From an uncultured Campylobacterales bacterium (GTDB lineage: Bacteria; Campylobacterota; Campylobacteria; Campylobacterales; Arcobacteraceae): 64,000 nucleotides of DNA. The position numbers were made by a program, and so were the translations under genes. Shown piece after piece: positions 1-64,000 of the stretch. The stretch spans positions 124,001-188,000 of the forward strand of contig CANNFB010000002.1 of the NCBI GenBank assembly GCA_947503785.1, read 5' to 3'. A model generated the notes under the pieces. The model ran no database searches, had not been told where the DNA came from, and saw only the letters and a list, made by a program, of their open reading frames with translations. Each line of letters opens with the position of its first letter. The stretch's first letter is position 1.

Positions 1-153
1 TTCTAAGACTTCAACTTTACAAGTCCCACAAAGTCCGTGGTTACATGCATGAGGAAGATAAACACCTTGTCTTAAAGCAGCATCAAGAAGAGTTTGGCCT
101 TCTTGAACATCTACCATATCACCTGTTGGTTCTATTTCTAATTTACAAGCCAT
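1..153 (-). CDS. dmpP: Phenol hydroxylase reductase component P5 (DmpP), N-terminal part only
   Basis: Only the first 51 codons are inside the window; the gene runs off the left edge. The start is the ATG at 151-153, which abuts the stop codon of the preceding dmpO gene. Residues 37-45 carry the plant-type [2Fe-2S] ferredoxin cysteine pattern CX4CX2C (C37, C42, C45) in the context HACNHGLCGTC; the fourth ligand and the FAD/NAD(P)H domains lie outside. In this family P5 passes electrons from NAD(P)H through FAD and the iron-sulfur cluster to the diiron oxygenase P3. Last gene visible in the dmpKLMNOP operon. The family call is firm; the integrity of the rest cannot be judged. Confidence 0.9.
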   Translation of the reverse strand, partial: MACKLEIEPTGDMVDVQEGQTLLDAALRQGVYLPHACNHGLCGTCKVEVLE

Positions 154-513
154 TTATGCTCCTACTTTACCTGTTAAAGAAGGTGTTGTAAATCTAATAA
201 TAGACTTATGTCCCACACCATTTTCTTTTAAACTCTTTGAAAAATCAGGAGTTATAACCGCTCCATCTACTTCCCAAATAACTTCAGTTGTCTCAAAATC
301 TAAATATTCAAAATCTGGTTCAATACTATAAGTTAAAGGAATAATATCTGTTAATAATGCTCCAAAAGGCATTTCTGGAGGAAAAGGGAAAGCTCTAGGA
401 GAACAAACCACTCTATGTGCATGCCAATAAATAAATACTAATTGATTACCATGAAAATTTTCTACTTTGTCTTTCATTATGATTGGGTATTCCCCAATTG
501 ATTGAATTGCCAT
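154..513 (-). CDS. dmpO: Phenol hydroxylase P4 subunit (DmpO)
   Basis: A 119-residue protein with the P4 family signature near the N-terminus (AIGEYPI, then FHGNQLVFIYW at about residues 20-30) and the family's usual length. P4 is the small gamma-type subunit of the (P1-P3-P4)2 oxygenase complex that hydroxylates phenol to catechol in the cytoplasm. Its ATG follows the dmpN stop after a 14-base gap that contains a GGAGAAAA ribosome-binding site, and its own stop abuts dmpP. No frameshift or missing segment is seen. The assignment rests on sequence pattern plus operon position. Confidence 0.93.
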   Translation of the reverse strand: MAIQSIGEYPIIMKDKVENFHGNQLVFIYWHAHRVVCSPRAFPFPPEMPFGALLTDIIPLTYSIEPDFEYLDFETTEVIWEVDGAVITPDFSKSLKENGVGHKSIIRFTTPSLTGKVGA

Positions 514-527
514 TATCTTTTCTCCTA

Positions 528-2042
528 TTACTTATTTTTTAATTTATTCCACATAGCTTCATCTTCTGAACCTACGTAATCCAAGTTATCAACACCATTT
601 TCTAAGTGATACCATTTTAAAACTTCTGGTATTGTAGCTCCACCACAGTTTCCTTGGAAAATTTGATTTGGTGGAAGCCATGCTTGAATATATTTTTCAG
701 ATTGATCTTCAAAAATATGCTTACATCCTTTTGAACAAGTGTGAAATTTTTCACCATTATATTCAGAAGTCTCTAATGTATATACGTCTGGATTTCCACC
801 TTCAATATCAGTAAATCCTAGAGGAATTTGGCAAACTTGACAAACAAGAGGTAAAACTTCAGAATAGAATCTCTCACCTTTTTTCTCTAATTCCATATAT
901 CTTTCAAACATTGGTCTATAGTATTTGTCAAAAGTATCAGGATACTTTTCGCTTAACCAATTCATTTTATCTTCTTCTGGCATCCATGTATGGAAAGGTG
1001 CTGCATTTGTATGGTTATAGAAAATATTCCATACTTGGTGTGATAAATGTCCTTTTTCAGCAATTATTGTATTAATAATATCAGTAGGTGCTTTTATTCC
1101 ATATTTTTCTAAATCTTTATATAAAGCCATACAGTTTTGCTCAATATAAAGTTCAACCGCTTCGCCCCAAGAAGTTGGAGAATTAGGTAACATATAATCC
1201 ATCATCATAGCTACAAGACCTAACATTCTGTAACCTCTCCATAGCCATTTATCCATCCATTTTTGAACAATTGGTACATTTCCTGCATCTTGTTCTAACA
1301 TAAATTTAATCGCTGAAAGTCCAAGTGTCATATGTCTTGATTCATCACTTTGTGCTGAAAACCCAAAGGTAACAGTTGCCATATCACCGTTATATGCAGC
1401 TCCACTCATAAATGGAACAAATAATAAACTTGTTAATACAAACTCAAAAGAGAATGAAATAGCAGTTAAATATTCAAATGGTCCAGCAGTACTTGCATCA
1501 TCACCAAATGATTTTGGAACTGATAAATACCATACTCTATCATGCATAGTAGTATGCTCACTAAAACCATTAAAATACTTATTATAATGACTCATAGTAT
1601 GAACTTGGGTTTGGAAGTGTCTTAACTCATCAATAGCTTGCATTTGACAAGCGATAGCTGCACCCTCACCTTTAAAAGCACGTGCTGCATGAGAGAAACC
1701 TTGAACAACTTTATATTCTAAAGGTGTAACACCTGTTAAAAATAGTTTTAATGCATTTACATATCTTGCATCAGAAATATTTTTTTGTGCATTATTTTGA
1801 GCAAAAGCATCAATTATTGAATATAGCTTTTTATCTTTTTCAGCTTGTAATTTCCAATAAGAATCCATAGTCATTCTAAATGGATCTTCCCATGCTTCCC
1901 AATCATGAATTTTTAAACCTTCCATATTTGCATAGGGAAAAACATCTTCTTCTTTTTGGTAAGTTGTATCCCAACCAAGTCTAGTCATATACTTATATGC
2001 ATCTTTTTTATTTAGTCTTTTTTTTCTTTTATTTGCGCTCAT
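528..2042 (-). CDS. dmpN: Phenol hydroxylase P3 large oxygenase subunit (DmpN), diiron catalytic subunit
   Basis: A 504-residue protein of bacterial multicomponent monooxygenase alpha-subunit type. The carboxylate-bridged diiron ligands are all visible: E109, the first ExxH (E139 and H142 in DELRH), E200, and the second ExxH (E234 and H237 in DESRH). The C-terminal part has a YHS-like cysteine region (CQVCQ and CSKGC, about residues 400-440), usual for this family. It inserts one oxygen atom into phenols to give catechols, with electrons from P5 and control by P2. The ATG is preceded by AAGGA at 7-base spacing. Base composition matches its neighbours, so nothing points to very recent transfer. 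Phenol is the best-guess substrate; related toluene or benzene oxidation cannot be excluded from sequence. Confidence 0.95.
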   Translation of the reverse strand: MSANKRKKRLNKKDAYKYMTRLGWDTTYQKEEDVFPYANMEGLKIHDWEAWEDPFRMTMDSYWKLQAEKDKKLYSIIDAFAQNNAQKNISDARYVNALKLFLTGVTPLEYKVVQGFSHAARAFKGEGAAIACQMQAIDELRHFQTQVHTMSHYNKYFNGFSEHTTMHDRVWYLSVPKSFGDDASTAGPFEYLTAISFSFEFVLTSLLFVPFMSGAAYNGDMATVTFGFSAQSDESRHMTLGLSAIKFMLEQDAGNVPIVQKWMDKWLWRGYRMLGLVAMMMDYMLPNSPTSWGEAVELYIEQNCMALYKDLEKYGIKAPTDIINTIIAEKGHLSHQVWNIFYNHTNAAPFHTWMPEEDKMNWLSEKYPDTFDKYYRPMFERYMELEKKGERFYSEVLPLVCQVCQIPLGFTDIEGGNPDVYTLETSEYNGEKFHTCSKGCKHIFEDQSEKYIQAWLPPNQIFQGNCGGATIPEVLKWYHLENGVDNLDYVGSEDEAMWNKLKNK

Positions 2043-2083
2043 AATATTTTCCTTATTTATATATTAGCTTTTATACTAATTTA

Positions 2084-2359
2084 TTAATTATTCCAGTAAA
2101 CGATAAATTCATCGTCTGTTTCTTCAATCTGACCACCTAAAGAAATAAGTACTAATTGTAATTCTTCTGGTTCCCAATCTCTTCCTAAATGTTCTGATAC
2201 AGTTGAAGCATTTACAGTGATTTTTTCAGCTCTTTCAATTTGAATCATTGCTGGTTTATTTGTAATTACAACACCTTCATTATCTTCTCTTATTGCTTCT
2301 GCAATTGCTCTTCCATCTTCAGTTGCTTGAAGACATAATAACGCGATACTAGCTGACAT
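2084..2359 (-). CDS. dmpM: Phenol hydroxylase P2 effector protein (DmpM)
   Basis: A 91-residue acidic protein matching the MmoB/DmpM effector family in length, order and pattern (ATEDGRAIAEAI near residues 12-23 and IVYWNN at the C-terminus). It has no cofactor or metal motif, as expected: family members dock on the hydroxylase and tune its turnover. It lies between P1 and P3 as in the classical dmp operon. The start ATG is preceded by AAAAGGAAAT. Confidence 0.92.
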   Translation of the reverse strand: MSASIALLCLQATEDGRAIAEAIREDNEGVVITNKPAMIQIERAEKITVNASTVSEHLGRDWEPEELQLVLISLGGQIEETDDEFIVYWNN

Positions 2360-2388
2360 TTAATTTCCTTTTAGGTTTATTTTAAATT

Positions 2389-3381
2389 TTATAAAGTTAT
2401 TCCAGATTTACTTAATCTGCTAATTAATTCAAGCTTAGTAGAAGATAATAATTCGCTTGGATTAGCTGAAAATGCTGATAATGGTTCCATTGCTGTTTCC
2501 ATAATTTCAATATCTTCTTTAATCCATTGTGTTAATAATTCTTTATTTTCTGCAGACTCATTAACCATTACTTTAACTACACTATCTAACCATTTAATAG
2601 TTTCTTCATACCATGAAGTAATGAATTCACTTAACATTGGAACAACCATTTCTTCATGAGTAGCCATCTCTTTTGAAAATTCATTTATCATTAAAGGAAT
2701 TACAAAAGCATCAAAAACTACATTTTGTTTAATAAACAATCTAATTGGATCTTTTTCAACTAAAGAGTCTTCAACAGCTTTTCTTAAACCTTGCCATTTA
2801 GAATCATTTAGCCAAGCTTCTTTACCTGAGTCTAATTTTGTAACATCATTATCACCAAGTAATAAAATCATTTTTGTTATATGCTGAGCCATTCCTAATC
2901 TATCTTCAGCGTGAAACATAGTAGCTGACATCATTGCTGTTCCATAAACTCTATCAACAATTGCTAAATTGTTCATATTTGCACCATATTCATAGTGTCT
3001 TAATGGTGTTAGAAAATCAAAAGCTTTTTCTAAATTTTCTCTTTTTATAAAATTTACTAATGATCTTTTCTCAATAAAATCAAAACTTTGAATATTTGCA
3101 GCATTTTGAGATGCTCTTGTTGAAACATAAGTCATATAATGGAATTTTCTAGGATCTAATAAATCATACCAATCGTTCATCTTAATTTTAGTTCTAGCTT
3201 TATCATAAATTTCAAACTCAGGTTCCCACTGTGGTCTGTAATGAAAGTTTTCTGTTGGTTGTGCATCATACATAGCTTCTTCGTATCTTGAAGCTGGTCT
3301 ATCTTCACCTAATCTTCTGGCAACATTTCCAAAAGTATGTCTTTTGGGTTCTATTTCAACACTTGCAATATTTAATTCCAT
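2389..3381 (-). CDS. dmpL: Phenol hydroxylase P1 beta-type oxygenase subunit (DmpL)
   Basis: A 330-residue protein of the aromatic/methane monooxygenase beta-subunit family. It resembles the ferritin-like alpha subunit in fold but lacks the paired ExxH diiron motifs, so it is structural. Family features include FHYRPQWEPEF near residues 46-56 and the helical core around 'MFHAEDRLGMAQH'. It pairs with P3 and P4 to form the oxygenase. Second gene of the operon, 16 bases after dmpK. Confidence 0.93.
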   Translation of the reverse strand: MELNIASVEIEPKRHTFGNVARRLGEDRPASRYEEAMYDAQPTENFHYRPQWEPEFEIYDKARTKIKMNDWYDLLDPRKFHYMTYVSTRASQNAANIQSFDFIEKRSLVNFIKRENLEKAFDFLTPLRHYEYGANMNNLAIVDRVYGTAMMSATMFHAEDRLGMAQHITKMILLLGDNDVTKLDSGKEAWLNDSKWQGLRKAVEDSLVEKDPIRLFIKQNVVFDAFVIPLMINEFSKEMATHEEMVVPMLSEFITSWYEETIKWLDSVVKVMVNESAENKELLTQWIKEDIEIMETAMEPLSAFSANPSELLSSTKLELISRLSKSGITL

Positions 3382-3397
3382 ATTTTTTCCTTAATTT

Positions 3398-3631
3398 TTA
3401 ATTTAATCCGAATTGCCAATTTTCATTATCAATTAGTACTTCAGTATCTTGATCTTTTGTAAAAAAAGATACTCTATTATTTTGACAGAACTCAATAAAA
3501 GCTTTGTATGGCAAAATAAATTCAACATTCATTGAAGCTTCACCAATTGCAAAATTAAATTCTACAAATCCATCATTTCTTAATTCTATGATTTGTACAA
3601 ATTTCTTTTCTTCTGGCATTAGTTCATACAT
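3398..3631 (-). CDS. dmpK: Phenol hydroxylase P0 accessory protein (DmpK)
   Basis: A 77-residue protein with the length and pattern of the DmpK/P0 family (VQIIELRNDGFVEFNF about residues 12-27). In characterised systems P0 binds the oxygenase and assists activation or assembly of the diiron apo-form rather than catalysis. It is the first gene of the minus-strand operon; the ATG at 3629-3631 has AGGAG at 5-base spacing. Upstream is the intergenic region shared with the divergent two-component system, so the operon promoter should lie between 3632 and about 3710. Confidence 0.9.
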   Translation of the reverse strand: MYELMPEEKKFVQIIELRNDGFVEFNFAIGEASMNVEFILPYKAFIEFCQNNRVSFFTKDQDTEVLIDNENWQFGLN

Positions 3632-3647
3632 AAAAACTCCTGATTAG

Positions 3648-3706
3648 ACTATTCTTAGTTTTTAAAACTATTGAATAGTATGGAAATAAAATCGCGAATT
3701 ATTCGC
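3648..3706. promoter_or_regulatory. Two dyad symmetries in the divergent dmp / two-component promoter region
   Basis: Between the divergent starts at 3631 and 3764 there are two inverted repeats. The first is nested: ACTATTC (3648-3654) with GAATAGT (3673-3679), enclosing TAGTTTT-T-AAAACTA (3656-3670), all centred near 3663. The second is a perfect 13-mer, GCGAAT-T-ATTCGC (3694-3706). Neither is followed by a T-run and neither lies downstream of a gene, so they are better explained as operator sites than as terminators. A binding role for the adjacent response regulator is inference. Confidence 0.5.
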
Positions 3707-3763
3707 ATATAAAACTAAATAAATTAAAATTTGCTAAAATACAAAGAAAATAAGGATATATAT

Positions 3764-5059
3764 ATGAGTTCATTAAAAAAGTACTTCTTTAATAATAAGA
3801 ATATCCCTGCAAAATTTTCTATCTTTTATCTTTTAACAGGTATATTTGGAATAATTTCACTAGATAAATTTATAAAAATTTTCTTTCAATATAATAATGT
3901 AAGTGAACAAGGACCTTTAACTATTGGCCTATTATTTTTTATGTTAATGGGTTTATTGGTTTTTATAATATTAAATCACATGCAAAAAGTTATAAAAAGA
4001 ATTGACCGATCTTATAATGATTTAAAAGAAAAAGACAAGCAAAGATTAATTCCCTATGAATTTGCTTTAAATAACTCTGTTGACGCAATTTATTGGTTTA
4101 CACTTGATGCAAGATTTATTTACGTAAATGAAGCTGCATGTGAAATGTTAGGGTATACGCAAGATGAGTTTTTAGAAATGAAGCTTGAAGATATGGATCC
4201 ACAATTTACAAGAAAAACAGCTAAGGAATGTATGCATAGCATAAGAGATACAAAAGATTGGAGACTAGAAACTACACAAAAGAAGAAGAACAACTCAATA
4301 TTTCCTGTTGAAGTTTCAGGTCATGCTTTTAAACACAATGGAGTAGATTATATTTGTGCTTTTGGAAGAGATATGACTCAAAGAAATAATGATAGAAATA
4401 GGATTACTACAATAAATCATGAGTTACAAAAATCTTTAGAAGAGAAAAATATTTTATTAAAAGAGATACATCATAGAGTTAAAAATAATATGGAAATAAT
4501 CTCATCATTGTTATCCATGCAACTTAGACGTGCAAAAGATGATGAAGTAAGATATATTTTAAAGCAAAGTAAAAGTAGAATAAATACAATGGCTTTAGTA
4601 CATGAATTCTTATATTTAGGAGAAAACCTAGCTTATATAAATGTGCACGAGTATATAAAGAAGTTAATTGATGATATAAAAGAGTTATATATCTCACAAA
4701 ATACAAGGCTAGAAGTAGAGTTACATATTGATGAGTTGATTTTCACAACAAATAGATGTATTCAAATTGGAATGGTATTACATGAATTGTGTGTAAATTC
4801 CTTAAAATATGCATTCAAAGAGGATAGAGAAAATCTTTTATGTATTCATATGAGAGAAAAAGAAGATAATATACATATAAAAATTAGAGATAATGGGGAA
4901 GGATTAGAAAATATAAAAGACTTATATAAAAGTGAATCAATTGGTATGCAATTAATTCATTCAATAGTAGAAGATCAACTCGATGCAACAATAGAATTTA
5001 AGAATAATAATGGATTAGAGTGTAATATTATATTTTCTAAAGAGGAGGAAGAACAATGA
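3764..5059 (+). CDS. Membrane-bound PAS sensor histidine kinase (HisKA_2 type), probable regulator of phenol hydroxylase
   Basis: The start is the ATG at 3764 (AAGGATAT just upstream) rather than the TTG 33 bases earlier; product 431 residues. Two membrane helices lie near residues 16-40 and 52-71. A PAS domain spans about 95-205 (FIYVNEAACEMLGY near 118-131). A HisKA_2 dimerisation domain contains EIHHRVKNN at 234-242 (phosphoacceptor H236 or H237), and a HATPase domain has the N-box HELCVNSLKYAF. It overlaps the response regulator by four bases (ATGA). Known dmp operons are usually driven by a one-component sigma-54 regulator (DmpR); here the divergent neighbour is a two-component pair. That it senses aromatics is inferred from position only. 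Confidence 0.85.
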   Translation: MSSLKKYFFNNKNIPAKFSIFYLLTGIFGIISLDKFIKIFFQYNNVSEQGPLTIGLLFFMLMGLLVFIILNHMQKVIKRIDRSYNDLKEKDKQRLIPYEFALNNSVDAIYWFTLDARFIYVNEAACEMLGYTQDEFLEMKLEDMDPQFTRKTAKECMHSIRDTKDWRLETTQKKKNNSIFPVEVSGHAFKHNGVDYICAFGRDMTQRNNDRNRITTINHELQKSLEEKNILLKEIHHRVKNNMEIISSLLSMQLRRAKDDEVRYILKQSKSRINTMALVHEFLYLGENLAYINVHEYIKKLIDDIKELYISQNTRLEVELHIDELIFTTNRCIQIGMVLHELCVNSLKYAFKEDRENLLCIHMREKEDNIHIKIRDNGEGLENIKDLYKSESIGMQLIHSIVEDQLDATIEFKNNNGLECNIIFSKEEEEQ

Positions 5060-5814
5060 GTAAAATTAAAATATTAATAGTAGAAGATGAGTCAATAATT
5101 GCTTTAAATTTAAAAGAATCCCTTCAAGACTTAGGTTATGAACCTTGTGGTATTGCACCAAATAGATGTAAAACCATAAAAATATTAGAAAAAGGGGTAG
5201 TTCCTGATTTAATATTAATGGACATATATTTAAAGGGACCTACAACAGGAATTGAACTTGCAAAAGAATTAAAAACTACCCTGCCATATACTCCTATAAT
5301 TTTTTTAACAGCAAACTCAGAAGTTGCTACAATAAAGAAAGCATCTGAAGCATTTGCTTATGGATATCTTTTAAAACCATATAAAAAATCTAATTTGCAT
5401 GCAGCAATTGAAATAGCTTTAAGTAAAGCAGCTGAAGATAATGCAAAAAATAAAAAGTTAGATGCAACTCAAAATGTTAATAAAACATTAGTTCATCAAC
5501 TTGAGTTGAATAATGAACAACAATCAAGAACTGTCCAATTGAAATATGGATACCTTTATGATAAAGAAAAAGAAATCTTATATTATGGAGATGAACCTGT
5601 TAAATTAACTGTAAAAGAGATTAAAATTATAAAATATTTATGCAATAGTCCTGGTCATAATGTATCACAAGAACAGCTAGAATATGCAATTTGGCAGGAT
5701 GAACCTGCGGGATATGCAGCATTTAGGTCTGTTTTATTTAGACTTAGAAATAAAATACATAAAGATTTAATAACAAATCAAAATAATACAGGTTATAAAA
5801 TAGAACTTTTCTAA
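5056..5814 (+). CDS. Response regulator, receiver plus OmpR-type winged-helix DNA-binding domain
   Basis: A 252-residue protein. The receiver domain (1-120) has the acidic pocket E10-D11-E12, phosphoacceptor D56, T85 and K107, all conserved. After a linker of about 45 residues the C-terminal 85 residues form a Trans_reg_C winged helix (LTVKEIKIIKYL, then AFRSVLFRLRNKI). The start overlaps the kinase stop as ATGA, so the two are translationally coupled. HisKA_2 kinases are often paired with other output types, so the OmpR-type output is mildly unusual. The likely targets are the dyad sites at 3648-3706. Confidence 0.88.
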   Translation: MSKIKILIVEDESIIALNLKESLQDLGYEPCGIAPNRCKTIKILEKGVVPDLILMDIYLKGPTTGIELAKELKTTLPYTPIIFLTANSEVATIKKASEAFAYGYLLKPYKKSNLHAAIEIALSKAAEDNAKNKKLDATQNVNKTLVHQLELNNEQQSRTVQLKYGYLYDKEKEILYYGDEPVKLTVKEIKIIKYLCNSPGHNVSQEQLEYAIWQDEPAGYAAFRSVLFRLRNKIHKDLITNQNNTGYKIELF

Positions 5815-5823
5815 AATCTGAAA

Positions 5824-5860
5824 ACAAAAAAGCGATGAAACTGCGATTGCTTTTTTGTAT
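5824..5860 (+). terminator. Intrinsic terminator after the two-component system
   Basis: Perfect 10-bp stem ACAAAAAAGC (5824-5833) / GCTTTTTTGT (5849-5858) with a 15-base loop and T-rich 3' arm, nine bases past the regulator stop. Confidence 0.8.
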
Positions 5861-5893
5861 TATATAATAAAATAATTATATAGGATTTAGAAC

Positions 5894-6688
5894 ATGGATT
5901 TAAAAATACAAAATAAAATTGCACTAATAACAGGTTCCACGCAAGGTATAGGATTTGCAACAGCAAAAAAACTTTGTGAAGAAGGTGTTAATGTAATAAT
6001 TAATGGTAGAAGTAAATTAAAAGTAGACGATGCCGTAAACTCTTTAAAGAAACAATTTCCAAAACTTGATATCAAAGGTATAGTTGCCAACTTAAAAGAT
6101 AAAGAAGGATGTACTAAACTTATTAAAAATGTTCCACATATCGATATATTAATCAATAATTTAGGTATTTTTAAACCAAGAGAATTTGAAAAAATAGATG
6201 AAGAAGAATGGCTTAATATGTTTAACATAAATGTAATGAGTGGAGTTAGGTTATCTCAACACTATTTACCTTTAATGCTTAATCAAAACTGGGGAAGAAT
6301 TATATTTATTTCAAGTGAATCTGCAATTCAAATTCCAAAAGAAATGATTCATTATGGTATGAGTAAAACTGCACAAATATCTATTTCAAGAGGTATTGCA
6401 GAGCTTACAAAAGGTACAAATGTGACATCAAACTCAATTATAGTTGGACCTTCTAACTCTGAAGGAGTTATAACTTTCTTTGAAGAAATTGCAAAACAAA
6501 ATAATCAAAGCGCCCAAGAAATTGAAAAAGAATTCTTTGAAAAGGCAAGACCGACTTCCTTAATTAGAAGATTTGCAGATGTTCAAGAAAGTGCAAATAT
6601 GATTGTATATACAGCAAGTTCCTTATCAAGTGCTACAAATGGAGCTATTTTACGTGTTGATGGTGGAGTAGTTCAATCTGCATTCTAA
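5894..6688 (+). CDS. Short-chain dehydrogenase/reductase (FabG-like SDR)
   Basis: A 264-residue classical SDR. The N-terminal Rossmann motif TGSTQGIG (13-20), the NNLG motif near 88-91, a Ser at 140-141 and the YxxxK pair Y154/K158 are all present, so it should be catalytically competent. The C-terminal part ends in the usual VDGGVVQSAF. Substrate is not deducible: 3-oxoacyl-ACP reductase-like, or a diol dehydrogenase working with the nearby aromatic pathway, are both possible. The ATG at 5894 has TAGGATT upstream. It appears monocistronic, bounded by terminators on both sides. Confidence 0.85.
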   Translation: MDLKIQNKIALITGSTQGIGFATAKKLCEEGVNVIINGRSKLKVDDAVNSLKKQFPKLDIKGIVANLKDKEGCTKLIKNVPHIDILINNLGIFKPREFEKIDEEEWLNMFNINVMSGVRLSQHYLPLMLNQNWGRIIFISSESAIQIPKEMIHYGMSKTAQISISRGIAELTKGTNVTSNSIIVGPSNSEGVITFFEEIAKQNNQSAQEIEKEFFEKARPTSLIRRFADVQESANMIVYTASSLSSATNGAILRVDGGVVQSAF

Positions 6689-6697
6689 TATAATTAA

Positions 6698-6734
6698 AAT
6701 AGGAAAACTAAACTAATTTAGTTCTTTTCCTATT
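6698..6734. terminator. Bidirectional terminator between convergent SDR and PanE-like genes
   Basis: Inverted repeat AATAGGAAAA (6698-6707) / TTTTCCTATT (6725-6734), with an inner AACTAAA/TTTAGTT pairing, giving a near-continuous stem. It overlaps the last codons of the minus-strand gene. Confidence 0.75.
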
Positions 6735-7667
6735 GTACGTATACTCTAAAATAGTAGCTATTGTTCTTGTATATGGAGCATCTATTCCTTGTTTTTCACA
6801 GTTTTTTATAACCACACCACAAATCTCATCAAGTTCTAAATCTCTATTATTTTGTGTATCAACCCACATAGATGGTTTTACTGATTGAAATGTTTTCATT
6901 AACTCAAACATTTTATCTGCATCAGCTTGTGATAAATTTACTCCAACTGCATTTGACGCAAGTGCTGCTTCCCTCATAAGTTCATATATTAACTTCGCTG
7001 TTTTTTCATTTTCTAATAAAGGACCTGATTCTTCTTCTATAAGTGCACAAATTGCATTTACACCATTATTTATAATTAGTTTATTCCAAAGTTCTAGTTT
7101 TATATTCTCACAAATAAAAGTAGTAGTTTGTGTTTTATCTAAGGTAGTTTTTAATTTTTCTAAAAAAACATTGTTTTCATTTGTATGATTTAAAGCACCC
7201 ACTAGAGTTTGAACTTCACCTGAACAGTGAACATGTCCTAATTCTACAGTATGGGATACTATAAGTCGTGTAAGTCCACCTATTACAAAATCCCTTGGAT
7301 AATATTCACACATCACATCTTCATTTTCTACACCATTTTGTAGTGAAATATAATATGGTATTTTTGAAGATGATGATTTTTCAATCCAAGAAGCCAAAGA
7401 CTTTGAAATACTTTGGGTACTCATAGCTTTCGTAGCAATAATAACTGCATCAAAGTTTTCTGGGTTTAAAGCTGTTAGTTCTTCTATACTAAGAGTATTT
7501 ATTTTATCTTCTATTATATAATTTGGATGTGTCATTTTTAGCTTATTTTCTTTTAAATATACTAAGTTTTCACCTCTTGCTACAAATGTAATACCACATC
7601 CAACTTCATGTAATATCATTCCATAGTAAGCTCCAATCCCTCCTGCTCCAATTACTACTATATTCAT
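6708..7667 (-). CDS. 2-dehydropantoate 2-reductase family protein (PanE/ApbA-like)
   Basis: A 319-residue protein with the N-terminal NADPH-binding motif GAGGIG (7-12), QNGVEN at 110-115, and a C-terminal domain containing LWNKLIINNGVNA, where K196 and the following Asn residues match the catalytic Lys/Asn of ketopantoate reductases. True PanE reduces ketopantoate to pantoate in coenzyme A synthesis, but this family holds many paralogues of unknown substrate and no pan genes adjoin it. The start ATG has AGGAT upstream. It is divergent from maf. Confidence 0.75.
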   Translation of the reverse strand: MNIVVIGAGGIGAYYGMILHEVGCGITFVARGENLVYLKENKLKMTHPNYIIEDKINTLSIEELTALNPENFDAVIIATKAMSTQSISKSLASWIEKSSSSKIPYYISLQNGVENEDVMCEYYPRDFVIGGLTRLIVSHTVELGHVHCSGEVQTLVGALNHTNENNVFLEKLKTTLDKTQTTTFICENIKLELWNKLIINNGVNAICALIEEESGPLLENEKTAKLIYELMREAALASNAVGVNLSQADADKMFELMKTFQSVKPSMWVDTQNNRDLELDEICGVVIKNCEKQGIDAPYTRTIATILEYTYNRKRTKLV

Positions 7668-7740
7668 AGTTAAATCCTATTTCAATTTATTAAATTTGTA
7701 TTATATACAAATTAAGTATAATTCCAAGAAAAGGATTGCT

Positions 7741-8286
7741 TTGATAAGACTAGGTTCAAATTCTCAAACTAGAGCTTTATTACTAAATAATGCAAAGATA
7801 GAATTTATTCAAAATGGTGGAGATTTTGATGAAGATTCTATAAAAACAACAAACCCTAAATCTTTTTGTTATGAAGCTACAAAAGGAAAATTTAATGAGC
7901 TTTACAAAAAATATGGAATTGAAGATATGCCTTTATTGGTTGCAGATAGTGTAGTAACAACAAAGGGTTTACTTTTAAGGAAAGCAAAAGATGAAGATGA
8001 TGCTAGATATATGCTTGAACTTCAAAGTGGCGCTGAAACTTCTGTAATTACTTGTATGATTTATAAAGCAAATGATAAAGAGATTATTGATATATCAATT
8101 ACTACTTATGTATTTGACAAATTTGATCAAAATAATATAGATGCATATATTAAATCAGGTGAATGTTTCGGAAAAGCAGGAGCTATTATGGTTGAAGGAT
8201 TTTGTAAACCTTATATTAAAGAAGTAAAAGGTTATGAAAGTACTGCAATGGGTCTTTGTGTCGAGAAATTAAAAGCTTTTATGTAA
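7741..8286 (+). CDS. maf: Maf-like nucleoside triphosphate pyrophosphatase
   Basis: The product resembles Maf/HAM1-superfamily pyrophosphatases, which hydrolyse non-canonical or excess NTPs to NMPs. I place the start at TTG 7741 (AAGGA at 7731-7735), giving 181 residues that begin MIRLGSNSQTRALLL, aligning with the normal Maf N-terminus (G/ASxSxxR). The open frame extends 45 bases upstream, but that part is not Maf-like. The nucleotide-binding Asp lies in LLVADSVV, and the KSGE and KAGA motifs follow. Family length is usually 180-200, so it is complete. Confidence 0.82.
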   Translation: MIRLGSNSQTRALLLNNAKIEFIQNGGDFDEDSIKTTNPKSFCYEATKGKFNELYKKYGIEDMPLLVADSVVTTKGLLLRKAKDEDDARYMLELQSGAETSVITCMIYKANDKEIIDISITTYVFDKFDQNNIDAYIKSGECFGKAGAIMVEGFCKPYIKEVKGYESTAMGLCVEKLKAFM

Positions 8287-8337
8287 TAATATCAAATATT
8301 ATAAATTACTATAAAATTATTTTAAAATAGGAAAAAA

Positions 8338-9687
8338 ATGAAAATATCAAATATTATATGTACAACTGTTTTATCTTCACTTATCTTTATTGGTTGTTCA
8401 AGTCGTTATGTAGATAACACTTCAAATGTAATTGAAATAGAAAATGAAAACAAACAAGTTATAAAAAAAGAAGTTGTTCCTTTTAAAGTTGAAAAAGTTG
8501 TAAACCAATTTTCTTTAGACAGGAATACAAAAGATTTTTTAGAAATTTTAGAAGATGATAAGTATGCTTCGTTATGCTCTAGTGAAAACAAATATTTAAC
8601 AATTAAAAATATGAGAAATAGCCAAAAAAAAGTTGATTTATTAAAAGATTTATTTTATGACTATACAAAAAACTTAAGTAATTCATGTATAGACCAAAAG
8701 GCTTTTAAAAAAGAGTTAAAGAAAAGAAAATATAGAGATATTAGCCAAGATTATGAAGTATATAATGTAGATATAAATAAAAAAGAACTTCTAAAAAAAT
8801 ATACTTCAAATACACAAAGTGTAAAAAGTATTTTAGAAACATATACCCCAAAACATCCTCAGTTTTTTGCTCTTATTAGTAAACTTGATAAAGGTAAATT
8901 GTCAGAGTCAAAATATAATAAATTAAGATTAAATATTGAAAGACTTAAACTTTTAAAATACTCAAATAGTGATAACTTTATTCAGTTAAATGTACCTTCT
9001 TATAATTTTGCATTTTATGAAGATGGAAAAAGAACAAAAACTTTTGGAACAGTTGTAGGTTCAGTTGAAGCTCAAACTCCAATACTTTCTAGCAAATTAG
9101 CTTATTTTATAGTAAACCCTACTTGGAATATTCCTGATTCAATTGCAAAAAGTAGTATAATTCCAAAAGCTTTAAAAGATAAAAACTATTTAAAAAAGAA
9201 AAATATAGTTATTAGAAAGAACTATAGACTAGATTCTAAAAAAATAAAATGGAAAGATGTAAACTGGAAAAAATATTTAAAAAAAGATGTTAAATATATT
9301 CCATATAAGTTTATTCAACTTCCATCAAGAACAAATGGAATGGGTAGAATGAAATTTATATTCCCAAATGATTATGCAGTTTATATGCATGATACTATTG
9401 GGACATGGAGATTTAAATCTAGTAAGCAAAAGATTAGATTTACAAGTCACGGTTGTATTAGATTAGAGCATCCTATTAGTTTAATGAAATACTTATCTGA
9501 AAACTATACAAAATATTCATATACAAAAGTAAGAAATATTTTTGATAGTCAAAGAACTGATACTATTAGATTAAATAAAAAATTACCTATTCACTTAACA
9601 TATCAAACAGTACAAATTAATAATGGCAATTTATCATTTTATAGTGATGTTTACGGATATGATAAAATTCAGAACTTAGACTTCTAG
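8338..9687 (+). CDS. Lipoprotein L,D-transpeptidase (YkuD/YcbB-type)
   Basis: A 449-residue protein with a lipoprotein signal (hydrophobic 5-19, lipobox ending at C20). The C-terminal half carries the L,D-transpeptidase motif: YMHDT, then SHGCIRLEHP with catalytic C373 and H371. The N-terminal 200 residues are lysine-rich and helical with no recognised domain, similar in layout to YcbB-type enzymes. It probably cross-links peptidoglycan, or anchors proteins to it, in the periplasm. The start ATG follows ATAGGAAAAAA. It is followed within 7 bases by the patatin gene, so the two may be co-transcribed. Confidence 0.83.
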   Translation: MKISNIICTTVLSSLIFIGCSSRYVDNTSNVIEIENENKQVIKKEVVPFKVEKVVNQFSLDRNTKDFLEILEDDKYASLCSSENKYLTIKNMRNSQKKVDLLKDLFYDYTKNLSNSCIDQKAFKKELKKRKYRDISQDYEVYNVDINKKELLKKYTSNTQSVKSILETYTPKHPQFFALISKLDKGKLSESKYNKLRLNIERLKLLKYSNSDNFIQLNVPSYNFAFYEDGKRTKTFGTVVGSVEAQTPILSSKLAYFIVNPTWNIPDSIAKSSIIPKALKDKNYLKKKNIVIRKNYRLDSKKIKWKDVNWKKYLKKDVKYIPYKFIQLPSRTNGMGRMKFIFPNDYAVYMHDTIGTWRFKSSKQKIRFTSHGCIRLEHPISLMKYLSENYTKYSYTKVRNIFDSQRTDTIRLNKKLPIHLTYQTVQINNGNLSFYSDVYGYDKIQNLDF

Positions 9688-9693
9688 AATAAT

Positions 9694-10554
9694 ATGAATA
9701 ATAAAAAAACTGTTTCTTTAGTTTTAGGTAGTGGTGGAGCTAGAGGTTATGCTCATATTGGAGTAATAAAAGAGCTTATAAAAAATGGCTATGAAATAAA
9801 ATCTATTTCAGGTTCTTCAATAGGTGCCTTAGTCGGGGGCTTATATGCAGCAGGAAAACTTGATGAATATGAAAAATGGGTTGCAAATTTTGATATCTTA
9901 GATATTTTAAAATTAGTTGATTTCTCTTTTAGTTCAAATGGCATGATAAATGGCGATAAAGTTTTTAATAAAATTGAAGAAATGATTGGTGATATAAATA
10001 TTGAAGACTTACCAATATCTTTTACAGCAACAGCAACTGATATAAAAAATAGAAAAGAAGTTTGGCTTCAAAAAGGCTCACTAAAAGATGCTATACGCGC
10101 TTCTATTTCTATTCCTACAGTTTTCACTTCAACTACAATAAATGGAAAAGAACTTTTTGATGGTGGAATTTTAAATCCAATACCAATTGTTCCCACTATC
10201 TCAGAATTTTCTGATTTAGTAATTGCTGTTGATTTAAATAGTGGCTTAAACATAAAAAAAGAACATCAGCATATATTTGAAAAACAAAAAGGTGGAATAA
10301 AACAAAATATTACAGACTTTTTACAAAAAAATATTAAAAAGAAAGAAAATCTTAGTTATTTTGAAATCATTAATCAATCAATAGAAACTATGCAAGAAGT
10401 CATTTCAAGACATCAATTAGCCTCTCATCAACCTGACATTATGATAAATATTTCAAATAAAACTTGTGAATTTTATGATTTTCATAAAGCAAAAGAGTTA
10501 ATAGAATATGGTTCTATTATTACAAAAGAGATCTTAGAAAATACAGAGGAATAA
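9694..10554 (+). CDS. Patatin-like phospholipase (RssA/YchK family)
   Basis: A 286-residue single-domain patatin. The oxyanion-hole glycine motif GSGGARG (12-18), nucleophile elbow GSSIG with S42, and the catalytic Asp in DGG (D156) form the Ser-Asp dyad. Members hydrolyse phospholipid acyl chains; the bacterial RssA-type role is poorly defined. No signal peptide or membrane helix is evident, so it is probably cytoplasmic. It sits 7 bases after the L,D-transpeptidase gene without a strong ribosome-binding site of its own, consistent with coupling. Confidence 0.83.
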   Translation: MNNKKTVSLVLGSGGARGYAHIGVIKELIKNGYEIKSISGSSIGALVGGLYAAGKLDEYEKWVANFDILDILKLVDFSFSSNGMINGDKVFNKIEEMIGDINIEDLPISFTATATDIKNRKEVWLQKGSLKDAIRASISIPTVFTSTTINGKELFDGGILNPIPIVPTISEFSDLVIAVDLNSGLNIKKEHQHIFEKQKGGIKQNITDFLQKNIKKKENLSYFEIINQSIETMQEVISRHQLASHQPDIMINISNKTCEFYDFHKAKELIEYGSIITKEILENTEE

Positions 10555-10577
10555 GTCTTTATTTAAAATAAAGACTT
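10553..10577. terminator. Bidirectional terminator between convergent genes
   Basis: Perfect inverted repeat AAGTCTTTATTT (10553-10564) / AAATAAAGACTT (10566-10577), overlapping the stop codons of both the plus-strand patatin gene and the minus-strand gene at 10563. Confidence 0.75.
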
Positions 10578-11030
10578 TATAATAGTAGTCATTCCAATGT
10601 GTAAGTTATAGTTGCCTACAGGAAAATCAAGATGGTCTTCATCTGTTAAGTTTACTTTATATGAACTAAGATATTTACCTAAAACTTCTAAATCCACTTT
10701 TTCATACTCAACATCTTTATATGATGTTCTTAATAACTTATTTTGTGCATTACTTAATTCTAAAGTAAAAGCAAGTGTTCGTAAAGAGATCAAATCAGTC
10801 CATTTATAAAATAGTTCTGAAGTTAATTTTTTTTCTATATTACCTTCTGGTGTAAATAAAAGATTTTGCTTTTTTAAAGATAATAAAACAGATAAAATTG
10901 CATCTACAAAAGGTACAATCTTTTCTTTCCAAAAAGGTGCTTCATCACTTTTTTCTAAAGCACTTTCTATATATTCTAAAATCTCTTCTTTTGTATTATT
11001 TTGTAAAAGTTCACTTAAGTTATCATTCAT
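10563..11030 (-). CDS. Conserved-looking protein of unknown function, coupled to dxs
   Basis: A 155-residue, soluble, acidic and helix-rich protein without signal peptide, membrane helix or cysteine motif. I do not recognise the family. Its ATG overlaps the dxs stop codon (ATGA), so it is translationally coupled to dxs and is likely expressed with it. A hydrophobic helix near residues 33-53 (WKEKIVPFVDAILSVLL) is more likely core than membrane. Being a real gene is supported by coupling, length and ending in a terminator. Confidence 0.65.
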   Translation of the reverse strand: MNDNLSELLQNNTKEEILEYIESALEKSDEAPFWKEKIVPFVDAILSVLLSLKKQNLLFTPEGNIEKKLTSELFYKWTDLISLRTLAFTLELSNAQNKLLRTSYKDVEYEKVDLEVLGKYLSSYKVNLTDEDHLDFPVGNYNLHIGMTTIIKSLF

Positions 11031-12829
11031 TTTATTCTCTTTACTAGAGTTTCTGGCAATAAGCCTAAACTTTCTTCTATTAGTTTTGTATCACCATGAT
11101 CTATAAACTTATCTTCATATTCAAAAGTTGTAAGTTTGATATTTATATTTGCATCATTTAAAAACTCTAAAATAGCACTTCCTACACCACCTTGTTTTTG
11201 TGAATCAGAGAATACATACCAATCATCATATCTTGTAGCTAAATTTTTTAAACACTCTTCATCCAAAGGCTTAACAAATCTTAAATCTACAATAGCAATA
11301 TCTTCATCATGTAGCTTTTCAGTTTCACATGCCCTTCCAACTGCAGCACCATATCCAATAAATAGTTTTTTACTTTTACCTTCTTTTAATATTTGAGCTT
11401 TTCCAAGTTCAAAAGGAACAACTGGATAATCAACTTCTATAAAAGCACCTCTTGGGTATCTAATTGCACTTGGAGAATTTAAGGTATATGCAAAGGCTAA
11501 TCCCTCTTCTAAAGTTGCATTATCTCGTGGAGCAAAAACAATCATATTTGGAATAAACCTTAAATATGAGATGTCAAAGGCACCTTGATGAGTTTCTCCA
11601 TCATTTCCAACAGTTCCTGCTCTATCTATTGCGAAAACTACAGGTAAATTCATAATACATACATCATGAATTATTTGATCAAAACCACGTTGTAAAAAAG
11701 TAGAATAAATTGTAATATATGGTTTAAAACCTTCTTTTGCCATTGCAGCCATTGAAGTAACTGCATGTTGTTCTGCAATTGCAACATCCCAAAATCGTTC
11801 AGGGAATTTTTCCATTAATTTATTTATTCCTGTTCCACTTGGCATTGCAGCAGTAACTCCTACAATATTGTCATGCTTACAAGCTAAAGAACATAAAGCT
11901 TCCGCAAATACAGCAGTTGCAGCTTTTGGTGCAGCTTTCTTTATAAAAGCTCCATCTTCAACATTAAAAGGACCAACTCCATGCCAATGTTCATGTTGAC
12001 CTTCAGCAATTTTGTAACCTTTTCCTTTTACTGTTCTTGCATGTACAATTACAGGTTTATTCATGCCCTTTGCTAATTCTAAAGTATCTATAACCTCTTC
12101 AATATTATGTCCATCAATTGGACCAATATAATCAATACCCATCTCTTCAAATAAAATACCAGGAGTAATAAGTTTCATTGCTTCTTCCATTCTTTTAGCA
12201 ATATAAGTTGTACCATCTGGCATATTATTTTTAATAAAAGTATGTACTCTATCTTTGAAACCTTGATAAGTTTTTCCAGCAAGTAATTTCGAAAGATGTT
12301 TTGAAATTGCACCAATTGGTTTTGCAATTGACATCTCATTGTCATTTAAAATAATAACAATAGGAAGTTTTATATCACCTAATTCATTTAAAGCTTCGTA
12401 AACCATCCCCGCAGTCATAGAACCGTCACCAATCATAACAACTGGAACTCTGTCCTCTTTTTTAAGCTTTATAGCTTTAGCAGCTCCAACAGCTAATGAA
12501 ATTGAAGTTGAACTATGACCTGCAATAAAATAATCGGAATCAGATTCATTTGGTTTAGTAAAACCACTTAAGCCTTCAAACTGCCGAATTGTTTCAAACT
12601 CATCCCAACGTCCTGTTAATAATTTATGAGGATAACATTGGTGTGAAACATCAAATATAAAAGGATCACTATATGCATCAAATACCTTATGCATACCTAC
12701 AGTTAACTCAACTGCTCCTAAAGTAGAAGAAAAATGTCCACCTTTTCTAGATACTACATCAATAATTCTGTCTCTAATATCTTGAGATACTTTTTCTAAT
12801 TCTTCGAGTGATTTATCTTTTATATTCAT
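11027..12829 (-). CDS. dxs: 1-deoxy-D-xylulose-5-phosphate synthase
   Basis: A thiamine-diphosphate enzyme condensing pyruvate and glyceraldehyde-3-phosphate to DXP, the first step of the MEP isoprenoid pathway (dxr is at 53137). I choose the ATG at 12827-12829, preceded by GGGAGAAG, over the TTG four codons earlier; 600 residues. The ThDP motif GDGSMTAGM is present near residues 138-146, HSSTS upstream of it, and the transketolase pyrimidine-binding region (AEQHAVTSMAAMA) in the middle third. It is co-directional with hisC, pheA and lysA. Confidence 0.95.
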   Translation of the reverse strand: MNIKDKSLEELEKVSQDIRDRIIDVVSRKGGHFSSTLGAVELTVGMHKVFDAYSDPFIFDVSHQCYPHKLLTGRWDEFETIRQFEGLSGFTKPNESDSDYFIAGHSSTSISLAVGAAKAIKLKKEDRVPVVMIGDGSMTAGMVYEALNELGDIKLPIVIILNDNEMSIAKPIGAISKHLSKLLAGKTYQGFKDRVHTFIKNNMPDGTTYIAKRMEEAMKLITPGILFEEMGIDYIGPIDGHNIEEVIDTLELAKGMNKPVIVHARTVKGKGYKIAEGQHEHWHGVGPFNVEDGAFIKKAAPKAATAVFAEALCSLACKHDNIVGVTAAMPSGTGINKLMEKFPERFWDVAIAEQHAVTSMAAMAKEGFKPYITIYSTFLQRGFDQIIHDVCIMNLPVVFAIDRAGTVGNDGETHQGAFDISYLRFIPNMIVFAPRDNATLEEGLAFAYTLNSPSAIRYPRGAFIEVDYPVVPFELGKAQILKEGKSKKLFIGYGAAVGRACETEKLHDEDIAIVDLRFVKPLDEECLKNLATRYDDWYVFSDSQKQGGVGSAILEFLNDANINIKLTTFEYEDKFIDHGDTKLIEESLGLLPETLVKRIK

Positions 12830-12844
12830 ATCTTCTCCCAAAGT

Positions 12845-13951
12845 CTATTTTAACTTTTCTAATACACTATCTAATACTTTAAAAACTCTTGTATTTTGAC
12901 TCATTGATCCAATAGTAATTCGTATTGCATTAACTCCATAACCAGTTAAATCTCTTACAATTACCCCCAGTTCAAGTAAATTTTGAGCTACTTCCTTTGA
13001 AGAGTATAAATCACCAAATTTTAATGTTATAAAGTTTGTATATGAATCAATATAATCAAAACCTTTTTTATCTGCATATTCTTCATATCTTTTCATTTCT
13101 TCAAAGTTTTTAGATATACAAGTTTGAACAAACTCTTCATCTTTTAAAGCTTCAATAGCAGCTGCGAGTGTTAAAGTTGTAATATTAAAAGGAGCACGAA
13201 GTTTATATAAAGTTTTTATAATATCTTTTTGTGCTATTCCATATCCAACTCTCATTCCACCAAGAGCATACGCTTTTGAAAATGTTCCTAAGTAAATACA
13301 GTTTGCAAACGTATTGATTAGGTCTTTTGGATCAATCTTTTTCTTTTCATCTTTAAAAGACGCATATTCTTGATAAGCGCCATCAACTACAACTAAAGTA
13401 TCTTTATCAATAGTTTCTAAAAATGCATAAACATCTTCTTTATCTAAGCACTCACCTAAAGGATTATTAGGTAAACAAAGAAAAATAATATCAGCACCAT
13501 GCTCTTTATAAAGTTCTGAAAATTGTTCTAAATTATGTTCATCATCTTTTGTTTTTATAATTTTCGAACCAGTTTGCTTTCCATAAATTTCATACATTGC
13601 AAATGTAGTTTTACTCATTAAAATTTTAGAATTACTATCACATTTAGCATGTACACAAAACTCTAAGATTTGATCACTTCCAGAGCCAACAATAATATTT
13701 GATTCGTCTATTTCAAATTTATTTGCTAAGGCTTCTTTTAATTCATACATTGAATCATCTGGATATACAAACATATTTCCTGCAATTTCTTTAATTTTTG
13801 AAGTTACTTTAGGAGATGTTCCATATGGATTTTCATTTGATGCTAATTTTATAATATCTTTTGGATCAATTCCATACTCTCGTACTACTAATTCAATTGG
13901 TTTCCCAGCTTCATAAGTTGTAACATTGTCTAATACTTTATTAAAATTCAT
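12845..13951 (-). CDS. hisC: Histidinol-phosphate aminotransferase
   Basis: A 368-residue class II PLP aminotransferase. SNENPYG (39-45), D190 and Y193 ([10 protein letters not shown]) and the Schiff-base Lys K226 in [10 protein letters not shown] are all present. The protein transaminates imidazole-acetol phosphate in histidine synthesis; in organisms without a separate enzyme HisC can also act on aromatic keto acids. Immediate linkage to pheA is consistent with that dual use, but this is inference. It is 15 bases upstream of dxs. Confidence 0.9.
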
Positions 13952-13974
13952 TTATATTCCTAATTTTATTACTA

Positions 13975-15042
13975 TTAAATATCGTGTATTTCTTTTACAT
14001 ATGATCCTAAAATCTTTATAGAATCTTTATGTTTATCTAATATTTCTTTTATACCATCATCATCTTTATGCCCATCAAAATCTATAAAGAATATTGAATT
14101 ACCTTCAGCAATATGAGATTTAATTTTAGTAAAGTTAACACCAGCATTTTTAAAGTCAATTAAAAAGTCAACTAATGCTCCTTGTTTATCTGAAAGCTTC
14201 ACTAAAATAGATGTTTTGTCATTTCCGCTTTGTCCATTTTCAAAATCACTAATTATAAAAAATCTTGTTCTATTATTATCTTTATCTTCTATATTTTCAA
14301 AAAGAATTGGAAGATTATTTAACTTTGCCCCAACATGTGGACAAATTGCAGCACTACCTGGCTCGTTTATTGCAATTCTTGCAGCTTTTGTAGTTGATTC
14401 AATTGGTATTTGTTCAACTTCATCTAAACCAAAATTTGCTAAAAATTTTCTACACTGTTCAAAAGCAATATCTTTTGAATATATTCTTTTTATATCTTCA
14501 ATTTTATCACATGTTGTTGCAAGTGTATGATGAATGTCAAGTACTACTTCTGCAATAATTTTTAAGTTATATTTATTTAAACAATTAATAGTATCTGTAA
14601 CTATTCCATTTGATGAGTTTTCAATAGGAACTACACCAAATCTAGCCTTTTTAGTATCAACTTCTCTAAAAATTCCCTTAATAGATGCAATTGAAACATA
14701 AGAGCTCATAGCTCCAAATCTACCTTCTGCTGCTTGATGAGTGAAAGACCCTTCCGGTCCTAAATAAGCTACATTTTCAGGAAGTTCAAGGTTTCTAGAT
14801 ATTGCAAATATTTCTAAAAATAGTGCTTCAATAGCAGCTCTATTTAATTTTCCTTCATTTAAAGATTCTAATCTATCAATAATCGCTTTTTCTCGTTCAG
14901 GTCTATAAATTGCGCCACCACTATGAGCTTTAACAACTCCTACTTGATGAACCACTTCCATTCGTTCATTAATAAGTTTTAATAATTCGTCATCGATATT
15001 ATCAAGTTTATTTCTTAATTCTAATAATCCTGCTTCACTCAT
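13975..15042 (-). CDS. pheA: Bifunctional chorismate mutase / prephenate dehydratase
   Basis: A 355-residue P-protein: AroQ-type chorismate mutase at about 1-85 (LRNKLDNIDDELLKLINERM), prephenate dehydratase at about 95-275 (YLGPEGSFTHQAA, ENSSNG and the catalytic NRTRFFII), then an ACT domain at about 280-355 for phenylalanine feedback. It converts chorismate to phenylpyruvate. The arrangement pheA-hisC on one strand suits transamination of its product. The start is ATG in good context after AAGGGTACTT. Confidence 0.93.
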   Translation of the reverse strand: MSEAGLLELRNKLDNIDDELLKLINERMEVVHQVGVVKAHSGGAIYRPEREKAIIDRLESLNEGKLNRAAIEALFLEIFAISRNLELPENVAYLGPEGSFTHQAAEGRFGAMSSYVSIASIKGIFREVDTKKARFGVVPIENSSNGIVTDTINCLNKYNLKIIAEVVLDIHHTLATTCDKIEDIKRIYSKDIAFEQCRKFLANFGLDEVEQIPIESTTKAARIAINEPGSAAICPHVGAKLNNLPILFENIEDKDNNRTRFFIISDFENGQSGNDKTSILVKLSDKQGALVDFLIDFKNAGVNFTKIKSHIAEGNSIFFIDFDGHKDDDGIKEILDKHKDSIKILGSYVKEIHDI

Positions 15043-15073
15043 AAGTACCCTTTTTCTGCTATTGGCTAATTAA

Positions 15074-16282
15074 TTATTTTAAAAACTCTTCTTCATGTGC
15101 AATTAAATCTTCGAAAGTTTCTCTTCTTCTAATAAGTCTATCTTGACCATTTTCTACTGCTATTTCTGCTACTTTATTTCTAGTATTATAATTTGATGCC
15201 ATTGTAAAACAATAAGCTCCTGCGCTATAAATTGCGACTAAATCATTATGTTGTGTTTGAGGTAAGTTAATATTTTTAGCGAAGAAATCTCCACTTTCAC
15301 AAACAGGACCCACTAAATTACAATCACTTAATTCTTTATTATCATTTAATACTTCAACTTTGTGATATGCATCATATAAAGCAGGTCTAATTAAATCATT
15401 CATAGCCCCATCAACAATAACGAATCTTTTATTTCCATTTACTTTTTCATAAAGTACTTTAGATACAAAAACTCCAGAATTACCAACTAAAAATCTTCCT
15501 GGTTCACAAACTATTGTAATATCTAAACCAAATAAACACTCTAAAATAGCTTGTGCATATTCATTTGTATCAATTAGTTTCTCATCATTATAAACAATAC
15601 CTAAACCACCACCAACATCAAAAAATGAAAGATCAATTTTTATAGCTGCAAGGTTTCTTACTAAATCAGATACGATTTTTACAGATTCTCTAATTGGCTC
15701 TAGCTGAGTAAGTTGAGAACCAATATGACAATGAATACCAGTTGGTTCTAAATTTTTAGAATTTTTACATTGAATATACATTCTTTTTGCAGTATCAATA
15801 TCAACACCAAATTTATTTTCATGTAAACCTGTAGAAATATAGGGATGTGTTTGAGGATCAATATTAGGATTAACTCTAATAGAAATTCTAGCAATTACCT
15901 CTAATTCTTTGGCAATATTTTCAACTCTATCAAGTTCAGCAGCACTTTCAACGTTTATCATTAAAATACCAAGACCTAAAGCTTCTTTTATCTCACTATC
16001 AATCTTTCCAACACCTGAAAAAATGATTTTATAAGGAGCAACACCAACTTTTAAAGCTCTTTTAACTTCACCAATTGATACACAATCAGCACCTGCGCCT
16101 AATTCTACTAAATGCTTAATAACTGAAAGATTCGAATTTGCTTTTACAGCATAAGCCAAAATCGATTTTCTTGCTTTAAATGCACCTTTTAACTCTTCAT
16201 ATTGAGAAGTAATATGATCAAAATCATATACATAATATGGTGTTTGATATTTGTTTGCTAATTCTTTAAAATCTATATTCAT
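15074..16282 (-). CDS. lysA: Diaminopimelate decarboxylase
   Basis: A 402-residue fold-III PLP decarboxylase making lysine from meso-diaminopimelate. The PLP Lys is K47 in AYAVKANSN; HIGSQL, the glycine-rich phosphate loop GGGLGI, EPGRFLVG and the C-terminal CESGDFF plus AYCFTMASNYN are as expected. It begins the minus-strand lysA-pheA-hisC-dxs group. Upstream is a 215-base gap with a long palindrome, so its promoter must lie within 16283-16370 or it depends on read-through from fabI. Confidence 0.94.
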   Translation of the reverse strand: MNIDFKELANKYQTPYYVYDFDHITSQYEELKGAFKARKSILAYAVKANSNLSVIKHLVELGAGADCVSIGEVKRALKVGVAPYKIIFSGVGKIDSEIKEALGLGILMINVESAAELDRVENIAKELEVIARISIRVNPNIDPQTHPYISTGLHENKFGVDIDTAKRMYIQCKNSKNLEPTGIHCHIGSQLTQLEPIRESVKIVSDLVRNLAAIKIDLSFFDVGGGLGIVYNDEKLIDTNEYAQAILECLFGLDITIVCEPGRFLVGNSGVFVSKVLYEKVNGNKRFVIVDGAMNDLIRPALYDAYHKVEVLNDNKELSDCNLVGPVCESGDFFAKNINLPQTQHNDLVAIYSAGAYCFTMASNYNTRNKVAEIAVENGQDRLIRRRETFEDLIAHEEEFLK

Positions 16283-16362
16283 TTTTTATATTTTTCCTAT
16301 TCTTTATTCATTAAAATTTTAATTTAAAATTCAAAAATACTAAATTAAAACTTCCACTTTAT

Positions 16363-16507
16363 AAATAAGTATTTAGAAAGTGTAAGATTTTGTACAAGAC
16401 CAAGGCGGAGAGAAAATTCAAAGCAAGAGCATACTAAAGTATGTGACTGTTTTGAATTTTCTAGACAACGTAGGTATTGTGCGAAAGCTTACGCTTTCTA
16501 CTTATTT
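16363..16507. repeat. Long imperfect palindrome (about 145 bp) between fabI and lysA
   Basis: The two halves are inverted copies centred at about 16436.5. The core CATACT-AA-AGTATG (16430-16443) is perfect. Further out, AGAAAATTCAAA pairs with TTTGAATTTTCT, and TAGAAAGTGTAAG (16374-16386) pairs with CTTACGCTTTCTA (16488-16500). The outer AAATAAGTA arm reaches into the fabI 3' end, so the fabI stop codon (16498-16500) lies inside the element. No open frame is present. It may act as a 3' hairpin for fabI mRNA and has the look of a dispersed palindromic repeat; only one copy is in this window. Confidence 0.7.
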
Positions 16508-17322
16508 CCGTCCCAGGCAATTGTTTGTTTACCTTGCTCATCAAACGATACTGCTGGCATACCCATAATATTGAAACCACAATCAACATAGTGAATTTCA
16601 CCAGTAACTGCTGAGCTTAAATCAGAAAGTAAATACATTCCTGAATTTCCAACTTCAGTAGTTGTAACATTCTTCTTTAAAGGTGAGTGAGCTTCATTCC
16701 ATTTAAGCATAAATCTAAACTCACCAATTCCAGCAGCTGCTAAAGTTTTAATTGGACCTGCTGAAATAGCATTTACTCTAATTCCATCTCGACCTAAATC
16801 TTCTGCAAGATATTTTGTAGTCATTTCTAATGCTGCTTTTGCAACACCCATTAAATTATAGTTTGGAATATATTTAACTCCACCATAATAAGAAAGTGTT
16901 AACACAGAACAGTTATCACTCATAATTGGTTTAAGTTCTCTAACAACTTCTATTAATGAATAAACAGAAACATCCATAGCAATGTCAAATGATGCTTTTG
17001 GAATATCATAAAATCTTCCAGTTAATCCATCTTTTGGAGCAAATGCAATTGAGTGAACAATAAAGTCAATCTGACCCATATCTTTTTCTAATGACTCTTT
17101 TAAAGCTTTAATTTCATCAGGATTTGATACATCACATGGATATACTCTAGCTTCACTTCCAAATTCTGCTGCGATTGGTTCAACTCTTTTTTTAAGAGAA
17201 TCATTTAAATATGTAAATGCAATTTCTGCGCCTTGATCAGCACAAGCTTTTGCAATTCCATAAGCTATAGACTTATTATTTGCAACACCTAAAATTACAC
17301 CTTTTTTACCTTTCATAAACAT
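16498..17322 (-). CDS. fabI: Enoyl-[acyl-carrier-protein] reductase (NADH), FabI
   Basis: A 274-residue divergent SDR of the FabI class. The N-terminal GVANNKSIAYG replaces the classical SDR glycine motif, and the catalytic Y155-x6-K162 spacing (YNLMGVAK) is diagnostic of FabI rather than ordinary SDRs. It performs the last reduction of the fatty-acid elongation cycle and is the triclosan target class. The start ATG at 17322 has AAGGA at 7 bases; a second ATG two codons later is possible. It begins directly after the tpiA stop. Confidence 0.94.
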   Translation of the reverse strand: MFMKGKKGVILGVANNKSIAYGIAKACADQGAEIAFTYLNDSLKKRVEPIAAEFGSEARVYPCDVSNPDEIKALKESLEKDMGQIDFIVHSIAFAPKDGLTGRFYDIPKASFDIAMDVSVYSLIEVVRELKPIMSDNCSVLTLSYYGGVKYIPNYNLMGVAKAALEMTTKYLAEDLGRDGIRVNAISAGPIKTLAAAGIGEFRFMLKWNEAHSPLKKNVTTTEVGNSGMYLLSDLSSAVTGEIHYVDCGFNIMGMPAVSFDEQGKQTIAWDGNK

Positions 17323-18033
17323 CTATAAATCCTTTGTATTTTCAATAATTTGTTTAAAATCTTCAATATTCCATGAAGCAGTTCCAATTAAAGCTCCATC
17401 AACACCATCTAATTCACATATTTCACGAACATTTGCAACTTTTACTGAACCACCATATAGTAATGGTTTATCAATTTGAGACTTTAAAGTACTATGAATT
17501 ATTCTAATATCATCATTAGTAGCAGTTACTCCCGTACCAATCGCCCATACAGGTTCGTATGCTAATATTAAATTTTCATAATTAGTATCAATTCCGGCAA
17601 ATTGCTCATAAATATACTCTAATGTTTGCTCTAGCCCTGATTCTTTAACTTCTAAAGGTTCACCAATACAGTAAATTATTTTGTATCCAAGCTCTTTATA
17701 AAATGCAAATTTTTTAGCGATTTCTTCTTGAGATTCACCTAAAACATGCCTTCTCTCACTGTGTCCAATTAGAATAGTTTTAATTCCAAATTCATCTAAT
17801 TGTTCTGTTCCAATTTCACCTGTAAATGAACCCTTAACTGTTGCATATGCATTTTGAGCACCCATAGTAAGATTTGAAACTGTATCAAAAGAATCTAATG
17901 ATGTTGATGTTGGGAAAATATATACATCATCAGAAATTTTATTTGATACTAAAAAATCATTTACTTCTTTTACAAAAAACGATGTTGATTCTCTTGTGTG
18001 ATTAGTTTTAAAATTTGAAGCAATAATTGACAT
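17323..18033 (-). CDS. tpiA: Triosephosphate isomerase
   Basis: A 236-residue TIM barrel, slightly short for the family, as is common in Campylobacterota. The catalytic set N7, K9, H91 (GHSERRH) and E160 (AYEPVWAIGTG) is complete, and the phosphate loop GGSVK is near 195. It interconverts dihydroxyacetone phosphate and glyceraldehyde-3-phosphate. Its start shares one base with the pgk stop (TAATG), so gap-pgk-tpiA-fabI form a tight operon. Confidence 0.95.
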   Translation of the reverse strand: MSIIASNFKTNHTRESTSFFVKEVNDFLVSNKISDDVYIFPTSTSLDSFDTVSNLTMGAQNAYATVKGSFTGEIGTEQLDEFGIKTILIGHSERRHVLGESQEEIAKKFAFYKELGYKIIYCIGEPLEVKESGLEQTLEYIYEQFAGIDTNYENLILAYEPVWAIGTGVTATNDDIRIIHSTLKSQIDKPLLYGGSVKVANVREICELDGVDGALIGTASWNIEDFKQIIENTKDL

Positions 18034-19232
18034 TAATTTTCCTCTATTACAAGTGCTTTAACACCTGGTAAAATTTTTCCTTCAATTAATTCTAAAGAAG
18101 CTCCACCACCCGTACTTATAAATGTCATTTCATCTTCATCACCTGTAACTCTAACTAAGTCAGCAGTATCTCCACCACCAACTACAGTTGTAGCATACGA
18201 GCTTGCAACTGCATGAGAAAGTTTAGTACTTCCTTTTGCAAATTTATCCATTTCATAAACACCCATTGGGCCATTCCATAAAATTGTATGTGCATCTTCA
18301 AGTGCTTGTGCAAATAATACAGAAGAAGCAGGTCCAATATCTAAGCCCATCCAACCTTTAGGAATTTCTTGTACTGTTGTTGGTTTTGCAAAAGCTTCAG
18401 CATCAAAAGCTTCAGCAGCAACAACATCTACAGGTAAATAAAACTTTACCCCAAGTGCTTTTGCTTCATCCATAATCTTAATAGCTTCTGGAATTAAATC
18501 ATCTTCAACTAAAGAGTTTCCAACTTCATGACCTAAGGCTTTAAGAAATGTAAATGCCATTCCTCCACCAATAATAATTTTATCAACTTTTGGTACAAGA
18601 TTATAAAGTGCTTGAAGTTTTCCAGAAACTTTTGAACCACCAACAATTGATACAAAAGGACGTTTAGGTTCATGTACAATATGATGGAAAAATTTGATCT
18701 CTTTTGCAAGTAAGAAACCAGCTGCTTTTGAATCAATATCAAAATGTCGTGCAATACCTTCTACTGAAGCATGAGCTCTATGAGAAACACCAAAAGCATC
18801 ATTTACAAAAACATCTGCCATTGAGGCTAGTGTTTTACTTAACTCAGGATCATTTTTAGTTTCACCTTTTTCAAATCTCATATTTTCTAAAAGTAAAATC
18901 TCACCAGAAACTAACTCTTTTGCCATTGCAATAGTCTCATCACAAACAATGCTAGGTGCTATTTTAATTTCTTGTTTTAATAAAGTATGTAATCTTTTAG
19001 CAATTGGTTTTAAAGAAAATTCTTCTTCAAAACCATTTTTTGGTCTACCAAAATGAGATGCTAAGATAATTGAACAATCATTATCAATACAATATCTAAT
19101 AGTATTTAAAGCAGATCTAATTCTTCTATCATCAGTAATGTTATTGTATTCATCCATTGGAACATTAAAGTCACATCTAATAAATATTCTTTTTCCAGAT
19201 ATATCAATATTCTTAAGTTCTTGTAATTTCAT
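18033..19232 (-). CDS. pgk: Phosphoglycerate kinase
   Basis: A 399-residue two-domain kinase. The N-terminal substrate signature RCDFNVP is near residues 19-25, GGSKVSGKL near 200, and the nucleotide-binding GGGDTAD near 350. It converts 1,3-bisphosphoglycerate and 3-phosphoglycerate reversibly with ADP/ATP. It lies 19 bases downstream of gap and is translationally coupled to tpiA. Confidence 0.96.
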
Positions 19233-19251
19233 TTATTGCCTTTATTTAAAA

Positions 19252-20247
19252 TTAGTTATTTACTACGTGTACGCCCATATCTACAAGTCTTGAAGAATAA
19301 CCCCACTCATTGTCATACCATGCTAAAACTTTTACCATATTTCCTTCAATTACTTGAATAGTATCTAAAGGAACTACTGTAGATAATTCTTCACCATTAA
19401 AATCAGAACTAACTCTTCCTTCTGTGTCAACACCTAAAATACCTTTTAAGTATCCTGTTGATGCACTTGTAAATGCAGCTTGAAGTTCTTCTAATGTTGT
19501 ATCTTTTTTAAGCGTTACTGTTAAATCAACTAAAGAAACATTTGGAGTTGGAACTCTAATAGCTTGCCCATTTAATTTTCCATTTAAATGTGGCATAACT
19601 TTTCCAATAGCTTTAGCAGCACCTGTTGATGCAGGAATTAAATTTGTAGCTCCTGCTCTTCCTTTTCTTGGATCTTTTTTATCTTTTCCATCTAAAATTA
19701 ATTGAGATGAAGTATATGAGTGAATTGTAGTCATTAAACCTTTTTCAATTCCATACTCATCATCTAAAAGTTTAGCAACAGGAGCTAAACCATTTGTAGT
19801 ACAAGAGGCATTTGAAACAATAGCTTGACCAGCATAAGTTTTTTCATTTGCACCCATTACAAAAGTTGGAGTATCATCTTTAGCAGGTGCAGACATTACA
19901 ACTTTTTTAATTCCATTATCTATATAAGCTTGAACTGAATCCATAGTTAAAAATGCACCCGTACACTCTAAAACTACATCAGCACCTAAAGCAGCAAATT
20001 CTAATTTTGCTGGATCTCTTTGGCTTAATAGTTTAGCTTTATCATTTCCAATATAAACATATCCATCTTCAACTTTGATATCTTGTCTATTTCCATGAAC
20101 AGTATCATATCTTAGGTTATATTGAATCATTTCTTCACTACCACTAGCATTTACTGCCACTAATTCAACATCTTCTCTATTAGCAACTATTCGTGCTACA
20201 CATCTACCAATTCTTCCTAATCCATTAATTGCAACTTTAATAGCCAT
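19252..20247 (-). CDS. gap: Glyceraldehyde-3-phosphate dehydrogenase, GapB-like coenzyme pocket
   Basis: A 331-residue type I GAPDH with catalytic C149 in SNASCTTNG and His in the SYTSSQ region. The end of the second beta-strand reads AVNASG (31-36) where strictly NAD-dependent enzymes carry Asp (IND). Bacillus subtilis GapB, which prefers NADP and works in gluconeogenesis, has INAS here. That suggests NADP use and a gluconeogenic role, consistent with Arcobacter-type organisms generally lacking a full glycolytic route; the coenzyme call is inference. First gene of the gap-pgk-tpiA-fabI operon, divergent from nadD. Confidence 0.92.
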   Translation of the reverse strand: MAIKVAINGLGRIGRCVARIVANREDVELVAVNASGSEEMIQYNLRYDTVHGNRQDIKVEDGYVYIGNDKAKLLSQRDPAKLEFAALGADVVLECTGAFLTMDSVQAYIDNGIKKVVMSAPAKDDTPTFVMGANEKTYAGQAIVSNASCTTNGLAPVAKLLDDEYGIEKGLMTTIHSYTSSQLILDGKDKKDPRKGRAGATNLIPASTGAAKAIGKVMPHLNGKLNGQAIRVPTPNVSLVDLTVTLKKDTTLEELQAAFTSASTGYLKGILGVDTEGRVSSDFNGEELSTVVPLDTIQVIEGNMVKVLAWYDNEWGYSSRLVDMGVHVVNN

Positions 20248-20336
20248 ATTTTTCCCTTGTGTAAATCGTAATTGTAGATATTTTATCGAAAAATTGCTAT
20301 AATATTATTTAAGTATATAACAAAGGTATGAATTAA

Positions 20337-20885
20337 GTGCAACTTGCAGTATTTGGTGGTAGTTTTGACCCCGTGCATATAGCTCATGAAGTAATTGTAA
20401 ATGAGGCAATAAAAGAACTAAATATTGATAAAATAGTTGTAGTTCCTACATATTTAAATCCTTTTAAAAATAGCTTTCATTTAGAACCAAGAATCAGAGA
20501 AAAACTATTAAGAAAAGTTTTTTTTAATAATCCTAAAGTTGATATTAGTGATTACGAAATAAAGCAAAATAGAGCAGTTTACTCCATTGAAACTATCAAA
20601 TATTTAAAAAACTTATATAAAGCATCAAAAATTTATTTGATTATTGGTGCAGATAATATGAAAGATTTAGATAAATGGGACTCAATTGATGAATTAAAAT
20701 CTTTAGTTCATTTTGTTGTTGCTTCAAGAGATGGTTTTATTAATAATGATTTTGTTAAGTTTAAGAACTTAAAAATTGATATTAATATCAGTTCTACAAT
20801 GTTAAGAGATAAAATTGATTTAAATTTTATACCTATACAAATAAAAGAAGATATAATAAATCTTCAAAGAAAAGAAAAAGGTTAA
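20337..20885 (+). CDS. nadD: Nicotinate-nucleotide adenylyltransferase
   Basis: A 182-residue HIGH-superfamily nucleotidyltransferase with GGSFDPVHIAH (7-17) and the C-terminal ISSTMLRD motif. It joins nicotinate mononucleotide and ATP in NAD synthesis. The start is GTG 20337: the only nearby ATG (20328) runs into TAA within two codons. AAAGG lies 11 bases upstream, and a TATAAT box at 20298-20303 is the likely -10. It is followed by rsfS, the standard nadD-rsfS pairing. Confidence 0.93.
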   Translation: MQLAVFGGSFDPVHIAHEVIVNEAIKELNIDKIVVVPTYLNPFKNSFHLEPRIREKLLRKVFFNNPKVDISDYEIKQNRAVYSIETIKYLKNLYKASKIYLIIGADNMKDLDKWDSIDELKSLVHFVVASRDGFINNDFVKFKNLKIDINISSTMLRDKIDLNFIPIQIKEDIINLQRKEKG

Positions 20886-20888
20886 TTC

Positions 20889-21209
20889 TTGAATAGATTA
20901 GAAACTATTAAAACGCTTTTAGATGAAAAAAAAGCAGAAAATATTGATGTTATTGATTTAACATCTAAAGATTACATTGTTGATTATGTTGTGATTGCAA
21001 CTACTTTAAACTCAAAACACGGTTTTGCATTATTAAACTACTTAAAAGAAGAGTTAAAGCCACTTGGTGAAGAATTCTTAAGAGTAAATGAAGATGATAA
21101 CTGGACTGTTATTGATTTAGGAGATATGTTTATTCACTTAATGAGTGAAGATTATAGAAAGAAATATTCTTTAGAAGATTTCTTATCTCAATTAGACGCT
21201 AGAGCATAG
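20889..21209 (+). CDS. rsfS: Ribosomal silencing factor RsfS
   Basis: A 106-residue RsfS/Iojap protein that binds ribosomal protein L14 and blocks subunit joining under starvation. The family core (DVIDLTSKDYIVDYVVIATT, then NWTVIDLGDMFIHLM) is clear. The start is a TTG with AAGG upstream, directly after nadD. A weak AT hairpin overlaps its stop. Confidence 0.92.
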   Translation: MNRLETIKTLLDEKKAENIDVIDLTSKDYIVDYVVIATTLNSKHGFALLNYLKEELKPLGEEFLRVNEDDNWTVIDLGDMFIHLMSEDYRKKYSLEDFLSQLDARA

Positions 21210-21225
21210 AATTTAAAAATTCTAT
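21206..21225. terminator. Short AT-rich hairpin between convergent rsfS and small membrane peptide
   Basis: ATAGAATT (21206-21213) pairs with AATTCTAT (21218-21225) across a four-base loop, overlapping both stop codons. There is no strong T-run, so terminator activity is uncertain. Confidence 0.4.
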
Positions 21226-21341
21226 TGCCCTTGTCTCATAATTTTATTATAATTACCTGCAGCATCTTTAGCTCCACCCATATTACCAGTGTAAATAGCA
21301 ATAGCTACAGCAATTGTTAAAATAATTATAAACCATTTCAT
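21222..21341 (-). CDS. Small single-helix membrane protein, 39 residues
   Basis: A short reading frame: ATG at 21339-21341 sharing one base with the argS stop (TAATG), stop TAG at 21222-21224. The product starts MKWFIIILTIAVAIAIYTG, a good single membrane helix or signal anchor, followed by a polar tail with GGAKDAAGNYNK. The coupling geometry (TAATG) is the same as between pgk-tpiA and phnD-kinase in this window. I do not recognise the family. It may modulate a membrane partner, but nothing shows which. Confidence 0.55.
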   Translation of the reverse strand: MKWFIIILTIAVAIAIYTGNMGGAKDAAGNYNKIMRQGQ

Positions 21342-22930
21342 TACATTTTATCCTTAGCTTTAATTCCTAATAAATCTAAACCAACTCTAATACTCATTGC
21401 AGACATACTAAGAGCTTTTAAATACATGTTTTGTTCAGCACTCCCTACAACCTTATAATCATTATAAAACTTATGAATAGAAGCTGCTAATGAAGTTAAA
21501 TATTCAGTAATTTTTTGCATTTCTCTTTTTGTGAAGGCTTCATTTAAAACTGAACCTAATAATAAAGATTCATAAATTAAATTTAAACCATCTTGATTTA
21601 AGTTTTCAAAACTTTCATCTTTAATATCATCAAAAGTTAATTCTGCTTTTTTAAATACTTGATTAATTCTAGCATGTGCATAATTGATGTAAAAAATTGG
21701 ATTTGAAGAATCTTGATTAGTCAATCTATCTAAATCAAATTCTAAATGTGTATCACTTTTTTTAGTTAAAAATACAAATCTTAAAGCATCTGAACCAATA
21801 TCATTTGTAATATCAGACATTAAGATTACATTTCCAGCACGCTTACTCATTTTGTATGGCTCTCCACCTTTTAAAAGTGAAACCATTTGAGATAAAAGTA
21901 CTTCAAGTTTTTTTGAATCATTACCTAAAAACTCAATTGCTGCTTTAACTCTTTTAATATACCCATGATGATCTGCGCCCCAAATATTTATATATTCGTC
22001 AAAGCCTCTATCATATTTGTTTTTATGATAAATAATATCACCTGCAAGATAAGTAGGAATTCCATTGTCTCTTACAACAACTCTATCAACATCGTCACCA
22101 ATATTTGTAGATCTAATCCAAACTTTTTCATCTTTTGTATAAAGTGAATCATTATCTTCTAAAACTTTTTTAGTTTCTTCCCATAATGGATAAAGAGACT
22201 TTTCAGAAACAAAAGTATTAAATTCAATACCTAAATCTTTTAAATCACTAACAATAATATCCATAACTAAATCTTTTGCAAAAAAAGCTATTTCTTTATA
22301 TTTTGATTCATCAAAGATTACATCTTTTCCAAATTTTTCAATTACTACTTTAGCAATATCAACAAGATAATCACCTCTGTAATAAGTCTCTGGATATTCA
22401 ACATCAAGTTCATAAATAAACTCTTGAGCAGCTAAGCAAATAGAAAGTCCAAGCATATCCATTTGAGAACCAGCATCATTAATATAATATTCAGTTGTAA
22501 TATCAAAACCTAAGTGTCTTCCAACTCTTGCTATTGTATCACCTTGGATTGCACCACGTGCATGACCTATATGTAATGGACCAGTTGGATTTGCAGAAAC
22601 ATATTCTAAAAGAATTTTTGTATCTTTTTTTGTTTCTTTTGCAAAGTTAATTTCACTTTCAAGTGATTTATCAACTAACTCTTGTAAAAAAGATGGAGAT
22701 AGCTTAAAGTTAATAAAACCTTTTACTGCTTCAACTTTTTCAAACATTTTTGAATCTTCAAACTTTGAAGCTAAATCATCTGCAATTATCATTGGAGATT
22801 TTCTTAGCTCTTTTGCAAGTGAAAATGCTACAGGCGTTGCATAATGACCAAAAGAAACATCTTTTGGTTTTTCAAGTACCACACTTGTTTCTAATATATC
22901 TTCTATATATTCTTTTACTAAATTTTGCAA
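21341..22930 (-). CDS. argS: Arginyl-tRNA synthetase
   Basis: A 529-residue class I synthetase. ANPTGPLHIGHARG contains the HIGH motif near residue 113-122, and YKMSKRAGNV supplies the KMSK-like loop. The C-terminal DALR-type anticodon-binding domain starts near 420 (NYAHARINQVF). It charges tRNA-Arg, two copies of which are in the cluster at 48286 and 48672. It is 8 bases downstream of tatA and followed by the 39-residue membrane peptide. Confidence 0.96.
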   Translation of the reverse strand: MQNLVKEYIEDILETSVVLEKPKDVSFGHYATPVAFSLAKELRKSPMIIADDLASKFEDSKMFEKVEAVKGFINFKLSPSFLQELVDKSLESEINFAKETKKDTKILLEYVSANPTGPLHIGHARGAIQGDTIARVGRHLGFDITTEYYINDAGSQMDMLGLSICLAAQEFIYELDVEYPETYYRGDYLVDIAKVVIEKFGKDVIFDESKYKEIAFFAKDLVMDIIVSDLKDLGIEFNTFVSEKSLYPLWEETKKVLEDNDSLYTKDEKVWIRSTNIGDDVDRVVVRDNGIPTYLAGDIIYHKNKYDRGFDEYINIWGADHHGYIKRVKAAIEFLGNDSKKLEVLLSQMVSLLKGGEPYKMSKRAGNVILMSDITNDIGSDALRFVFLTKKSDTHLEFDLDRLTNQDSSNPIFYINYAHARINQVFKKAELTFDDIKDESFENLNQDGLNLIYESLLLGSVLNEAFTKREMQKITEYLTSLAASIHKFYNDYKVVGSAEQNMYLKALSMSAMSIRVGLDLLGIKAKDKM

Positions 22931-22938
22931 TATCTACT

Positions 22939-23175
22939 CTATACTGTTTTAGTTTCGTTTTTGTCTTCTACTTTAGCTTCAGTTTCAGCTTTTTTTTCGA
23001 TTTCATCATTTTTTTTATCAGTAACTTCAGTTTCTTCATCATCTTTTACAGCTTTTTTGAAGTTTTTAATTCCAGAACCAAGACCTTTAGCTAATTCAGG
23101 TATTTTTTTACCTCCAAATAGTAGTAATACTACTAGTGCTATTAATATCCATTCCATTCCGCCTGGCATACCCAT
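22939..23175 (-). CDS. tatA: Sec-independent (Tat) translocase subunit TatA
   Basis: A 78-residue protein with the TatA/E architecture: short N-terminal membrane helix ([22 protein letters not shown]), the FGGKK-P hinge, an amphipathic helix ([15 protein letters not shown]) and a charged, Lys/Glu-rich tail. It polymerises to form the pore for folded proteins with twin-arginine signals. tatB and tatC are not in the window. Confidence 0.93.
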
Positions 23176-23238
23176 GACTAATCCTTATGTTAATTTGAAC
23201 TTATTATAACTTTTTAATGCTTAAAAATTTTTTGTGAT

Positions 23239-23625
23239 TTATTTTAAAAATGAATTAACTATTTTATAACCTGAACCTGCTGCTAGTATTGTACCAAATA
23301 GATTTAATACCATATTTGTAATTGCTAAATATGCAGATGTTCCAAAAAGTAAATATGATTCAATTGCAAAAGCAGAATATGTAGTAAGCGCGCCCAGAAA
23401 ACCAGTAGTTAAAAATGCTTTTAATGTATCTGAAACAGTGAAGTGTGTAAAGTATGCAAATAAAATCCCAATAATAAAAGAACCTATGATATTTACAAGA
23501 AGAACTCCCATAGGAAACTCTAAGGGAATATATTTATTGGAAAAGTGAACACTATAAGCACGAGCTATTGCACCTAGAAAACCTCCAGCTCCAATTGCTA
23601 AAATAGTTTGCCAACTAAGAGTCAT
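23239..23625 (-). CDS. crcB: Fluoride ion channel (CrcB/FluC)
   Basis: A small four-helix membrane protein of the FluC family, 128 residues from the ATG at 23625. The family motifs GAGGFLGAIAR, GVLLVNIIGSF and GFLGALTTYSAFAIE (the Phe-box and polar track) are present. FluC dimers export fluoride. The frame is open 21 bases further up to a TTG, but the ATG matches the normal N-terminus and is preceded by GAGATTAAGAAG inside the plsC 3' end, an 11-base overlap. Confidence 0.9.
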   Translation of the reverse strand: MTLSWQTILAIGAGGFLGAIARAYSVHFSNKYIPLEFPMGVLLVNIIGSFIIGILFAYFTHFTVSDTLKAFLTTGFLGALTTYSAFAIESYLLFGTSAYLAITNMVLNLFGTILAAGSGYKIVNSFLK

Positions 23626-24301
23626 ACTTCTTAATCTCTTTTTCAAAAAGAGTTTTCATTTTTTCTTCTGTATCTTCAAACCATGATGTAGATTTATCAG
23701 CTTGAACTGGATCTAAGTATATTACTTTTACAACTCCAGGACTAGCTTCTAGTTTTTTAGAATCGACAATATTTCTAGTATTAAAGATTAAAACGGGCTG
23801 AACTTTTAGTTTGTACTTATTTGCAACCATTTTTGCACCTGCTTTAAACTTAAGCATTTTTGTTCCATCAGATCTTGTTCCTTCAGGGAACATTGCAATA
23901 GGTCGACCTTTTTCTAATCTATCTTTTACTTCTTTAAATAAATGTATTATTCCAGCTTTATTCTCTCTATCAATTGATATCATTCTAGGAGCTTTTATAA
24001 TATGCCCAAAAAAGAATAAATCAGCTATTTCTTTTTTTGCAACCCAAGCTAAATCTCTATTATGAATGTGTTCCATTATTATAATATCAAGTAGCGATTG
24101 GTGATTCATAAGAACCAAGTCACAAGAATCATCTAAAGTACCTTGAGTTTCTATTTTTATACCTAAAAGTTTTATTTGTATCTTCATCCAAATTTTTATA
24201 ACTTTGTGAGTATGATTTCTAAATAAATACATTGCACATACTGTAATAGCTACTGTAATTGAGAACTGTATTAAAAGTATTATTCCCCTAATTCTTGCCA
24301 A
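23615..24301 (-). CDS. plsC: 1-acyl-sn-glycerol-3-phosphate acyltransferase
   Basis: A 228-residue PlsC-family acyltransferase with an N-terminal membrane helix, the HX4D catalytic motif in MNHQSLLD (about residues 67-74), and FPEGTRSDG in block III. It acylates lysophosphatidate to phosphatidate at the inner membrane. The start is TTG 24301 with GGAAGAG upstream, 14 bases inside the preceding gene, so translation is coupled. Confidence 0.9.
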   Translation of the reverse strand: MARIRGIILLIQFSITVAITVCAMYLFRNHTHKVIKIWMKIQIKLLGIKIETQGTLDDSCDLVLMNHQSLLDIIIMEHIHNRDLAWVAKKEIADLFFFGHIIKAPRMISIDRENKAGIIHLFKEVKDRLEKGRPIAMFPEGTRSDGTKMLKFKAGAKMVANKYKLKVQPVLIFNTRNIVDSKKLEASPGVVKVIYLDPVQADKSTSWFEDTEEKMKTLFEKEIKKYDS

Positions 24302-25373
24302 AATTCTCTTCCTTTATCCAACCAATAAATTTTTTATCAATACCCATTACTTTAATAAACTCTTTTTTTACATTTAAAACTTCAACTTTTTCTTGATTTT
24401 CTAATTTAAAAAATATGGTAGAGTTTTTTGTAGGTAAGATATAAATATATGAATCTTTTTTTACAACTCCAGTTGAATTTGGCATTAAATATATAATAGA
24501 AATAATTAGAAGAAGAATAGAAATTCCTAAGTATACTTTATTTCTTTTCCAAATATAAAGTAAAACAAATAAAACTAATAATAAAACTACTGCTATTTTT
24601 TTATACTTTTCAAAACTTGAATCGTTAGGATTTAAATCAGTTTGAGTACTAACTAACTCATTTTGTAATATTAAAGGAACAGTAATAGTTACAAAACTTT
24701 TACTAGCAGTATTATAATAATTAAACTGTAGTTTTTTCTTATGTATTGGCATAACAACATAATAAATCATATTTTGTTCAGGATAGTTATCATTTAATTT
24801 TGATGTACCTTGTTCTTCAATTCCAAAAATCGAAAAATCTTCAAGATTTGAATTAAGTGCATCTACATCAATTATTGTTAGAGATTCTTTATTATTATAT
24901 TGTTTGGTTTTATATGCTTTTAGTTTAAAATCTTTTGCAATCACATTAGAAAATCTCTCATCACCTTTTGCAATATCTGAATAAACAACATTACGCGAAG
25001 ATAAATTAGATACTTCCATAATATTTCCATTTTTAACTAACTTATTTGAAAAAACTGGTAGTTTAAAATTTCCTTTATCAGCTTTAAAAAAGAACTTATT
25101 TTCATAGTTAGCGCCACTTGTATTTATCCACTTACTATTTGGGTTGAGTACTTTTATGTTTCTTGCATTTGAAAAAGACGTTGTAATATAATCAAAGTTT
25201 TTTGTTGTAACCAAAGCTTTTATAGTAACTTCAAACTTTTGATTCTTGTAAACTTGTTTTGGAATTTCTTTATATGAGACATATAAATTTTTTGCAGCGA
25301 ATAAATTTATTGATAATAAAATATTTATTAAGATTATTAGAGATAATATTTTTTTCATAATTAGCTTTTTCAT
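24288..25373 (-). CDS. Exported membrane-anchored protein, BatD-like with C-terminal SH3-like domain
   Basis: A 361-residue protein. It has an N-terminal signal peptide (two possible starts, MKKLIMKKILSL), a periplasmic beta-rich region with the BatD-like opening 'LYVSYKEIPKQVYKNQKFEV', two adjacent membrane helices around residues 257-300, and a C-terminal 60-residue region resembling a bacterial SH3 domain (SYIYILPTKNST, FIGWIKEENFG). BatD proteins belong to aerotolerance operons, but no BatA/B/C is next to it, so function is unknown. It lies between purQ and plsC and overlaps plsC by 14 bases. Confidence 0.65.
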   Translation of the reverse strand: MKKLIMKKILSLIILINILLSINLFAAKNLYVSYKEIPKQVYKNQKFEVTIKALVTTKNFDYITTSFSNARNIKVLNPNSKWINTSGANYENKFFFKADKGNFKLPVFSNKLVKNGNIMEVSNLSSRNVVYSDIAKGDERFSNVIAKDFKLKAYKTKQYNNKESLTIIDVDALNSNLEDFSIFGIEEQGTSKLNDNYPEQNMIYYVVMPIHKKKLQFNYYNTASKSFVTITVPLILQNELVSTQTDLNPNDSSFEKYKKIAVVLLLVLFVLLYIWKRNKVYLGISILLLIISIIYLMPNSTGVVKKDSYIYILPTKNSTIFFKLENQEKVEVLNVKKEFIKVMGIDKKFIGWIKEENFGKN

Positions 25374-25379
25374 AATAAG

Positions 25380-25399
25380 GATATAGCCAAAGCTATATC
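25380..25399 (-). terminator. Hairpin after purQ, possible attenuator
   Basis: Perfect 8-bp stem GATATAGC (25380-25387) / GCTATATC (25392-25399) with a four-base loop, immediately after the purQ stop. Only a short T-rich stretch (CTTATT) follows before the next ATG, so it may only partly reduce read-through. Confidence 0.45.
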
Positions 25400-25400
25400 T

Positions 25401-26072
25401 TTATTGTAAAAAACCCTTAAGCATTCTTACTCCATCATCGCCACCAAGCAAATCTTCCATTGCTCTTTCTGGATGAGGCATTAAACCAAATACATTTTTT
25501 TCTTTATTACAAATACCTGCAATATTAGAAACTGAACCATTTAAATTAGATTCCATTCCTTCTTCATTACAATATTTTAATAAAATTTGATTATTTGCTT
25601 CTAATTCTTTTAAACCTTTTGCATCAATAAAATAATTACCATCATGATGAGCAACTGGAATATTTACAATTTCATCTTCTTTAAGTAATGATAAAAATGT
25701 ATTATTATTATCAATAACTTTTAAGTTATGAAATTTAGAGATAAAGTGTAAAGAATCATTTCTTTTCATAGCTCCTGGTAATAAACCAGCTTCTAATAAA
25801 ATTTGAAATCCATTACAAATTCCTAAAATTTTACCACCATTAGCTGCATATTCTTGAACTGAATCCATGATATTTGCAAATCTAGCAATTGCACCAGATC
25901 TTAAATAATCACCATATGAAAATCCACCAGGAATTACTAAAAGATCCGTGTCTTTTGGAATATTTTTTTCTTTGTGCCAAACAATCTCTACATCTGCACC
26001 TAATTGTTCAAAAGCATATTGTGTATCATACTCACAATTTGTTCCTGGAAATTGTAATACTGAAACTTTCAT
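25401..26072 (-). CDS. purQ: Phosphoribosylformylglycinamidine synthase glutaminase subunit
   Basis: A 223-residue class I glutamine amidotransferase with nucleophile C86 in GICNGFQILLE and the catalytic His-Glu pair in MPHPERAMED. It supplies ammonia to PurL for FGAM formation, with PurS as the bridging subunit. It is one base after the purS stop; purL is not in the window. Confidence 0.95.
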   Translation of the reverse strand: MKVSVLQFPGTNCEYDTQYAFEQLGADVEIVWHKEKNIPKDTDLLVIPGGFSYGDYLRSGAIARFANIMDSVQEYAANGGKILGICNGFQILLEAGLLPGAMKRNDSLHFISKFHNLKVIDNNNTFLSLLKEDEIVNIPVAHHDGNYFIDAKGLKELEANNQILLKYCNEEGMESNLNGSVSNIAGICNKEKNVFGLMPHPERAMEDLLGGDDGVRMLKGFLQ

Positions 26073-26073
26073 A

Positions 26074-26319
26074 TTAACCTACTATTTCGATATCGTAATC
26101 TTCAATAACAGTATTAGCAAGAAGTTTTTCACACATTTTTACAACTTCTTCTTTAGCTTCTGCTTCAGTTGAAGAGTTTAATTCAATAATAATTTGTTTA
26201 CCAATTCTTACGTCTTTTACTACTTCTTTGAATCCTAAAGTGTCTAAAGCATGGTGAGTTGCTTTACCTTGATCGTCTAATACGCCTTGTTTTAATGCTA
26301 CATTTACAATTGCTTTCAT
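26074..26319 (-). CDS. purS: Phosphoribosylformylglycinamidine synthase subunit PurS
   Basis: An 81-residue PurS protein (KAIVNVALKQGVLDDQGKA, then LGFKEVVKDVRIGKQ), the small dimeric bridge that links PurQ to small-type PurL. Its presence implies the three-subunit FGAM synthase. A 101-base gap separates it from purC; I see no clear terminator there. Confidence 0.95.
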   Translation of the reverse strand: MKAIVNVALKQGVLDDQGKATHHALDTLGFKEVVKDVRIGKQIIIELNSSTEAEAKEEVVKMCEKLLANTVIEDYDIEIVG

Positions 26320-26420
26320 TTATTCCCTTCAATTTATATTTTTGCGATTATATCTAAATCCACCTTTAGGTAGTTTAGAAATAATTACCCTATATTTATA
26401 CTTATACCTATTTTTTTAAG

Positions 26421-27374
26421 CTACTTAGTTAAGCTATTTAGAATAGTAGTATACCCATTTAAAATTGTATTTTTAATAGAATCAGGTACTTCTACTTCTA
26501 ATTTTTCTCCAGCTTTTAACTCTTTTGCTTTTTCTTTCCAATTATTTGCTTTTCCAAAATCTCTTAAAATTTGTTTATCCATAGAAATATAATTTGCTTT
26601 TTCAAAATCTTCACGTGCTATAAATCTTGAACTCTCAGGAGTTAAAACTTCATCACCTAAAACCCATTGCCCTTTCTCATCAATAAATATTTCAAATTTC
26701 GTATCAACAATAACAATACCATTATCATGTGCAAATTTTGTATAATCTTTGAATAACTTTTCCATACTTGAAATAATTTCTGGAAATTTTTCTCTAACAA
26801 GTGCAGAGTTTAAAGGCTCATCTTTAATACCTTTTGTAGTTGGCGTAAATAGTGGAGTTTCAAATTTATGCCATTGTTTTAAATCTTTTGATAAATCTAA
26901 ACCATAAGGATCATTTCCATTTTGACAAGCATCAAATAATGAACCTGTTAAATAGTTTCTAAAAATAAATTCAAATTGTACAACATCACCATCAATCTCA
27001 GCTTCTAAAGGTTTACATAATTCCATAAGTTGACATCTAGGAGCGATACTTAAACTTTGATCAATTTGCTCAGATAAAATAGCAGTTTTAATACCAGATT
27101 CTTTTGCAAATTTTGCACCATTATTTGAAATAGCTGTTTGAGAAACACCTTTTCCAGCAATTTCTAAATTTAATGGAATATCAAAAACTGAACATCTATC
27201 ACTTCTTACTAATAGAACTTTTTGATCTTCACCTGGACAAGTATATAAATCTGCATTTTTACCAATATAAAAAAGGTTATATCCTAAATCTTCAAGTTCA
27301 GTAATACCTTTTTTTGATGTTGTTTTTTTTGACTCTGGCCATAGACCTAATGCAACAATATCACTAATTTTCAT
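26421..27374 (-). CDS. purC: Phosphoribosylaminoimidazole-succinocarboxamide synthase, long form
   Basis: A 317-residue SAICAR synthetase. LLVRSDRCSVFD and IVDTKFEIFIDEKGQWVLGDEVLTPESSRF-type motifs (the last near residues 227-255) identify it. It is longer than the roughly 240-residue enteric enzyme and belongs to the long class that resembles yeast Ade1. It joins CAIR and aspartate in purine synthesis. It is 11 bases downstream of the ctp gene, preceding purS-purQ. Confidence 0.93.
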   Translation of the reverse strand: MKISDIVALGLWPESKKTTSKKGITELEDLGYNLFYIGKNADLYTCPGEDQKVLLVRSDRCSVFDIPLNLEIAGKGVSQTAISNNGAKFAKESGIKTAILSEQIDQSLSIAPRCQLMELCKPLEAEIDGDVVQFEFIFRNYLTGSLFDACQNGNDPYGLDLSKDLKQWHKFETPLFTPTTKGIKDEPLNSALVREKFPEIISSMEKLFKDYTKFAHDNGIVIVDTKFEIFIDEKGQWVLGDEVLTPESSRFIAREDFEKANYISMDKQILRDFGKANNWKEKAKELKAGEKLEVEVPDSIKNTILNGYTTILNSLTK

Positions 27375-27385
27375 TTATTCTCCTG

Positions 27386-28672
27386 TTATTTGTTTATAAT
27401 TATAAGACTTTTTAAAATTCCAACTGATGTATTTAATTGATTGTCATTTAAAACATCTTCTTTTGTAATAATTTTTTTGTCTTTTTTGTTTTCTTGCTCT
27501 TTTTTTATTTTTGTATCTACTTTTTCTAATTCACTTTCAAGATGCTTTTTTAAATCTGCTTCTTTTATTTGGAATTCAGAACCTTCACCTTGAGTAGCTT
27601 TTCCTGAAGATGCAATAATATCAGGAGTAACACCTACTGCTTGAATTGTTCTACCACTTGGTAAGTAGTATTTTGCAATTGTAAGCTTTATAGTTTCTTT
27701 TCTATCATTTGTAATTGGTAAGATTGCTTGAACTGAACCTTTTCCAAATGTTTTCTCACCGATTAGAATAGCTCTTTTATGATCTTGAAGTGCTCCTGAA
27801 ACAATCTCTGATGCTGATGCTGAACCACCATTTATTAAAACAACCATTGGAAGTCTTGATACAGTATTTGAAATTGTTGCTTCAAATTTTTCTTCATCTT
27901 CTTCGTCTCTACCCTTTTGAGATACAATAACTCCACTATCAACAAAAAGATCAACTACACCAATTGCTTGAGAAAGTAAACCTCCTGGATTATTTCTTAA
28001 ATCTAGAACTAATCCTTTAACCTTTGGATTTTTTTTAATAGCTTTTTCTAAACCATCTACAACTTTTCTATCAAAGCTTGAAACTCTTAAATATAATAAA
28101 TCTTCTTTTTCAAAAGTTTTTGAAAAAACAGACTGAATTTTAATAATATCTCTTGTGATTTTAATCTTTACAGGTTTATTTTCTGATTTTCTTACAACAG
28201 TCAGTAAAATATCTGTTTTTGGTTTTCCTCGCATAAGAGAAACTGCTTCATCTAAAGTCATATTTAAAGTTGATTTTTCATCAATTTTTAAAATAATATC
28301 TGAAGACTTTATTCCTGCGTGGAAAGCTGGAGTATCATCAATAGGTGAAATAACTGTTAAGGCACCATCTCTCATACCAACTGTAATTCCCAAACCTCCA
28401 AACTCACCTTTTGTTTGAATACTCATCTCTTTTGAAGATTTAGCATCTAAAAAAGTTGAATGAGCGTCTAACTCTTGCATAAGACCTTTAAGAGCTTTAT
28501 TTACTATCTCTTCTAATTTTATATCATCAACATAATATTTTTCAACCGTACCAATTACTTTTGTTAATTTTGATAAAGATTCAAATCTTGATTTTTCTTC
28601 TATGTCTTCTTGCGCAAATGCTGATTGAGTTAATAATAATCCAATAGATATTGCTACTAATAATTTCTTCAT
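27386..28672 (-). CDS. ctpA: Carboxy-terminal processing protease (S41 family)
   Basis: A 428-residue periplasmic serine protease. Signal peptide 1-20 (cleavage near AFA-QED), PDZ domain about 92-165, and S41 catalytic core with LDLRNNPGG (224-231), the serine motif GSASASE (283-289) and K311 in FGKGSVQ. A Lys/Glu-rich C-terminal tail follows. It trims C-termini of exported proteins and peptidoglycan regulators. The first gene of a long minus-strand run; the promoter must lie in 28673-28786, divergent from the yfgM-like gene. Confidence 0.92.
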   Translation of the reverse strand: MKKLLVAISIGLLLTQSAFAQEDIEEKSRFESLSKLTKVIGTVEKYYVDDIKLEEIVNKALKGLMQELDAHSTFLDAKSSKEMSIQTKGEFGGLGITVGMRDGALTVISPIDDTPAFHAGIKSSDIILKIDEKSTLNMTLDEAVSLMRGKPKTDILLTVVRKSENKPVKIKITRDIIKIQSVFSKTFEKEDLLYLRVSSFDRKVVDGLEKAIKKNPKVKGLVLDLRNNPGGLLSQAIGVVDLFVDSGVIVSQKGRDEEDEEKFEATISNTVSRLPMVVLINGGSASASEIVSGALQDHKRAILIGEKTFGKGSVQAILPITNDRKETIKLTIAKYYLPSGRTIQAVGVTPDIIASSGKATQGEGSEFQIKEADLKKHLESELEKVDTKIKKEQENKKDKKIITKEDVLNDNQLNTSVGILKSLIIINK

Positions 28673-28786
28673 ATGTATATAACCTTTTAAATTTATAAAG
28701 ATAAATTATACAAAAAAATTTATAAAAGTAAGGTTTTATAAACTTTTTTGTACTATATCATCTAGTTTTAAAAAAGGTTTATAAAT

Positions 28787-29368
28787 ATGAGTATGAAAGA
28801 AAATGTTGATTTTGTTAAAGATGAGCTAAATAGTGAAGAAAAATTCCTAGAAAGTGTTGTAAAAGTTGAAAGCTTTTATAAGAGATATAAAGCTTTAATC
28901 ATAGGACTTGTTTCAATTGGTATAATTGCAGTTATTGCTATAAGTATTAATAGTTATAATAATGAAAAAAATAAAACAGCATCAAATATTGCATTTGATA
29001 AAGTAATTGCTGATCCAAAAGACACAGCAGCACTTAATACTTTAAAAGAAACGAATAATAAACTTTATGAAGTAGCTATGTATTTACAAGCTAAAAAAGA
29101 TGGTAATTATCCTGATACAAATATTCCTTACTTAAAAGAATTATCAGAATATAAAAAAGCATTAACTAATAAAGATGTTGCAAAATTAAATACTTTATCT
29201 ATGCAAAGTGATTTTTTACTTAAAGAGTTTGCAATATTTAATAAAGCATTAGTTTTAGTAAATGAAGGTAAATACAAAGAAGCAAAAGTTGCACTTACAT
29301 TAATTCCTAAGTCATCAAAAGCTTCTGAATTATCAGCATTATTAGAACATTATTTACTTACAAAATAA
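28787..29368 (+). CDS. YfgM-like single-span membrane protein with TPR-like periplasmic domain
   Basis: A 193-residue protein with a cytoplasmic N-terminus, one membrane helix at about 36-54, and an alanine/lysine-rich helical periplasmic region that looks like the TPR_21 domain of YfgM (repeated short helices, EFAIFNKALVLVNEGKYKEAKVAL). The next gene encodes a BamB-like lipoprotein, the same order as yfgM-bamB in Escherichia coli; this supports a role in periplasmic chaperone traffic. The identity is by layout and pattern rather than strong motif. Confidence 0.65.
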   Translation: MSMKENVDFVKDELNSEEKFLESVVKVESFYKRYKALIIGLVSIGIIAVIAISINSYNNEKNKTASNIAFDKVIADPKDTAALNTLKETNNKLYEVAMYLQAKKDGNYPDTNIPYLKELSEYKKALTNKDVAKLNTLSMQSDFLLKEFAIFNKALVLVNEGKYKEAKVALTLIPKSSKASELSALLEHYLLTK

Positions 29369-29377
29369 AGGAATATC

Positions 29378-30361
29378 ATGAAGCACTTTTTAATTTTATT
29401 AGCTACATTATTTTTAGTAACAGGATGTGGAAGTAAAAAGTATTTTGAACCTGAAAATGTGAAAAGTACTTTAAAAGTAGAAGAATCTACTTTATCATCT
29501 TCTATTAAATCTATGAATAGAGAGGGAGCTACTTTAGAAGATGGGACAATTATTACTAGAGATGGAATTTCAAAGTTTAAACTTCCTCTTAATTTTAATT
29601 TTTTAAATGTTAGTAATACAGGGAAAGTCCTTTCAACTAATTATAAAGATACACTATTAATCGGTAATGATGAGTTTAAACTTGAAAATATTGTTGTAGC
29701 TGCTTCTTTGAAAGACAATAAACTTGCAGTAGTTTATTCTAATAATTCTATTGAGTTATTAGATATTAATACTAAAAAAACTTTGTTTAAAGAGTACTTA
29801 ACAATATCTTTAGCAAATGATACAAGAATTGCAAATCCACATTTTATGGGAAATTTAGTTCTTTTTCCTACATTAAATGGAAAAGTAATTATTGCATCTA
29901 CAAAAACAAATGAATCTGTTAAAAATATATCTGTTGATTTAGATAATGAGTTTAATAATATTATATTCTTAAAAGTAATCGAAAATAAACAAACTTTAAT
30001 TGCAGCAACTGCAAATAAGATTGTAACAATATCTACAAAAAATATTCTTGCAAAAGATTATGAGATTAGAGATATTATTACAAATGGTGAAAATATTTAT
30101 TTAGCTACAATTGATGGCAAACTAGTTAAATTAAACCTAGCATTAGAAGAAGTAAAAAGTAAAAAATTTAAATACTCAAAAATTCATGCTCTTGCATTTA
30201 CTGATACTTTATATGCAATTGAGTCACAAGAGTTTATTATAAATATAAATGATGATTTTACAAATGATAGAGTTTATAATTTTGATTTTGATAATGAAGA
30301 GAGATTAATTGTTATTGGAAATAAAATTTATACAGATTCACGAGAGATAACACTTCCATAA
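29378..30361 (+). CDS. BamB-like outer-membrane assembly lipoprotein (beta-propeller)
   Basis: A 327-residue lipoprotein: signal with lipobox LVTGC, C17 lipidated. The mature part consists of repeated short beta-strands with the PQQ/BamB-propeller feel (NNSIELLDINTKKTLFKEYL, NGKVIIASTKTN, DGKLVKLNLALEE). BamB supports BamA in folding outer-membrane proteins. Its place behind a YfgM-like gene strengthens the call. It is 9 bases from its neighbour and ends at a strong terminator. Confidence 0.7.
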   Translation: MKHFLILLATLFLVTGCGSKKYFEPENVKSTLKVEESTLSSSIKSMNREGATLEDGTIITRDGISKFKLPLNFNFLNVSNTGKVLSTNYKDTLLIGNDEFKLENIVVAASLKDNKLAVVYSNNSIELLDINTKKTLFKEYLTISLANDTRIANPHFMGNLVLFPTLNGKVIIASTKTNESVKNISVDLDNEFNNIIFLKVIENKQTLIAATANKIVTISTKNILAKDYEIRDIITNGENIYLATIDGKLVKLNLALEEVKSKKFKYSKIHALAFTDTLYAIESQEFIININDDFTNDRVYNFDFDNEERLIVIGNKIYTDSREITLP

Positions 30362-30371
30362 AACTTCTACT

Positions 30372-30404
30372 AAAAGACTATTAGGTTTAGCCTAATAGTC
30401 TTTT
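30372..30404. terminator. Strong bidirectional terminator
   Basis: Perfect 14-bp inverted repeat AAAAGACTATTAGG (30372-30385) / CCTAATAGTCTTTT (30391-30404) between the convergent bamB-like and dksA-like genes. Confidence 0.85.
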
Positions 30405-30415
30405 ACTTCTAAGTA

Positions 30416-30781
30416 CTAATTCTTTTTTGCTTCTTCTTTTTCAAAAACTTCTCTACACTGTGTACAATATTTAGCAAAAGGTTTTGCTTTTAATCTACCT
30501 AGTGGAATAGTAACACTACACATTGAACAAGTACCATAAGAACCATCATCAATTTTTTTAATAGCTTCTTCAATCTGTTTTAATTCAGCTAATTGATGAT
30601 TTGCAATCATTCCTTCTGTAAAAGAATCACTAATTACTTCAGCATAATCTAAATCATCTTTGATTTCTTGCTCTTTTAATTGATCAATATTATCTCTACT
30701 ACCATTTATATTATTTAAAATGATTTCTCGTCTTTGGATTAATGTAGTTTTCAATTCACTAATCTGTTGTCTATTAGGCAT
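30416..30781 (-). CDS. dksA: DksA/TraR-family zinc-finger protein
   Basis: A 121-residue protein: N-terminal coiled-coil region, then a four-cysteine zinc finger C85-X2-C88 and C106-X2-C109 (YGTCSMC, YCTQC). Members bind in the RNA polymerase secondary channel and modulate stringent-response transcription. The coiled-coil tip carries acidic residues (DDLDYAEVISDS), as needed for DksA activity. The start has AAGGAGAAC just upstream, a near-perfect ribosome-binding site. It seems monocistronic. Confidence 0.85.
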   Translation of the reverse strand: MPNRQQISELKTTLIQRREIILNNINGSRDNIDQLKEQEIKDDLDYAEVISDSFTEGMIANHQLAELKQIEEAIKKIDDGSYGTCSMCSVTIPLGRLKAKPFAKYCTQCREVFEKEEAKKN

Positions 30782-30973
30782 TAAAGTTCTCCTTAGTTAT
30801 ATATATAATTATATACTTTTTATTATATATATAATATAAGAGCTTTTACAGGCTCTATAATCAGGTACTTCTATGCGAAAACATTAAAGATACAAATATC
30901 AATAAAATCAAAGAATTTAACACTTTATTAATCTAATAAAGATAAAATACATAATAAAGCACAGGAGCTCTAA

Positions 30974-31234
30974 ATCACTACTTTAAGTAAAAATTTTTTA
31001 TTAACAATATTAGCCTTGTTTTTTGTATTAATTTTCTTCATTTTTATACATGCTAATTTTATTAATCAAGGTAATTTATTTACAAAAACTATCTCAAATA
31101 TTACAAAAACTCCTGGAATATCATTTTCTACTTCAGACCTTGAACCAAGAATTAGGGTATATAAAGATTTTTCACACGTAATTTATCCTGAACAAAAGAA
31201 AATAAACTATTTGGACTTCGTATATGAAAACTAG
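30974..31234 (+). CDS. Small exported or membrane-anchored protein of an ABC operon, probable AUC start
   Basis: The frame has no ATG. The first conventional start is a TTG at 31016 inside the hydrophobic helix and without a ribosome-binding site. Upstream, AGGAG at 30963-30967 lies six bases before ATC 30974, the first codon after an in-frame stop; starting there gives 86 residues with TTLSKNFLLTILALFFVLI, a normal N-terminal helix. The rest (DLEPRIRVYKDFSHVIYPEQ) is not recognised. It overlaps the permease start by 11 bases. The existence of the gene is likely; the AUC start is inference. Confidence 0.6.
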   Translation: MTTLSKNFLLTILALFFVLIFFIFIHANFINQGNLFTKTISNITKTPGISFSTSDLEPRIRVYKDFSHVIYPEQKKINYLDFVYEN

Positions 31235-32402
31235 TACTTTTTTAAACTTCTTATTTTTATTAATTTACAAACATAAATCAAAACATATCGCAATCTCTTT
31301 AATATCAATTTTAATCGTATTTTTAATCTCTTCAGTTTTATTTATATCATCATCCGTACAAAAAGAAGTTTTTACTACGCTTGATGCACAAAGTGACTTT
31401 GTAATACAAAAAATAAATTCAGGTAAAATTGTTAATACTCCTAATTCTTGGATTGATGATTTTAGAAATATAAATGGAATTGAAAATATACAGCAAAGAG
31501 TTTATGGCCAATACTTCTTCGAACCATCAAAAAAATATTTCACTATTGTAGGTGTTGATTTATTTGAAGACTCAACTAATAAGAAAATAAAAGAGCTTTT
31601 AAAAATGTTAGATATTCAAGAATTTTTAGAAAAAGACTCTATGATTATTGGAAATGGAGTAAATGAAGTACTTAAAAAATTTCACTATTTTAATGATTAT
31701 TCTTTTAAACTGCACAATAGAGAGACAAAGAAAGTTTCTATTTTTAAAGCTTTACCCATAAATACAAATATAATTGCAAATGATTTAATTATTATGGATA
31801 TTTCACTTGCAAAAGAAATTTTAAATATCAATGAAGATGAATCAAGTGATATTGTTTTAAATGTACCAAATGAGTTAGAGCAATCAAATATCAAAATAGA
31901 ACTTATTTTAAAGCATTTAGATATTAGGGTTATTCAAAAAGGTGATATCAAAAAAGCCTATGAAAACCTATACAACTACAAAGGTGGTATTTTCTTAATT
32001 TTATTCATCATTGTTATGATAACTTTTGTTTTAATTTTATATCAAAGATATACAATGATTAGTTCAAGTGATAAAAAGGAGATTGGTATTTTAAGAGCTG
32101 TTGGATGGAGTATAAAAGATGTAATAAAACTAAAGATATTTGAGACATTTATCATTGCTTCTATTTCATTTTTAATAGGAGTTATTTTAGCTTATATTTA
32201 TGTTTTCTTTTTAAATGCTCCAATATTAAGTAATATCTTTTTAGGTTTTGGAAACTTAGAAAATAGTGTTTCATTTTCAGCAAATATTGATTTTTCAACT
32301 ATTTCAACATTATTTTTATTTTTTATAATTCCTTTTATTTCTGCTGTTTTAATTCCTACATGGAAAATTGCAGTAATTGAACCAAGTGAGAGTATGAAAT
32401 GA
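31224..32402 (+). CDS. ABC transporter permease, FtsX/MacB-like
   Basis: A 392-residue permease with one N-terminal membrane helix (about 22-45), a periplasmic region of about 200 residues, and three C-terminal helices, the MacB/LolC/FtsX layout. The cytoplasmic coupling segment KKEIGILRAVGWSIKDVIKLK before the third-last helix is typical. It would act as a homodimer with the following ATPase in mechanotransmission or lipoprotein/peptide extraction rather than classical import. It overlaps the ATPase start by four bases. Confidence 0.85.
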   Translation: MKTSTFLNFLFLLIYKHKSKHIAISLISILIVFLISSVLFISSSVQKEVFTTLDAQSDFVIQKINSGKIVNTPNSWIDDFRNINGIENIQQRVYGQYFFEPSKKYFTIVGVDLFEDSTNKKIKELLKMLDIQEFLEKDSMIIGNGVNEVLKKFHYFNDYSFKLHNRETKKVSIFKALPINTNIIANDLIIMDISLAKEILNINEDESSDIVLNVPNELEQSNIKIELILKHLDIRVIQKGDIKKAYENLYNYKGGIFLILFIIVMITFVLILYQRYTMISSSDKKEIGILRAVGWSIKDVIKLKIFETFIIASISFLIGVILAYIYVFFLNAPILSNIFLGFGNLENSVSFSANIDFSTISTLFLFFIIPFISAVLIPTWKIAVIEPSESMK

Positions 32403-33067
32403 TAAAAGTCAATAATTTAAATAAAGTATTTAATCAAAATACAAAAAAAGAATTCCACGCTTTAAAAGATATAAATATAGAGATTCAAACTTCATCTTGT
32501 GTAATATTAAAAGGTGTTAGTGGAAGTGGAAAGTCAACATTACTTTCTATTTTAGGAGCTTTATCAAAGCCTAGTTCTGGTGATGTGATTATAAATGATG
32601 ATAGTATTGCAAAACTTCCTGATTTACATAGTTCAATATTTAGAGCTGAAAATCTAGGCTTTATCTTCCAGTCTTATAATCTATTCAATGAATTAAATGT
32701 TGAAGAGAATATTTCTATTCCGCTAGTTCCTTTAGGTTTTTCTCAAAAAGAGATTAATCAAAAAGTTCAAACTGCTTTAGGTCTTGCAAATATCGAGCAT
32801 AAAAAACATGAAACTGTATCAAACCTTTCAGGTGGAGAAAAGCAAAGAACTGCAATTGCAAGAGCACTTGTAAATAATCCTGATATTATCCTTTGTGATG
32901 AGCCAACGGCCAATTTAGATAATGCAAACTCATTAAAATTTATTGAAGTAATGAGAAAATTAAAAGCATTAAACAAAACGATTATCATAGCAACTCATGA
33001 TCCAATTTTTGATAATTTAAATTTTGTTGACGATACTATAAATATAAAAGATGGGAAAATTACGTGA
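32399..33067 (+). CDS. ABC transporter ATP-binding protein, LolD/MacB type
   Basis: A 222-residue ATPase with Walker A GVSGSGKST (39-47), Q-loop near FIFQSYNLFNELNV, signature LSGGEKQR, Walker B ILCDEPTANLD and the H-loop in ATHDP. It belongs to the LolD/MacB/FtsE branch. ATGA-type overlaps on both sides (permease stop and the next GTG start) show a single transcription unit. Confidence 0.92.
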   Translation: MIKVNNLNKVFNQNTKKEFHALKDINIEIQTSSCVILKGVSGSGKSTLLSILGALSKPSSGDVIINDDSIAKLPDLHSSIFRAENLGFIFQSYNLFNELNVEENISIPLVPLGFSQKEINQKVQTALGLANIEHKKHETVSNLSGGEKQRTAIARALVNNPDIILCDEPTANLDNANSLKFIEVMRKLKALNKTIIIATHDPIFDNLNFVDDTINIKDGKIT

Positions 33068-34032
33068 ATAATGTACTTTTATCAAATGAAATAATTGTAT
33101 TTTTATTTACTCAAATAATACTTTTATCACTTCTTACTATCTCTTTTTTTTATTCACTTTCAATTATAAAAAACTGGGATTATTCAAAGACTACACAAGA
33201 GCAATATAAACTTGAAAAGCGTTCATATTTAGTAATACTAATCATTAGTTTTACAATGATTATAAAAATATTTCTAATGCCCTATTTTGCATATAGTATA
33301 GATATTTTATCGCATATAGTTCCAGGGGCTATGTGTGCTGCTGGAGTTATTGGAGCAAATGAATATGGGCAACCACTTTTAACTTTTAAAGTTACACTTC
33401 TATTTTTTATAGGTATTTGGATGATTTTAAATACACTTGATTTAAAAGAAAAGACTTATCCATATACAAAGAAGAAGTTTTACTTTTTTATTCTAATTTT
33501 TATGCTTGTAATTATTGAAACAACAGTTGATATTTTATACCTAACAAATATTTCAACGCAAGAACCAGTACTTTGTTGTTCTGTAATTTTTGGAGCAAGT
33601 TCAACAGGAACTCAAATACCATTTAATTTAGACATTCCTATGCTTCTAGTTTTATTTTATCTATTGTATTTTCTAACTATTTTTGTAAATATTCAAAAAA
33701 ATCCATACTTAAATATAATTATAAATATCCTATTTATTTATATTGCATATTATGCCGTTACATACTTCTTTGGAACTTACATTTATGAGCTTCCTACTCA
33801 TCAGTGTCCATTTTGTATGTTACAACATGAGTATTTTTATATTGGATATTTTATTTGGGCATCATTATTTCTAGGTGTATTTTTTGCTTTTGCATATTCA
33901 GTTTTAAAACTACTTATAAATAAAAGTCTTGATTATACTTTGAAGTATTCACTTATTTTTAATACACTTTTTGTGATTATTTGTACTTTTTATACGCTTA
34001 GATATTATTTTGTAAATGGTGTTTTTTTATAG
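33064..34032 (+). CDS. Polytopic membrane protein with conserved-looking Cys/His motifs, unknown function
   Basis: A 322-residue protein with about eight or nine membrane helices, starting at a GTG that overlaps the ATPase stop. Cysteines and histidines cluster near helix ends: H84 and C91 (SHIVPGAMC), C171-C172 (LCCSVIFG), then H246, C248, C251 and H255 (HQCPFCMLQH). A CPFC pair beside His suggests thiol-disulfide exchange or metal/haem binding, as in DsbB/VKOR-like or copper proteins. I do not recognise the family. Together with the MacB-like ABC pair it may form a redox or metal export and maturation system; this is inference. Confidence 0.6.
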   Translation: MNNVLLSNEIIVFLFTQIILLSLLTISFFYSLSIIKNWDYSKTTQEQYKLEKRSYLVILIISFTMIIKIFLMPYFAYSIDILSHIVPGAMCAAGVIGANEYGQPLLTFKVTLLFFIGIWMILNTLDLKEKTYPYTKKKFYFFILIFMLVIIETTVDILYLTNISTQEPVLCCSVIFGASSTGTQIPFNLDIPMLLVLFYLLYFLTIFVNIQKNPYLNIIINILFIYIAYYAVTYFFGTYIYELPTHQCPFCMLQHEYFYIGYFIWASLFLGVFFAFAYSVLKLLINKSLDYTLKYSLIFNTLFVIICTFYTLRYYFVNGVFL

Positions 34033-34052
34033 CATCTACAAAATATATTTTA

Positions 34053-36836
34053 TTAAACTATCTTTGTAAATTCTTCATAAAGTTTATCATCTAAAGCATT
34101 CACAAGTTTTAGATGAATGGAAATTGGTTTATTACCTTCATACTTAATAGTATTTGCTAAGCCTAAATAAATAAAACCTTGAGTTTTTTTATCTACTAAT
34201 ACAAACTTTCGCACAAAAACATGTAACTTTACATTTAATTTTTTATTATTTATAAGTTTAACTCCATCAACACTTTCTTGAGATGTACTTGGTTTACTTT
34301 GGTAGGTAAAGGTATCTTTTGATAAAAAAGCATTATCATAATATGAAGATTTTGAAAACTTTTCTTTTTCTAGATTTATAAATAAGAAAAAGTCATCTTT
34401 ATACTTTAAAAATCCACTTCCTCTAAAAGAAGAGTGTATTTTATTAAAATTACAAAGTTGTGCTATGTTTAACATATTGTATTTTGTATATAGTTTTAAA
34501 AATGGTAGAGAATAATCTTCTCTTCCAAACTCTTTTTCGTAGTGAAGCATTCCATAATCAATACTATCTTCAAATATTTTTTTATATTCATTATTTTTAA
34601 GTATTTCTTCAAACTCTTTTGATTTTACTAATATTCCATCTTTTAACGCTACTAGTTTTAAATACCTGCTAACTTGTGCTTTGTCAAAATAGTCTTGATT
34701 TAAGAAGTTAAAACTATGAAGGATAGTATCTTTATTTATTTTATTTAGATATTTCTTTAAATTAGAAGATACAATATCTTCATCTATATAATCATAATTA
34801 AGTAAGTGTTTCAATACAACAAATTCATAAACTCTTTTTACAGGCAATAAATACTCTATAAATCTAATTGCTTTTATAAATACCTCATCTGCACAAAAAG
34901 TGTTAATCTCTTCATCTTTTTCAACTTTAGCTAAAAACTCAATATAAGATTTTGAATCACTAATAAAACTCAAAGGACTAATCATATCTTCATACTGTAA
35001 ATAATCTACAAGTTTTGGTTTTCTATTTCCTAAAATAGCTTTAAACTCAAAATACTGCTCTTTTAAATATTTTATATGATTGAAGTTTTCTTTATCAATT
35101 TGTTCTAATATTCTTTGCTTAGAAATCTCATCCATCTTGATAAATACATTTTGTATATTTGCAAAATTATTCTTTAAAGATATTTTTATACTCTCTTTAT
35201 CAATTGCTTTATTTCCAATAAGAGCAAGAGCTATTAAATACGCTTTATTATAGTTACCAATAAAATCTAAAACAGTTAGAAACTCTTTGCCTTTATATTT
35301 ACGTAAGCCTCGACCTAATTGTTGCGTAAAGATAATTGGAGAGGAAGTAGGACGAAGCATTAGAACTGTATTTATTGAAGGAATATCAATTCCTTCATTA
35401 AAAATATCAACTGTAAAGATTACTTCTAAAGTATTTGTCTCATCTTCAAGATTTTTTATAGCTTCTTCTCTTTGAGTAATTGTATTATTACTTATAAGAA
35501 AAGTAGAGTTTATACCTCTTTTATTAAACTCATCACTCATATAAATACAGTGCTCTTTTGAAACACAAAAAGCAAGTACTTTTCTTTTATCTCCACAATG
35601 AGAATAAAAGTTCATCTTTTCAATTATATATTCAACTCTTTGATTTACTTTTAAAACCCTTGTAAGTTCATCAATTTTTGTCATATCAATACTTGAGTAA
35701 TCAATACTTTTTATATCAGTAATTCCATAATAATGAAAAGGTACTACAAGCTTATTTTCTAAAGCATCATTTAGTCTAATATCACAAGCAATATTATTAT
35801 CAAAGACTTTGTAAATAGAGCTACCATCCATTCGATTTGATGTTGCGGTAAGGCCAAGTAAGAACTTTGTATCAAAGTGCTCTAGAACGCGCTTATATGA
35901 AGGGGAAACAACATGATGTGCTTCATCTACTATTATATAATCAAACTCTTTTCCTTCAAACTTTAAAAAGTCTAAACTCATGGTCTGAATAGTAGAGAAT
36001 AAATACTTTTTATCTAGCTCTTTTTTATTTCCTGTATATAAACCACAAGAAAAAGAAGAATCTACAATACTTTCAAAACTCTGCTTTGCTTTTATCAAGA
36101 TATTTTCTCTATGAACTAAAAACAATACTCTTTTTGGTCTTGCTTTTTTTACATCAAAAGCACTAAGATATGTTTTTCCGGAACCTGTTGCTGCAATTAC
36201 TAAAGCTTTACTCTCACCACTTGTTCTTAAACTCTCTAAATTTAAAAGAGCTTCTTCTTGCATATAATTGATACTTAATTTTTCAAACTTAAAAGTATTG
36301 TTGAAAGCTTTTTTTTCTAAAGTTTTTTTAAACTCTGCATACTCTTTTAGAAACTCTTTATTTACAAGATATGAGTTTTCCCATAAAATATCAAACTCAG
36401 TTAATACATCAGATAAAAAGACATCATCTTTTTTTGATATTGTTTTTATATTCCATTCGATATTTGTTTTAAAAGCACTTGCAGTTATATTTGAAGAACC
36501 TACGAGTAATTCATAACTACTATCTAGTTCAAAGATATAAGCCTTAGAATGAAAGCCAATATTTGTTTTACTACTATCATATATTTTTACTTCAATATTT
36601 TTAAACTCTTTTATTTTTTCCAAGGCTTTTACTTCTGTAAAGTTTAAATATGTTGAAGTTAAAACTTTACCCTTTACACCTTTTTGTTCTAAAAGTTTTA
36701 AAGTATCAAGTAGTAGTTGAAGTCCTGAGAAGTTTATGAAAGCTACGTTAAATATAAAGCTATTGCATTTAAGTAAAATTTCTTCAAGGTGATTATAAAA
36801 GTTTGTTGTTTGATTGTTTGTTATTAGTGTGTTCAA
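34053..36836 (-). CDS. PLD-type nuclease / superfamily 2 helicase fusion with DUF3427-like C-terminus
   Basis: A 927-residue protein. N-terminal phospholipase-D-like domain with H96-x-K98 and GSSN (113-116); SF2 helicase core with Walker A AATGSGKT (215-222), DEAH at 304-307, GLTATSNR (motif III) and QQLGRGLRK (motif VI); then a long C-terminal region resembling DUF3427, which ends in the short beta-rich pattern KKTQGFIYLGLAN. Such fusions are found scattered in bacteria and have been suggested in DNA repair or phage defence. The start is TTG 36836 with AAGG upstream. No methylase or other defence gene is adjacent. Confidence 0.8.
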   Translation of the reverse strand: MNTLITNNQTTNFYNHLEEILLKCNSFIFNVAFINFSGLQLLLDTLKLLEQKGVKGKVLTSTYLNFTEVKALEKIKEFKNIEVKIYDSSKTNIGFHSKAYIFELDSSYELLVGSSNITASAFKTNIEWNIKTISKKDDVFLSDVLTEFDILWENSYLVNKEFLKEYAEFKKTLEKKAFNNTFKFEKLSINYMQEEALLNLESLRTSGESKALVIAATGSGKTYLSAFDVKKARPKRVLFLVHRENILIKAKQSFESIVDSSFSCGLYTGNKKELDKKYLFSTIQTMSLDFLKFEGKEFDYIIVDEAHHVVSPSYKRVLEHFDTKFLLGLTATSNRMDGSSIYKVFDNNIACDIRLNDALENKLVVPFHYYGITDIKSIDYSSIDMTKIDELTRVLKVNQRVEYIIEKMNFYSHCGDKRKVLAFCVSKEHCIYMSDEFNKRGINSTFLISNNTITQREEAIKNLEDETNTLEVIFTVDIFNEGIDIPSINTVLMLRPTSSPIIFTQQLGRGLRKYKGKEFLTVLDFIGNYNKAYLIALALIGNKAIDKESIKISLKNNFANIQNVFIKMDEISKQRILEQIDKENFNHIKYLKEQYFEFKAILGNRKPKLVDYLQYEDMISPLSFISDSKSYIEFLAKVEKDEEINTFCADEVFIKAIRFIEYLLPVKRVYEFVVLKHLLNYDYIDEDIVSSNLKKYLNKINKDTILHSFNFLNQDYFDKAQVSRYLKLVALKDGILVKSKEFEEILKNNEYKKIFEDSIDYGMLHYEKEFGREDYSLPFLKLYTKYNMLNIAQLCNFNKIHSSFRGSGFLKYKDDFFLFINLEKEKFSKSSYYDNAFLSKDTFTYQSKPSTSQESVDGVKLINNKKLNVKLHVFVRKFVLVDKKTQGFIYLGLANTIKYEGNKPISIHLKLVNALDDKLYEEFTKIV

Positions 36837-36910
36837 AAAAAGCCTTACATTTATTGTAATTATTGATTATTATAATTAAATGAAACGTAATATATGCTAA
36901 AATCCTTTTT

Positions 36911-37627
36911 ATGAGCCTTGATAATACAATATACTATTTAACTTATGAAAATATAATAGATACCAATATACTTTTTAACGATATATATTCTAATGAAAAT
37001 ACAAATTATTACTTTAGTGATGATTTTTCAAAAGAATTTTATATCCATCTTGCACGCTGTGGTTTCATCTCAACTACAACAATATATGAAGATAAACTTT
37101 ACTTACTTCCTGAATTACAGTTTGAATATGCAATTTTAGATTTTGAAAATTTACACATAAGTAAAAAAGTAGAAAAATTAATAAAAAAAGACAACTTTAT
37201 ATTTAAAATCAATACTAGATTTGAAGAAGTGTTAGAAAAAATCAATGAGTACCATAATCCAAATTGGCTAATAGGTGATTACCATAACCTTATACTAGAG
37301 TTAAAGCAAAAAGACGACTCACTTCCTGCTTTTACTATTATGAGCGTAGAAATTATAGATAAGCAAACAGATGAACTAATAGCAGCTGAAATTGGCTACA
37401 AGATTTATGATACATATACTTCTCTTACAGGCTTTAGTTCAAAAGAAAAAAAGTATAATAACTATGGAAAACTACAACTAGTTCTTTTAGCAAAGTATTT
37501 GGAAAAAGAAAACTATGCTTTTTGGAATTTAGGACATCCTTATATGCAGTATAAGTTTGACTTAGGAGCAATTAAATACTCAAGAGATGAGTTTTTAAAA
37601 CGATGGTTACCAAAGGTATTTATTTGA
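36911..37627 (+). CDS. Leucyl/phenylalanyl-tRNA-protein transferase-like protein (Aat superfamily), divergent
   Basis: A 238-residue protein. Early YYFSDDFSKEFYIHLARCGFI and late NNYGKLQLVLLAKYLEKENYAFWNLG, then LGAIKYSRDEFLKRW, track the Aat pattern (entry motif, the ASK helix, and the Q-x4-L-S-x-G-A/R-x3-F-L end). In bacteria Aat adds Leu or Phe to N-terminal Lys/Arg of proteins for ClpS/ClpAP degradation. The usual GWFPM and FGESMFS motifs are replaced (here SLTGFSSKEK), so substrate or donor could differ. It is divergent from the helicase gene, sharing a 74-base region. Confidence 0.6.
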   Translation: MSLDNTIYYLTYENIIDTNILFNDIYSNENTNYYFSDDFSKEFYIHLARCGFISTTTIYEDKLYLLPELQFEYAILDFENLHISKKVEKLIKKDNFIFKINTRFEEVLEKINEYHNPNWLIGDYHNLILELKQKDDSLPAFTIMSVEIIDKQTDELIAAEIGYKIYDTYTSLTGFSSKEKKYNNYGKLQLVLLAKYLEKENYAFWNLGHPYMQYKFDLGAIKYSRDEFLKRWLPKVFI

Positions 37628-37634
37628 AATTTTA

Positions 37635-39095
37635 TTAAAATTCGACTCTATTTCTACCATTTTTCTTAGCATTATACATTGCAGTATCAGCCCTTTTTAT
37701 AAATGTAAAAACATCTTCTTTATGATTAAAAGTAGAAACTCCTAAGCTAATTGTTTTTTTGCCAACTTCTTTAAACTTATGATATTCTATCTTTTTTCTA
37801 ATATTTTCTGCCACATCATATCCATTTTCTTTCTTTGTTTGAGGAAGTAAAAGAAGAAACTCTTCTCCTCCCCATCTTCCAAAAACATCTGAGTTTCTAA
37901 TATTATTAGAAATTATCTTAGTCATTTCAATAAGTACTTCATCTCCAACTTGATGTCCAAACTCATCATTTGTTTGTTTAAAGTGGTCAATATCCAAAAT
38001 AATTAATGATAAATCATTTTTATATCTCTTAGCTTTTGTCGTTTCTTGTAAAAGAAACTCATCTAAACTACGTCTATTATAAATATTTGTTAATGAATCT
38101 TTTGAAGCTAATAGAGTCAGTTTTTCATTCGCTTCTTGCAATGATTTTATTTTTTCTTCTACTTTTTTTTCAAGCGTCATATTTAAATCTTCTAATTCAA
38201 CTTTCGAATTGTTTATTTCTTTTAAAAGCGTTCCAAAAAAGATTGTGATAATAACAAATAAAGCAATATACTCTTGCAAGTAAATTGTAGTTTCTACATC
38301 TTCAAATACGGGAAAAGGTCCAAGCCCTTGAATTGTATAATATATAGAAATAAAAGAAATCAACAAAGAAAGTATCAATCCTGATAATAGCCCTTGTTTA
38401 TAAACTATCCATAAAAGTATTAATATAAAAATCAATGGAGTTGTGGGTAGTATTAAATTTAAATTCGTAGATGAAAATATTTCTATTGCTAAACCTATAC
38501 TAAGTATAAATATAAGTAAATATTCAATATTAAAAATATTAGCTTTAAGTGATTTGTAATTCTCCCTTAATATTATCACAAAAGGAGTTATCAATAAAAT
38601 TCCTACAGCATCACCAAAATACCATATTCGCCATAATTCTAAAAACTCAGCCTCAAAATCTATTTGAGTTGAATATACAAGTGCCCCAAAAGCACCAGCA
38701 AAGGTAGGTATAATAATTATACCAATTACAAAAAACACTATTACATATCTTATACTTGAAAAGTTTGTTTTATAATTTCCTGAAAACTTTTTGATAAAAA
38801 ATGCAGCAAAAGTAGTTTCTAAAATATTTATAAAAGCAAATTGTAAAGATTGTATAGTTGCAAAAGAAGAATAACCCGCTACTAGTTCTGCGATTATAAA
38901 AAAAGGTATATAATATTTCCATACTTTAATATCTTTTATTAAAAAAAAGGATAAAAGTAAAGCATTTGGAAGCCAGGCAATAGCAATACCAGAAGACATT
39001 GTCGCATATTTTATACTTATAATACCTAATAATACATAAGCAAGGGACAAAAGTAAAGCCGTGATAATATTTTTTATATTTAAAAAAAAATTGAT
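37635..39095 (-). CDS. MASE1-GGDEF diguanylate cyclase, probable AUC start
   Basis: An N-terminal MASE1 sensor of about eight membrane helices, a coiled linker (about 285-320), and a GGDEF domain with active GGEEF (409-413 in the long version) plus an RxxD inhibitory site five residues upstream. It makes c-di-GMP from two GTP. The only conventional start, TTG 39050, falls inside the first helix. ATC at 39093-39095 has GGAGAG five bases upstream and gives 486 residues with a full helix (NFFLNIKNIITALLLSLAYVL). The cyclase call is firm; the start is inference. Confidence 0.88.
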   Translation of the reverse strand: MNFFLNIKNIITALLLSLAYVLLGIISIKYATMSSGIAIAWLPNALLLSFFLIKDIKVWKYYIPFFIIAELVAGYSSFATIQSLQFAFINILETTFAAFFIKKFSGNYKTNFSSIRYVIVFFVIGIIIIPTFAGAFGALVYSTQIDFEAEFLELWRIWYFGDAVGILLITPFVIILRENYKSLKANIFNIEYLLIFILSIGLAIEIFSSTNLNLILPTTPLIFILILLWIVYKQGLLSGLILSLLISFISIYYTIQGLGPFPVFEDVETTIYLQEYIALFVIITIFFGTLLKEINNSKVELEDLNMTLEKKVEEKIKSLQEANEKLTLLASKDSLTNIYNRRSLDEFLLQETTKAKRYKNDLSLIILDIDHFKQTNDEFGHQVGDEVLIEMTKIISNNIRNSDVFGRWGGEEFLLLLPQTKKENGYDVAENIRKKIEYHKFKEVGKKTISLGVSTFNHKEDVFTFIKRADTAMYNAKKNGRNRVEF

Positions 39096-39195
39096 TTTAA
39101 CTCTCCATTGCTATCAAATCTATCTTATATTTTAGCTAAGTTCAAATAACATTAATCTTTTTAATAAGTTATACAATAAGAAATCCGGAGATAAA

Positions 39196-39543
39196 ATGGA
39201 AAAAGTTGTTCTATACTATGATGGTGATTGTCCATTTTGTAATAAATATGCCGATATTCTTAAATTTAAAAAATGTTTTGATTTAGAAATATGTGATGCG
39301 AGAGCTGATTTGACTTGGAAAAAATACAAGAAAGATATAATTCTTGATGATGTTGTAATACTTATTTTTAAAAACGAATGCTATCAAGGTGTACCTGCAA
39401 TTGAAATGCTTTTGAGTATTTGTAAATATGATGGCCTATTTTTCAATTTACAGAAACTTGTCTTTTCAAATAAAACTCTTGGAAATATTACCTATTTATG
39501 TTTTAAATTCTTGCGTAAAATAACACTATGGATTAAATCTTAA
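39196..39543 (+). CDS. DCC-family thiol-disulfide oxidoreductase-like protein (DUF393)
   Basis: A 115-residue protein with the DCC signature YYDGDCPFCNK (7-17; C12 and C15), the thioredoxin-like CxxC of the DUF393 family. The protein is soluble with a basic, hydrophobic C-terminus. The family's function is poorly known. Its ATG has TCCGGAGAT upstream. It overlaps the convergent histidine-kinase gene by 11 bases and lies divergent from the MASE1 cyclase, as a plus-strand insert in a minus-strand signalling cluster. Confidence 0.85.
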   Translation: MEKVVLYYDGDCPFCNKYADILKFKKCFDLEICDARADLTWKKYKKDIILDDVVILIFKNECYQGVPAIEMLLSICKYDGLFFNLQKLVFSNKTLGNITYLCFKFLRKITLWIKS

Positions 39544-41473
39544 TAGTGAATTTTGCTCCTTTATACTCAATACCTTCATATCTATAAAATTCAGTAGAAG
39601 CACTAAATTTCCCATCCAAATGATTTGTAATAATGTCATAGCTCATATACAAACCTATACCTGTACCTTGTGATTTATCTTTAGTTGTAAAATATGGCTC
39701 AAATATTTTATCTATAATCTCTTCTTTAATTCCACCACCATTATCTAATATTTCTATATATGAAATATCCTCTTTTTTATATGTATTTATAAAAATAATT
39801 CTTTTTTCTTTTTCATCTTTTATAATTAACACATCTCTTGCATTATTAAGTATATTTATTAAAACTTGAATAAGCTCATTTGAAATGGTTTCAAGCTTAT
39901 AATCTTCAATATTTTCTATAATAGTTATATTCTTACTTACAAATTGAGATTTAATTAGTGTTAAGGTTTTACTAACTATTTCTTTAATATTTATAGTAAC
40001 TACTACATTATTTGTTGGATTAAAAAAACCTCTAAAGTCGTCAATTGTTTGTGATAAATATTGTGCAGAATTATTAATAGCAGTCAAAGATAAATCTAAT
40101 TGCTCATCTGTTAAAATATTAAGTTCTTTTTGTAACTTAGCACCTGTTGAAGCTGTTGATATTGTAGATAAGGGTTGTCGCCATTGATGTGCTATATTTC
40201 CTAACATCTCACCCATAGCAGCCATTTTACTTTGTTGTACTAATAAATGTGCCTGATCTCTTTTATTCTGCTCATAATCAATGATTTTATTTGTATATGT
40301 TTTAATTGTCTTATCAATCTTTAACGATACAAATATAGCTATTAAAATTGCTATTAAAGATAAGAATAAAACCCAAGTAATTGTTCTATTGATTGTTTTA
40401 TTCGTATATGAAATTATGGATTCTTTCATTAATGCTATTTCATTATCTAAATCATCATAATAAAAACCATTTCCAATCATCCAATTCCAATCTTTTTGTA
40501 AATGGATATAAGACATTTTAAGTGAATTCTTTTGAGTAGAAGGCTTTTTATACCAATACTGAGAAAAGCCTCCTCCTTTTTCTCTAATTACTTTTAAAAA
40601 TTCTTCTCTATACCTAGTTCCTTTTATATCTTTTACATCATCAGAAATTTTTTTGCCTACTAAGCTTTGCCTATTTGGGCTTAGTATAAGTGTTCCAAAG
40701 TCATCTCCTCCTTCAATATTATGAATATCTATAATAAATAAATACCTATCTTTATCTTTAAATTTAGAAAATCTTTTTAACACATATCCCTTTATTTGAT
40801 TTTCAATAATATCAAGATATTCTCCTGTTCCTATTACAAAATCAAGTGGTTCAAATTTTGCGATACAAGTTATTTTAGGGAAACTCTTATTTTCGTTATT
40901 AGGTTTATTAAAGTAAATTTTCCTAAATCCTATTTTCTGATTTTTTAAGATATTTTCATCAAGTTCTATTAAATCTTGACCTTTCATATCTCTAAGGCCA
41001 TTCATATTTTGTCCAATAATTTTTTTTATTGGATGACCAAAAATAATTTTCGTTTTATTGTCATACATAAAATAATAACCTCGATTATCATTAAATCTTA
41101 TTGCTGATAAAGCTTGTGAAATTTTCTCTTTTATTTCTTCTTTGCTAAGTTTATCTTTATGAGTATTATAAATATGATTTGTAATTTCTAAAGCTATCTG
41201 GACTTTCTCTTTTAAAGATTCTTTTAGTCTAGTTTCTATTGTTCCTATTTGGAATTTTATAGCACTATCTACAAACATTATTTCTTTTAGTATTCTATCT
41301 TTATGGGCTTTTTCATATGCTATTTTAGTTTTGGAGATATCTTCTGTTATGTGATTTTTGAACATATATATAGTTATATATGTAATAATTATGGAGATTA
41401 CTACTATTGATACAAGAACAAGAGATAGTATAGGATATAAGAATCTTTTTGATTTAAACTTATTTATTTGCAG
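39533..41473 (-). CDS. Cache-domain sensor histidine kinase, probable CUG start
   Basis: The first ATG (41365) would remove the N-terminal membrane helix. The frame continues upstream to a stop at about 41494 and encodes FLYPILSLVLVSIVVISIII. The best start is CTG 41471-41473 with AAGGGG six bases upstream (ATA just before is the alternative), 646 residues. A periplasmic Cache region with two repeats (YYFMYDNKTKIIFGHP; WNWMIGNGFYYDDL) is followed by a second helix, HisKA with H in IAHQWRQPLS, and HATPase with GTGIGLYMS. No response regulator is adjacent. The kinase core resembles that of the 44557 gene. Confidence 0.85.
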   Translation of the reverse strand: MQINKFKSKRFLYPILSLVLVSIVVISIIITYITIYMFKNHITEDISKTKIAYEKAHKDRILKEIMFVDSAIKFQIGTIETRLKESLKEKVQIALEITNHIYNTHKDKLSKEEIKEKISQALSAIRFNDNRGYYFMYDNKTKIIFGHPIKKIIGQNMNGLRDMKGQDLIELDENILKNQKIGFRKIYFNKPNNENKSFPKITCIAKFEPLDFVIGTGEYLDIIENQIKGYVLKRFSKFKDKDRYLFIIDIHNIEGGDDFGTLILSPNRQSLVGKKISDDVKDIKGTRYREEFLKVIREKGGGFSQYWYKKPSTQKNSLKMSYIHLQKDWNWMIGNGFYYDDLDNEIALMKESIISYTNKTINRTITWVLFLSLIAILIAIFVSLKIDKTIKTYTNKIIDYEQNKRDQAHLLVQQSKMAAMGEMLGNIAHQWRQPLSTISTASTGAKLQKELNILTDEQLDLSLTAINNSAQYLSQTIDDFRGFFNPTNNVVVTINIKEIVSKTLTLIKSQFVSKNITIIENIEDYKLETISNELIQVLINILNNARDVLIIKDEKEKRIIFINTYKKEDISYIEILDNGGGIKEEIIDKIFEPYFTTKDKSQGTGIGLYMSYDIITNHLDGKFSASTEFYRYEGIEYKGAKFTIKI

Positions 41474-41547
41474 TATATACCCCTTCTTTTAAAGAAAAAC
41501 ATAATAATATTATTAAGAATTAAATACTACTTATTATAGCTAATATT

Positions 41548-44487
41548 TTAAATTTCAAATCCATTTTTAAGAAGAAGTTCAAACTTATCAGCAGGGATAG
41601 GTTTAGAATATAAATAGCCTTGAATATTTTCACAACCATTGAGAACTAAAAAATCTTTTTGTTCTTTTGTTTCAACACCTTCTGCAATAACTTTAAGATT
41701 TAAACTTTTAGCCAAGGCAATCACAGCTCGTGTAATTCCAGCATCTTCTTCATCTTCTGGTAAATCCCTTACAAAAGCTTGATCAATTTTAAGTTTATCT
41801 ATTGGTAGTCTTTTTAAATATGCCAAAGAAGAGTACCCTGTTCCAAAGTCATCAACAGCTAGTTCAATACCTAAGTTACTTATTTTAGTAAGTAGTTTAA
41901 TAGCCTCATCAGGATTTGTCATAATTTGACCTTCTGTAACTTCTAATTCAAGCCATTGTGCTTCACATTTAGTTTCTATTATTAGCTCTTCAAACATTTC
42001 TATAAAATCTTCTTTATGAAGTTGTTTTACAGCAAGATTCATAGCAAGAACACCAGGATTTAATCCTTTTTTATACCACTTAGAAACTTGGTTCATAGCT
42101 TTTTTCATAACAATTCTATCAAGCTCTACAATTAATCCTGTAGCTTGAGCTAAAGGAATAAATTTAGCGGGAGAAACAAGTCCCATAATAGGATGTTCCC
42201 ATCGTACTAAAGCTTCTAATCCTATTAATTCATCTGTTATTCCATTTACTTGAGCTTGATAATAAACTACAAATTGATCTCGCACCAGAGCTTCTCTAAG
42301 ACTTGTTTCCATAACAACCCTTTCAAATGCAAGTTCTGTCATCATTGAGTTGTAGTATTGAAAGTTATTTCTCCCTTCATCTTTAGCTTTATACATTGCA
42401 GAATCAGCATATTTAAGAAGATTTTGAGTTGAACTTCCATCATCTGGATAGATACTAATACCAATACTACTAGAAACATATAATATATTGCCTTCTACAT
42501 TTATAGGATTAGATAAGGCTTCTATGATTTTTTTAGCAATTTTTGAACTATCTTGAACTTCAGAGAGTTCTCCTAAAATTATTGTAAATTCATCTCCACC
42601 TAATCTTGATACAGTATCTTCTTCTCTAACAACTTTTTTCAATCTATTACTTACTGTTTTTAAAATCTCATCACCTACATCATGTCCTAAAGAATCGTTG
42701 ATCTCTTTAAAGTGATCTAAGTCTATAAATAGCAAGGCAGTTTTTGTTTGCTTTCGTTTTGATACTTGTATTGATTGCTCTAGCCTATCATGGAAAAGTA
42801 TTCTATTTGGTAATCCAGTTAATGCATCATGATGCGCTTGATGACTTAAAATATTTTTTTGTTTTTTAAGTGCTAGTTCCATCTCTCTTTGATGTGTTAT
42901 ATCGGCATAAGAACCTAGAATACCAATTATGTTATCATTCTCATCTTTTAATGGTACTTTCGAAGTTAATAATGCAGTAATATTTCCATTTGCATGTGTT
43001 TGAGTTTCTTCAAAATTGATTTTTGCAATACCACTATTCATTACACTTAAATCATTTTCTATTATAAGTTCAGCTTCTTCTTTTTTCCAAGGCATTTGGA
43101 AATCTGATTTGCCAATGATTTCCTCAGCACTTTCAAAGCCAGCATCTTCTAAAAACAGTTTATTAGCCCCTAAATAATTACACTCTTTATCTTTCCAAAA
43201 TATTCTTGAAGGCACAGTATTAATAATATTTTGTACCAAGTCATATTGAGAAGATAGTTTTTTATTTAAGTTTTCTATTTGAGAAGTTTCAAAACCATAG
43301 ACTAATATATTATTTGAATCTCTAGAACCAATACAGTTTAATAAATAATATTTATCATTTTCATATATTCTTGTAGTTCTATTTTCTTGATTATCTATCA
43401 TATTATAAATATCATCACTTTCAAAATGACTAAATATATCTGTAATATTTAGGATATTAGGAAGTTTTCTTTTCTTAGGATTATTTTCAAAACTAATAAT
43501 CCCTTCTCTATCAAATGCAAATATTGGTTCTTTATTATATTTTGGAAAGTCTATTAAATTTGCATTTTTTAAATATATAGAATCTAATTGATTTTTCAAT
43601 GCAATATTTTCTTTTAAAAGTGGATTATCATCATTTTCAACTTCATTAATAATTGGTGCATCTTTTTTTCTACACCATTCATTCCATCCTGCAAAATATA
43701 TCCTGATATTCTCATATCCTAATCTTCTAAGTGCTATATAACTATTTGATAATCTAGCACCTTTAAAACAGTATAAAACAATATCATCATTTTTATTTAT
43801 ATTTTTCTTTTTTAACTCTTTTTGTATTCGTTCAAGTGATTGAACACTTAGCATATTACTAGTAATAAATTTGTACCACTCTATCCAAATAGCATTAGGT
43901 AATCTTCCTTTTTTTGGAGCAAAATCCATCCCATAAGGAGAAGAACGGATACCTACCCATTCATCTTTATCTCTAACATCAAGTTTTATAATTTTTGGAT
44001 TATCAATATATGATAACATTTCATTGTAATCTACAAAAAACTTTTCATCTATATTTGAAATAAACTTTTTGTAACAATTATATGTAGTTTTTTTACTTGT
44101 TTTAAAACCACTTTTTTCCCAATTAACATAACCACTATCTAGTACTTTTATTTTTTTTTCATCATAACCTAAATATTTTAAAATACTTAAACCACGCGGT
44201 GATTTTAAGGTGAATTTATCTTCATAAAAGATAACTAACTCATCTTTACAAACACCGGCTTTTGAGAATAAATCTTCATAAAAATCTATAAAAGCTTTTT
44301 TTTCTTTTTTTGTAGTCATACCTTTTGGTAGATATGTGAAAACTTCTGGAAAGTTTACAGCAGAATCAATATGCCCGTTTGCATACTCTTCTTTTAATCG
44401 AACATCAATAATAACTATTTCTTTTTTATTTTTCAATAATTTATTTAATTCATCTGCTTGTATCATAAAATCAATATAGTTCGACAT
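41548..44487 (-). CDS. Tandem rhodanese - PAS - GGDEF - EAL protein (c-di-GMP metabolism)
   Basis: A 979-residue soluble protein. Rhodanese-like domain 1 (about 10-135) has no Cys at the active position (FYEDKF). Rhodanese domain 2 (about 150-280) has the active loop YCFKGAR with C240. A PAS-like segment (320-405) and a PAS domain (415-535) follow. The GGDEF domain (545-712) has intact GGDEF at 630-634 and an RxxD site. The EAL domain (720-975) has LEALVRW, ELEVTEG and DDFGTGYSS. The tandem rhodanese fold is that of thiosulfate sulfurtransferases, so the protein could sense a persulfide or thiosulfate and alter c-di-GMP. That link is inference. Start ATG after GGGAG. Confidence 0.88.
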   Translation of the reverse strand: MSNYIDFMIQADELNKLLKNKKEIVIIDVRLKEEYANGHIDSAVNFPEVFTYLPKGMTTKKEKKAFIDFYEDLFSKAGVCKDELVIFYEDKFTLKSPRGLSILKYLGYDEKKIKVLDSGYVNWEKSGFKTSKKTTYNCYKKFISNIDEKFFVDYNEMLSYIDNPKIIKLDVRDKDEWVGIRSSPYGMDFAPKKGRLPNAIWIEWYKFITSNMLSVQSLERIQKELKKKNINKNDDIVLYCFKGARLSNSYIALRRLGYENIRIYFAGWNEWCRKKDAPIINEVENDDNPLLKENIALKNQLDSIYLKNANLIDFPKYNKEPIFAFDREGIISFENNPKKRKLPNILNITDIFSHFESDDIYNMIDNQENRTTRIYENDKYYLLNCIGSRDSNNILVYGFETSQIENLNKKLSSQYDLVQNIINTVPSRIFWKDKECNYLGANKLFLEDAGFESAEEIIGKSDFQMPWKKEEAELIIENDLSVMNSGIAKINFEETQTHANGNITALLTSKVPLKDENDNIIGILGSYADITHQREMELALKKQKNILSHQAHHDALTGLPNRILFHDRLEQSIQVSKRKQTKTALLFIDLDHFKEINDSLGHDVGDEILKTVSNRLKKVVREEDTVSRLGGDEFTIILGELSEVQDSSKIAKKIIEALSNPINVEGNILYVSSSIGISIYPDDGSSTQNLLKYADSAMYKAKDEGRNNFQYYNSMMTELAFERVVMETSLREALVRDQFVVYYQAQVNGITDELIGLEALVRWEHPIMGLVSPAKFIPLAQATGLIVELDRIVMKKAMNQVSKWYKKGLNPGVLAMNLAVKQLHKEDFIEMFEELIIETKCEAQWLELEVTEGQIMTNPDEAIKLLTKISNLGIELAVDDFGTGYSSLAYLKRLPIDKLKIDQAFVRDLPEDEEDAGITRAVIALAKSLNLKVIAEGVETKEQKDFLVLNGCENIQGYLYSKPIPADKFELLLKNGFEI

Positions 44488-44556
44488 TAAAACTCCCGTT
44501 ATTTTTCCAATATATATGATAGTGTATTATATTAAAGCTAATAATTAACAAACTAT

Positions 44557-47121
44557 TTATAACCTTCTATTAGCAAGAGAAATAGGTATTTTAATACTAA
44601 GTTTTGCGCCTTTATATTTAATATCTTCATATATATATTCTTCATTGCTAGCACATAAGCTACCATCTAAATGACTTCCAATAATATCTTGTGACATATA
44701 TAAGCCTATTCCTGTTCCTTGAGATTGGTGTTTAGTTGTAAAATATGGTTCAAATATTCTATCAATTATCTCTTCTTTTATTCCTTTAGCATTATCTTTT
44801 ATTTCTATAACTAGTAAATTATTTTCAATATAAGAATTTACAAATATTAATCTTCTTCCTTCTTCCAATTTAAGTAATGCATCTTTTGAATTATTTAATA
44901 TATTTAAAAGAACTTGTATAAGTTCATTTTCTAATGATACAATAGATATATCAGTTAAATTTTTTATTATCTCAATATCTTTTGATACAAATTGAGAGCT
45001 TACAAGATTTAAGGCTTTATCAATTGTCTTAGAAATTAAAAATTCTTTTTCTTTATTATTTTTAGTATCAAAGAAACCTCTAAAATCTTCTATCGTTTGA
45101 GATAAATGCTGTACAGACTTATTAATTGAATCCATTGCTTCATTAAAATCTGCATCACTTAAGATATCCATCTCTTTTTGTAATTTTGAACCAGTTGCAA
45201 CTGTTGAAATCACTGATAAAGGTTGTCTCCATTGATGCGCTATATTTCCTAACATCTCACCCATTGAAGCCATTTTACTTTGTTGATAAAACAATCTATC
45301 TCTTTCTTCTTTTTCTAGTACCATAAGTTTTCTATGTGTAATATCTTGCTTCACTGCAATAAAATTTACTATCTCTTCATTTTCATCAAGAACAGGAGTA
45401 ATTATCAACTCCTCATCATATAAACTTCCATCTTTCTTTTTATTAACAATCTCACCTTTCCAAGGTTTCTTAGCTAATATTGTATTCCACATTTGTGAGT
45501 AAAATTCTTTTGTTTGTTTTTTTGAAGAGATAAACTCCTTAGGGTTTTTTCCTATAATTTCATCTACTCTAAATCCTGACAACTTTTCAAATGCAGGATT
45601 AGCCCACTGCACAATTGCATCTTTATCCGTTATAACAACACAATTTATACTTGATTCAAGAGCTTTAATTAATAAGGCACTTTTATCCTCAAGCTTTTTT
45701 TGGAGGCTAATATCACTGAAAGAAGTAACAATTTCAAACTCATCATTAGAACGAGAAACTATACTAGCATTTACAAAAACCGGTATATTTTTACCTTTAG
45801 AGTTTGAAAAATACTCTTTCTTCGAAATAAAAGAATTATTCTTCATAACTCCGGTAAAAATAGGACAATCTTCTTGCTTAATATTATCATTTAGATAATG
45901 TGAGTGAAAAAGATTATGGGCATTTTCACCTAAGATTTCTTCTTCTTTATAGCCTAAAATTTTACAGGCAATTGGGTTTATATAATTAATTCTAGCATTT
46001 GAATCCATAACATATAATCCCTCACCTAAGCTATCAGTTATTGATTTAAACCATTTTTGTTCATCTTCTAATTTTTTTGTTTTTCTATATATTATTATAG
46101 TCATTATTATAAGAATTATCATTCCAAATATTACAAGCAAGTATGCATATACTTCTAGAGAAAGAATAATTGGTAAATTTATACTTTTTTTATATCCTAT
46201 TAAATAACCTTCAACTTTTTTATTAATACCAAGCATTGGAATAAATGTAACATCATAATAAGTATTATCAAGTTTTATAAAAACTCCATATTTTTTTCCC
46301 TTGCTCATAGCTTCTTTTATTCTTTTATTCTTATATAACTCTTTATTAATTTCTTTTACTTCATAGCTAAGTTCTTTAGGCGAATCAGGTAAAGAAGAGT
46401 TCTTATCTTCTATTAAAAAATCTGAATTAATCTCTGAACTTTGATATAAAAACTTCTGACTTTCAAATAACTTAGCATACACAACATCCTTACTTAAAAG
46501 AAAAGAGTATTCTCTTCTTTTATCCAAATTTGAAATAGAGTCCAACATCATTTTAGTTGAAATACTAATTTCTACACTTCCGATGTGTTTATTTTTAAAG
46601 TTAATTGGAAATATATTTCTAAATCCAGACATAACTCTTCCTGTATCAAAACTTGTTACAATTCTATTCTCTTCATTTGCAACTCTAATTGTTTCTCTTA
46701 GTTTGGATAAATCATCTCCATATTTACTAGGTTTATGGAACCTGATATAACTTTCGTTATTCTTTGTATGAAAATGGAATTGTCTTATTCCTTCTTTTTT
46801 TAATCTTACATATAAAGGGTATAATTCTTTATATAATAAACCTTTATATAATCGTCTTGCATCCTCTTTAGAATTAATTCCTCTTTCAAAAAGAGATATT
46901 ATAAATTCATCATGAATAGACTCTTCTAGAATATATTTTGTTAGTAAAGCATATTTATCAATACTTACATTATATGCAAGATCAAGGCTTAGTATATTTT
47001 CATTAAAAAAATCTACTTCTTTACTTTTTTTATAATAATTGATAAAGAAGAGAGTAATACTACCTACAATTATAATAAAAAATATAATAAACTTATAAAG
47101 ATGACTGATTTTTACTTTCAT
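44557..47121 (-). CDS. Sensor histidine kinase with dCache, two PAS domains and HQWRQPL kinase core
   Basis: An 854-residue protein: membrane helix at about 9-28, periplasmic double Cache of the dCache_3 type (RQFHFHTKNNESYIRFHKP, then FRNIFPINFKNKHIGSVEIS), second helix near 315-345, PAS1, PAS2 (WANPAFEKLSGF), then HisKA (NIAHQWRQPLS) and HATPase (GTGIGLYMS). It shares the kinase core style of the 39533 gene. Its ATG overlaps the phnD-like stop by one base (TAATG). There is no receiver domain and no adjacent regulator, so its phosphotransfer partner is elsewhere. Confidence 0.9.
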   Translation of the reverse strand: MKVKISHLYKFIIFFIIIVGSITLFFINYYKKSKEVDFFNENILSLDLAYNVSIDKYALLTKYILEESIHDEFIISLFERGINSKEDARRLYKGLLYKELYPLYVRLKKEGIRQFHFHTKNNESYIRFHKPSKYGDDLSKLRETIRVANEENRIVTSFDTGRVMSGFRNIFPINFKNKHIGSVEISISTKMMLDSISNLDKRREYSFLLSKDVVYAKLFESQKFLYQSSEINSDFLIEDKNSSLPDSPKELSYEVKEINKELYKNKRIKEAMSKGKKYGVFIKLDNTYYDVTFIPMLGINKKVEGYLIGYKKSINLPIILSLEVYAYLLVIFGMIILIIMTIIIYRKTKKLEDEQKWFKSITDSLGEGLYVMDSNARINYINPIACKILGYKEEEILGENAHNLFHSHYLNDNIKQEDCPIFTGVMKNNSFISKKEYFSNSKGKNIPVFVNASIVSRSNDEFEIVTSFSDISLQKKLEDKSALLIKALESSINCVVITDKDAIVQWANPAFEKLSGFRVDEIIGKNPKEFISSKKQTKEFYSQMWNTILAKKPWKGEIVNKKKDGSLYDEELIITPVLDENEEIVNFIAVKQDITHRKLMVLEKEERDRLFYQQSKMASMGEMLGNIAHQWRQPLSVISTVATGSKLQKEMDILSDADFNEAMDSINKSVQHLSQTIEDFRGFFDTKNNKEKEFLISKTIDKALNLVSSQFVSKDIEIIKNLTDISIVSLENELIQVLLNILNNSKDALLKLEEGRRLIFVNSYIENNLLVIEIKDNAKGIKEEIIDRIFEPYFTTKHQSQGTGIGLYMSQDIIGSHLDGSLCASNEEYIYEDIKYKGAKLSIKIPISLANRRL

Positions 47122-47948
47122 TAAAAATTACTTTTATGTGATATATTTGTTGATTTTATAAGTTTACGAAGATGATTATAATCTGTATTATTTGTTTCTA
47201 CTGTTCCGAACTTCATACTTTTATCCCAAAGAGAGAACTCTTTTTTTTCTACTGTTAACATACTATTTTTAATATTTGTTAGTAATTGAGTATCTAGAGT
47301 TTTCTTATTCCCCACTAAAATAAAACCTGGTATTGCTTTAGATCGTACAATCTCCTCTAATCCTAAATGCCAATACTCTTTAGCAATATCTGTTTTCACG
47401 CCGCCATATTTAAACTCGCCTCTAATTACACTCAATGCAACATTATCATGTCTATCAACATATTTATATTTATTTTTTTCTATATCTGTATTAAAATTAT
47501 TTAATACATCATTTACAAATAAATATCCACAAGTAGACAAAGGTTGAGTTAATGCAATTTTATTATCAATCATATTTTCAATAGAACTTCGTGTAGAAAT
47601 AAAACTTACGAAGGAGCAAGTATAAGAGACTTCACCTTTTTCATTTTTAAAATTAACTAGAGGCTTTGCATAGGGATATCTCTCTTCAAGTGATAAATAT
47701 GGTAAGGGTCCTAAATATGCTATATCAATCTTCCCATTTATAAATTTCTCTAATAAAGTATCATAGCTACTATTATAATCAATTTTAATTTTAACATTTA
47801 GTTTTTTCTCTAAATATCTAGTCATAGGCAAAAATTGAGCATGTATTGTTTTAATATCTTTTGTTGCTAAGGGAGCGAAAATCAAAGTTTTGATATCTCC
47901 AAAGAGGAATAAAGGAAAAATCAATATAAGAATTATAAATTTAAACAT
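47121..47948 (-). CDS. PhnD-type periplasmic substrate-binding protein (sensor accessory)
   Basis: A 275-residue exported protein: signal peptide (FIILILIFPLFLFG, cleavage near residue 17), then the phosphate/phosphonate-binding-like fold (LIFAPLATKDIKTIHAQFLPMTRYLEKKL, then GKIDIAYLGPLPYLS and PLSTCGYLFVNDVL). No ABC permease or ATPase is near; instead its stop overlaps the start of a histidine kinase. The same domain is fused to the tetrathionate sensor kinase TtrS, so this could be a separate sensory subunit. The ligand is unknown; tetrathionate or another sulfur or phosphorus oxyanion is inference. Confidence 0.82.
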   Translation of the reverse strand: MFKFIILILIFPLFLFGDIKTLIFAPLATKDIKTIHAQFLPMTRYLEKKLNVKIKIDYNSSYDTLLEKFINGKIDIAYLGPLPYLSLEERYPYAKPLVNFKNEKGEVSYTCSFVSFISTRSSIENMIDNKIALTQPLSTCGYLFVNDVLNNFNTDIEKNKYKYVDRHDNVALSVIRGEFKYGGVKTDIAKEYWHLGLEEIVRSKAIPGFILVGNKKTLDTQLLTNIKNSMLTVEKKEFSLWDKSMKFGTVETNNTDYNHLRKLIKSTNISHKSNF

Positions 47949-48110
47949 ATCTTACTCTCTTTATTTCATAGTTATTTAGATGTAAATGTAAGAAATAACT
48001 TTTATAATCTTAGTATATCCATAATAGCATAATAAATATCTTTTAATTTGTATATTAATATTAGAAGTATCTGAATTAAAAGTTATATAAAATAGTAGAG
48101 TTTATTGAGC

Positions 48111-48161
48111 AAAAAAAAAGCTTTCACCTAAAAGAACCTAAGTTCAAATAGATAAAAGCTT
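48111..48161 (-). terminator. Intrinsic terminator at the end of the tRNA cluster
   Basis: Arms AAAGCTT (48155-48161) and AAGCTTT (48118-48124), with an inner GAAC/GTTC pairing, followed on the minus strand by a run of at least seven T (48111-48117). Confidence 0.75.
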
Positions 48162-48166
48162 GTAAT

Positions 48167-48243
48167 TGGTTGCGGAAACAGGATTTGAACCTGTGACCTA
48201 CGGGTTATGAGCCCGTCGAGCTACCGTGCTGCTCTATTCCGCG
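48167..48243 (-). tRNA. Initiator tRNA-fMet (CAU)
   Basis: A 77-base tRNA with encoded CCA and anticodon CAU. It begins CGCGGAA and ends CCGCAACCA, so C1 and A72 are unpaired, and three consecutive G-C pairs (GGG/CCC) close the anticodon stem; both are marks of the initiator. Last gene of the cluster, before the terminator. Confidence 0.95.
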
Positions 48244-48285
48244 ACTTGAAATTAATTCCTAATAGAAACTAAAATTGTTAAAAAG

Positions 48286-48362
<77 letters not shown>

Positions 48363-48382
48363 ATTTTATATAGCTTAAAAAT

Positions 48383-48432
48383 AAAAAGCCTTGAATAAAA
48401 AGTTATAAAAAACTTCTTATTCAAGGCTTTTT
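48383..48432 (-). terminator. Long hairpin inside the tRNA cluster (Gly/Arg spacer)
   Basis: Perfect 16-bp stem AAAAAGCCTTGAATAA (48383-48398) / TTATTCAAGGCTTTTT (48417-48432), with a further AAGTT/AACTT inner stem. The minus-strand 3' arm ends in T5 then ATTTTTA, as a terminator would, yet two tRNA genes follow without an obvious consensus promoter. Confidence 0.7.
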
Positions 48433-48435
48433 AAA

Positions 48436-48512
<77 letters not shown>

Positions 48513-48554
48513 AAAAGTATAAATTCAAATTAATGAAGATACTTTAAGTATAAA

Positions 48555-48639
48555 TGGTGCGGATGAAAGGACTTGAACCTTCACGCCGTAAAGCACTAGA
48601 TCCTAAGTCTAGCGTGTATACCAATTTCACCACATCCGC
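48555..48639 (-). tRNA. tRNA-Leu (UAG)
   Basis: An 85-base class II tRNA with a variable arm and encoded CCA. The anticodon arm CTAGA-CTTAGGA-TCTAG gives UAG; acceptor GCGGATG pairs with CATCCGC. Confidence 0.95.
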
Positions 48640-48671
48640 ATATATATCTTTTTTTCTAAAAAGATTAAAAA

Positions 48672-48748
<77 letters not shown>

Positions 48749-48760
48749 AATTTTAAAAAA

Positions 48761-48837
48761 TGGGGTGGGTAACCGGGTTCGAACCGGCGACCCTCGGTAC
48801 CACAAACCGATGCTCTAACCAACTGAGCTATACCCAC
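48761..48837 (-). tRNA. tRNA-His (GUG)
   Basis: A 77-base cloverleaf with anticodon loop TTGTGGT (GUG) and encoded CCA. The base at 48838 supplies the G(-1) that pairs with discriminator C73, the histidine identity element, so the mature RNA includes 48838. Confidence 0.95.
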
Positions 48838-48846
48838 CACATATAA

Positions 48847-48923
48847 TGGTCGGAGTGAAAGGACTCGAACCTTCGACCCCCTGGTCCCAAACCAGGTGCG
48901 CTACCAGGCTGCGCTACACTCCG
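48847..48923 (-). tRNA. tRNA-Pro (UGG)
   Basis: A 77-base cloverleaf with anticodon loop TTTGGGA (UGG), acceptor CGGAGTG/CACTCCG and encoded CCA. First gene of the cluster after the promoter at 48955-48983. Confidence 0.95.
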
Positions 48924-48954
48924 CCAATCACAATTCTTACGAAAAGTGGACGGA

Positions 48955-48983
48955 ATTATATTATGTTTTCACTCTTTTGTCAA
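48955..48983 (-). promoter_or_regulatory. Consensus sigma-70 promoter for the tRNA cluster
   Basis: On the minus strand TTGACA (48978-48983) and TATAAT (48955-48960) are both perfect consensus, separated by exactly 17 bases, about 32 bases upstream of the tRNA-Pro 5' end. A full -35 box is notable because Campylobacterota promoters commonly lack one. Confidence 0.85.
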
Positions 48984-49105
48984 GAGCAAATTTAACAAAT
49001 TAAGAAATTTAACTAAATTTAATCTAATTCGCATTTTCTTCTATAAACTTTTAATATTTTTTGCTTCCGTTTTTGAAGCATATTTTGTTCTAATTAGAAC
49101 TATTT

Positions 49106-50491
49106 TCATAATCTTCTTACCTCTTCTATTAAATCTGATGGAATTAATGAATAATCATTTCTCTTAAAGTTCGCAGCTGCTAGTGCATGTGCTAAACTAG
49201 CATTAATTGCTGCATCTAAGGGTTCATATCCTTGTGCAAGTAGAGAACCTACTAATCCACTTAAAACATCTCCACTTCCCCCTTTACTTAAAACAGCTGT
49301 TCCATAAGTGTTTATATATAGATTCTCTCCTTGAGAGATAATTACATTTGTTCCTTTTAAAAGCAAAACTACTTTTGGATATTTTGCTGAAAATTTTTCT
49401 ACATATTTAATTCTATTGTTTTGTAATTCATCTATTTTAATATCAGCTATATCACATATTTTTAGAAGTGAACAAAACTCTTTTGGATGTGGAGTCAAAA
49501 CAATATCTTCATCTAAAACATTAAGTAATAACTCATCATAAAATAAATCTGCATCAACTATTTTTTTTACATCTTTAGAAAGTATTTTTTGTATCTCTTG
49601 TATTTCATATTTCCCAAGCCCCATACCAATCGCAATTGCAGTACAGTTTTCACTAATAAAATGTGTTTGCATAATATGATAGGGTAATTCAAGATTTTCA
49701 TGACATACAACGCTTACAATTCCAGCACCAAAGCCAAAAGCAGCTTTTGCTGCTATTATTCCTGCTCCTTTTTTACATCCTGCAACTACATTTAAGTGTC
49801 CAAATGAACCTTTATGAGAATTTAGTGTATTTCTAAATGGTAGTTTTAAATCTTTTTTTTCAAGAAGGTATTTATTTGTATTTGTTTCATAAAGTTCTCT
49901 ATGAATTCCTAGATTAGCTACTTTTATTTTTCCTACATAATCTTTTGCCGTATCAGAGAAAAGTGAAGTTTTTAAAGCTCCCATTGTAATAGTAGTATCA
50001 GCATAAAAAGCAAGAGAGTCTAATTGTCCATTATTAAAAATGCCGCTTGGAATATCACATGCAATTTTTGCAGCTTCAAAACTATTTAGCTTATTGATTA
50101 AAGAAATAGCTTCTTCATCTAGAGGTTTGTTTAATCCTGAGCCAAAAATACAATCAACTATAATATCTGCACTTTCTAGATTTCTAACAATTGGAACACC
50201 TAAGCTTTTAGCTCTTTTATATTGGATTTTTCCGATATCAGTTTTTATTTCTTTATAAAAATATAAAGATACATCAAATTTTGTATGTAATAATCTTGCA
50301 AGTGTTATACCATCTGCTCCATTATTTCCAGAACCACATACTATTAAAATAGTTTTTTTATCATGATATTTTTCTTCAATAAATAAAGCCATACTATTAG
50401 CAGCATGCTCCATAAGTATATCTTCGCTTAAAGAAAATTCTTTGTAACATCTTTTATCTAAAGAGTTTACCTCATCAAATATTTTTTGCAT
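49106..50491 (-). CDS. nnr: Bifunctional NAD(P)H-hydrate epimerase / ADP-dependent dehydratase
   Basis: A 461-residue repair enzyme. N-terminal YjeF epimerase domain (about 1-205) with GSGNNGADG (53-61); C-terminal YjeF kinase-like dehydratase domain with HKGSFGHLNVVAG, AIGMGLG and the catalytic GGSGDVLSG near residue 420. It restores damaged hydrated NADH/NADPH. The ATG at 50491 follows AAAGGGTATTTA, with 15 bases to the SUI1-domain gene. Confidence 0.93.
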   Translation of the reverse strand: MQKIFDEVNSLDKRCYKEFSLSEDILMEHAANSMALFIEEKYHDKKTILIVCGSGNNGADGITLARLLHTKFDVSLYFYKEIKTDIGKIQYKRAKSLGVPIVRNLESADIIVDCIFGSGLNKPLDEEAISLINKLNSFEAAKIACDIPSGIFNNGQLDSLAFYADTTITMGALKTSLFSDTAKDYVGKIKVANLGIHRELYETNTNKYLLEKKDLKLPFRNTLNSHKGSFGHLNVVAGCKKGAGIIAAKAAFGFGAGIVSVVCHENLELPYHIMQTHFISENCTAIAIGMGLGKYEIQEIQKILSKDVKKIVDADLFYDELLLNVLDEDIVLTPHPKEFCSLLKICDIADIKIDELQNNRIKYVEKFSAKYPKVVLLLKGTNVIISQGENLYINTYGTAVLSKGGSGDVLSGLVGSLLAQGYEPLDAAINASLAHALAAANFKRNDYSLIPSDLIEEVRRL

Positions 50492-50506
50492 TAAATACCC
50501 TTTGTT

Positions 50507-50887
50507 CTATCTAAATTTCCACCCATCAGCTTTTAAGATTGTGATAATCTTTTCTTTTACATCACCTTGCAGTTCTATCCACTCTTCTTTTATAGCTCCA
50601 CCACAGGCTAGCTTTTTCTTTAAAAGTTTTAGTATTTCTTTTTTATCAACATCATTTAAAGAAAATCTTCCTACTAAAGTTACAGGTTTCCCTTTTCTTT
50701 TTTCATAAGTAAATACTAATTGATGTTGGTTTTTTGGCAAGATTTCATTTTTACTGAAAGTACTTGGAGCCGTAGATTTAGCACTTTTATTATTTTTATG
50801 ATTTACTTTTTGCTTTTTTGGTTTTTCATCATATTTTGATGTATGATGATTATCACCATCAAGTTTTGCACCCATTTCAAATATCAT
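50507..50887 (-). CDS. yciH: SUI1/eIF1-domain translation factor (YciH-like)
   Basis: A 126-residue protein with a Lys/Asn-rich, apparently disordered N-terminal half (about 1-55) and a C-terminal SUI1 domain: KRKGKPVTLVGRF, then LLKKKLACGGAIKEEWIELQGD. Bacterial YciH inhibits translation or affects initiation fidelity. The start ATG directly follows the tsaD stop and has AAAGGA seven bases upstream in the tsaD 3' end. Confidence 0.88.
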   Translation of the reverse strand: MIFEMGAKLDGDNHHTSKYDEKPKKQKVNHKNNKSAKSTAPSTFSKNEILPKNQHQLVFTYEKRKGKPVTLVGRFSLNDVDKKEILKLLKKKLACGGAIKEEWIELQGDVKEKIITILKADGWKFR

Positions 50888-51889
50888 CTAAAATCCTTTT
50901 AGTCTTGATTTTACATCTATATCATCAAGTTTTGTAAACTCTTTTTGCTTATACTGCTCAACTGCAACTCGACCTATCATAGCAGCATTATCACTACAGT
51001 ATTTTAATTGGCTTAAATACAAAGTTGTACCATTTTTCTTACATAAGTCTTCTATTTGAGATCTAAGATAAGTATTAGCACTAGCTCCACCAACTATCGA
51101 AAAGTTTACAGGAGCTTTTTGTTTAAACAGTTTTTTTGTCTTTTGCATAATATGTGCAATTGCAGTTTTTTGAAAAGAAGCACAGATATCATACTTATCT
51201 TGATCACTAACTATTCCATCTTCATTGACACATTTTTCTATTGTAAGTCTTACTGCATTTTTTAGACCTGAGTATGAAAACTCTATATTTGGACTTTGTC
51301 GTAAGGGAACTGGCAATTCAAATCTATTCTCATTACCTTTTAAAGCGTACTCTTGAACTACAGGACCACCAGGATATCCAAGTCCTAACATTTTTGATAC
51401 CTTATCAAAGCTCTCACCAAAACTATCATCCATAGTACTAGCTATTAATTTCATATCATTTAAAGAGTTTGCTTCAATTATTTGAGTATGTCCACCTGAA
51501 ACTAATAAAATAGTCATAGGTAAAACTTCTTCTTTTTCTATAAAAAGTGAATAAATATGGCCTTTTAAATGATTAACAGATATTAATGGTAAATCAAGTG
51601 AAATACTTAAAGCTTTTGCCATAGTTACACCTTCCATTAAAGTAACAGATAATCCAGGTGCAGTTGTAACTGCTATAGCTTTTAATTTTGGGAAATACTG
51701 CACACACTCTTCTAGTATTTTAGGTAAGGCTTCTATATGTAATCTTGCAGCTAATTCAGGAACTACACCACCATAAACACTGTGTTGTAATTCTTGAGAT
51801 ATTTTCTTATGATAAACTAATTCTAGTGTTTCAGTGTTTGTTACAGCAATTGAGCTATCATCACAAGAGCTTTCAATACTTAAAATCAT
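50888..51889 (-). CDS. tsaD: tRNA N6-adenosine threonylcarbamoyltransferase TsaD
   Basis: A 333-residue Kae1/Qri7 family protein. ESSCDDSS at 6-13, metal-binding H107 and H111 in [14 protein letters not shown] near 131-138 and [10 protein letters not shown] near 265. It transfers threonylcarbamoyl to A37 of ANN-decoding tRNAs with TsaB/TsaE, which are not in the window. It overlaps the upstream hydrolase stop by four bases. Confidence 0.95.
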
Positions 51890-52416
51890 TTAGTAAGCCA
51901 ATCTAGTGCAAAATCATGAGAACCAAAACCAGAATCTGCATTTATATGTCCAGCATCTTTTAAAACATTTATTTCAACATTTAGTTTTTCTTTTAAATCC
52001 ATTGCTTCATCTTCACGCATATATGGATCATTTGTAGAAGCTAACATAATAATATCTTTAGCTTTTAAATCTTTTGCAATGGGATAAGGATAAAAAGTAC
52101 TAGCAGCTTCTACAACTCTATCTCTGCTAACGGGAGCTACTAACATAAGTTTTTCTAAACTAATATCTAGTTCATCACAAGTATGAAACCATAATACATT
52201 TGCTAAAGAGTGGCAGATAACAATATCAGGATTAAAGTGTGCTAATTCTTTTTTTAAACACTCTTTCCACTCTTCAAGTTTTGGATTGTCTCTACTAGGC
52301 ATTACAGGGAAGGATACAGTGTAATGCTGTTTAATTAAATCAGCTGCTAAACAAGCTTGCCAATGAGGATAGTCACTTCCTCCTAATCCATGTAATATTA
52401 AAACTCTTTTACTCAA
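51886..52416 (-). CDS. RBBP9/YdeN-type serine hydrolase
   Basis: A 176-residue alpha/beta hydrolase of the RBBP9 family. [11 protein letters not shown] at 9-19, nucleophile S70 in the modified elbow ICHSLAN, D130 and H157 ([12 protein letters not shown]) complete the triad. The natural substrate is unknown. Its stop overlaps the tsaD start (ATGA), suggesting co-translation. Confidence 0.87.
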
Positions 52417-52437
52417 AACTTTATCCTCTTTTATATT

Positions 52438-52860
52438 TTATATTTTTCTTACGCATCTAACATATTTATTTTTATGCCTACCATCATAATATGCAGTTCC
52501 ACTTACAAAGTGCATATAATCAGCATTAAACCAAAGTGTTCTCCAATGAGATTTTTCTGCCCAATATCCATCTGGAACGTTATATCTAAATGCTTTTTTT
52601 ATATAGTTTTTAAAATTTTTTTTATCAACTATTGTTTTAAACTCTTCTATTTTTGGTATTCTCCAATCAGAAAATCCTGCAAATACAAGTTCTTCACAAT
52701 AAGGGATTGCTTCTTTATGAGTTTTCAGTACTTCAATTACAGATCTATCATCTACCCACATAAGCAAATTTTGCGTATCTACAACAACTTGTGAACTTTT
52801 TCTATATATTTGTGCATCTAATAAAGATGCAAAAATAAGAAATAAAATTAAGTACTTCAT
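52438..52860 (-). CDS. Exported DUF1566 protein
   Basis: A 140-residue protein with a signal peptide (YLILFLIFASLLDA) and a DUF1566/Lcl-type C-type-lectin-like domain: LLMWVDD, GFSDWRIPKIEEF, a WAEKSHW strand and a final YVRCVRK; C55 and C136 could form the family's disulfide. The ligand is unknown. Its ATG shares one base with the stop of the upstream 52860 gene (TAATG). Confidence 0.8.
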   Translation of the reverse strand: MKYLILFLIFASLLDAQIYRKSSQVVVDTQNLLMWVDDRSVIEVLKTHKEAIPYCEELVFAGFSDWRIPKIEEFKTIVDKKNFKNYIKKAFRYNVPDGYWAEKSHWRTLWFNADYMHFVSGTAYYDGRHKNKYVRCVRKI

Positions 52861-53147
52861 TACTTGTCCTTTATATCACTTATTTCAAATTTACCTTTTT
52901 CAAGTTGAGCTTTTGGACTTTCATCAAGAAGTTCAATACTAACTTTATATCCAGTTTTATAAACTAATCCAACTAAAACTTTAGAAGGTTCAACTTCTTT
53001 TGTAGTTGCAGTACTAAACTCTTTCCATTCATCAAATTTTTTTTCATATACATCAACAACTTCTTTTTCAAACTTTGATCTTGTAAAGATTAAATATACA
53101 ACTAAAGCTAATAATATTCCAAAAGGAACCAACATATCAAGACCCAC
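52860..53147 (-). CDS. Small membrane-anchored protein of unknown function
   Basis: A 95-residue protein with an N-terminal membrane helix (VPFGILLALVVYLIF, about 7-21), then a charged helical segment and a short beta-rich end. I do not recognise it. It starts 11 bases inside the dxr 3' end and abuts the DUF1566 gene, so it is expressed with the cdsA-dxr run. Confidence 0.65.
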   Translation of the reverse strand: MGLDMLVPFGILLALVVYLIFTRSKFEKEVVDVYEKKFDEWKEFSTATTKEVEPSKVLVGLVYKTGYKVSIELLDESPKAQLEKGKFEISDIKDK

Positions 53148-54204
53148 AGTAAGATCTCACTTCTTTATCAATTGCAAAAATATCATCAAGAGTATTTATT
53201 TTGATATTGTTAAATTTATTTAAAGCATTTAAAGAGATTTTTGAAACATCTAAAAAACCAATTTGTGAGTCTAAAAATTTAGCAACTCCGACTTCATTTG
53301 CAGCGTTTAAAACAACACCTAAATCAAGATTATTTACAATATCATCTTTAGCTTCCCAAATATGATATCTTGAAGTTTCTATTTTTTTAAACTCTAAGGA
53401 ACCCACTTCTAATAAATCAACAGGTTTTAAAACCTCTTCATCGCATTTACCTAAAATGGCATAAGCAATAGGAAGTTGCATAGAAGCATTTGCAATATGT
53501 GCTGTTGTACTTCCATCTTTAAAGTTAATCATTGCATGAATTAAAGATTTTGTTTCAATAATCGCATCAAGTTTTCTAATATCAAATAACCATGCTGCTT
53601 CCATTAGTTCAAATACTTTATTTGTCATAGTAGCACTATCTATTGTGATTTTATTTCCCATAGACCAATTTGGATGATTTAATGCTTCTTTGATTGAAAC
53701 ATTTGCTAAATCTTCAAGTGGATAATCTCTAAAAGAACCACCACTTGCAGTTACCGTCATAGAATCAATTGCTTTGTCTTGAAGTAAATACCATAAGCCA
53801 AAATGCTCTGAATCTATTGGACTTAATTTACTTTGGTCTATAAACTTTCCAGCAACTACAAGAGATTCTTTATTTGCTAGTGCAATTTTTTTATTACACT
53901 CAATTGCTTTTAGTGTTGGTTTTAAACCTAGGAAACCTACAAGAGCATTTACTACTGTTTGTGATTTACTATTTTCAATAGCATTTAGTATTTCATCTTC
54001 GCCAAAAGAGACATCACGGTGATTTACTTTTGGAATATCAACTTTGTTTGCGATAACTACTTTTTTAGGTTTGAACTCTTCAATTTGTTTATTTAATACT
54101 TCAATATTTCTACCAGCAACAAGTACTTCAACATTAAGATTGAACTTTCTTGCTATGTTTAAAGTATTAACACCAATTGAACCAGTAGAACCTAATATGA
54201 TCAT
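53137..54204 (-). CDS. dxr: 1-deoxy-D-xylulose-5-phosphate reductoisomerase
   Basis: A 355-residue DXR. NADPH-binding GSTGSIG (5-11), LANKESLVVAG, the metal/substrate loop SEHFGLW (residues near 138; shortened compared with the usual SEHNA form), and ASGGSFRD. Second step of the MEP pathway begun by dxs at 11027. The start overlaps the cdsA stop (ATGA). Length is slightly below the roughly 390 typical of other phyla, as is common in this group. Confidence 0.94.
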   Translation of the reverse strand: MIILGSTGSIGVNTLNIARKFNLNVEVLVAGRNIEVLNKQIEEFKPKKVVIANKVDIPKVNHRDVSFGEDEILNAIENSKSQTVVNALVGFLGLKPTLKAIECNKKIALANKESLVVAGKFIDQSKLSPIDSEHFGLWYLLQDKAIDSMTVTASGGSFRDYPLEDLANVSIKEALNHPNWSMGNKITIDSATMTNKVFELMEAAWLFDIRKLDAIIETKSLIHAMINFKDGSTTAHIANASMQLPIAYAILGKCDEEVLKPVDLLEVGSLEFKKIETSRYHIWEAKDDIVNNLDLGVVLNAANEVGVAKFLDSQIGFLDVSKISLNALNKFNNIKINTLDDIFAIDKEVRSYCGS

Positions 54205-54959
54205 CCTACTACCCTAAGAAGAACTAACATTACAATAGCACCAAAAAGGTAACCATCTGTTCTATCTAATATTCCACCATGTCCTGGTAAAATACTTCCA
54301 CTATCTTTTATTCCAGCTTCTCTTTTTAAATAAGATTCATATAAGTCTCCAAACACTGAAGCAAAAGCGACAATTACTGAAATCACAATTGCAGATACAA
54401 TATGTAAATTATCATTAGCAAAGAAGGAACCTAGAATAGTAGCAATTATTACACCACCAACAACACCCTCAATAGTCTTATTTGGACTAGTTTCACTAAA
54501 CTTAGTTTTCCCAATACTTTTACCAACAAAATAAGCACCAGTGTCAGCACTTGCAACAATCACAAGTAACCACAAAAGAGTCATAACTCCGTATTCACTG
54601 TAAAGTGATAATAAAAATAGAAAAGATGCAGTTGGATAAAATAGCGGTAAAAACATTTTTTTATCAAGTGTTTTTTTATAAGCTAATTGAGAAGCATAAC
54701 CAATAGCCACAATAAAGATTAAATCTTCTGGATTTGGATAGAAGTAAGCAGCAAACCAAAGAAGTGCTGAATATACATAAATACTATCACTTTCTAATTG
54801 AAAAAGCTTTTTAGCCTCTGAAAGAGAAATCATTAGCATTGTTCCAAATAAAAGCCACATTACAAAATATGAATCAATATATCCTATAATTATCATTGCG
54901 ACAATTAGAACTAAACCTGTTTTAATACGAGTTGAACTATCTTTAATTATGTTAGCCAT
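54201..54959 (-). CDS. cdsA: Phosphatidate cytidylyltransferase
   Basis: A 252-residue membrane protein with about seven helices and the CDS signature near the C-terminus (SVFGDLYESYLKREAGIKD, then PGHGGILDRTDGY). It makes CDP-diacylglycerol from phosphatidate (PlsC product) and CTP. The cdsA-dxr pairing is common in bacteria. Confidence 0.94.
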   Translation of the reverse strand: MANIIKDSSTRIKTGLVLIVAMIIIGYIDSYFVMWLLFGTMLMISLSEAKKLFQLESDSIYVYSALLWFAAYFYPNPEDLIFIVAIGYASQLAYKKTLDKKMFLPLFYPTASFLFLLSLYSEYGVMTLLWLLVIVASADTGAYFVGKSIGKTKFSETSPNKTIEGVVGGVIIATILGSFFANDNLHIVSAIVISVIVAFASVFGDLYESYLKREAGIKDSGSILPGHGGILDRTDGYLFGAIVMLVLLRVVG

Positions 54960-55066
54960 AAAGTAAACCTTCTGTTTTCTTAAATTAATACGATTATACT
55001 AAAGTTTGGCTTTTGGTTTTATTTTGGATAAGTAGAGATAAAGTAAAGGCAAGCCCTTACTTTAAT

Positions 55067-55612
55067 TTATTTGATTAACTCTGGAAATTTTGGATGTGTT
55101 AGAATATCAGAAATAAGTTTTCTTACAGATGGGCCAAAAGAACTACCCATGTTATTGCAAGCTGTAATGGCCAAGAAAGCCGAACCATATTCGTGTTTAC
55201 TTTGAATATCAAAATTCTTTCCATTGGATGAACTTACATTAATATCAAAAGACCAATATGCATCGCCTAGCATTGTACTAGCTCCTACTTTATTTACAAT
55301 TCCACTTAATTTTATTTTTGAATTAGCATCATAAATACCTGCCATTTTTAATTCTGATTTTAAAGCATTTTCAATATACTTTTCAAAAGCTTCTTCATTT
55401 GGCGTTTCAACAGTTTCTGCTAATCTACATAAAATAGAGCTTTCGCCTTTATTTACTGCTGTAAATTCATTAACTCCAATTTTTACATTTTTATAACTTC
55501 TAAGTTGTTCAACATTATCTGCTGAAACATTATACTCAGATGTTTTTATACCACATCCTGTAAAAACAAGTGCTACAAATGTTGCAACAACTAATACTTT
55601 TCCAATTTTCAT
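55067..55612 (-). CDS. Predicted lipoprotein of unknown function
   Basis: A 181-residue protein with a lipoprotein signal ending VFTGC (C20). The mature part has a YajG/LPP20-like layout, 'VEQLRSYKNVKIGVNEF' and paired cysteines (C62 and C152) that might form a disulfide. No specific function is visible. It stands alone, with 107 bases to cdsA and 183 bases to the rqcH gene. Confidence 0.65.
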   Translation of the reverse strand: MKIGKVLVVATFVALVFTGCGIKTSEYNVSADNVEQLRSYKNVKIGVNEFTAVNKGESSILCRLAETVETPNEEAFEKYIENALKSELKMAGIYDANSKIKLSGIVNKVGASTMLGDAYWSFDINVSSSNGKNFDIQSKHEYGSAFLAITACNNMGSSFGPSVRKLISDILTHPKFPELIK

Positions 55613-55795
55613 ATATACTCCTAGATAAATAATTTTTAGAATACTATAAAAATAAGGCTTAATGTAATATATAATTTTTATGTGTTCTTGTTTTAGATTA
55701 AGATCATTTACATAATCTATAAAAATAAATATTGTTTTTTTATTAGATAATTTTATTTTATCTGTATAATATACAAAATTTATGAATTTAAATGT

Positions 55796-57124
55796 TTATA
55801 TCTTAATACCAATAGTAGTATAAGGATTATATAAGACATTAGAGCCAGATTGAACTTTTACATTTCTTCTTTGTGTAAAATCAACTACATAATCACCTGG
55901 GAAATCTACAGAAAACTTAGCACATAAAACTGCTGCTTGCTCAATTACTGATTCAGGTATTGTCTTTTTAGTATTCTGCACTATTACATGTGAAGATGGC
56001 CTATCTTTTAGATGAAACCAAAAATCACTTGCTTTTGAGTTTTTTAGTAAATACACATTTTCTCTCTCACTAGTTCCTAGCATAATTTTAAAGCCTTCAA
56101 AAAAGAAGCTTTCATAAGGTTGTGCTTTTTTTGTTCTTTTTTGATTTTTCTCTTTTTTTGGATATAAAAACTCGCATTCTTCTATTGTACTTGCCATTTT
56201 TAAACTATTTACCATTCTATGTAAGAACTCTAGTTTTTCATCTAGGTTATCTTTTTCTATTGAAATGTGAAGTGCTTTTTGTTTTGCTTTTTTCGCTTTT
56301 TTAAACAAGTCATTTGAATACTTTGAAGCAGATGATGTTTTATCTAAAAAGACTTCTATTTCTATTCCTTCATAGTTATATGCTTTAAAAGAGTCTTGAT
56401 ATGGCTTTAAGGTATGAAGATTTGATAGTATCAAATTTGCTTTTTCATAAAGAAGTTTTGATTCCTCTTCAAGCTCTTCTTTTTTAGGTAAAGATTTGAT
56501 TGTCTTATCTAACTTTTTTATTTTCTTTTGTATTTGACTGATTTTTACTTTTTTTAAATTTTCTAAATTTTGATTTTCTCTTTCATCATGAATTTTATAT
56601 AAGTAAGCTTCTATATCTTCAACTTCTTCCATCTTTGGAATAAAAGTTTGTTTTGGAATTTCATCTAGGACTATTCCAACTTTCACAACTCTACTTGAAG
56701 AGAATTCATCTACGTGTCTTAAAGCTTCAATAATTACTCTATTTTCATCTAAAATGATTATATTTGTATGCTTTCCTGTAAATTCAAGTTGAAGAATAGT
56801 TGTAAGTTTTTTATATGATGAAGAAGAGTTTACTTTTATATTTATAATCTTATCATCATTGTACATTTCTATATTTTCAATTTTAGAGTTATAAAATCTT
56901 TTTTGCAAGGCTACATCAAAAGGTGCGTTAAAATCTTTCTTTGATTTTAATATACTTTTTGATTTAAAGACTGTACTCGAACCTTTTGACATATCAAAAT
57001 ATATAATATTGCTATTATTAAATTCTATTATAATTGTATTATTGTCAATACGCTTCACTACCTTGATACTTTGGGTATTCTCTACTAAATACTCAACTAA
57101 ATGTTTTAATAAAAAATACTTCAC
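55796..57124 (-). CDS. rqcH: NFACT-family RNA-binding protein (RqcH/Fbp-like)
   Basis: A 442-residue protein: short NFACT-N domain (1 to about 190), two helical coiled-coil segments (about 195-310), and a C-terminal NFACT-R (DUF814) domain with KASDFWFHLKDRPSSHVI and the end VQSGSNVLYNPYTTIGI. Bacterial RqcH binds stalled 50S subunits and adds alanine tails. This copy is shorter than the Bacillus protein (about 570), as in related Campylobacterota-style annotations of 'fibronectin-binding' proteins. Confidence 0.85.
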   Translation of the reverse strand: MKYFLLKHLVEYLVENTQSIKVVKRIDNNTIIIEFNNSNIIYFDMSKGSSTVFKSKSILKSKKDFNAPFDVALQKRFYNSKIENIEMYNDDKIINIKVNSSSSYKKLTTILQLEFTGKHTNIIILDENRVIIEALRHVDEFSSSRVVKVGIVLDEIPKQTFIPKMEEVEDIEAYLYKIHDERENQNLENLKKVKISQIQKKIKKLDKTIKSLPKKEELEEESKLLYEKANLILSNLHTLKPYQDSFKAYNYEGIEIEVFLDKTSSASKYSNDLFKKAKKAKQKALHISIEKDNLDEKLEFLHRMVNSLKMASTIEECEFLYPKKEKNQKRTKKAQPYESFFFEGFKIMLGTSERENVYLLKNSKASDFWFHLKDRPSSHVIVQNTKKTIPESVIEQAAVLCAKFSVDFPGDYVVDFTQRRNVKVQSGSNVLYNPYTTIGIKI

Positions 57125-57216
57125 AATTACTCCACTTTATACTTATATTATTATCTAAGATTTATTTATATATATATTAGATATGATTATATCAAAATTA
57201 TCATTAGGAGATAAAT

Positions 57217-57537
57217 ATGAAGTTATTAAAAATTGCTTTAGCAGGTTCGTTAATCTTAGGTTTTAGTGCGACTACATTATTAGCAGATGCAACTAAAGGT
57301 CAAAAATTATTTGTAAAAAAGTATAAAAGTGATTGTGGTTTTTCTGGAGATAAATTTGCTGCTAAGCATTCTCAAGATGAATGGGAAACAATTATGGAAG
57401 CTGGAAAATTCAAAGAAGAACTTCTTAAAATTTGTCCTAATGTAAAAGAAGCAGATGTAAAAGATAAATATATACAACATCTTTATGACTTTTCATATAA
57501 ATTTGCAAATGATTCAGGAAATGTTCCTTCTTGTTAA
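57217..57537 (+). CDS. Exported cytochrome-c-like protein lacking a haem motif
   Basis: A 106-residue periplasmic protein with signal peptide 1-23. The mature part starts like a class I cytochrome (ATKGQKLFVKKYKSDCGFSGDKFAAKH-type) but the expected CxxCH is absent: only C40 in DCGFSGDKF, then H51, C73 and the terminal C106. The three cysteines and His could bind metal or form a disulfide. I infer a degenerate or repurposed cytochrome fold. It has its own terminator at 57556. Confidence 0.75.
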   Translation: MKLLKIALAGSLILGFSATTLLADATKGQKLFVKKYKSDCGFSGDKFAAKHSQDEWETIMEAGKFKEELLKICPNVKEADVKDKYIQHLYDFSYKFANDSGNVPSC

Positions 57538-57555
57538 TATCATTTAACTAAACCT

Positions 57556-57591
57556 AAAAAGCCGATATCTCTTTGATATTGGCTTTTTTTT
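57556..57591 (+). terminator. Intrinsic terminator
   Basis: Stem AAAAAGCCGATATC (57556-57569) / GATATTGGCTTTTT (57575-57588), one G-T wobble, five-base loop, followed by further T. Confidence 0.85.
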
Positions 57592-57702
57592 ATTAAGCTC
57601 TTTTTTTCTTATTTTAAGTATAAGTTTTACTTATGTACATTAACCCTCCGTTAACTTTATAAGTTATATAATAAGACATATAAGTAAATACAAGGAAAAT
57701 CT

Positions 57703-59241
57703 ATGAAAAAAAGTATTATTTTACTCTCTACAATCGCTGCTTTGGCAACTACAAGTTTTGCGGATGATGTTAACAAACAAATGTATGAACAAATTCAATT
57801 ATTAAAGAAACAAGTAGCTGCACTTGAAGCTAAAATGAATGAACAAAATTCAAAATCTGATGATAAAAGAATCACTAAAATTGAGAAAAAACTTGCAAAA
57901 GTTTCAAAGAAAGCTAATATAGCAAAAGCACAAAGTGCTGGTGATAATTTAAAATGGAATGTTGACTTTAGAACACAAGTTGATAATATTCAGTATAAAC
58001 ATGCCAATGGTTCAAAGTCTGAAAATAATGCACTAATGACAAATAGATTATGGCTAGGTATGAAATACAAAGGTGATGAAAACTCAACTTTTTATGGAAC
58101 TCTTTCGTATTTAAAAGCATTTGGTGATTCTGCAAATCATTCACAAGCAAATACAAATCCAGGCTTCTCAAACTTTGATTGGGTAACAAATGAAAATGCC
58201 AATGACAATACTTTAAAAGTAAAAGAAGCATATTGGTTATATTCAAATGATACATTTATGGGAACTAACGTTTCATGGACTGCTTCAGTTGGAAGACGTC
58301 CTTCAACAGATGGATTAGGAATAAACTTAAGAGCCGATCAAAATAGAAAATCTGCACTTTCTCATACTGTAAATGTAGAATTTGATGGAGCATCTGCAAG
58401 ATTTAACTTAGACCAAGTTACAGGAATTGATGGTGCTTGGCTTAAATTTTGTGCAGGAAGAGGTTTAACAAATGCTAAACCTAGATTCCAATTTGATAAT
58501 ACAGATTATGCAAATGATGATACAAAAAATACAAATATTGATATGTTAGGATTTATTGCTGTTCCTTATGATAATGGACAATATTCTGTACATATGAATT
58601 ATGCAAGAGCATGGAATGTAATTGGATATAACAATACACAAATTGCTGCATTCCAAGCAGCACCAAAAGCTACTCCCTCTCAGCAAATGGATGCATACGG
58701 AAACTTACAATTTCAAGACGTTGGAGATTTAGATTTAGCAACAGTAATGTTTAAAGTTGATGGGATTGGTGATGAAATTTCTGATTTCTTAGACAATACC
58801 ACAGTTTTTGCTTCACTTGCAATGAGTAAAACAAGACCAAATGCAAGAGGTATGCTAGGTTCAACTGAATCTGAAACTGGTCATTCAATCTGGATTGGAG
58901 CAAATGCACCTTGTCCTATTAGCCCAGATAATGCAAAAATAGGAATTGAGTGGAATAAAGGTAGTAAATACTGGAGATCAATGACATACGGGGAAGATAC
59001 AATGTCTGGTTCTAAAATTGCTACAAGAGGGCAAGCATGGGAAATCTACAGAACACAGAAATTAACTAAAGCTCTAAGTTTTGGGCTTTCTTATGTTTAT
59101 GTAAATTATGACTATATGGGGAGTAATGCATTCTTTGGTGCGGAGGGAACACCATACAAAATTGGTAGTGCTCAAGCAAATGGGGCTAATGCAGTTGAAT
59201 CAGCTCAAGATGTTAAAGCATATATGAGATATAGATTCTAA
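57703..59241 (+). CDS. Outer-membrane porin-like protein, DUF3373 type
   Basis: A 512-residue exported protein: signal peptide 1-20 (cleavage FA-DDV), a coiled coil at about 25-65 (QIQLLKKQVAALEAKMNEQ) that can bind peptidoglycan or trimerise, then a beta-barrel region with alternating strands ending in a terminal aromatic (YMRYRF), as for outer-membrane insertion. The substrate is unknown. The gene stands alone between two terminators. Confidence 0.82.
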   Translation: MKKSIILLSTIAALATTSFADDVNKQMYEQIQLLKKQVAALEAKMNEQNSKSDDKRITKIEKKLAKVSKKANIAKAQSAGDNLKWNVDFRTQVDNIQYKHANGSKSENNALMTNRLWLGMKYKGDENSTFYGTLSYLKAFGDSANHSQANTNPGFSNFDWVTNENANDNTLKVKEAYWLYSNDTFMGTNVSWTASVGRRPSTDGLGINLRADQNRKSALSHTVNVEFDGASARFNLDQVTGIDGAWLKFCAGRGLTNAKPRFQFDNTDYANDDTKNTNIDMLGFIAVPYDNGQYSVHMNYARAWNVIGYNNTQIAAFQAAPKATPSQQMDAYGNLQFQDVGDLDLATVMFKVDGIGDEISDFLDNTTVFASLAMSKTRPNARGMLGSTESETGHSIWIGANAPCPISPDNAKIGIEWNKGSKYWRSMTYGEDTMSGSKIATRGQAWEIYRTQKLTKALSFGLSYVYVNYDYMGSNAFFGAEGTPYKIGSAQANGANAVESAQDVKAYMRYRF

Positions 59242-59245
59242 AAAC

Positions 59246-59273
59246 AATAAAAAGAGATTTATCTCTTTTTATT
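59246..59273. terminator. Bidirectional terminator after the porin
   Basis: AATAAAAAGAGAT (59246-59258) pairs with ATCTCTTTTTATT (59261-59273); it overlaps the last codons of the convergent gene at 59269. Confidence 0.8.
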
Positions 59274-59784
59274 TGAAAGAATAATCATCCAAATTATATA
59301 CAATTTCTTCTGCTACTTCAAGCATTGAGATATTCAACTTTTTAAAATCTTCACTTTTTATCTTTACTAACAACTCATCATAAACTTTTCCATAGGTATA
59401 AATAGTAAAGAATATATACTCTTTTGAGCGTGATTCTTTATTTAACTCTTTAAACCAAAGTGCAAGTAATGAAAAATAAAGCATTGAAGGATTGAAAGCT
59501 GTTTTATTTTCTAAGGCTTTTGATATCTCTTTATTTATGAAGTTATAGCCATCAAGTACAGCTTTTACTCTATAGTGCTTTCTATTTTTTATATAGTATT
59601 CACTTGAGTGTGTTACGTAGTTTATTTGAGTAAGCATTTCATCACTAATTTTATTAAATTTTTCAATTAGTTCTTTATCTACACCTTTAATACTAATATC
59701 TTCTTTATCTTTATAAGAAAGAATTAAATCTCTACAAAATAGTAATAAGCTTTCTGTTTTTATTTTCGATAAGTTTAAAATCAT
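59269..59784 (-). CDS. Protein of unknown function
   Basis: A soluble, helical, Lys/Glu-rich protein of 171 residues from the ATG at 59784 (a TTG lies two codons upstream). It has no signal peptide, metal motif or recognised domain. Two hydrophobic-aromatic helices (SMLYFSLLALWFKEL, EYIFFTIYTYGKVY) may be core packing. Its upstream region is shared with divergent thrS. I do not recognise it. Confidence 0.6.
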   Translation of the reverse strand: MILNLSKIKTESLLLFCRDLILSYKDKEDISIKGVDKELIEKFNKISDEMLTQINYVTHSSEYYIKNRKHYRVKAVLDGYNFINKEISKALENKTAFNPSMLYFSLLALWFKELNKESRSKEYIFFTIYTYGKVYDELLVKIKSEDFKKLNISMLEVAEEIVYNLDDYSFK

Positions 59785-59895
59785 ACACAATTGTAACGAA
59801 AATTTATTAAATTTATAAATAACTAATTTAGTTTAAGTCTCTTTGCGATAAAATAAGCTAAATTTAATAATATAATTAACAAATAAAGGAAACTA

Positions 59896-61704
59896 TTGGA
59901 ACCAATAGGTGTATTAAAAGACGGTCAAATTTATGACCTTCAAACTGCTGAAGCTTTAAATATCGAAGGTGATATTATAAAGCAAGACAACTCTGCTGAA
60001 TCTCTAGAGATTCTTAGACACTCGTGTGCTCACATGATGGCGCAAGCTATTAAAGAGCTTTATCCTGATGCAAAATTCTTTGTAGGACCAGTCGTAACTG
60101 AAGGTTTCTATTATGACTTTAAAGTAGATGCTAAAATATCTGATGATGATTTACCTACTATTGAAAAGAAAATGAAAGAAATTGCAAGTAGAAAACTAAA
60201 GATTGAAAGATATGAAGCTTCTAGAGAAGAAATTCTTACAAAATTTGCTGATGATGAATTAAAACAAGCTGTTTTAAAGAACATTACAGATGATACCTTA
60301 ACTATGTATAAGCAAGGTGATTTTGAAGATTTATGTCGTGGTCCTCACTTACCAACAACGGGTATGATTAGAACTTTCAAACTAACAAGAGTGGCTGGTG
60401 CTTATCTTGGTGGTGATGAAAAGAACGAAATGATCACAAGAATTTATGGTATTGCTTATTTTGATAAAAATGAATTAAAAAATTATGTAAGAATGCTTGA
60501 AGAAGCTAAAAAAAGAGATCATAGAAAATTAGGTACAGAATTAGAACTTTTTGCATTTAATGATGATGTTGGTGCTGGGTTACCACTATGGTTACCAAAT
60601 GGTGCAAGACTTAGATCAAAATTAGAGCATATTTTATATACTGCACATAGAATTAGAGGATATCAACCAGTTCGTGGTCCTGAAATCTTAAAATCTGATA
60701 TGTGGAAAATTTCTGGTCACTATGCAAACTACAAAGAGAATATGTATTTTACTACTATTGATGAACAAGAATATGGTTTAAAACCAATGAACTGTGTTGG
60801 TCATATTCAAATTTTCAAAAATTCTCTTGTTTCATATAAAGATTTACCAAAAAAACTATTTGAATATGGTGTAGTTCATAGACATGAAATGTCTGGTGCG
60901 ATGCATGGTTTATTTAGAGTTAGAGAATTTGCACAAGATGATGCACATATCTTCTGTACTCAAGCACAAATTAAAGAAGTAATTTTTGAAGTACTAGAAT
61001 TTGTTGATGCTTTAATGAATATGTTTGAATTCAAATATGAAATTGAAGTTTCTACAAAACCTGAAAAAGCTATTGGTGACGATACTTTCTGGGAAACAAC
61101 AACTAAAGGTATTATGGATGCCTTAGATGAAAATAATATCTCTTATGGTATTGATGAAGGTGGTGGAGCATTCTACGGACCTAAGATTGATATTAAGATC
61201 ACAGATGCTATTGGAAGAAAATGGCAATGTGGTACAGTACAAGTAGATATGAACTTACCTTCAAGATTTAATGCTGAGTTTATTAATGCAGAAGGTGAAA
61301 AAGAACAACCTGTAATGATTCATAGAGCTATTCTAGGTTCATTTGAAAGATTTATTGGTATTTTAACTGAACATTGTGCTGGAGAATTTCCATTTGCAAT
61401 TGCACCAACTCAAGTAATCTTTATACCAATTGCTGATACACATGTTGAGTATGCAAAAGAATTAAATAAAGAATTAGTGTATAATGATATTGATGGTGAA
61501 ATTTATTCAATGAATGAAAGTTTGAATAAAAGAGTTAGAATGGCAGAAAAAAGAAGAGTGCCTATGATCGTTGTTCTTGGTGATGAAGAAGTTGAAAAAC
61601 AAACAATCGCATTAAGAGATAGAAGAAGTAGAGAACAATCAAATATGAGCAAAGACGAATTTATGTCAATGTTAAATGAATTAAAACAAGGAAGTAGAAT
61701 TTGA
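59896..61704 (+). CDS. thrS: Threonyl-tRNA synthetase
   Basis: A 602-residue class II synthetase. The N-terminal TGS region is short (about 25 residues), then the editing domain with H-x3-H ([10 protein letters not shown] near 41-50) and CRGPH, the catalytic core with zinc ligand Cys in MNCVGH, and C-terminal anticodon domain. The start is TTG with AAAGGAAAC upstream. It overlaps infC by four bases, beginning the translation operon thrS-infC-rpmI-rplT. Confidence 0.95.
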
Positions 61705-62237
61705 GTAGAGACAAAAAAAACAATGTAATTATGAATGATGACATTAGAGCATCAGAAGTTAGATGTACAGCAGATAATGGTTCAAACTATGGGATTATTC
61801 CTACAAAAGAGGCATTAGCTCACGCAGACGAATTAGGTTTAGATTTAGTTCTTATTGCTCCAGATGGTAAGCCACCTGTTGCAAAAATTATGGATTATGG
61901 TAAGTTTAAATACCAACAAGAAAAGAAGAAAAAAGAAGCTAGAAAAAATCAAAAAGTAATCGTTGTAAAAGAGATTAAACTTTCTGTGAAAATTGCTGAT
62001 AATGATATTAATTATAAAGTTAAACACTCAAGAGAATTCTTAGAAGCAGGACATCACGTTAAGTTTAGAGTATTTTTAAGAGGTAGAGAAATGGCAAATC
62101 CAAAAGCAGGTATTGATGTACTTAAAAGAGTATGGCCAATGGTTGAAGATTTAGCTGTTATGGATAAAGAACCTAAACTAGAAGGAAGATACGTAAATAT
62201 GATGGCTCTTCCTAAAAAAGACGAAAACCATAAATAA
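61701..62237 (+). CDS. infC: Translation initiation factor IF-3
   Basis: A 178-residue IF3 with N- and C-terminal domains joined by the basic linker ([16 protein letters not shown]). It starts at TTG 61701, overlapping the thrS TGA (TTGA) with AAGGAAG upstream. IF3 genes classically use AUU and are self-regulated by start-codon discrimination; a UUG start could support the same control, which is inference. Confidence 0.95.
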
Positions 62238-62238
62238 A

Positions 62239-62266
62239 AAAGAAGAGAACCTACTCTCTCTTCTTT
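62239..62266 (+). terminator. Hairpin between infC and rpmI
   Basis: AAAGAAGAGA (62239-62248) pairs with TCTCTTCTTT (62257-62266) over an eight-base loop just past the infC stop. No long T-run follows, so it is probably a partial terminator. Confidence 0.5.
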
Positions 62267-62367
62267 AACTATCAATCCTATTTAAACATAATTTAATAAA
62301 AATTTAAGTATAATCCAAGACTTTTTCATTTCTATATGAAATTGCAAATTTAAAAAAGGATTTTTCA

Positions 62368-62565
62368 ATGCCTAAGATGAAAACTAATAGTGGCGCTTTA
62401 AAGAGATTTAAAATAAAGAAAAATGGTTCTATTAAAAGAGGATCAGCTTTTAGAAGTCACATCTTAACTAAAATGTCTCAAAAGAGAAAAAGAAACCTTA
62501 GAGGACCACAAACTGTTGCAGCTGTGGATTCAACTAGAGTTAAAAGAATGTTAAACAAAGCGTAA
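62368..62565 (+). CDS. rpmI: 50S ribosomal protein L35
   Basis: A 65-residue L35 ([31 protein letters not shown]). ATG with AAAAAGGA upstream. It lies in the usual infC-rpmI-rplT order, but with spacers of 130 and 109 bases that carry hairpins. Confidence 0.97.
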
Positions 62566-62631
62566 TCATTTAATTTAAAATGATTTTTTAGTCCCTCCAC
62601 AAATTGTGGAAAAGTTCAACAAATATTGTTG
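62564..62631 (+). promoter_or_regulatory. Three successive hairpins between rpmI and rplT
   Basis: AATCATTT (62564-62571) / AAATGATT (62578-62585) followed by T4; then TCCAC-AAATT-GTGGA (62596-62610); then TCAACAA-ATA-TTGTTGA (62616-62632). The first looks like a weak terminator overlapping the rpmI stop. The others could form the RNA site through which L20 autoregulates, as in other bacteria; that is inference. Confidence 0.45.
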
Positions 62632-62674
62632 ACACCTTATTATTTTTTAAAATAATGGTAAAGAAAGGAAAGAC

Positions 62675-63031
62675 ATGCCTAGAGTTAAAACTGGTGTAGT
62701 TAGAAGAAGAAGACATAAGAAAGTATTAAAAGCGGCTAAAGGATTCTACAGTGGTAGAAGAAAACACTTTAGAAAAGCGAAAGAACAATTAGAACACTCA
62801 TTAGTGTACGCATACAGAGATAGAAGACAGAAAAAAAGAGATATTAGAAAGCTTTGGATTGTAAGAATCAATGCTGCTTGTAGATTAAATGATATCAACT
62901 ATTCTAGATTCATGAACGGATTAAAAATAGCTGGAATTACTTTAGATAGAAAAATCTTAGCTGATATGGCAATGAATGATTACACATCATTTGTATCATT
63001 AGTTAATTCTTCAAAAGATGCATTAAAATAA
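62675..63031 (+). CDS. rplT: 50S ribosomal protein L20
   Basis: A 118-residue L20 ([44 protein letters not shown]). ATG preceded by AAAGGAAAG. Standard length. L20 binds 23S rRNA early and commonly represses its own operon. Confidence 0.97.
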
Positions 63032-63046
63032 TAAATTTGCAAAAAT

Positions 63047-63083
63047 AAAAAAGGGATTGAAGTTTTTCTTCAATCCCTTTTTT
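63047..63083. terminator. Strong bidirectional terminator
   Basis: Perfect 16-bp stem AAAAAAGGGATTGAAG (63047-63062) / CTTCAATCCCTTTTTT (63068-63083), loop TTTTT, between convergent rplT and the rhodanese gene. Confidence 0.88.
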
Positions 63084-63106
63084 TATGCCTAGACTAAAGA
63101 TTATTT

Positions 63107-64000
63107 CTAGTCTAAAGGCTCATTAACTTCAATCTTACAATCATTTCCTTTACAGTCAATATTTGCATCAAAATAAAATATTTCACTAATATCTAGTTTT
63201 GCATCTTTTAATTTAGCCCATGCTTCAATAGATCTTCCACCTGCAGTACAATTAAATACTATAGTTTTATTTTTAGGAAGTTTAGCTAATAACTCACCCG
63301 CTTTAAAATTTGCAGCTTCAATATTAACAGCACCATTTAAATGTCCTAGTTTAAACTCATCAGCAGCTGTTACATCTACAATTTGAACATATTCTGGAAC
63401 CTTCTTATCTAAAAGAAGTTTTTTAAACCATTCTCCATCAACAGAACCTTCATCAACACCTAATTTTAATCCATTATTACTAAATAATTTTTTCTTAACT
63501 TCATTTTTTATTTCAGTTTTTTTAGATTGTGCAGTTGTTGGTAAATTTTCTTTTTTCCAAGCTGGAAGTCCAGCAGAGTAAACTGATACATTTTTATAAT
63601 CTAATGATATAAGTTTATTGGCAACTATATGTGATTTAGCACATTTATATCCACCACAAAAAACTATGATTTTTTCATCTTTATTAATAGGAAATCTTCC
63701 TATATATTTATCTAGTTTTGTATCAGGGATTGAAATTGCTCCAGGAACTGTTTCTTGTAAAAACTTTTTATATGGTCTTGCATCTACAATTAAAGCAGAG
63801 TTATTTTCATATGCAGATTTTAAAACTACTGAACTAACTTCTTTATAGCTTTTATTAATCCACTCAGGTTCACCTGCTGGATAAACTTTCACATTTGTAA
63901 AACCTTTTTTTATAAGCATTCCAGCAACTTTAGGACTTTTGGCACATTTATATCCACCACAATAAATAATCAATTCTTTATCTTTTGGTATATCTTTTAA
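63107..64000 (-). CDS. Multi-rhodanese-domain protein, 5' end cut by window edge
   Basis: The frame stays open to position 64000, so the N-terminus is outside; the TTG at 63973 is internal to a rhodanese domain. At least three rhodanese-like domains are visible in order: one with YCGGYKCAKS at the partial start, one with FCGGYKCAKSHIVAN (about 105-120 from the 63973 codon), and one ending in NCTAGGRSIEA. Each retains the active-loop Cys. CGGYKC loops with a second Cys are unusual for classical sulfurtransferases. It may carry or transfer sulfane sulfur; compartment is unknown because a signal peptide cannot be seen. Confidence 0.8.
   Translation of the reverse strand, partial: LKDIPKDKELIIYCGGYKCAKSPKVAGMLIKKGFTNVKVYPAGEPEWINKSYKEVSSVVLKSAYENNSALIVDARPYKKFLQETVPGAISIPDTKLDKYIGRFPINKDEKIIVFCGGYKCAKSHIVANKLISLDYKNVSVYSAGLPAWKKENLPTTAQSKKTEIKNEVKKKLFSNNGLKLGVDEGSVDGEWFKKLLLDKKVPEYVQIVDVTAADEFKLGHLNGAVNIEAANFKAGELLAKLPKNKTIVFNCTAGGRSIEAWAKLKDAKLDISEIFYFDANIDCKGNDCKIEVNEPLD

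Follow-up and report, generated by a model that had tools for sequence, protein, structure and literature searches.

How periplasmic respiratory enzymes, among them N2O reductase (relevant to greenhouse-gas removal) and copper-haem sulfite reductase, obtain their copper is only partly understood. NosDFY passes copper from NosL toward NosZ in an ATP-driven manner, and to our knowledge NosDFY is the sole ABC machine known for copper supply to such periplasmic enzymes. Structures of NosL have been solved and deposited in the PDB (7osf and others). The nos cluster of Sulfurospirillum (S. cavolei), in the available part of its description, contains a hypothetical gene, an ABC permease, an ABC ATPase and two further hypotheticals in succession (PMC4794192). 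A four-gene operon is described here from a 64,000-nucleotide stretch of DNA (hereafter the window, to which coordinates below refer). The preferred reading, to which we assign a probability of roughly 0.6, is that its products form a LolCD/MacB-type ABC machine in the inner membrane which, together with NosL, loads Cu(I) into periplasmic copper enzymes.

Organization of the operon

The window derives from the genome of a marine, Arcobacter-like member of the Arcobacteraceae near Poseidonibacter, and its g4 is 95% identical to that of P. lekithochrous. The following features were located.

30963..30967, + strand: Shine-Dalgarno sequence AGGAG of g1 (from the sequence; kept in 34/34 window-clade genomes)
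30974..31234, + strand: g1, 86-aa single-helix protein with an AUC start and a short tail predicted to be periplasmic (open reading frame; start codons in the clade; codon-position substitutions)
31224..32402, + strand: g2, FtsX/LolC/MacB-type permease, 392 aa (Pfam FtsX 1.5e-11; LolC profile 2.5e-6; AF2 model; Foldseek LolE 1.0e-14)
32399..33067, + strand: g3, LolD-like ABC ATPase, 222 aa (Pfam ABC_tran 2.1e-32; NCBIfam LolD 5.1e-58; PDB LolD 1.7e-38)
33064..34032, + strand: g4, 8-helix membrane protein with a GTG start, 322 aa (open reading frame; structure model; 99-row alignment)

All four genes are on the + strand and overlap by 11, 4 and 4 bases (g1/g2, g2/g3 and g3/g4), reproducing the coordinates and overlaps of the first-pass annotation. 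The order is kept in relatives, where it reads NosL, g1, g2, g3, g4 and a second NosL-like gene, the two outermost genes being variably present. Among loci with enough flanking sequence, g3 adjoins g4 in 69 of 75 outside the window clade and in 17 of 17 inside it; g1-g4 constitute a genuine operon. One locus (L141), a duplicate of L040, was removed from the g4 tree, the g4 alignment and the gene-order counts.

Relatives of g4 were found in 70 of 149 order genomes (one match being weak) and in 73 of 104 family genomes. The weak match (G115, 4.7e-4) was left out of the order co-occurrence counts, and a fragment (G189, 3.3e-11) was retained in the family set. In the g4 tree the window copy falls within an 18-row Arcobacteraceae clade (100/100). 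Four operon copies (L092, L104, L111 and L119) come from MAGs whose label is either Krumholzibacteriota or unassigned bacterium, with a GC of 0.48-0.55; their g4 rows form a clade beside a Sulfurimonadaceae row, for which transfer and binning error are both possible.

Linkage to NosL

Among loci outside the window clade whose flanks are long enough, 49 of 61 have a NosL gene upstream of the operon and 68 of 78 have a second, divergent NosL-like gene immediately downstream; a DsbD_2 gene is present in 30 of 69. The downstream protein is termed NosL-like from a weak Pfam match (0.0062 in one case, none in another) and from its resemblance by eye to nos-cluster NosL. In two mcc-type loci (L038:7000-7509 and L042:8667-9182) the downstream NosL-like protein was seen by eye to be without the CxxC of the other copies, which suggests a non-metal role for it.

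Loci of the window clade contained no upstream NosL (0/16), no downstream NosL-like gene (0/16) and no DsbD_2 gene (0/14). The window's own genome encodes a tandem NosL away from the operon (G000:C4, L136:9119-10222, minus strand) with two PF05573 domains (6.3e-35 and 1.7e-16) and a match to PDB NosL at 1.3e-10. The segment between these two domains resembles, by eye, the fold of a c-type cytochrome but carries no haem motif. High-scoring NosL was present in 33 of the 34 window-clade genomes, high-scoring being defined as a best PF05573 E-value of 1e-22 or lower, a threshold picked after the lists had been seen.

By this definition g4 and NosL agreed in 141 of 149 order genomes (both 65, g4 only 4, NosL only 4, neither 76) and in 100 of 104 family genomes (71, 2, 2 and 29, respectively). 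Counting any NosL instead, the corresponding values were 67, 2, 19 and 61 for the order and 73, 0, 12 and 19 for the family. Exceptions were g4 only in G021, G026, G038, G117, G166 and G193, and NosL only in G024, G043, G054, G121 and G163; some of the genomes counted are incomplete. Since the genomes share ancestry, p-values for co-occurrence overstate independence. Gene order and co-occurrence with NosL, together with the mcc and nos contexts described below, strongly suggest that the operon is involved with metal, specifically copper.

Copper-enzyme neighbourhoods

Copies of the operon in relatives lie inside clusters for N2O reductase (nos) and copper-haem sulfite reductase (mcc). In G131 and G010 the mcc order is octahaem cytochrome, PPIase, FeS, NrfD, CcsBA and Sel1, followed by NosL and the operon; CcsBA and NrfD were named by NCBIfam, and PPIase, FeS and Sel1 by eye. 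The octahaem cytochrome carries seven CxxCH motifs and one CX15CH, and matches MccA of PDB 4rkm (E 0). Nine of 13 MccA-positive order genomes contain g4, in eight of the nine no more than about 13 kb away from mccA and on the same contig; in G116 the two genes are on two contigs, each near a contig end. The mcc-type g4 rows form a single clade of eight (100/95, g4 tree). NosL and g4 are both missing from four MccA-positive genomes (G060, G072, G085 and G143; identity to the query 47-50%), and copper loading of their MccA must therefore differ. One mcc cluster (L144 7564-11607, in G020) has an apparently shortened FeS gene and no mccA, and retains g1-g4; genes judged transposon-like by eye lie at the mccA gap, and G020 is not among the MccA-matching genomes.

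Other copies are located among nos genes, e.g. L040, and nosF/nosY-like genes occur in the same nos clusters. Within the family, g4 and NosZ were not associated (both 34, g4 only 39, NosZ only 10, neither 21; p 0.2), and NosZ as a universal client was rejected on this basis. High-scoring NosL was also missing from all ten family genomes with NosZ and without g4. NosZ was present in 11 of 34 window-clade genomes. Across the order, g4 was missing from 16 of the 57 genomes in which NosZ matched at better than 1e-20, weaker matches being excluded from the counts; given these genomes and the 4 of 13 MccA genomes without g4, neither enzyme strictly needs the operon. No MccA was found in the window genome, and no copper enzyme was recognised beside the window copy. 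Two further candidates were considered as explanations of the g4 distribution and set aside: multicopper oxidases (PF07732, 38/149) do not fit, and for cbb3 oxidase any ccoN match was found in 129 of 149 genomes, yet in none of such g4 carriers as G055 and G116. As the operon travels with NosL and adjoins two different copper enzymes in relatives, it probably helps to place copper outside the cytoplasm.

The g4 membrane protein

Profile searches with the 322-residue g4, as proposed in the first-pass annotation, yielded nothing over the cut-off in Pfam and no match in NCBIfam or among PDB sequences, while its relatives and their neighbourhood led to the NosL linkage. The g4 model (pLDDT 88) consists of eight long helices and had no match among PDB structures at E <= 0.001. 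Its VIA-align matches were common helical bundles alone, mostly covering residues 1-167, and assignment to a known fold was dropped. Judged by sequence, g4 is a member of no named family.

Seven residues (Met90, Cys91, Cys171, Cys172, His246, Cys248 and Cys251) are identical in 99 of the 99 g4 sequences aligned, making this an unnamed membrane family with seven never-varying ligand-type residues. The cysteines and His246 had been listed in the first-pass annotation and stand; His84, listed with them, occurs in just 15 of 99 sequences, and the invariant Met90, neighbour of Cys91, had been overlooked. All seven sit in loops 2-3, 4-5 and 6-7 of the modelled helices and would therefore all face one side, C171/C172 and C248/C251 included, a placement that the annotation had wanted checked. 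These loops contain no Lys or Arg even with five-residue flanks, whereas the opposite loops contain 3, 5, 1 and 3, so that by the positive-inside rule the ligand side is predicted to be the periplasm. The seven residues are candidate metal-type ligands on the predicted periplasmic face.

The same residues could be given a thiol role: g4 would be a DsbB/VKOR-like thiol oxidoreductase keeping NosL or heme-ligation thiols in the correct redox state, with the ABC pair moving a thiol reductant. The HxCPFCMLQ motif at a helix start in g4 resembles that of DsbB (PCxLCxxQR), a DsbD_2-type gene follows in the 30 loci noted above, and a CcsBA heme-lyase gene lies upstream in mcc loci. However, 0 of 19 g4 members matched DsbB or VKOR in Pfam at E-values up to 1, the PDB sequence search was likewise empty, and g4 has eight helices, an odd cysteine set (C91, CC and CxxC) and the invariant Met90 and His246. 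We consider this reading unlikely, though better placed than the other alternatives. Redox protein maturation had been offered in the first-pass annotation; maturation fits, in the form of metal insertion and not of thiol redox.

The ABC pair

The g2 protein carries an FtsX C-terminal domain, and a profile of 18 g2 sequences matched LolC along its length in the PDB (2.5e-6). The AF2 model of g2 (pLDDT 81.6) matched LolE (best), LolC and MacB (4.5e-13) in Foldseek. An FtsX-type permease fold with a periplasmic domain after the first helix in g2, and an ATPase of the LolD/MacB/FtsE type in g3, place the pair in the LolCDE/MacB (type VII) ABC superfamily and bear out the MacB/LolCD likeness first assigned to them. 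Neither protein reached the NCBIfam cut-offs for LolC/E, LolD, MacB or FtsE; LolC/E scored 33.7 of 362 bits, and LolD, the best NCBIfam match of g3, 196 of 308 bits.

The MacB-like character of g2/g3 and the soft-metal ligands of g4 are both compatible with a MacB-like pump for the efflux or detoxification of copper or Cu-thiol. No MacA-like adaptor or outer-membrane factor was, however, recognised by eye in the operon or among its neighbours in the loci inspected, and the partners are maturation clusters and NosL. Efflux is accordingly rated quite improbable. The metal part of the metal or thiol export suggested in the first-pass annotation gains support, as copper, from NosL, mcc and nos; export does not, because the genes kept as partners encode copper chaperones belonging to clusters for enzyme maturation.

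About equally improbable is a Lol-like release system dedicated to NosL-type lipoproteins. The nearest solved relatives are LolC, LolE and LolD, and the N-terminus looks lipobox-like by eye in some of the downstream NosL-like proteins (L045 and L048), but the LolC/E score is far from its cut-off, the leader of the own-genome tandem NosL (..LSSLSAQENK) is by eye without a lipobox Cys, and the invariant g4 ligands would be left unexplained. An ordinary housekeeping LolCDE or FtsEX transporter shares the FtsX/ABC folds but is very improbable, with g4 in about half of the order genomes, scores far under the LolC/LolD/FtsE cut-offs and a g4 distribution that tracks NosL.

A predicted non-AUG start for g1

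The g1 protein has one helix and a tail of approximately 57 residues, predicted to be periplasmic, in agreement with the small anchored protein first described. Its start at 30974 is ATC, not ATG, GTG or TTG, lying six bases past AGGAG with an in-frame TAA immediately 5'; the ATC start and this TAA were absent from the first-pass annotation. Start codons were compared over 41 rows, of which the window and 33 genomes form the clade, and four sister genomes (ATG) and three outgroup rows were set aside. The codon is ATC in 13, ATT in 20 and ATA in one of the 34 clade genomes and ATG in none, and AGGAG is found 5-6 nt 5' of it in 34/34. None of the 34 has an ATG, GTG or TTG within the first eight codons, and an in-frame upstream alternative, a TTG 12 codons before, is present in G172 alone. 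Among five close sequences, substitutions at third positions exceeded those at first or second positions in 10 of 10 pairs; g1 is therefore coding. Initiation of g1 is predicted from sequence to occur at the conserved AUC/AUU/AUA codon.

If this is true, g1 is a rare case of a naturally conserved AUC/AUU start, and starts of this type are invisible to gene callers restricted to ATG/GTG/TTG. Rare start codons with regulated initiation are known, infC being an example. Initiation at a rare start is also regulated via IF3 in sigR of Streptomyces, according to the consulted part of PMC5472188.

Proposed mechanism

Under copper loading, the preferred reading, g1-g4 would form a mechanotransmission-type (LolCD/MacB) complex in the inner membrane. 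NosL, here the tandem-domain protein, would bring Cu(I) to the periplasmic face, where g4 may take it up or gate it at a thiolate/thioether/imidazole site formed by Met90-Cys91, Cys171-Cys172 and His246-x-Cys248-x-x-Cys251. ATP hydrolysis by a g3 dimer would move the periplasmic domains of g2 and so transfer copper onward to client enzymes, with g1 as a putative anchored accessory. We infer that copper is the metal and that g4 binds it, in which direction it is transferred, what ATP contributes, and that the window lineage has a client enzyme; the gene set, g2/g3 folds, residue invariance, predicted topology, NosL linkage and nos/mccA neighbourhood in relatives come from computation.

A broader proposal is put forward tentatively, with the odds somewhat against it: a general, ATP-driven copper-insertion machine, separate from NosDFY and built on a LolCD/MacB chassis with a new 8-helix Cys/His/Met family, may supply N2O reductase, copper-haem sulfite reductase and one or more further periplasmic copper enzymes, all unrelated to each other, its lead gene being held down in one lineage by a conserved AUC/AUU start that could tie output to initiation factor 3.

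Comparison with known systems

No characterised system with the g1-g4 set emerged from the literature searched, in line with the first-pass annotation. The SirA maturation paper (PMC6976685) does not mention copper, ABC or NosL; the consulted parts of PMC8267372, PMC2147049, PMC4584964 and PMC6682613 contain nothing on the set, and that of PMC7558416 gives NosL background only. The S. cavolei genes would correspond to g1-g2-g3-g4-NosL2 as in L040, an equivalence taken from gene order alone; in the part of PMC4794192 consulted they are predicted genes without function, and that part draws no link to mcc, NosL or solitary copies.

The permease and ATPase folds are shared with LolCDE, from which g1-g4 differ in having a single permease gene, scores under the family cut-offs, and g1 and g4 in addition. 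MacB has the same FtsX permease fold, but the g1-g4 ATPase is a separate chain and a MacA partner was not recognised. The likeness to NosDFY-NosL is that genes for an ABC ATPase and a permease adjoin those for NosL and for a copper enzyme of the periplasm. Unlike NosDFY, the permease g2 is a LolC/MacB-type FtsX protein, g4 and g1 stand in place of a NosD-type protein, and no NosD or NosY family match was found among g1-g4 in Pfam or NCBIfam. Furthermore, g1-g4 coexist with nosF/nosY-like genes, and 39 of the 73 family genomes that carry g4 have no NosZ. By analogy, with genomic linkage as its basis, the operon may carry out a NosDFY-like, ATP-driven transfer of Cu from NosL to a copper enzyme. 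The g1-g4 machine would then be analogous to NosDFY yet distinct from it, a second copper-delivery ABC machine that is widespread in Campylobacterota.

Follow-up and report, generated by a model that had tools for sequence, protein, structure and literature searches.

A protein encoded in the window (the whole 64,000-nucleotide stretch of DNA that was analyzed) joins two consecutive rhodanese domains to PAS, GGDEF and EAL domains, and we hold with moderate confidence that the rhodanese pair does the sensing for a cytosolic, bifunctional c-di-GMP enzyme, with a sulfur donor acting via cysteine C240 as the likeliest trigger. The sensor role of the rhodanese module is the well-supported part of this reading: related bacteria repeatedly pair such modules with signaling proteins, so the modules are probably sensors, and most likely sensors of reactive sulfur. 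The module, its conservation, the intact catalytic motifs, the swapping of outputs and a split version are read from the sequence; we infer the ligand, the persulfide chemistry, the role of a second cysteine (C272) and the direction of control.

The limits given in the original prediction (41548-44487) are right, and the gene is on the minus strand, with its ATG at 44487 and its stop ending at 41548; the plus strand across the same interval is riddled with stops (ORF analysis). Pfam bore out the proposed order rhodanese-rhodanese-PAS-GGDEF-EAL, which could be refined to R1-R2-CC-PAS-CC-PAS-GGDEF-EAL (Table 1). Whether the N-terminal region is rhodanese at all had been posed as a check, and a Pfam profile search, an AF2 model and Foldseek all identify two rhodanese domains there; the Pfam Rhodanese match (E=3e-34) falls into two stretches, each of which passes the cut-off separately. 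The AF2 model of residues 1-417 (25 sequences, pLDDT 83) contains both rhodanese domains, a helix at 289-307, a PAS-like fold and a helix at 402-414; the PAS-like alpha/beta fold at residues ~320-400 was missed by both Pfam and the original prediction. No signal peptide or TM segment was found in the 979-aa protein, which should therefore be cytosolic. The GGDEF, I-site and EAL motifs are intact as described earlier, the I-site (REED, 621-624) lying five residues N-terminal of GGDEF (630-634), and this combination of GGDEF with RxxD and EAL catalytic motifs is that of bifunctional GGDEF-EAL proteins (Pfam, motif scan). Intact motifs leave open which of the two domains is active, both being predicted to be enzymatic. 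Strong Pfam, AF2 and ortholog support rules out chance or artefact as the source of the fusion.

Table 1. Features of the fusion gene and of the two genes upstream of it, in window coordinates.
Feature	Position	Strand	Evidence
979-aa tandem rhodanese-PAS-PAS-GGDEF-EAL protein	41548..44487	minus	ORF; Pfam; same-architecture orthologs in Poseidonibacter lekithochrous and MAG CPC16
Rhodanese domain 1 (R1), residues ~11-125, no loop Cys (Y88-E89-D90)	44113..44457	minus	Pfam PF00581 E=5.6e-16; alignment; AF2
Rhodanese domain 2 (R2), residues 155-273, loop CFKGAR	43669..44025	minus	Pfam PF00581 E=3.2e-18; TST/MST fold match
C240 codon, putative persulfide-forming cysteine	43768..43770	minus	Alignment: invariant in 19 fused and stand-alone relatives; 56/56 loops CFKG[AS]R
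C272 codon (WNEWCR), second Cys specific to signaling-linked members	43672..43674	minus	Alignment: Cys 6/6 vs Ser 50/50 stand-alone
Helix, residues 289-307, likely coiled coil, rhodanese-to-PAS linker	43567..43623	minus	AF2, low local confidence; kept at start of split gammaproteobacterial kinase
PAS-like domain 1, residues ~320-400	43288..43530	minus	AF2 alpha/beta pattern; conserved in all five orthologs; no Pfam match
PAS domain 2, residues 425-534	42886..43215	minus	Pfam PAS_4 E=2.9e-8
GGDEF domain, intact GGDEF 630-634, RxxD I-site 621-624	42364..42837	minus	Pfam residues 551-708 (6e-55); motif positions
EAL domain, intact EAL at 758, DDFGTG, KIDQAF, AEGVET	41599..42303	minus	Pfam residues 729-963 (2e-70); motifs
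dCache-PAS-PAS histidine kinase gene, upstream of fusion	44557..47121	minus	Pfam; 78% identical homolog near ortholog in G097, absent there in G093
PhnD-like periplasmic binding protein gene, overlaps kinase gene	47121..47948	minus	Pfam; 74% identical homolog in G097

The rhodanese half resembles the TST/MST sulfurtransferases (1uar, 3aay, 1urh and bovine rhodanese), which are its best fold and sequence matches and which likewise have two rhodanese domains, an inactive first one and a six-residue Cys loop in the second. Among PDB entries the best Foldseek matches of the AF2 model are TST/MST enzymes (TM 0.78-0.82 of target), two consecutive rhodanese-fold domains are seen by Pfam, AF2 and Foldseek alike, and a six-residue loop beginning with Cys is found in R2 and none in R1. 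The R2 loop, Y239-C240-F-K-G-A-R245, is thus sulfurtransferase-like in its six residues, and the phosphatase/arsenate-reductase-like rhodaneses, which have a seven-residue loop, are ruled out as a reading. In R1 the loop-Cys position is filled by E89, invariant in fused and stand-alone relatives (alignment). The distribution of cysteines first reported, and the TST/MST layout of inactive R1 and Cys-bearing R2 drawn from it, are supported accordingly. TST enzymes carry the loop signature CRKGVT and MST enzymes CG[ST]GVT; neither signature is present in the fused members, all of which carry CFKGAR, and for this reason the sulfur donor is not readable from the sequence. Relative to TST/MST enzymes, the fusion, a predicted sulfurtransferase, also has the extra C272 and an attached PAS-GGDEF-EAL or kinase part. 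The other half corresponds to PAS-GGDEF-EAL proteins with the same intact motifs (NCBIfam DibA, PRK10060 and DosP, its best NCBIfam matches, all far below equivalog cut-offs), with the difference that the input is a tandem rhodanese and not a heme-PAS, Cache or other sensor.

The cross-genome search for this architecture that had been suggested was run on 104 Arcobacteraceae genomes. The tandem-rhodanese and PAS module is rare, being present at full length in five of them (the window's own included), followed by GGDEF-EAL in three, which have the complete rhodanese-rhodanese-PAS-GGDEF-EAL architecture, and by a histidine kinase in two. Poseidonibacter lekithochrous and the Arcobacter MAG CPC16 share the window protein's architecture with 80-81% identity over residues 1-417, and the two kinase-output members are 62-65% identical over the same residues; in these, the Arcobacteraceae MAG G073 (651 aa, lacking PAS domain 2) and the Halarcobacter MAG G065 (778 aa), the module is followed by HisKA-HATPase with no GGDEF-EAL. 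A wide distribution in Campylobacterota is ruled out, since at E<=1e-45 only one of 397 sampled genomes of the phylum, the window's own, had the fusion. In the gammaproteobacterial MAG SI037_bin54 (L049) the module is split into two adjacent genes 141 nt apart, the first encoding a 290-aa tandem rhodanese and the second opening with the module's coiled coil and PAS before it continues as HisKA-HATPase-REC. With three in-frame stop codons in the spacer, the two genes are truly separate under the standard code; all three stops (L049:3228-3357) are TAG, probably by chance, with amber recoding conceivable. One conserved module with three outputs, found also in split form, reads as the classical signature of an input domain, and it is on these grounds that we assign the rhodanese part the role of input module.

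A tree groups the six fused or split members in a single clade (100/100), with stand-alone cytosolic sulfurtransferases as its sister group. Within this signaling clade the kinases and the split form are basal and the GGDEF-EAL fusions form one subclade. Sequence scoring found two markers of the clade, neither with exceptions and neither present in the 50 stand-alone relatives scored: a change of SCRG to [SA]PRG together with the loss of three residues in the region of the R1 loop, and a change of WNEWS to WNEWC, by which C272 is Cys in 6/6 signaling-linked members vs Ser in 50/50 stand-alone relatives. The closest outgroup consists of stand-alone cytosolic sulfurtransferases of ~285 aa with the loop CFKG[AS]R and the motif SSSPYGxDFAPRKGR, hosted by Acetobacteraceae, anammox bacteria, Nitrotoga, Thiotrichaceae and others. 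Plasmid searches for relatives returned stand-alone sulfurtransferases only, and on Roseobacter plasmids (L101, L102) these stand in a conserved cluster with ABC transporter, OsmC and acyl-CoA dehydrogenase-like genes, possibly a cluster for organosulfur use. Such organosulfur-like surroundings would suit a rhodanese that senses 3-mercaptopyruvate, an organosulfur compound, cyanide or a selenium species and not inorganic sulfane sulfur; this appears quite improbable, as the context comes from distant stand-alone relatives only and no similar genes lie beside the fusion. The G+C of the fusion gene equals that of the window (28%) and so does not indicate a recent foreign origin.

A pairing wider and more regular than the fusion itself was found among the next-best family matches, namely tandem rhodaneses that are exported, have a hydrophobic N-terminus and carry loops of the CDGGA[ED] or CxIGRV-like type. 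Campylobacterota contributed 42 loci at E<=3e-104 (L143-L184; 40 from Arcobacteraceae and two from other families), and in every one a signaling gene follows directly 3' on the same strand; it encodes a histidine kinase in 18 loci, a GGDEF-EAL protein in 23 and an HD-GYP protein in one. The rhodanese gene of one locus (L179, in G065) is interrupted by a stop. The CDGGAE-loop subfamily occurs with kinase or with GGDEF-EAL output, and in G075 (L177:3362-4681) HD-GYP replaces GGDEF-EAL behind the same membrane sensor, an output swap within c-di-GMP signaling. From 369 sampled gammaproteobacterial genomes came 19 relatives at E<=3e-62 (L233-L251), 18 of them with a histidine kinase or GGDEF(-EAL) gene directly 3' and the exception having a broken rhodanese frame. 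As controls, no same-strand signaling gene lies 3' of 18 more distant Campylobacterota tandem rhodaneses (other families, E 1e-41 to 1e-50), and none follows the 13 cytosolic CQTHHR-type proteins or the 51 stand-alone CFKG[AS]R proteins. The pairing thus holds in 60/61 exported loci vs 0/82 control tandem rhodaneses, numbers for which test values overstate significance because conserved operons are not independent events; the main argument lies in how sharply families that share one fold differ here. Given this contrast, and the fusions besides, the coupling of tandem rhodaneses to signaling appears to be systematic and to have been recruited at least twice. Descent of the fusion directly from an exported pair is unsupported, the two occupying different well-supported parts of a tree whose backbone root is weak. 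Taken together, the GGDEF-EAL and kinase fusions, the split PAS-kinase and the exported pairs support the idea, put forward for the window protein alone, that a tandem rhodanese can serve as input to a c-di-GMP enzyme.

The membrane partners of the exported proteins have a common N-terminal TM-sensor-TM region with some resemblance to CHASE8: of ten gammaproteobacterial partners, two have Pfam matches to CHASE8 that stay under the gathering score (E=1.5e-4 and 2e-3), and the Campylobacterota members scanned have none. These pairs are comparable to YfiBNR, in which a periplasmic partner is likewise encoded beside a membrane c-di-GMP enzyme, and differ from it in that the partner is a tandem rhodanese and not of the YfiR family (Pfam) and that histidine kinases and HD-GYP are among the outputs; the window protein can be seen as a one-piece cytosolic version. 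YfiR is a periplasmic, redox-sensitive protein controlling the diguanylate cyclase YfiN (PMC4992967), and by analogy the fusion could be a thiol-redox sensor, working through a reversible C240-C272 disulfide or through reaction with reactive oxygen or electrophiles, with no need for sulfur transfer. The restriction of C272 to signaling-linked members is consistent with this, as are the description of YfiR as the redox sensor of YfiN (PMC4992967) and the CHASE8-like sensor, below the Pfam cut-off, that accompanies the exported rhodaneses. We nevertheless think it unlikely: in the exported tandem rhodaneses the loop Cys is retained while a Gly stands at the position equivalent to C272, so that a mechanism shared with them would need to work through the loop Cys alone.

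On the reading that we favor, in which a sulfur donor acts via C240, sulfane sulfur (such as polysulfide or GSSH) or thiosulfate would pass sulfur to C240, and its persulfidation, or a later C240-C272 link, would alter the R1/R2 interface, with R1 as scaffold and C272 perhaps resolving or stabilizing the modified state of C240. The change would be relayed via the coiled coil and the two PAS domains to the GGDEF/EAL dimer, and c-di-GMP would thereby be tuned to sulfur supply. The polysulfide-using rhodanese EanB (6ktv, 6ku2), which is the top sequence-profile match, has a persulfided active-site cysteine, Cys412 (PDB titles); it differs from the fusion in being an ergothioneine biosynthetic enzyme without signaling domains.

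The host genome, that of a marine sulfur-oxidizing bacterium, carries soxB. Among Arcobacteraceae genomes this gene is present in 35/36 that have a fusion or pair vs 45/68 others (p=2e-4, uncorrected for kinship), a point in favor of the reading that is weakened by soxB being common in the family anyway and by the confounding effect of kinship. In marine Qipengyuania flava, c-di-GMP is reported to control thiosulfate oxidation via a LOV kinase and a PilZ protein (PMC10267684). This precedent, together with the retained loop Cys, would agree with a flow of information in the reverse direction, that is, a working sulfurtransferase whose activity or location is controlled by c-di-GMP or PAS. We regard this as very improbable, because histidine kinases, which act by phosphotransfer, are also found fused to this module or encoded beside it, and the GGDEF and EAL domains retain enzymatic and not receptor-type motifs.

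Exchangeable sensors on c-di-GMP enzymes were already known; a sulfurtransferase as the exchangeable sensor would be new. Known sensors of sulfane sulfur are mostly transcription factors, for example CstR-type repressors. If a sulfurtransferase does act as sensor, sulfur chemistry would be linked directly to c-di-GMP and two-component output, which bears on how bacteria at sulfide/oxygen interfaces tie sulfur supply to the motile-sessile decision. More tentatively, and with somewhat less than even confidence, we suggest that tandem sulfurtransferases are a recurrent input of signal transduction. Recruitment would have taken place no fewer than two times, giving cytosolic fusions on the one hand and, on the other, exported proteins that work with CHASE8-like kinases, GGDEF-EAL or HD-GYP proteins in the membrane. 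A persulfide in what used to be an enzyme's active site would then signal reactive sulfur and govern the c-di-GMP or phosphorelay output of sulfur-oxidizing Campylobacterota and Gammaproteobacteria. The strict pairing provides a ready-made set of systems to study and suggests what dozens of 'sulfurtransferase' genes, annotated so far as metabolic only, probably do. Within the open-licence literature that was searched (most subscription journals and preprints lie outside its coverage), rhodanese-linked c-di-GMP or histidine kinase signaling was not described, and the earlier remark that no characterized protein has this domain order holds there.

Against the reading that we favor stand the rarity of the fusion, a loop that does not reveal the donor, and the surroundings of the gene, which lies outside any sulfur-metabolism operon: around it are the PhnD-like/kinase pair and a tRNA cluster, to which relatives add a TetR gene. 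The locus adjoins a cluster of seven tRNAs, which accounts for the 1.16-kb upstream gap and rules out a degraded gene there. In G097 the PhnD-like/kinase pair (44557-47948) is found on the opposite side of the fusion gene, and in G093 it is missing from the locus; the pair thus changes place around a locus that stays fixed next to the tRNA cluster, and the binding protein and dCache kinase are ruled out as an obligate partner. In two relatives (L039:12272-12832, L040:3229-3801) the TetR gene comes immediately after the fusion, and the window lacks it; the two regulators are 95% identical to each other, and the N-terminal halves of the accompanying fusions are each only ~80% identical to that of the window. 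A gene for a DCC1-like thiol-disulfide oxidoreductase-like protein lies near the fusion (39196-39543) and is kept near it in G093 (76% identity). At the right edge of the window, and continuing past it, is a gene (63107-64000; L266:3108-4304) whose exported product has 398 aa and three Pfam matches to rhodanese.
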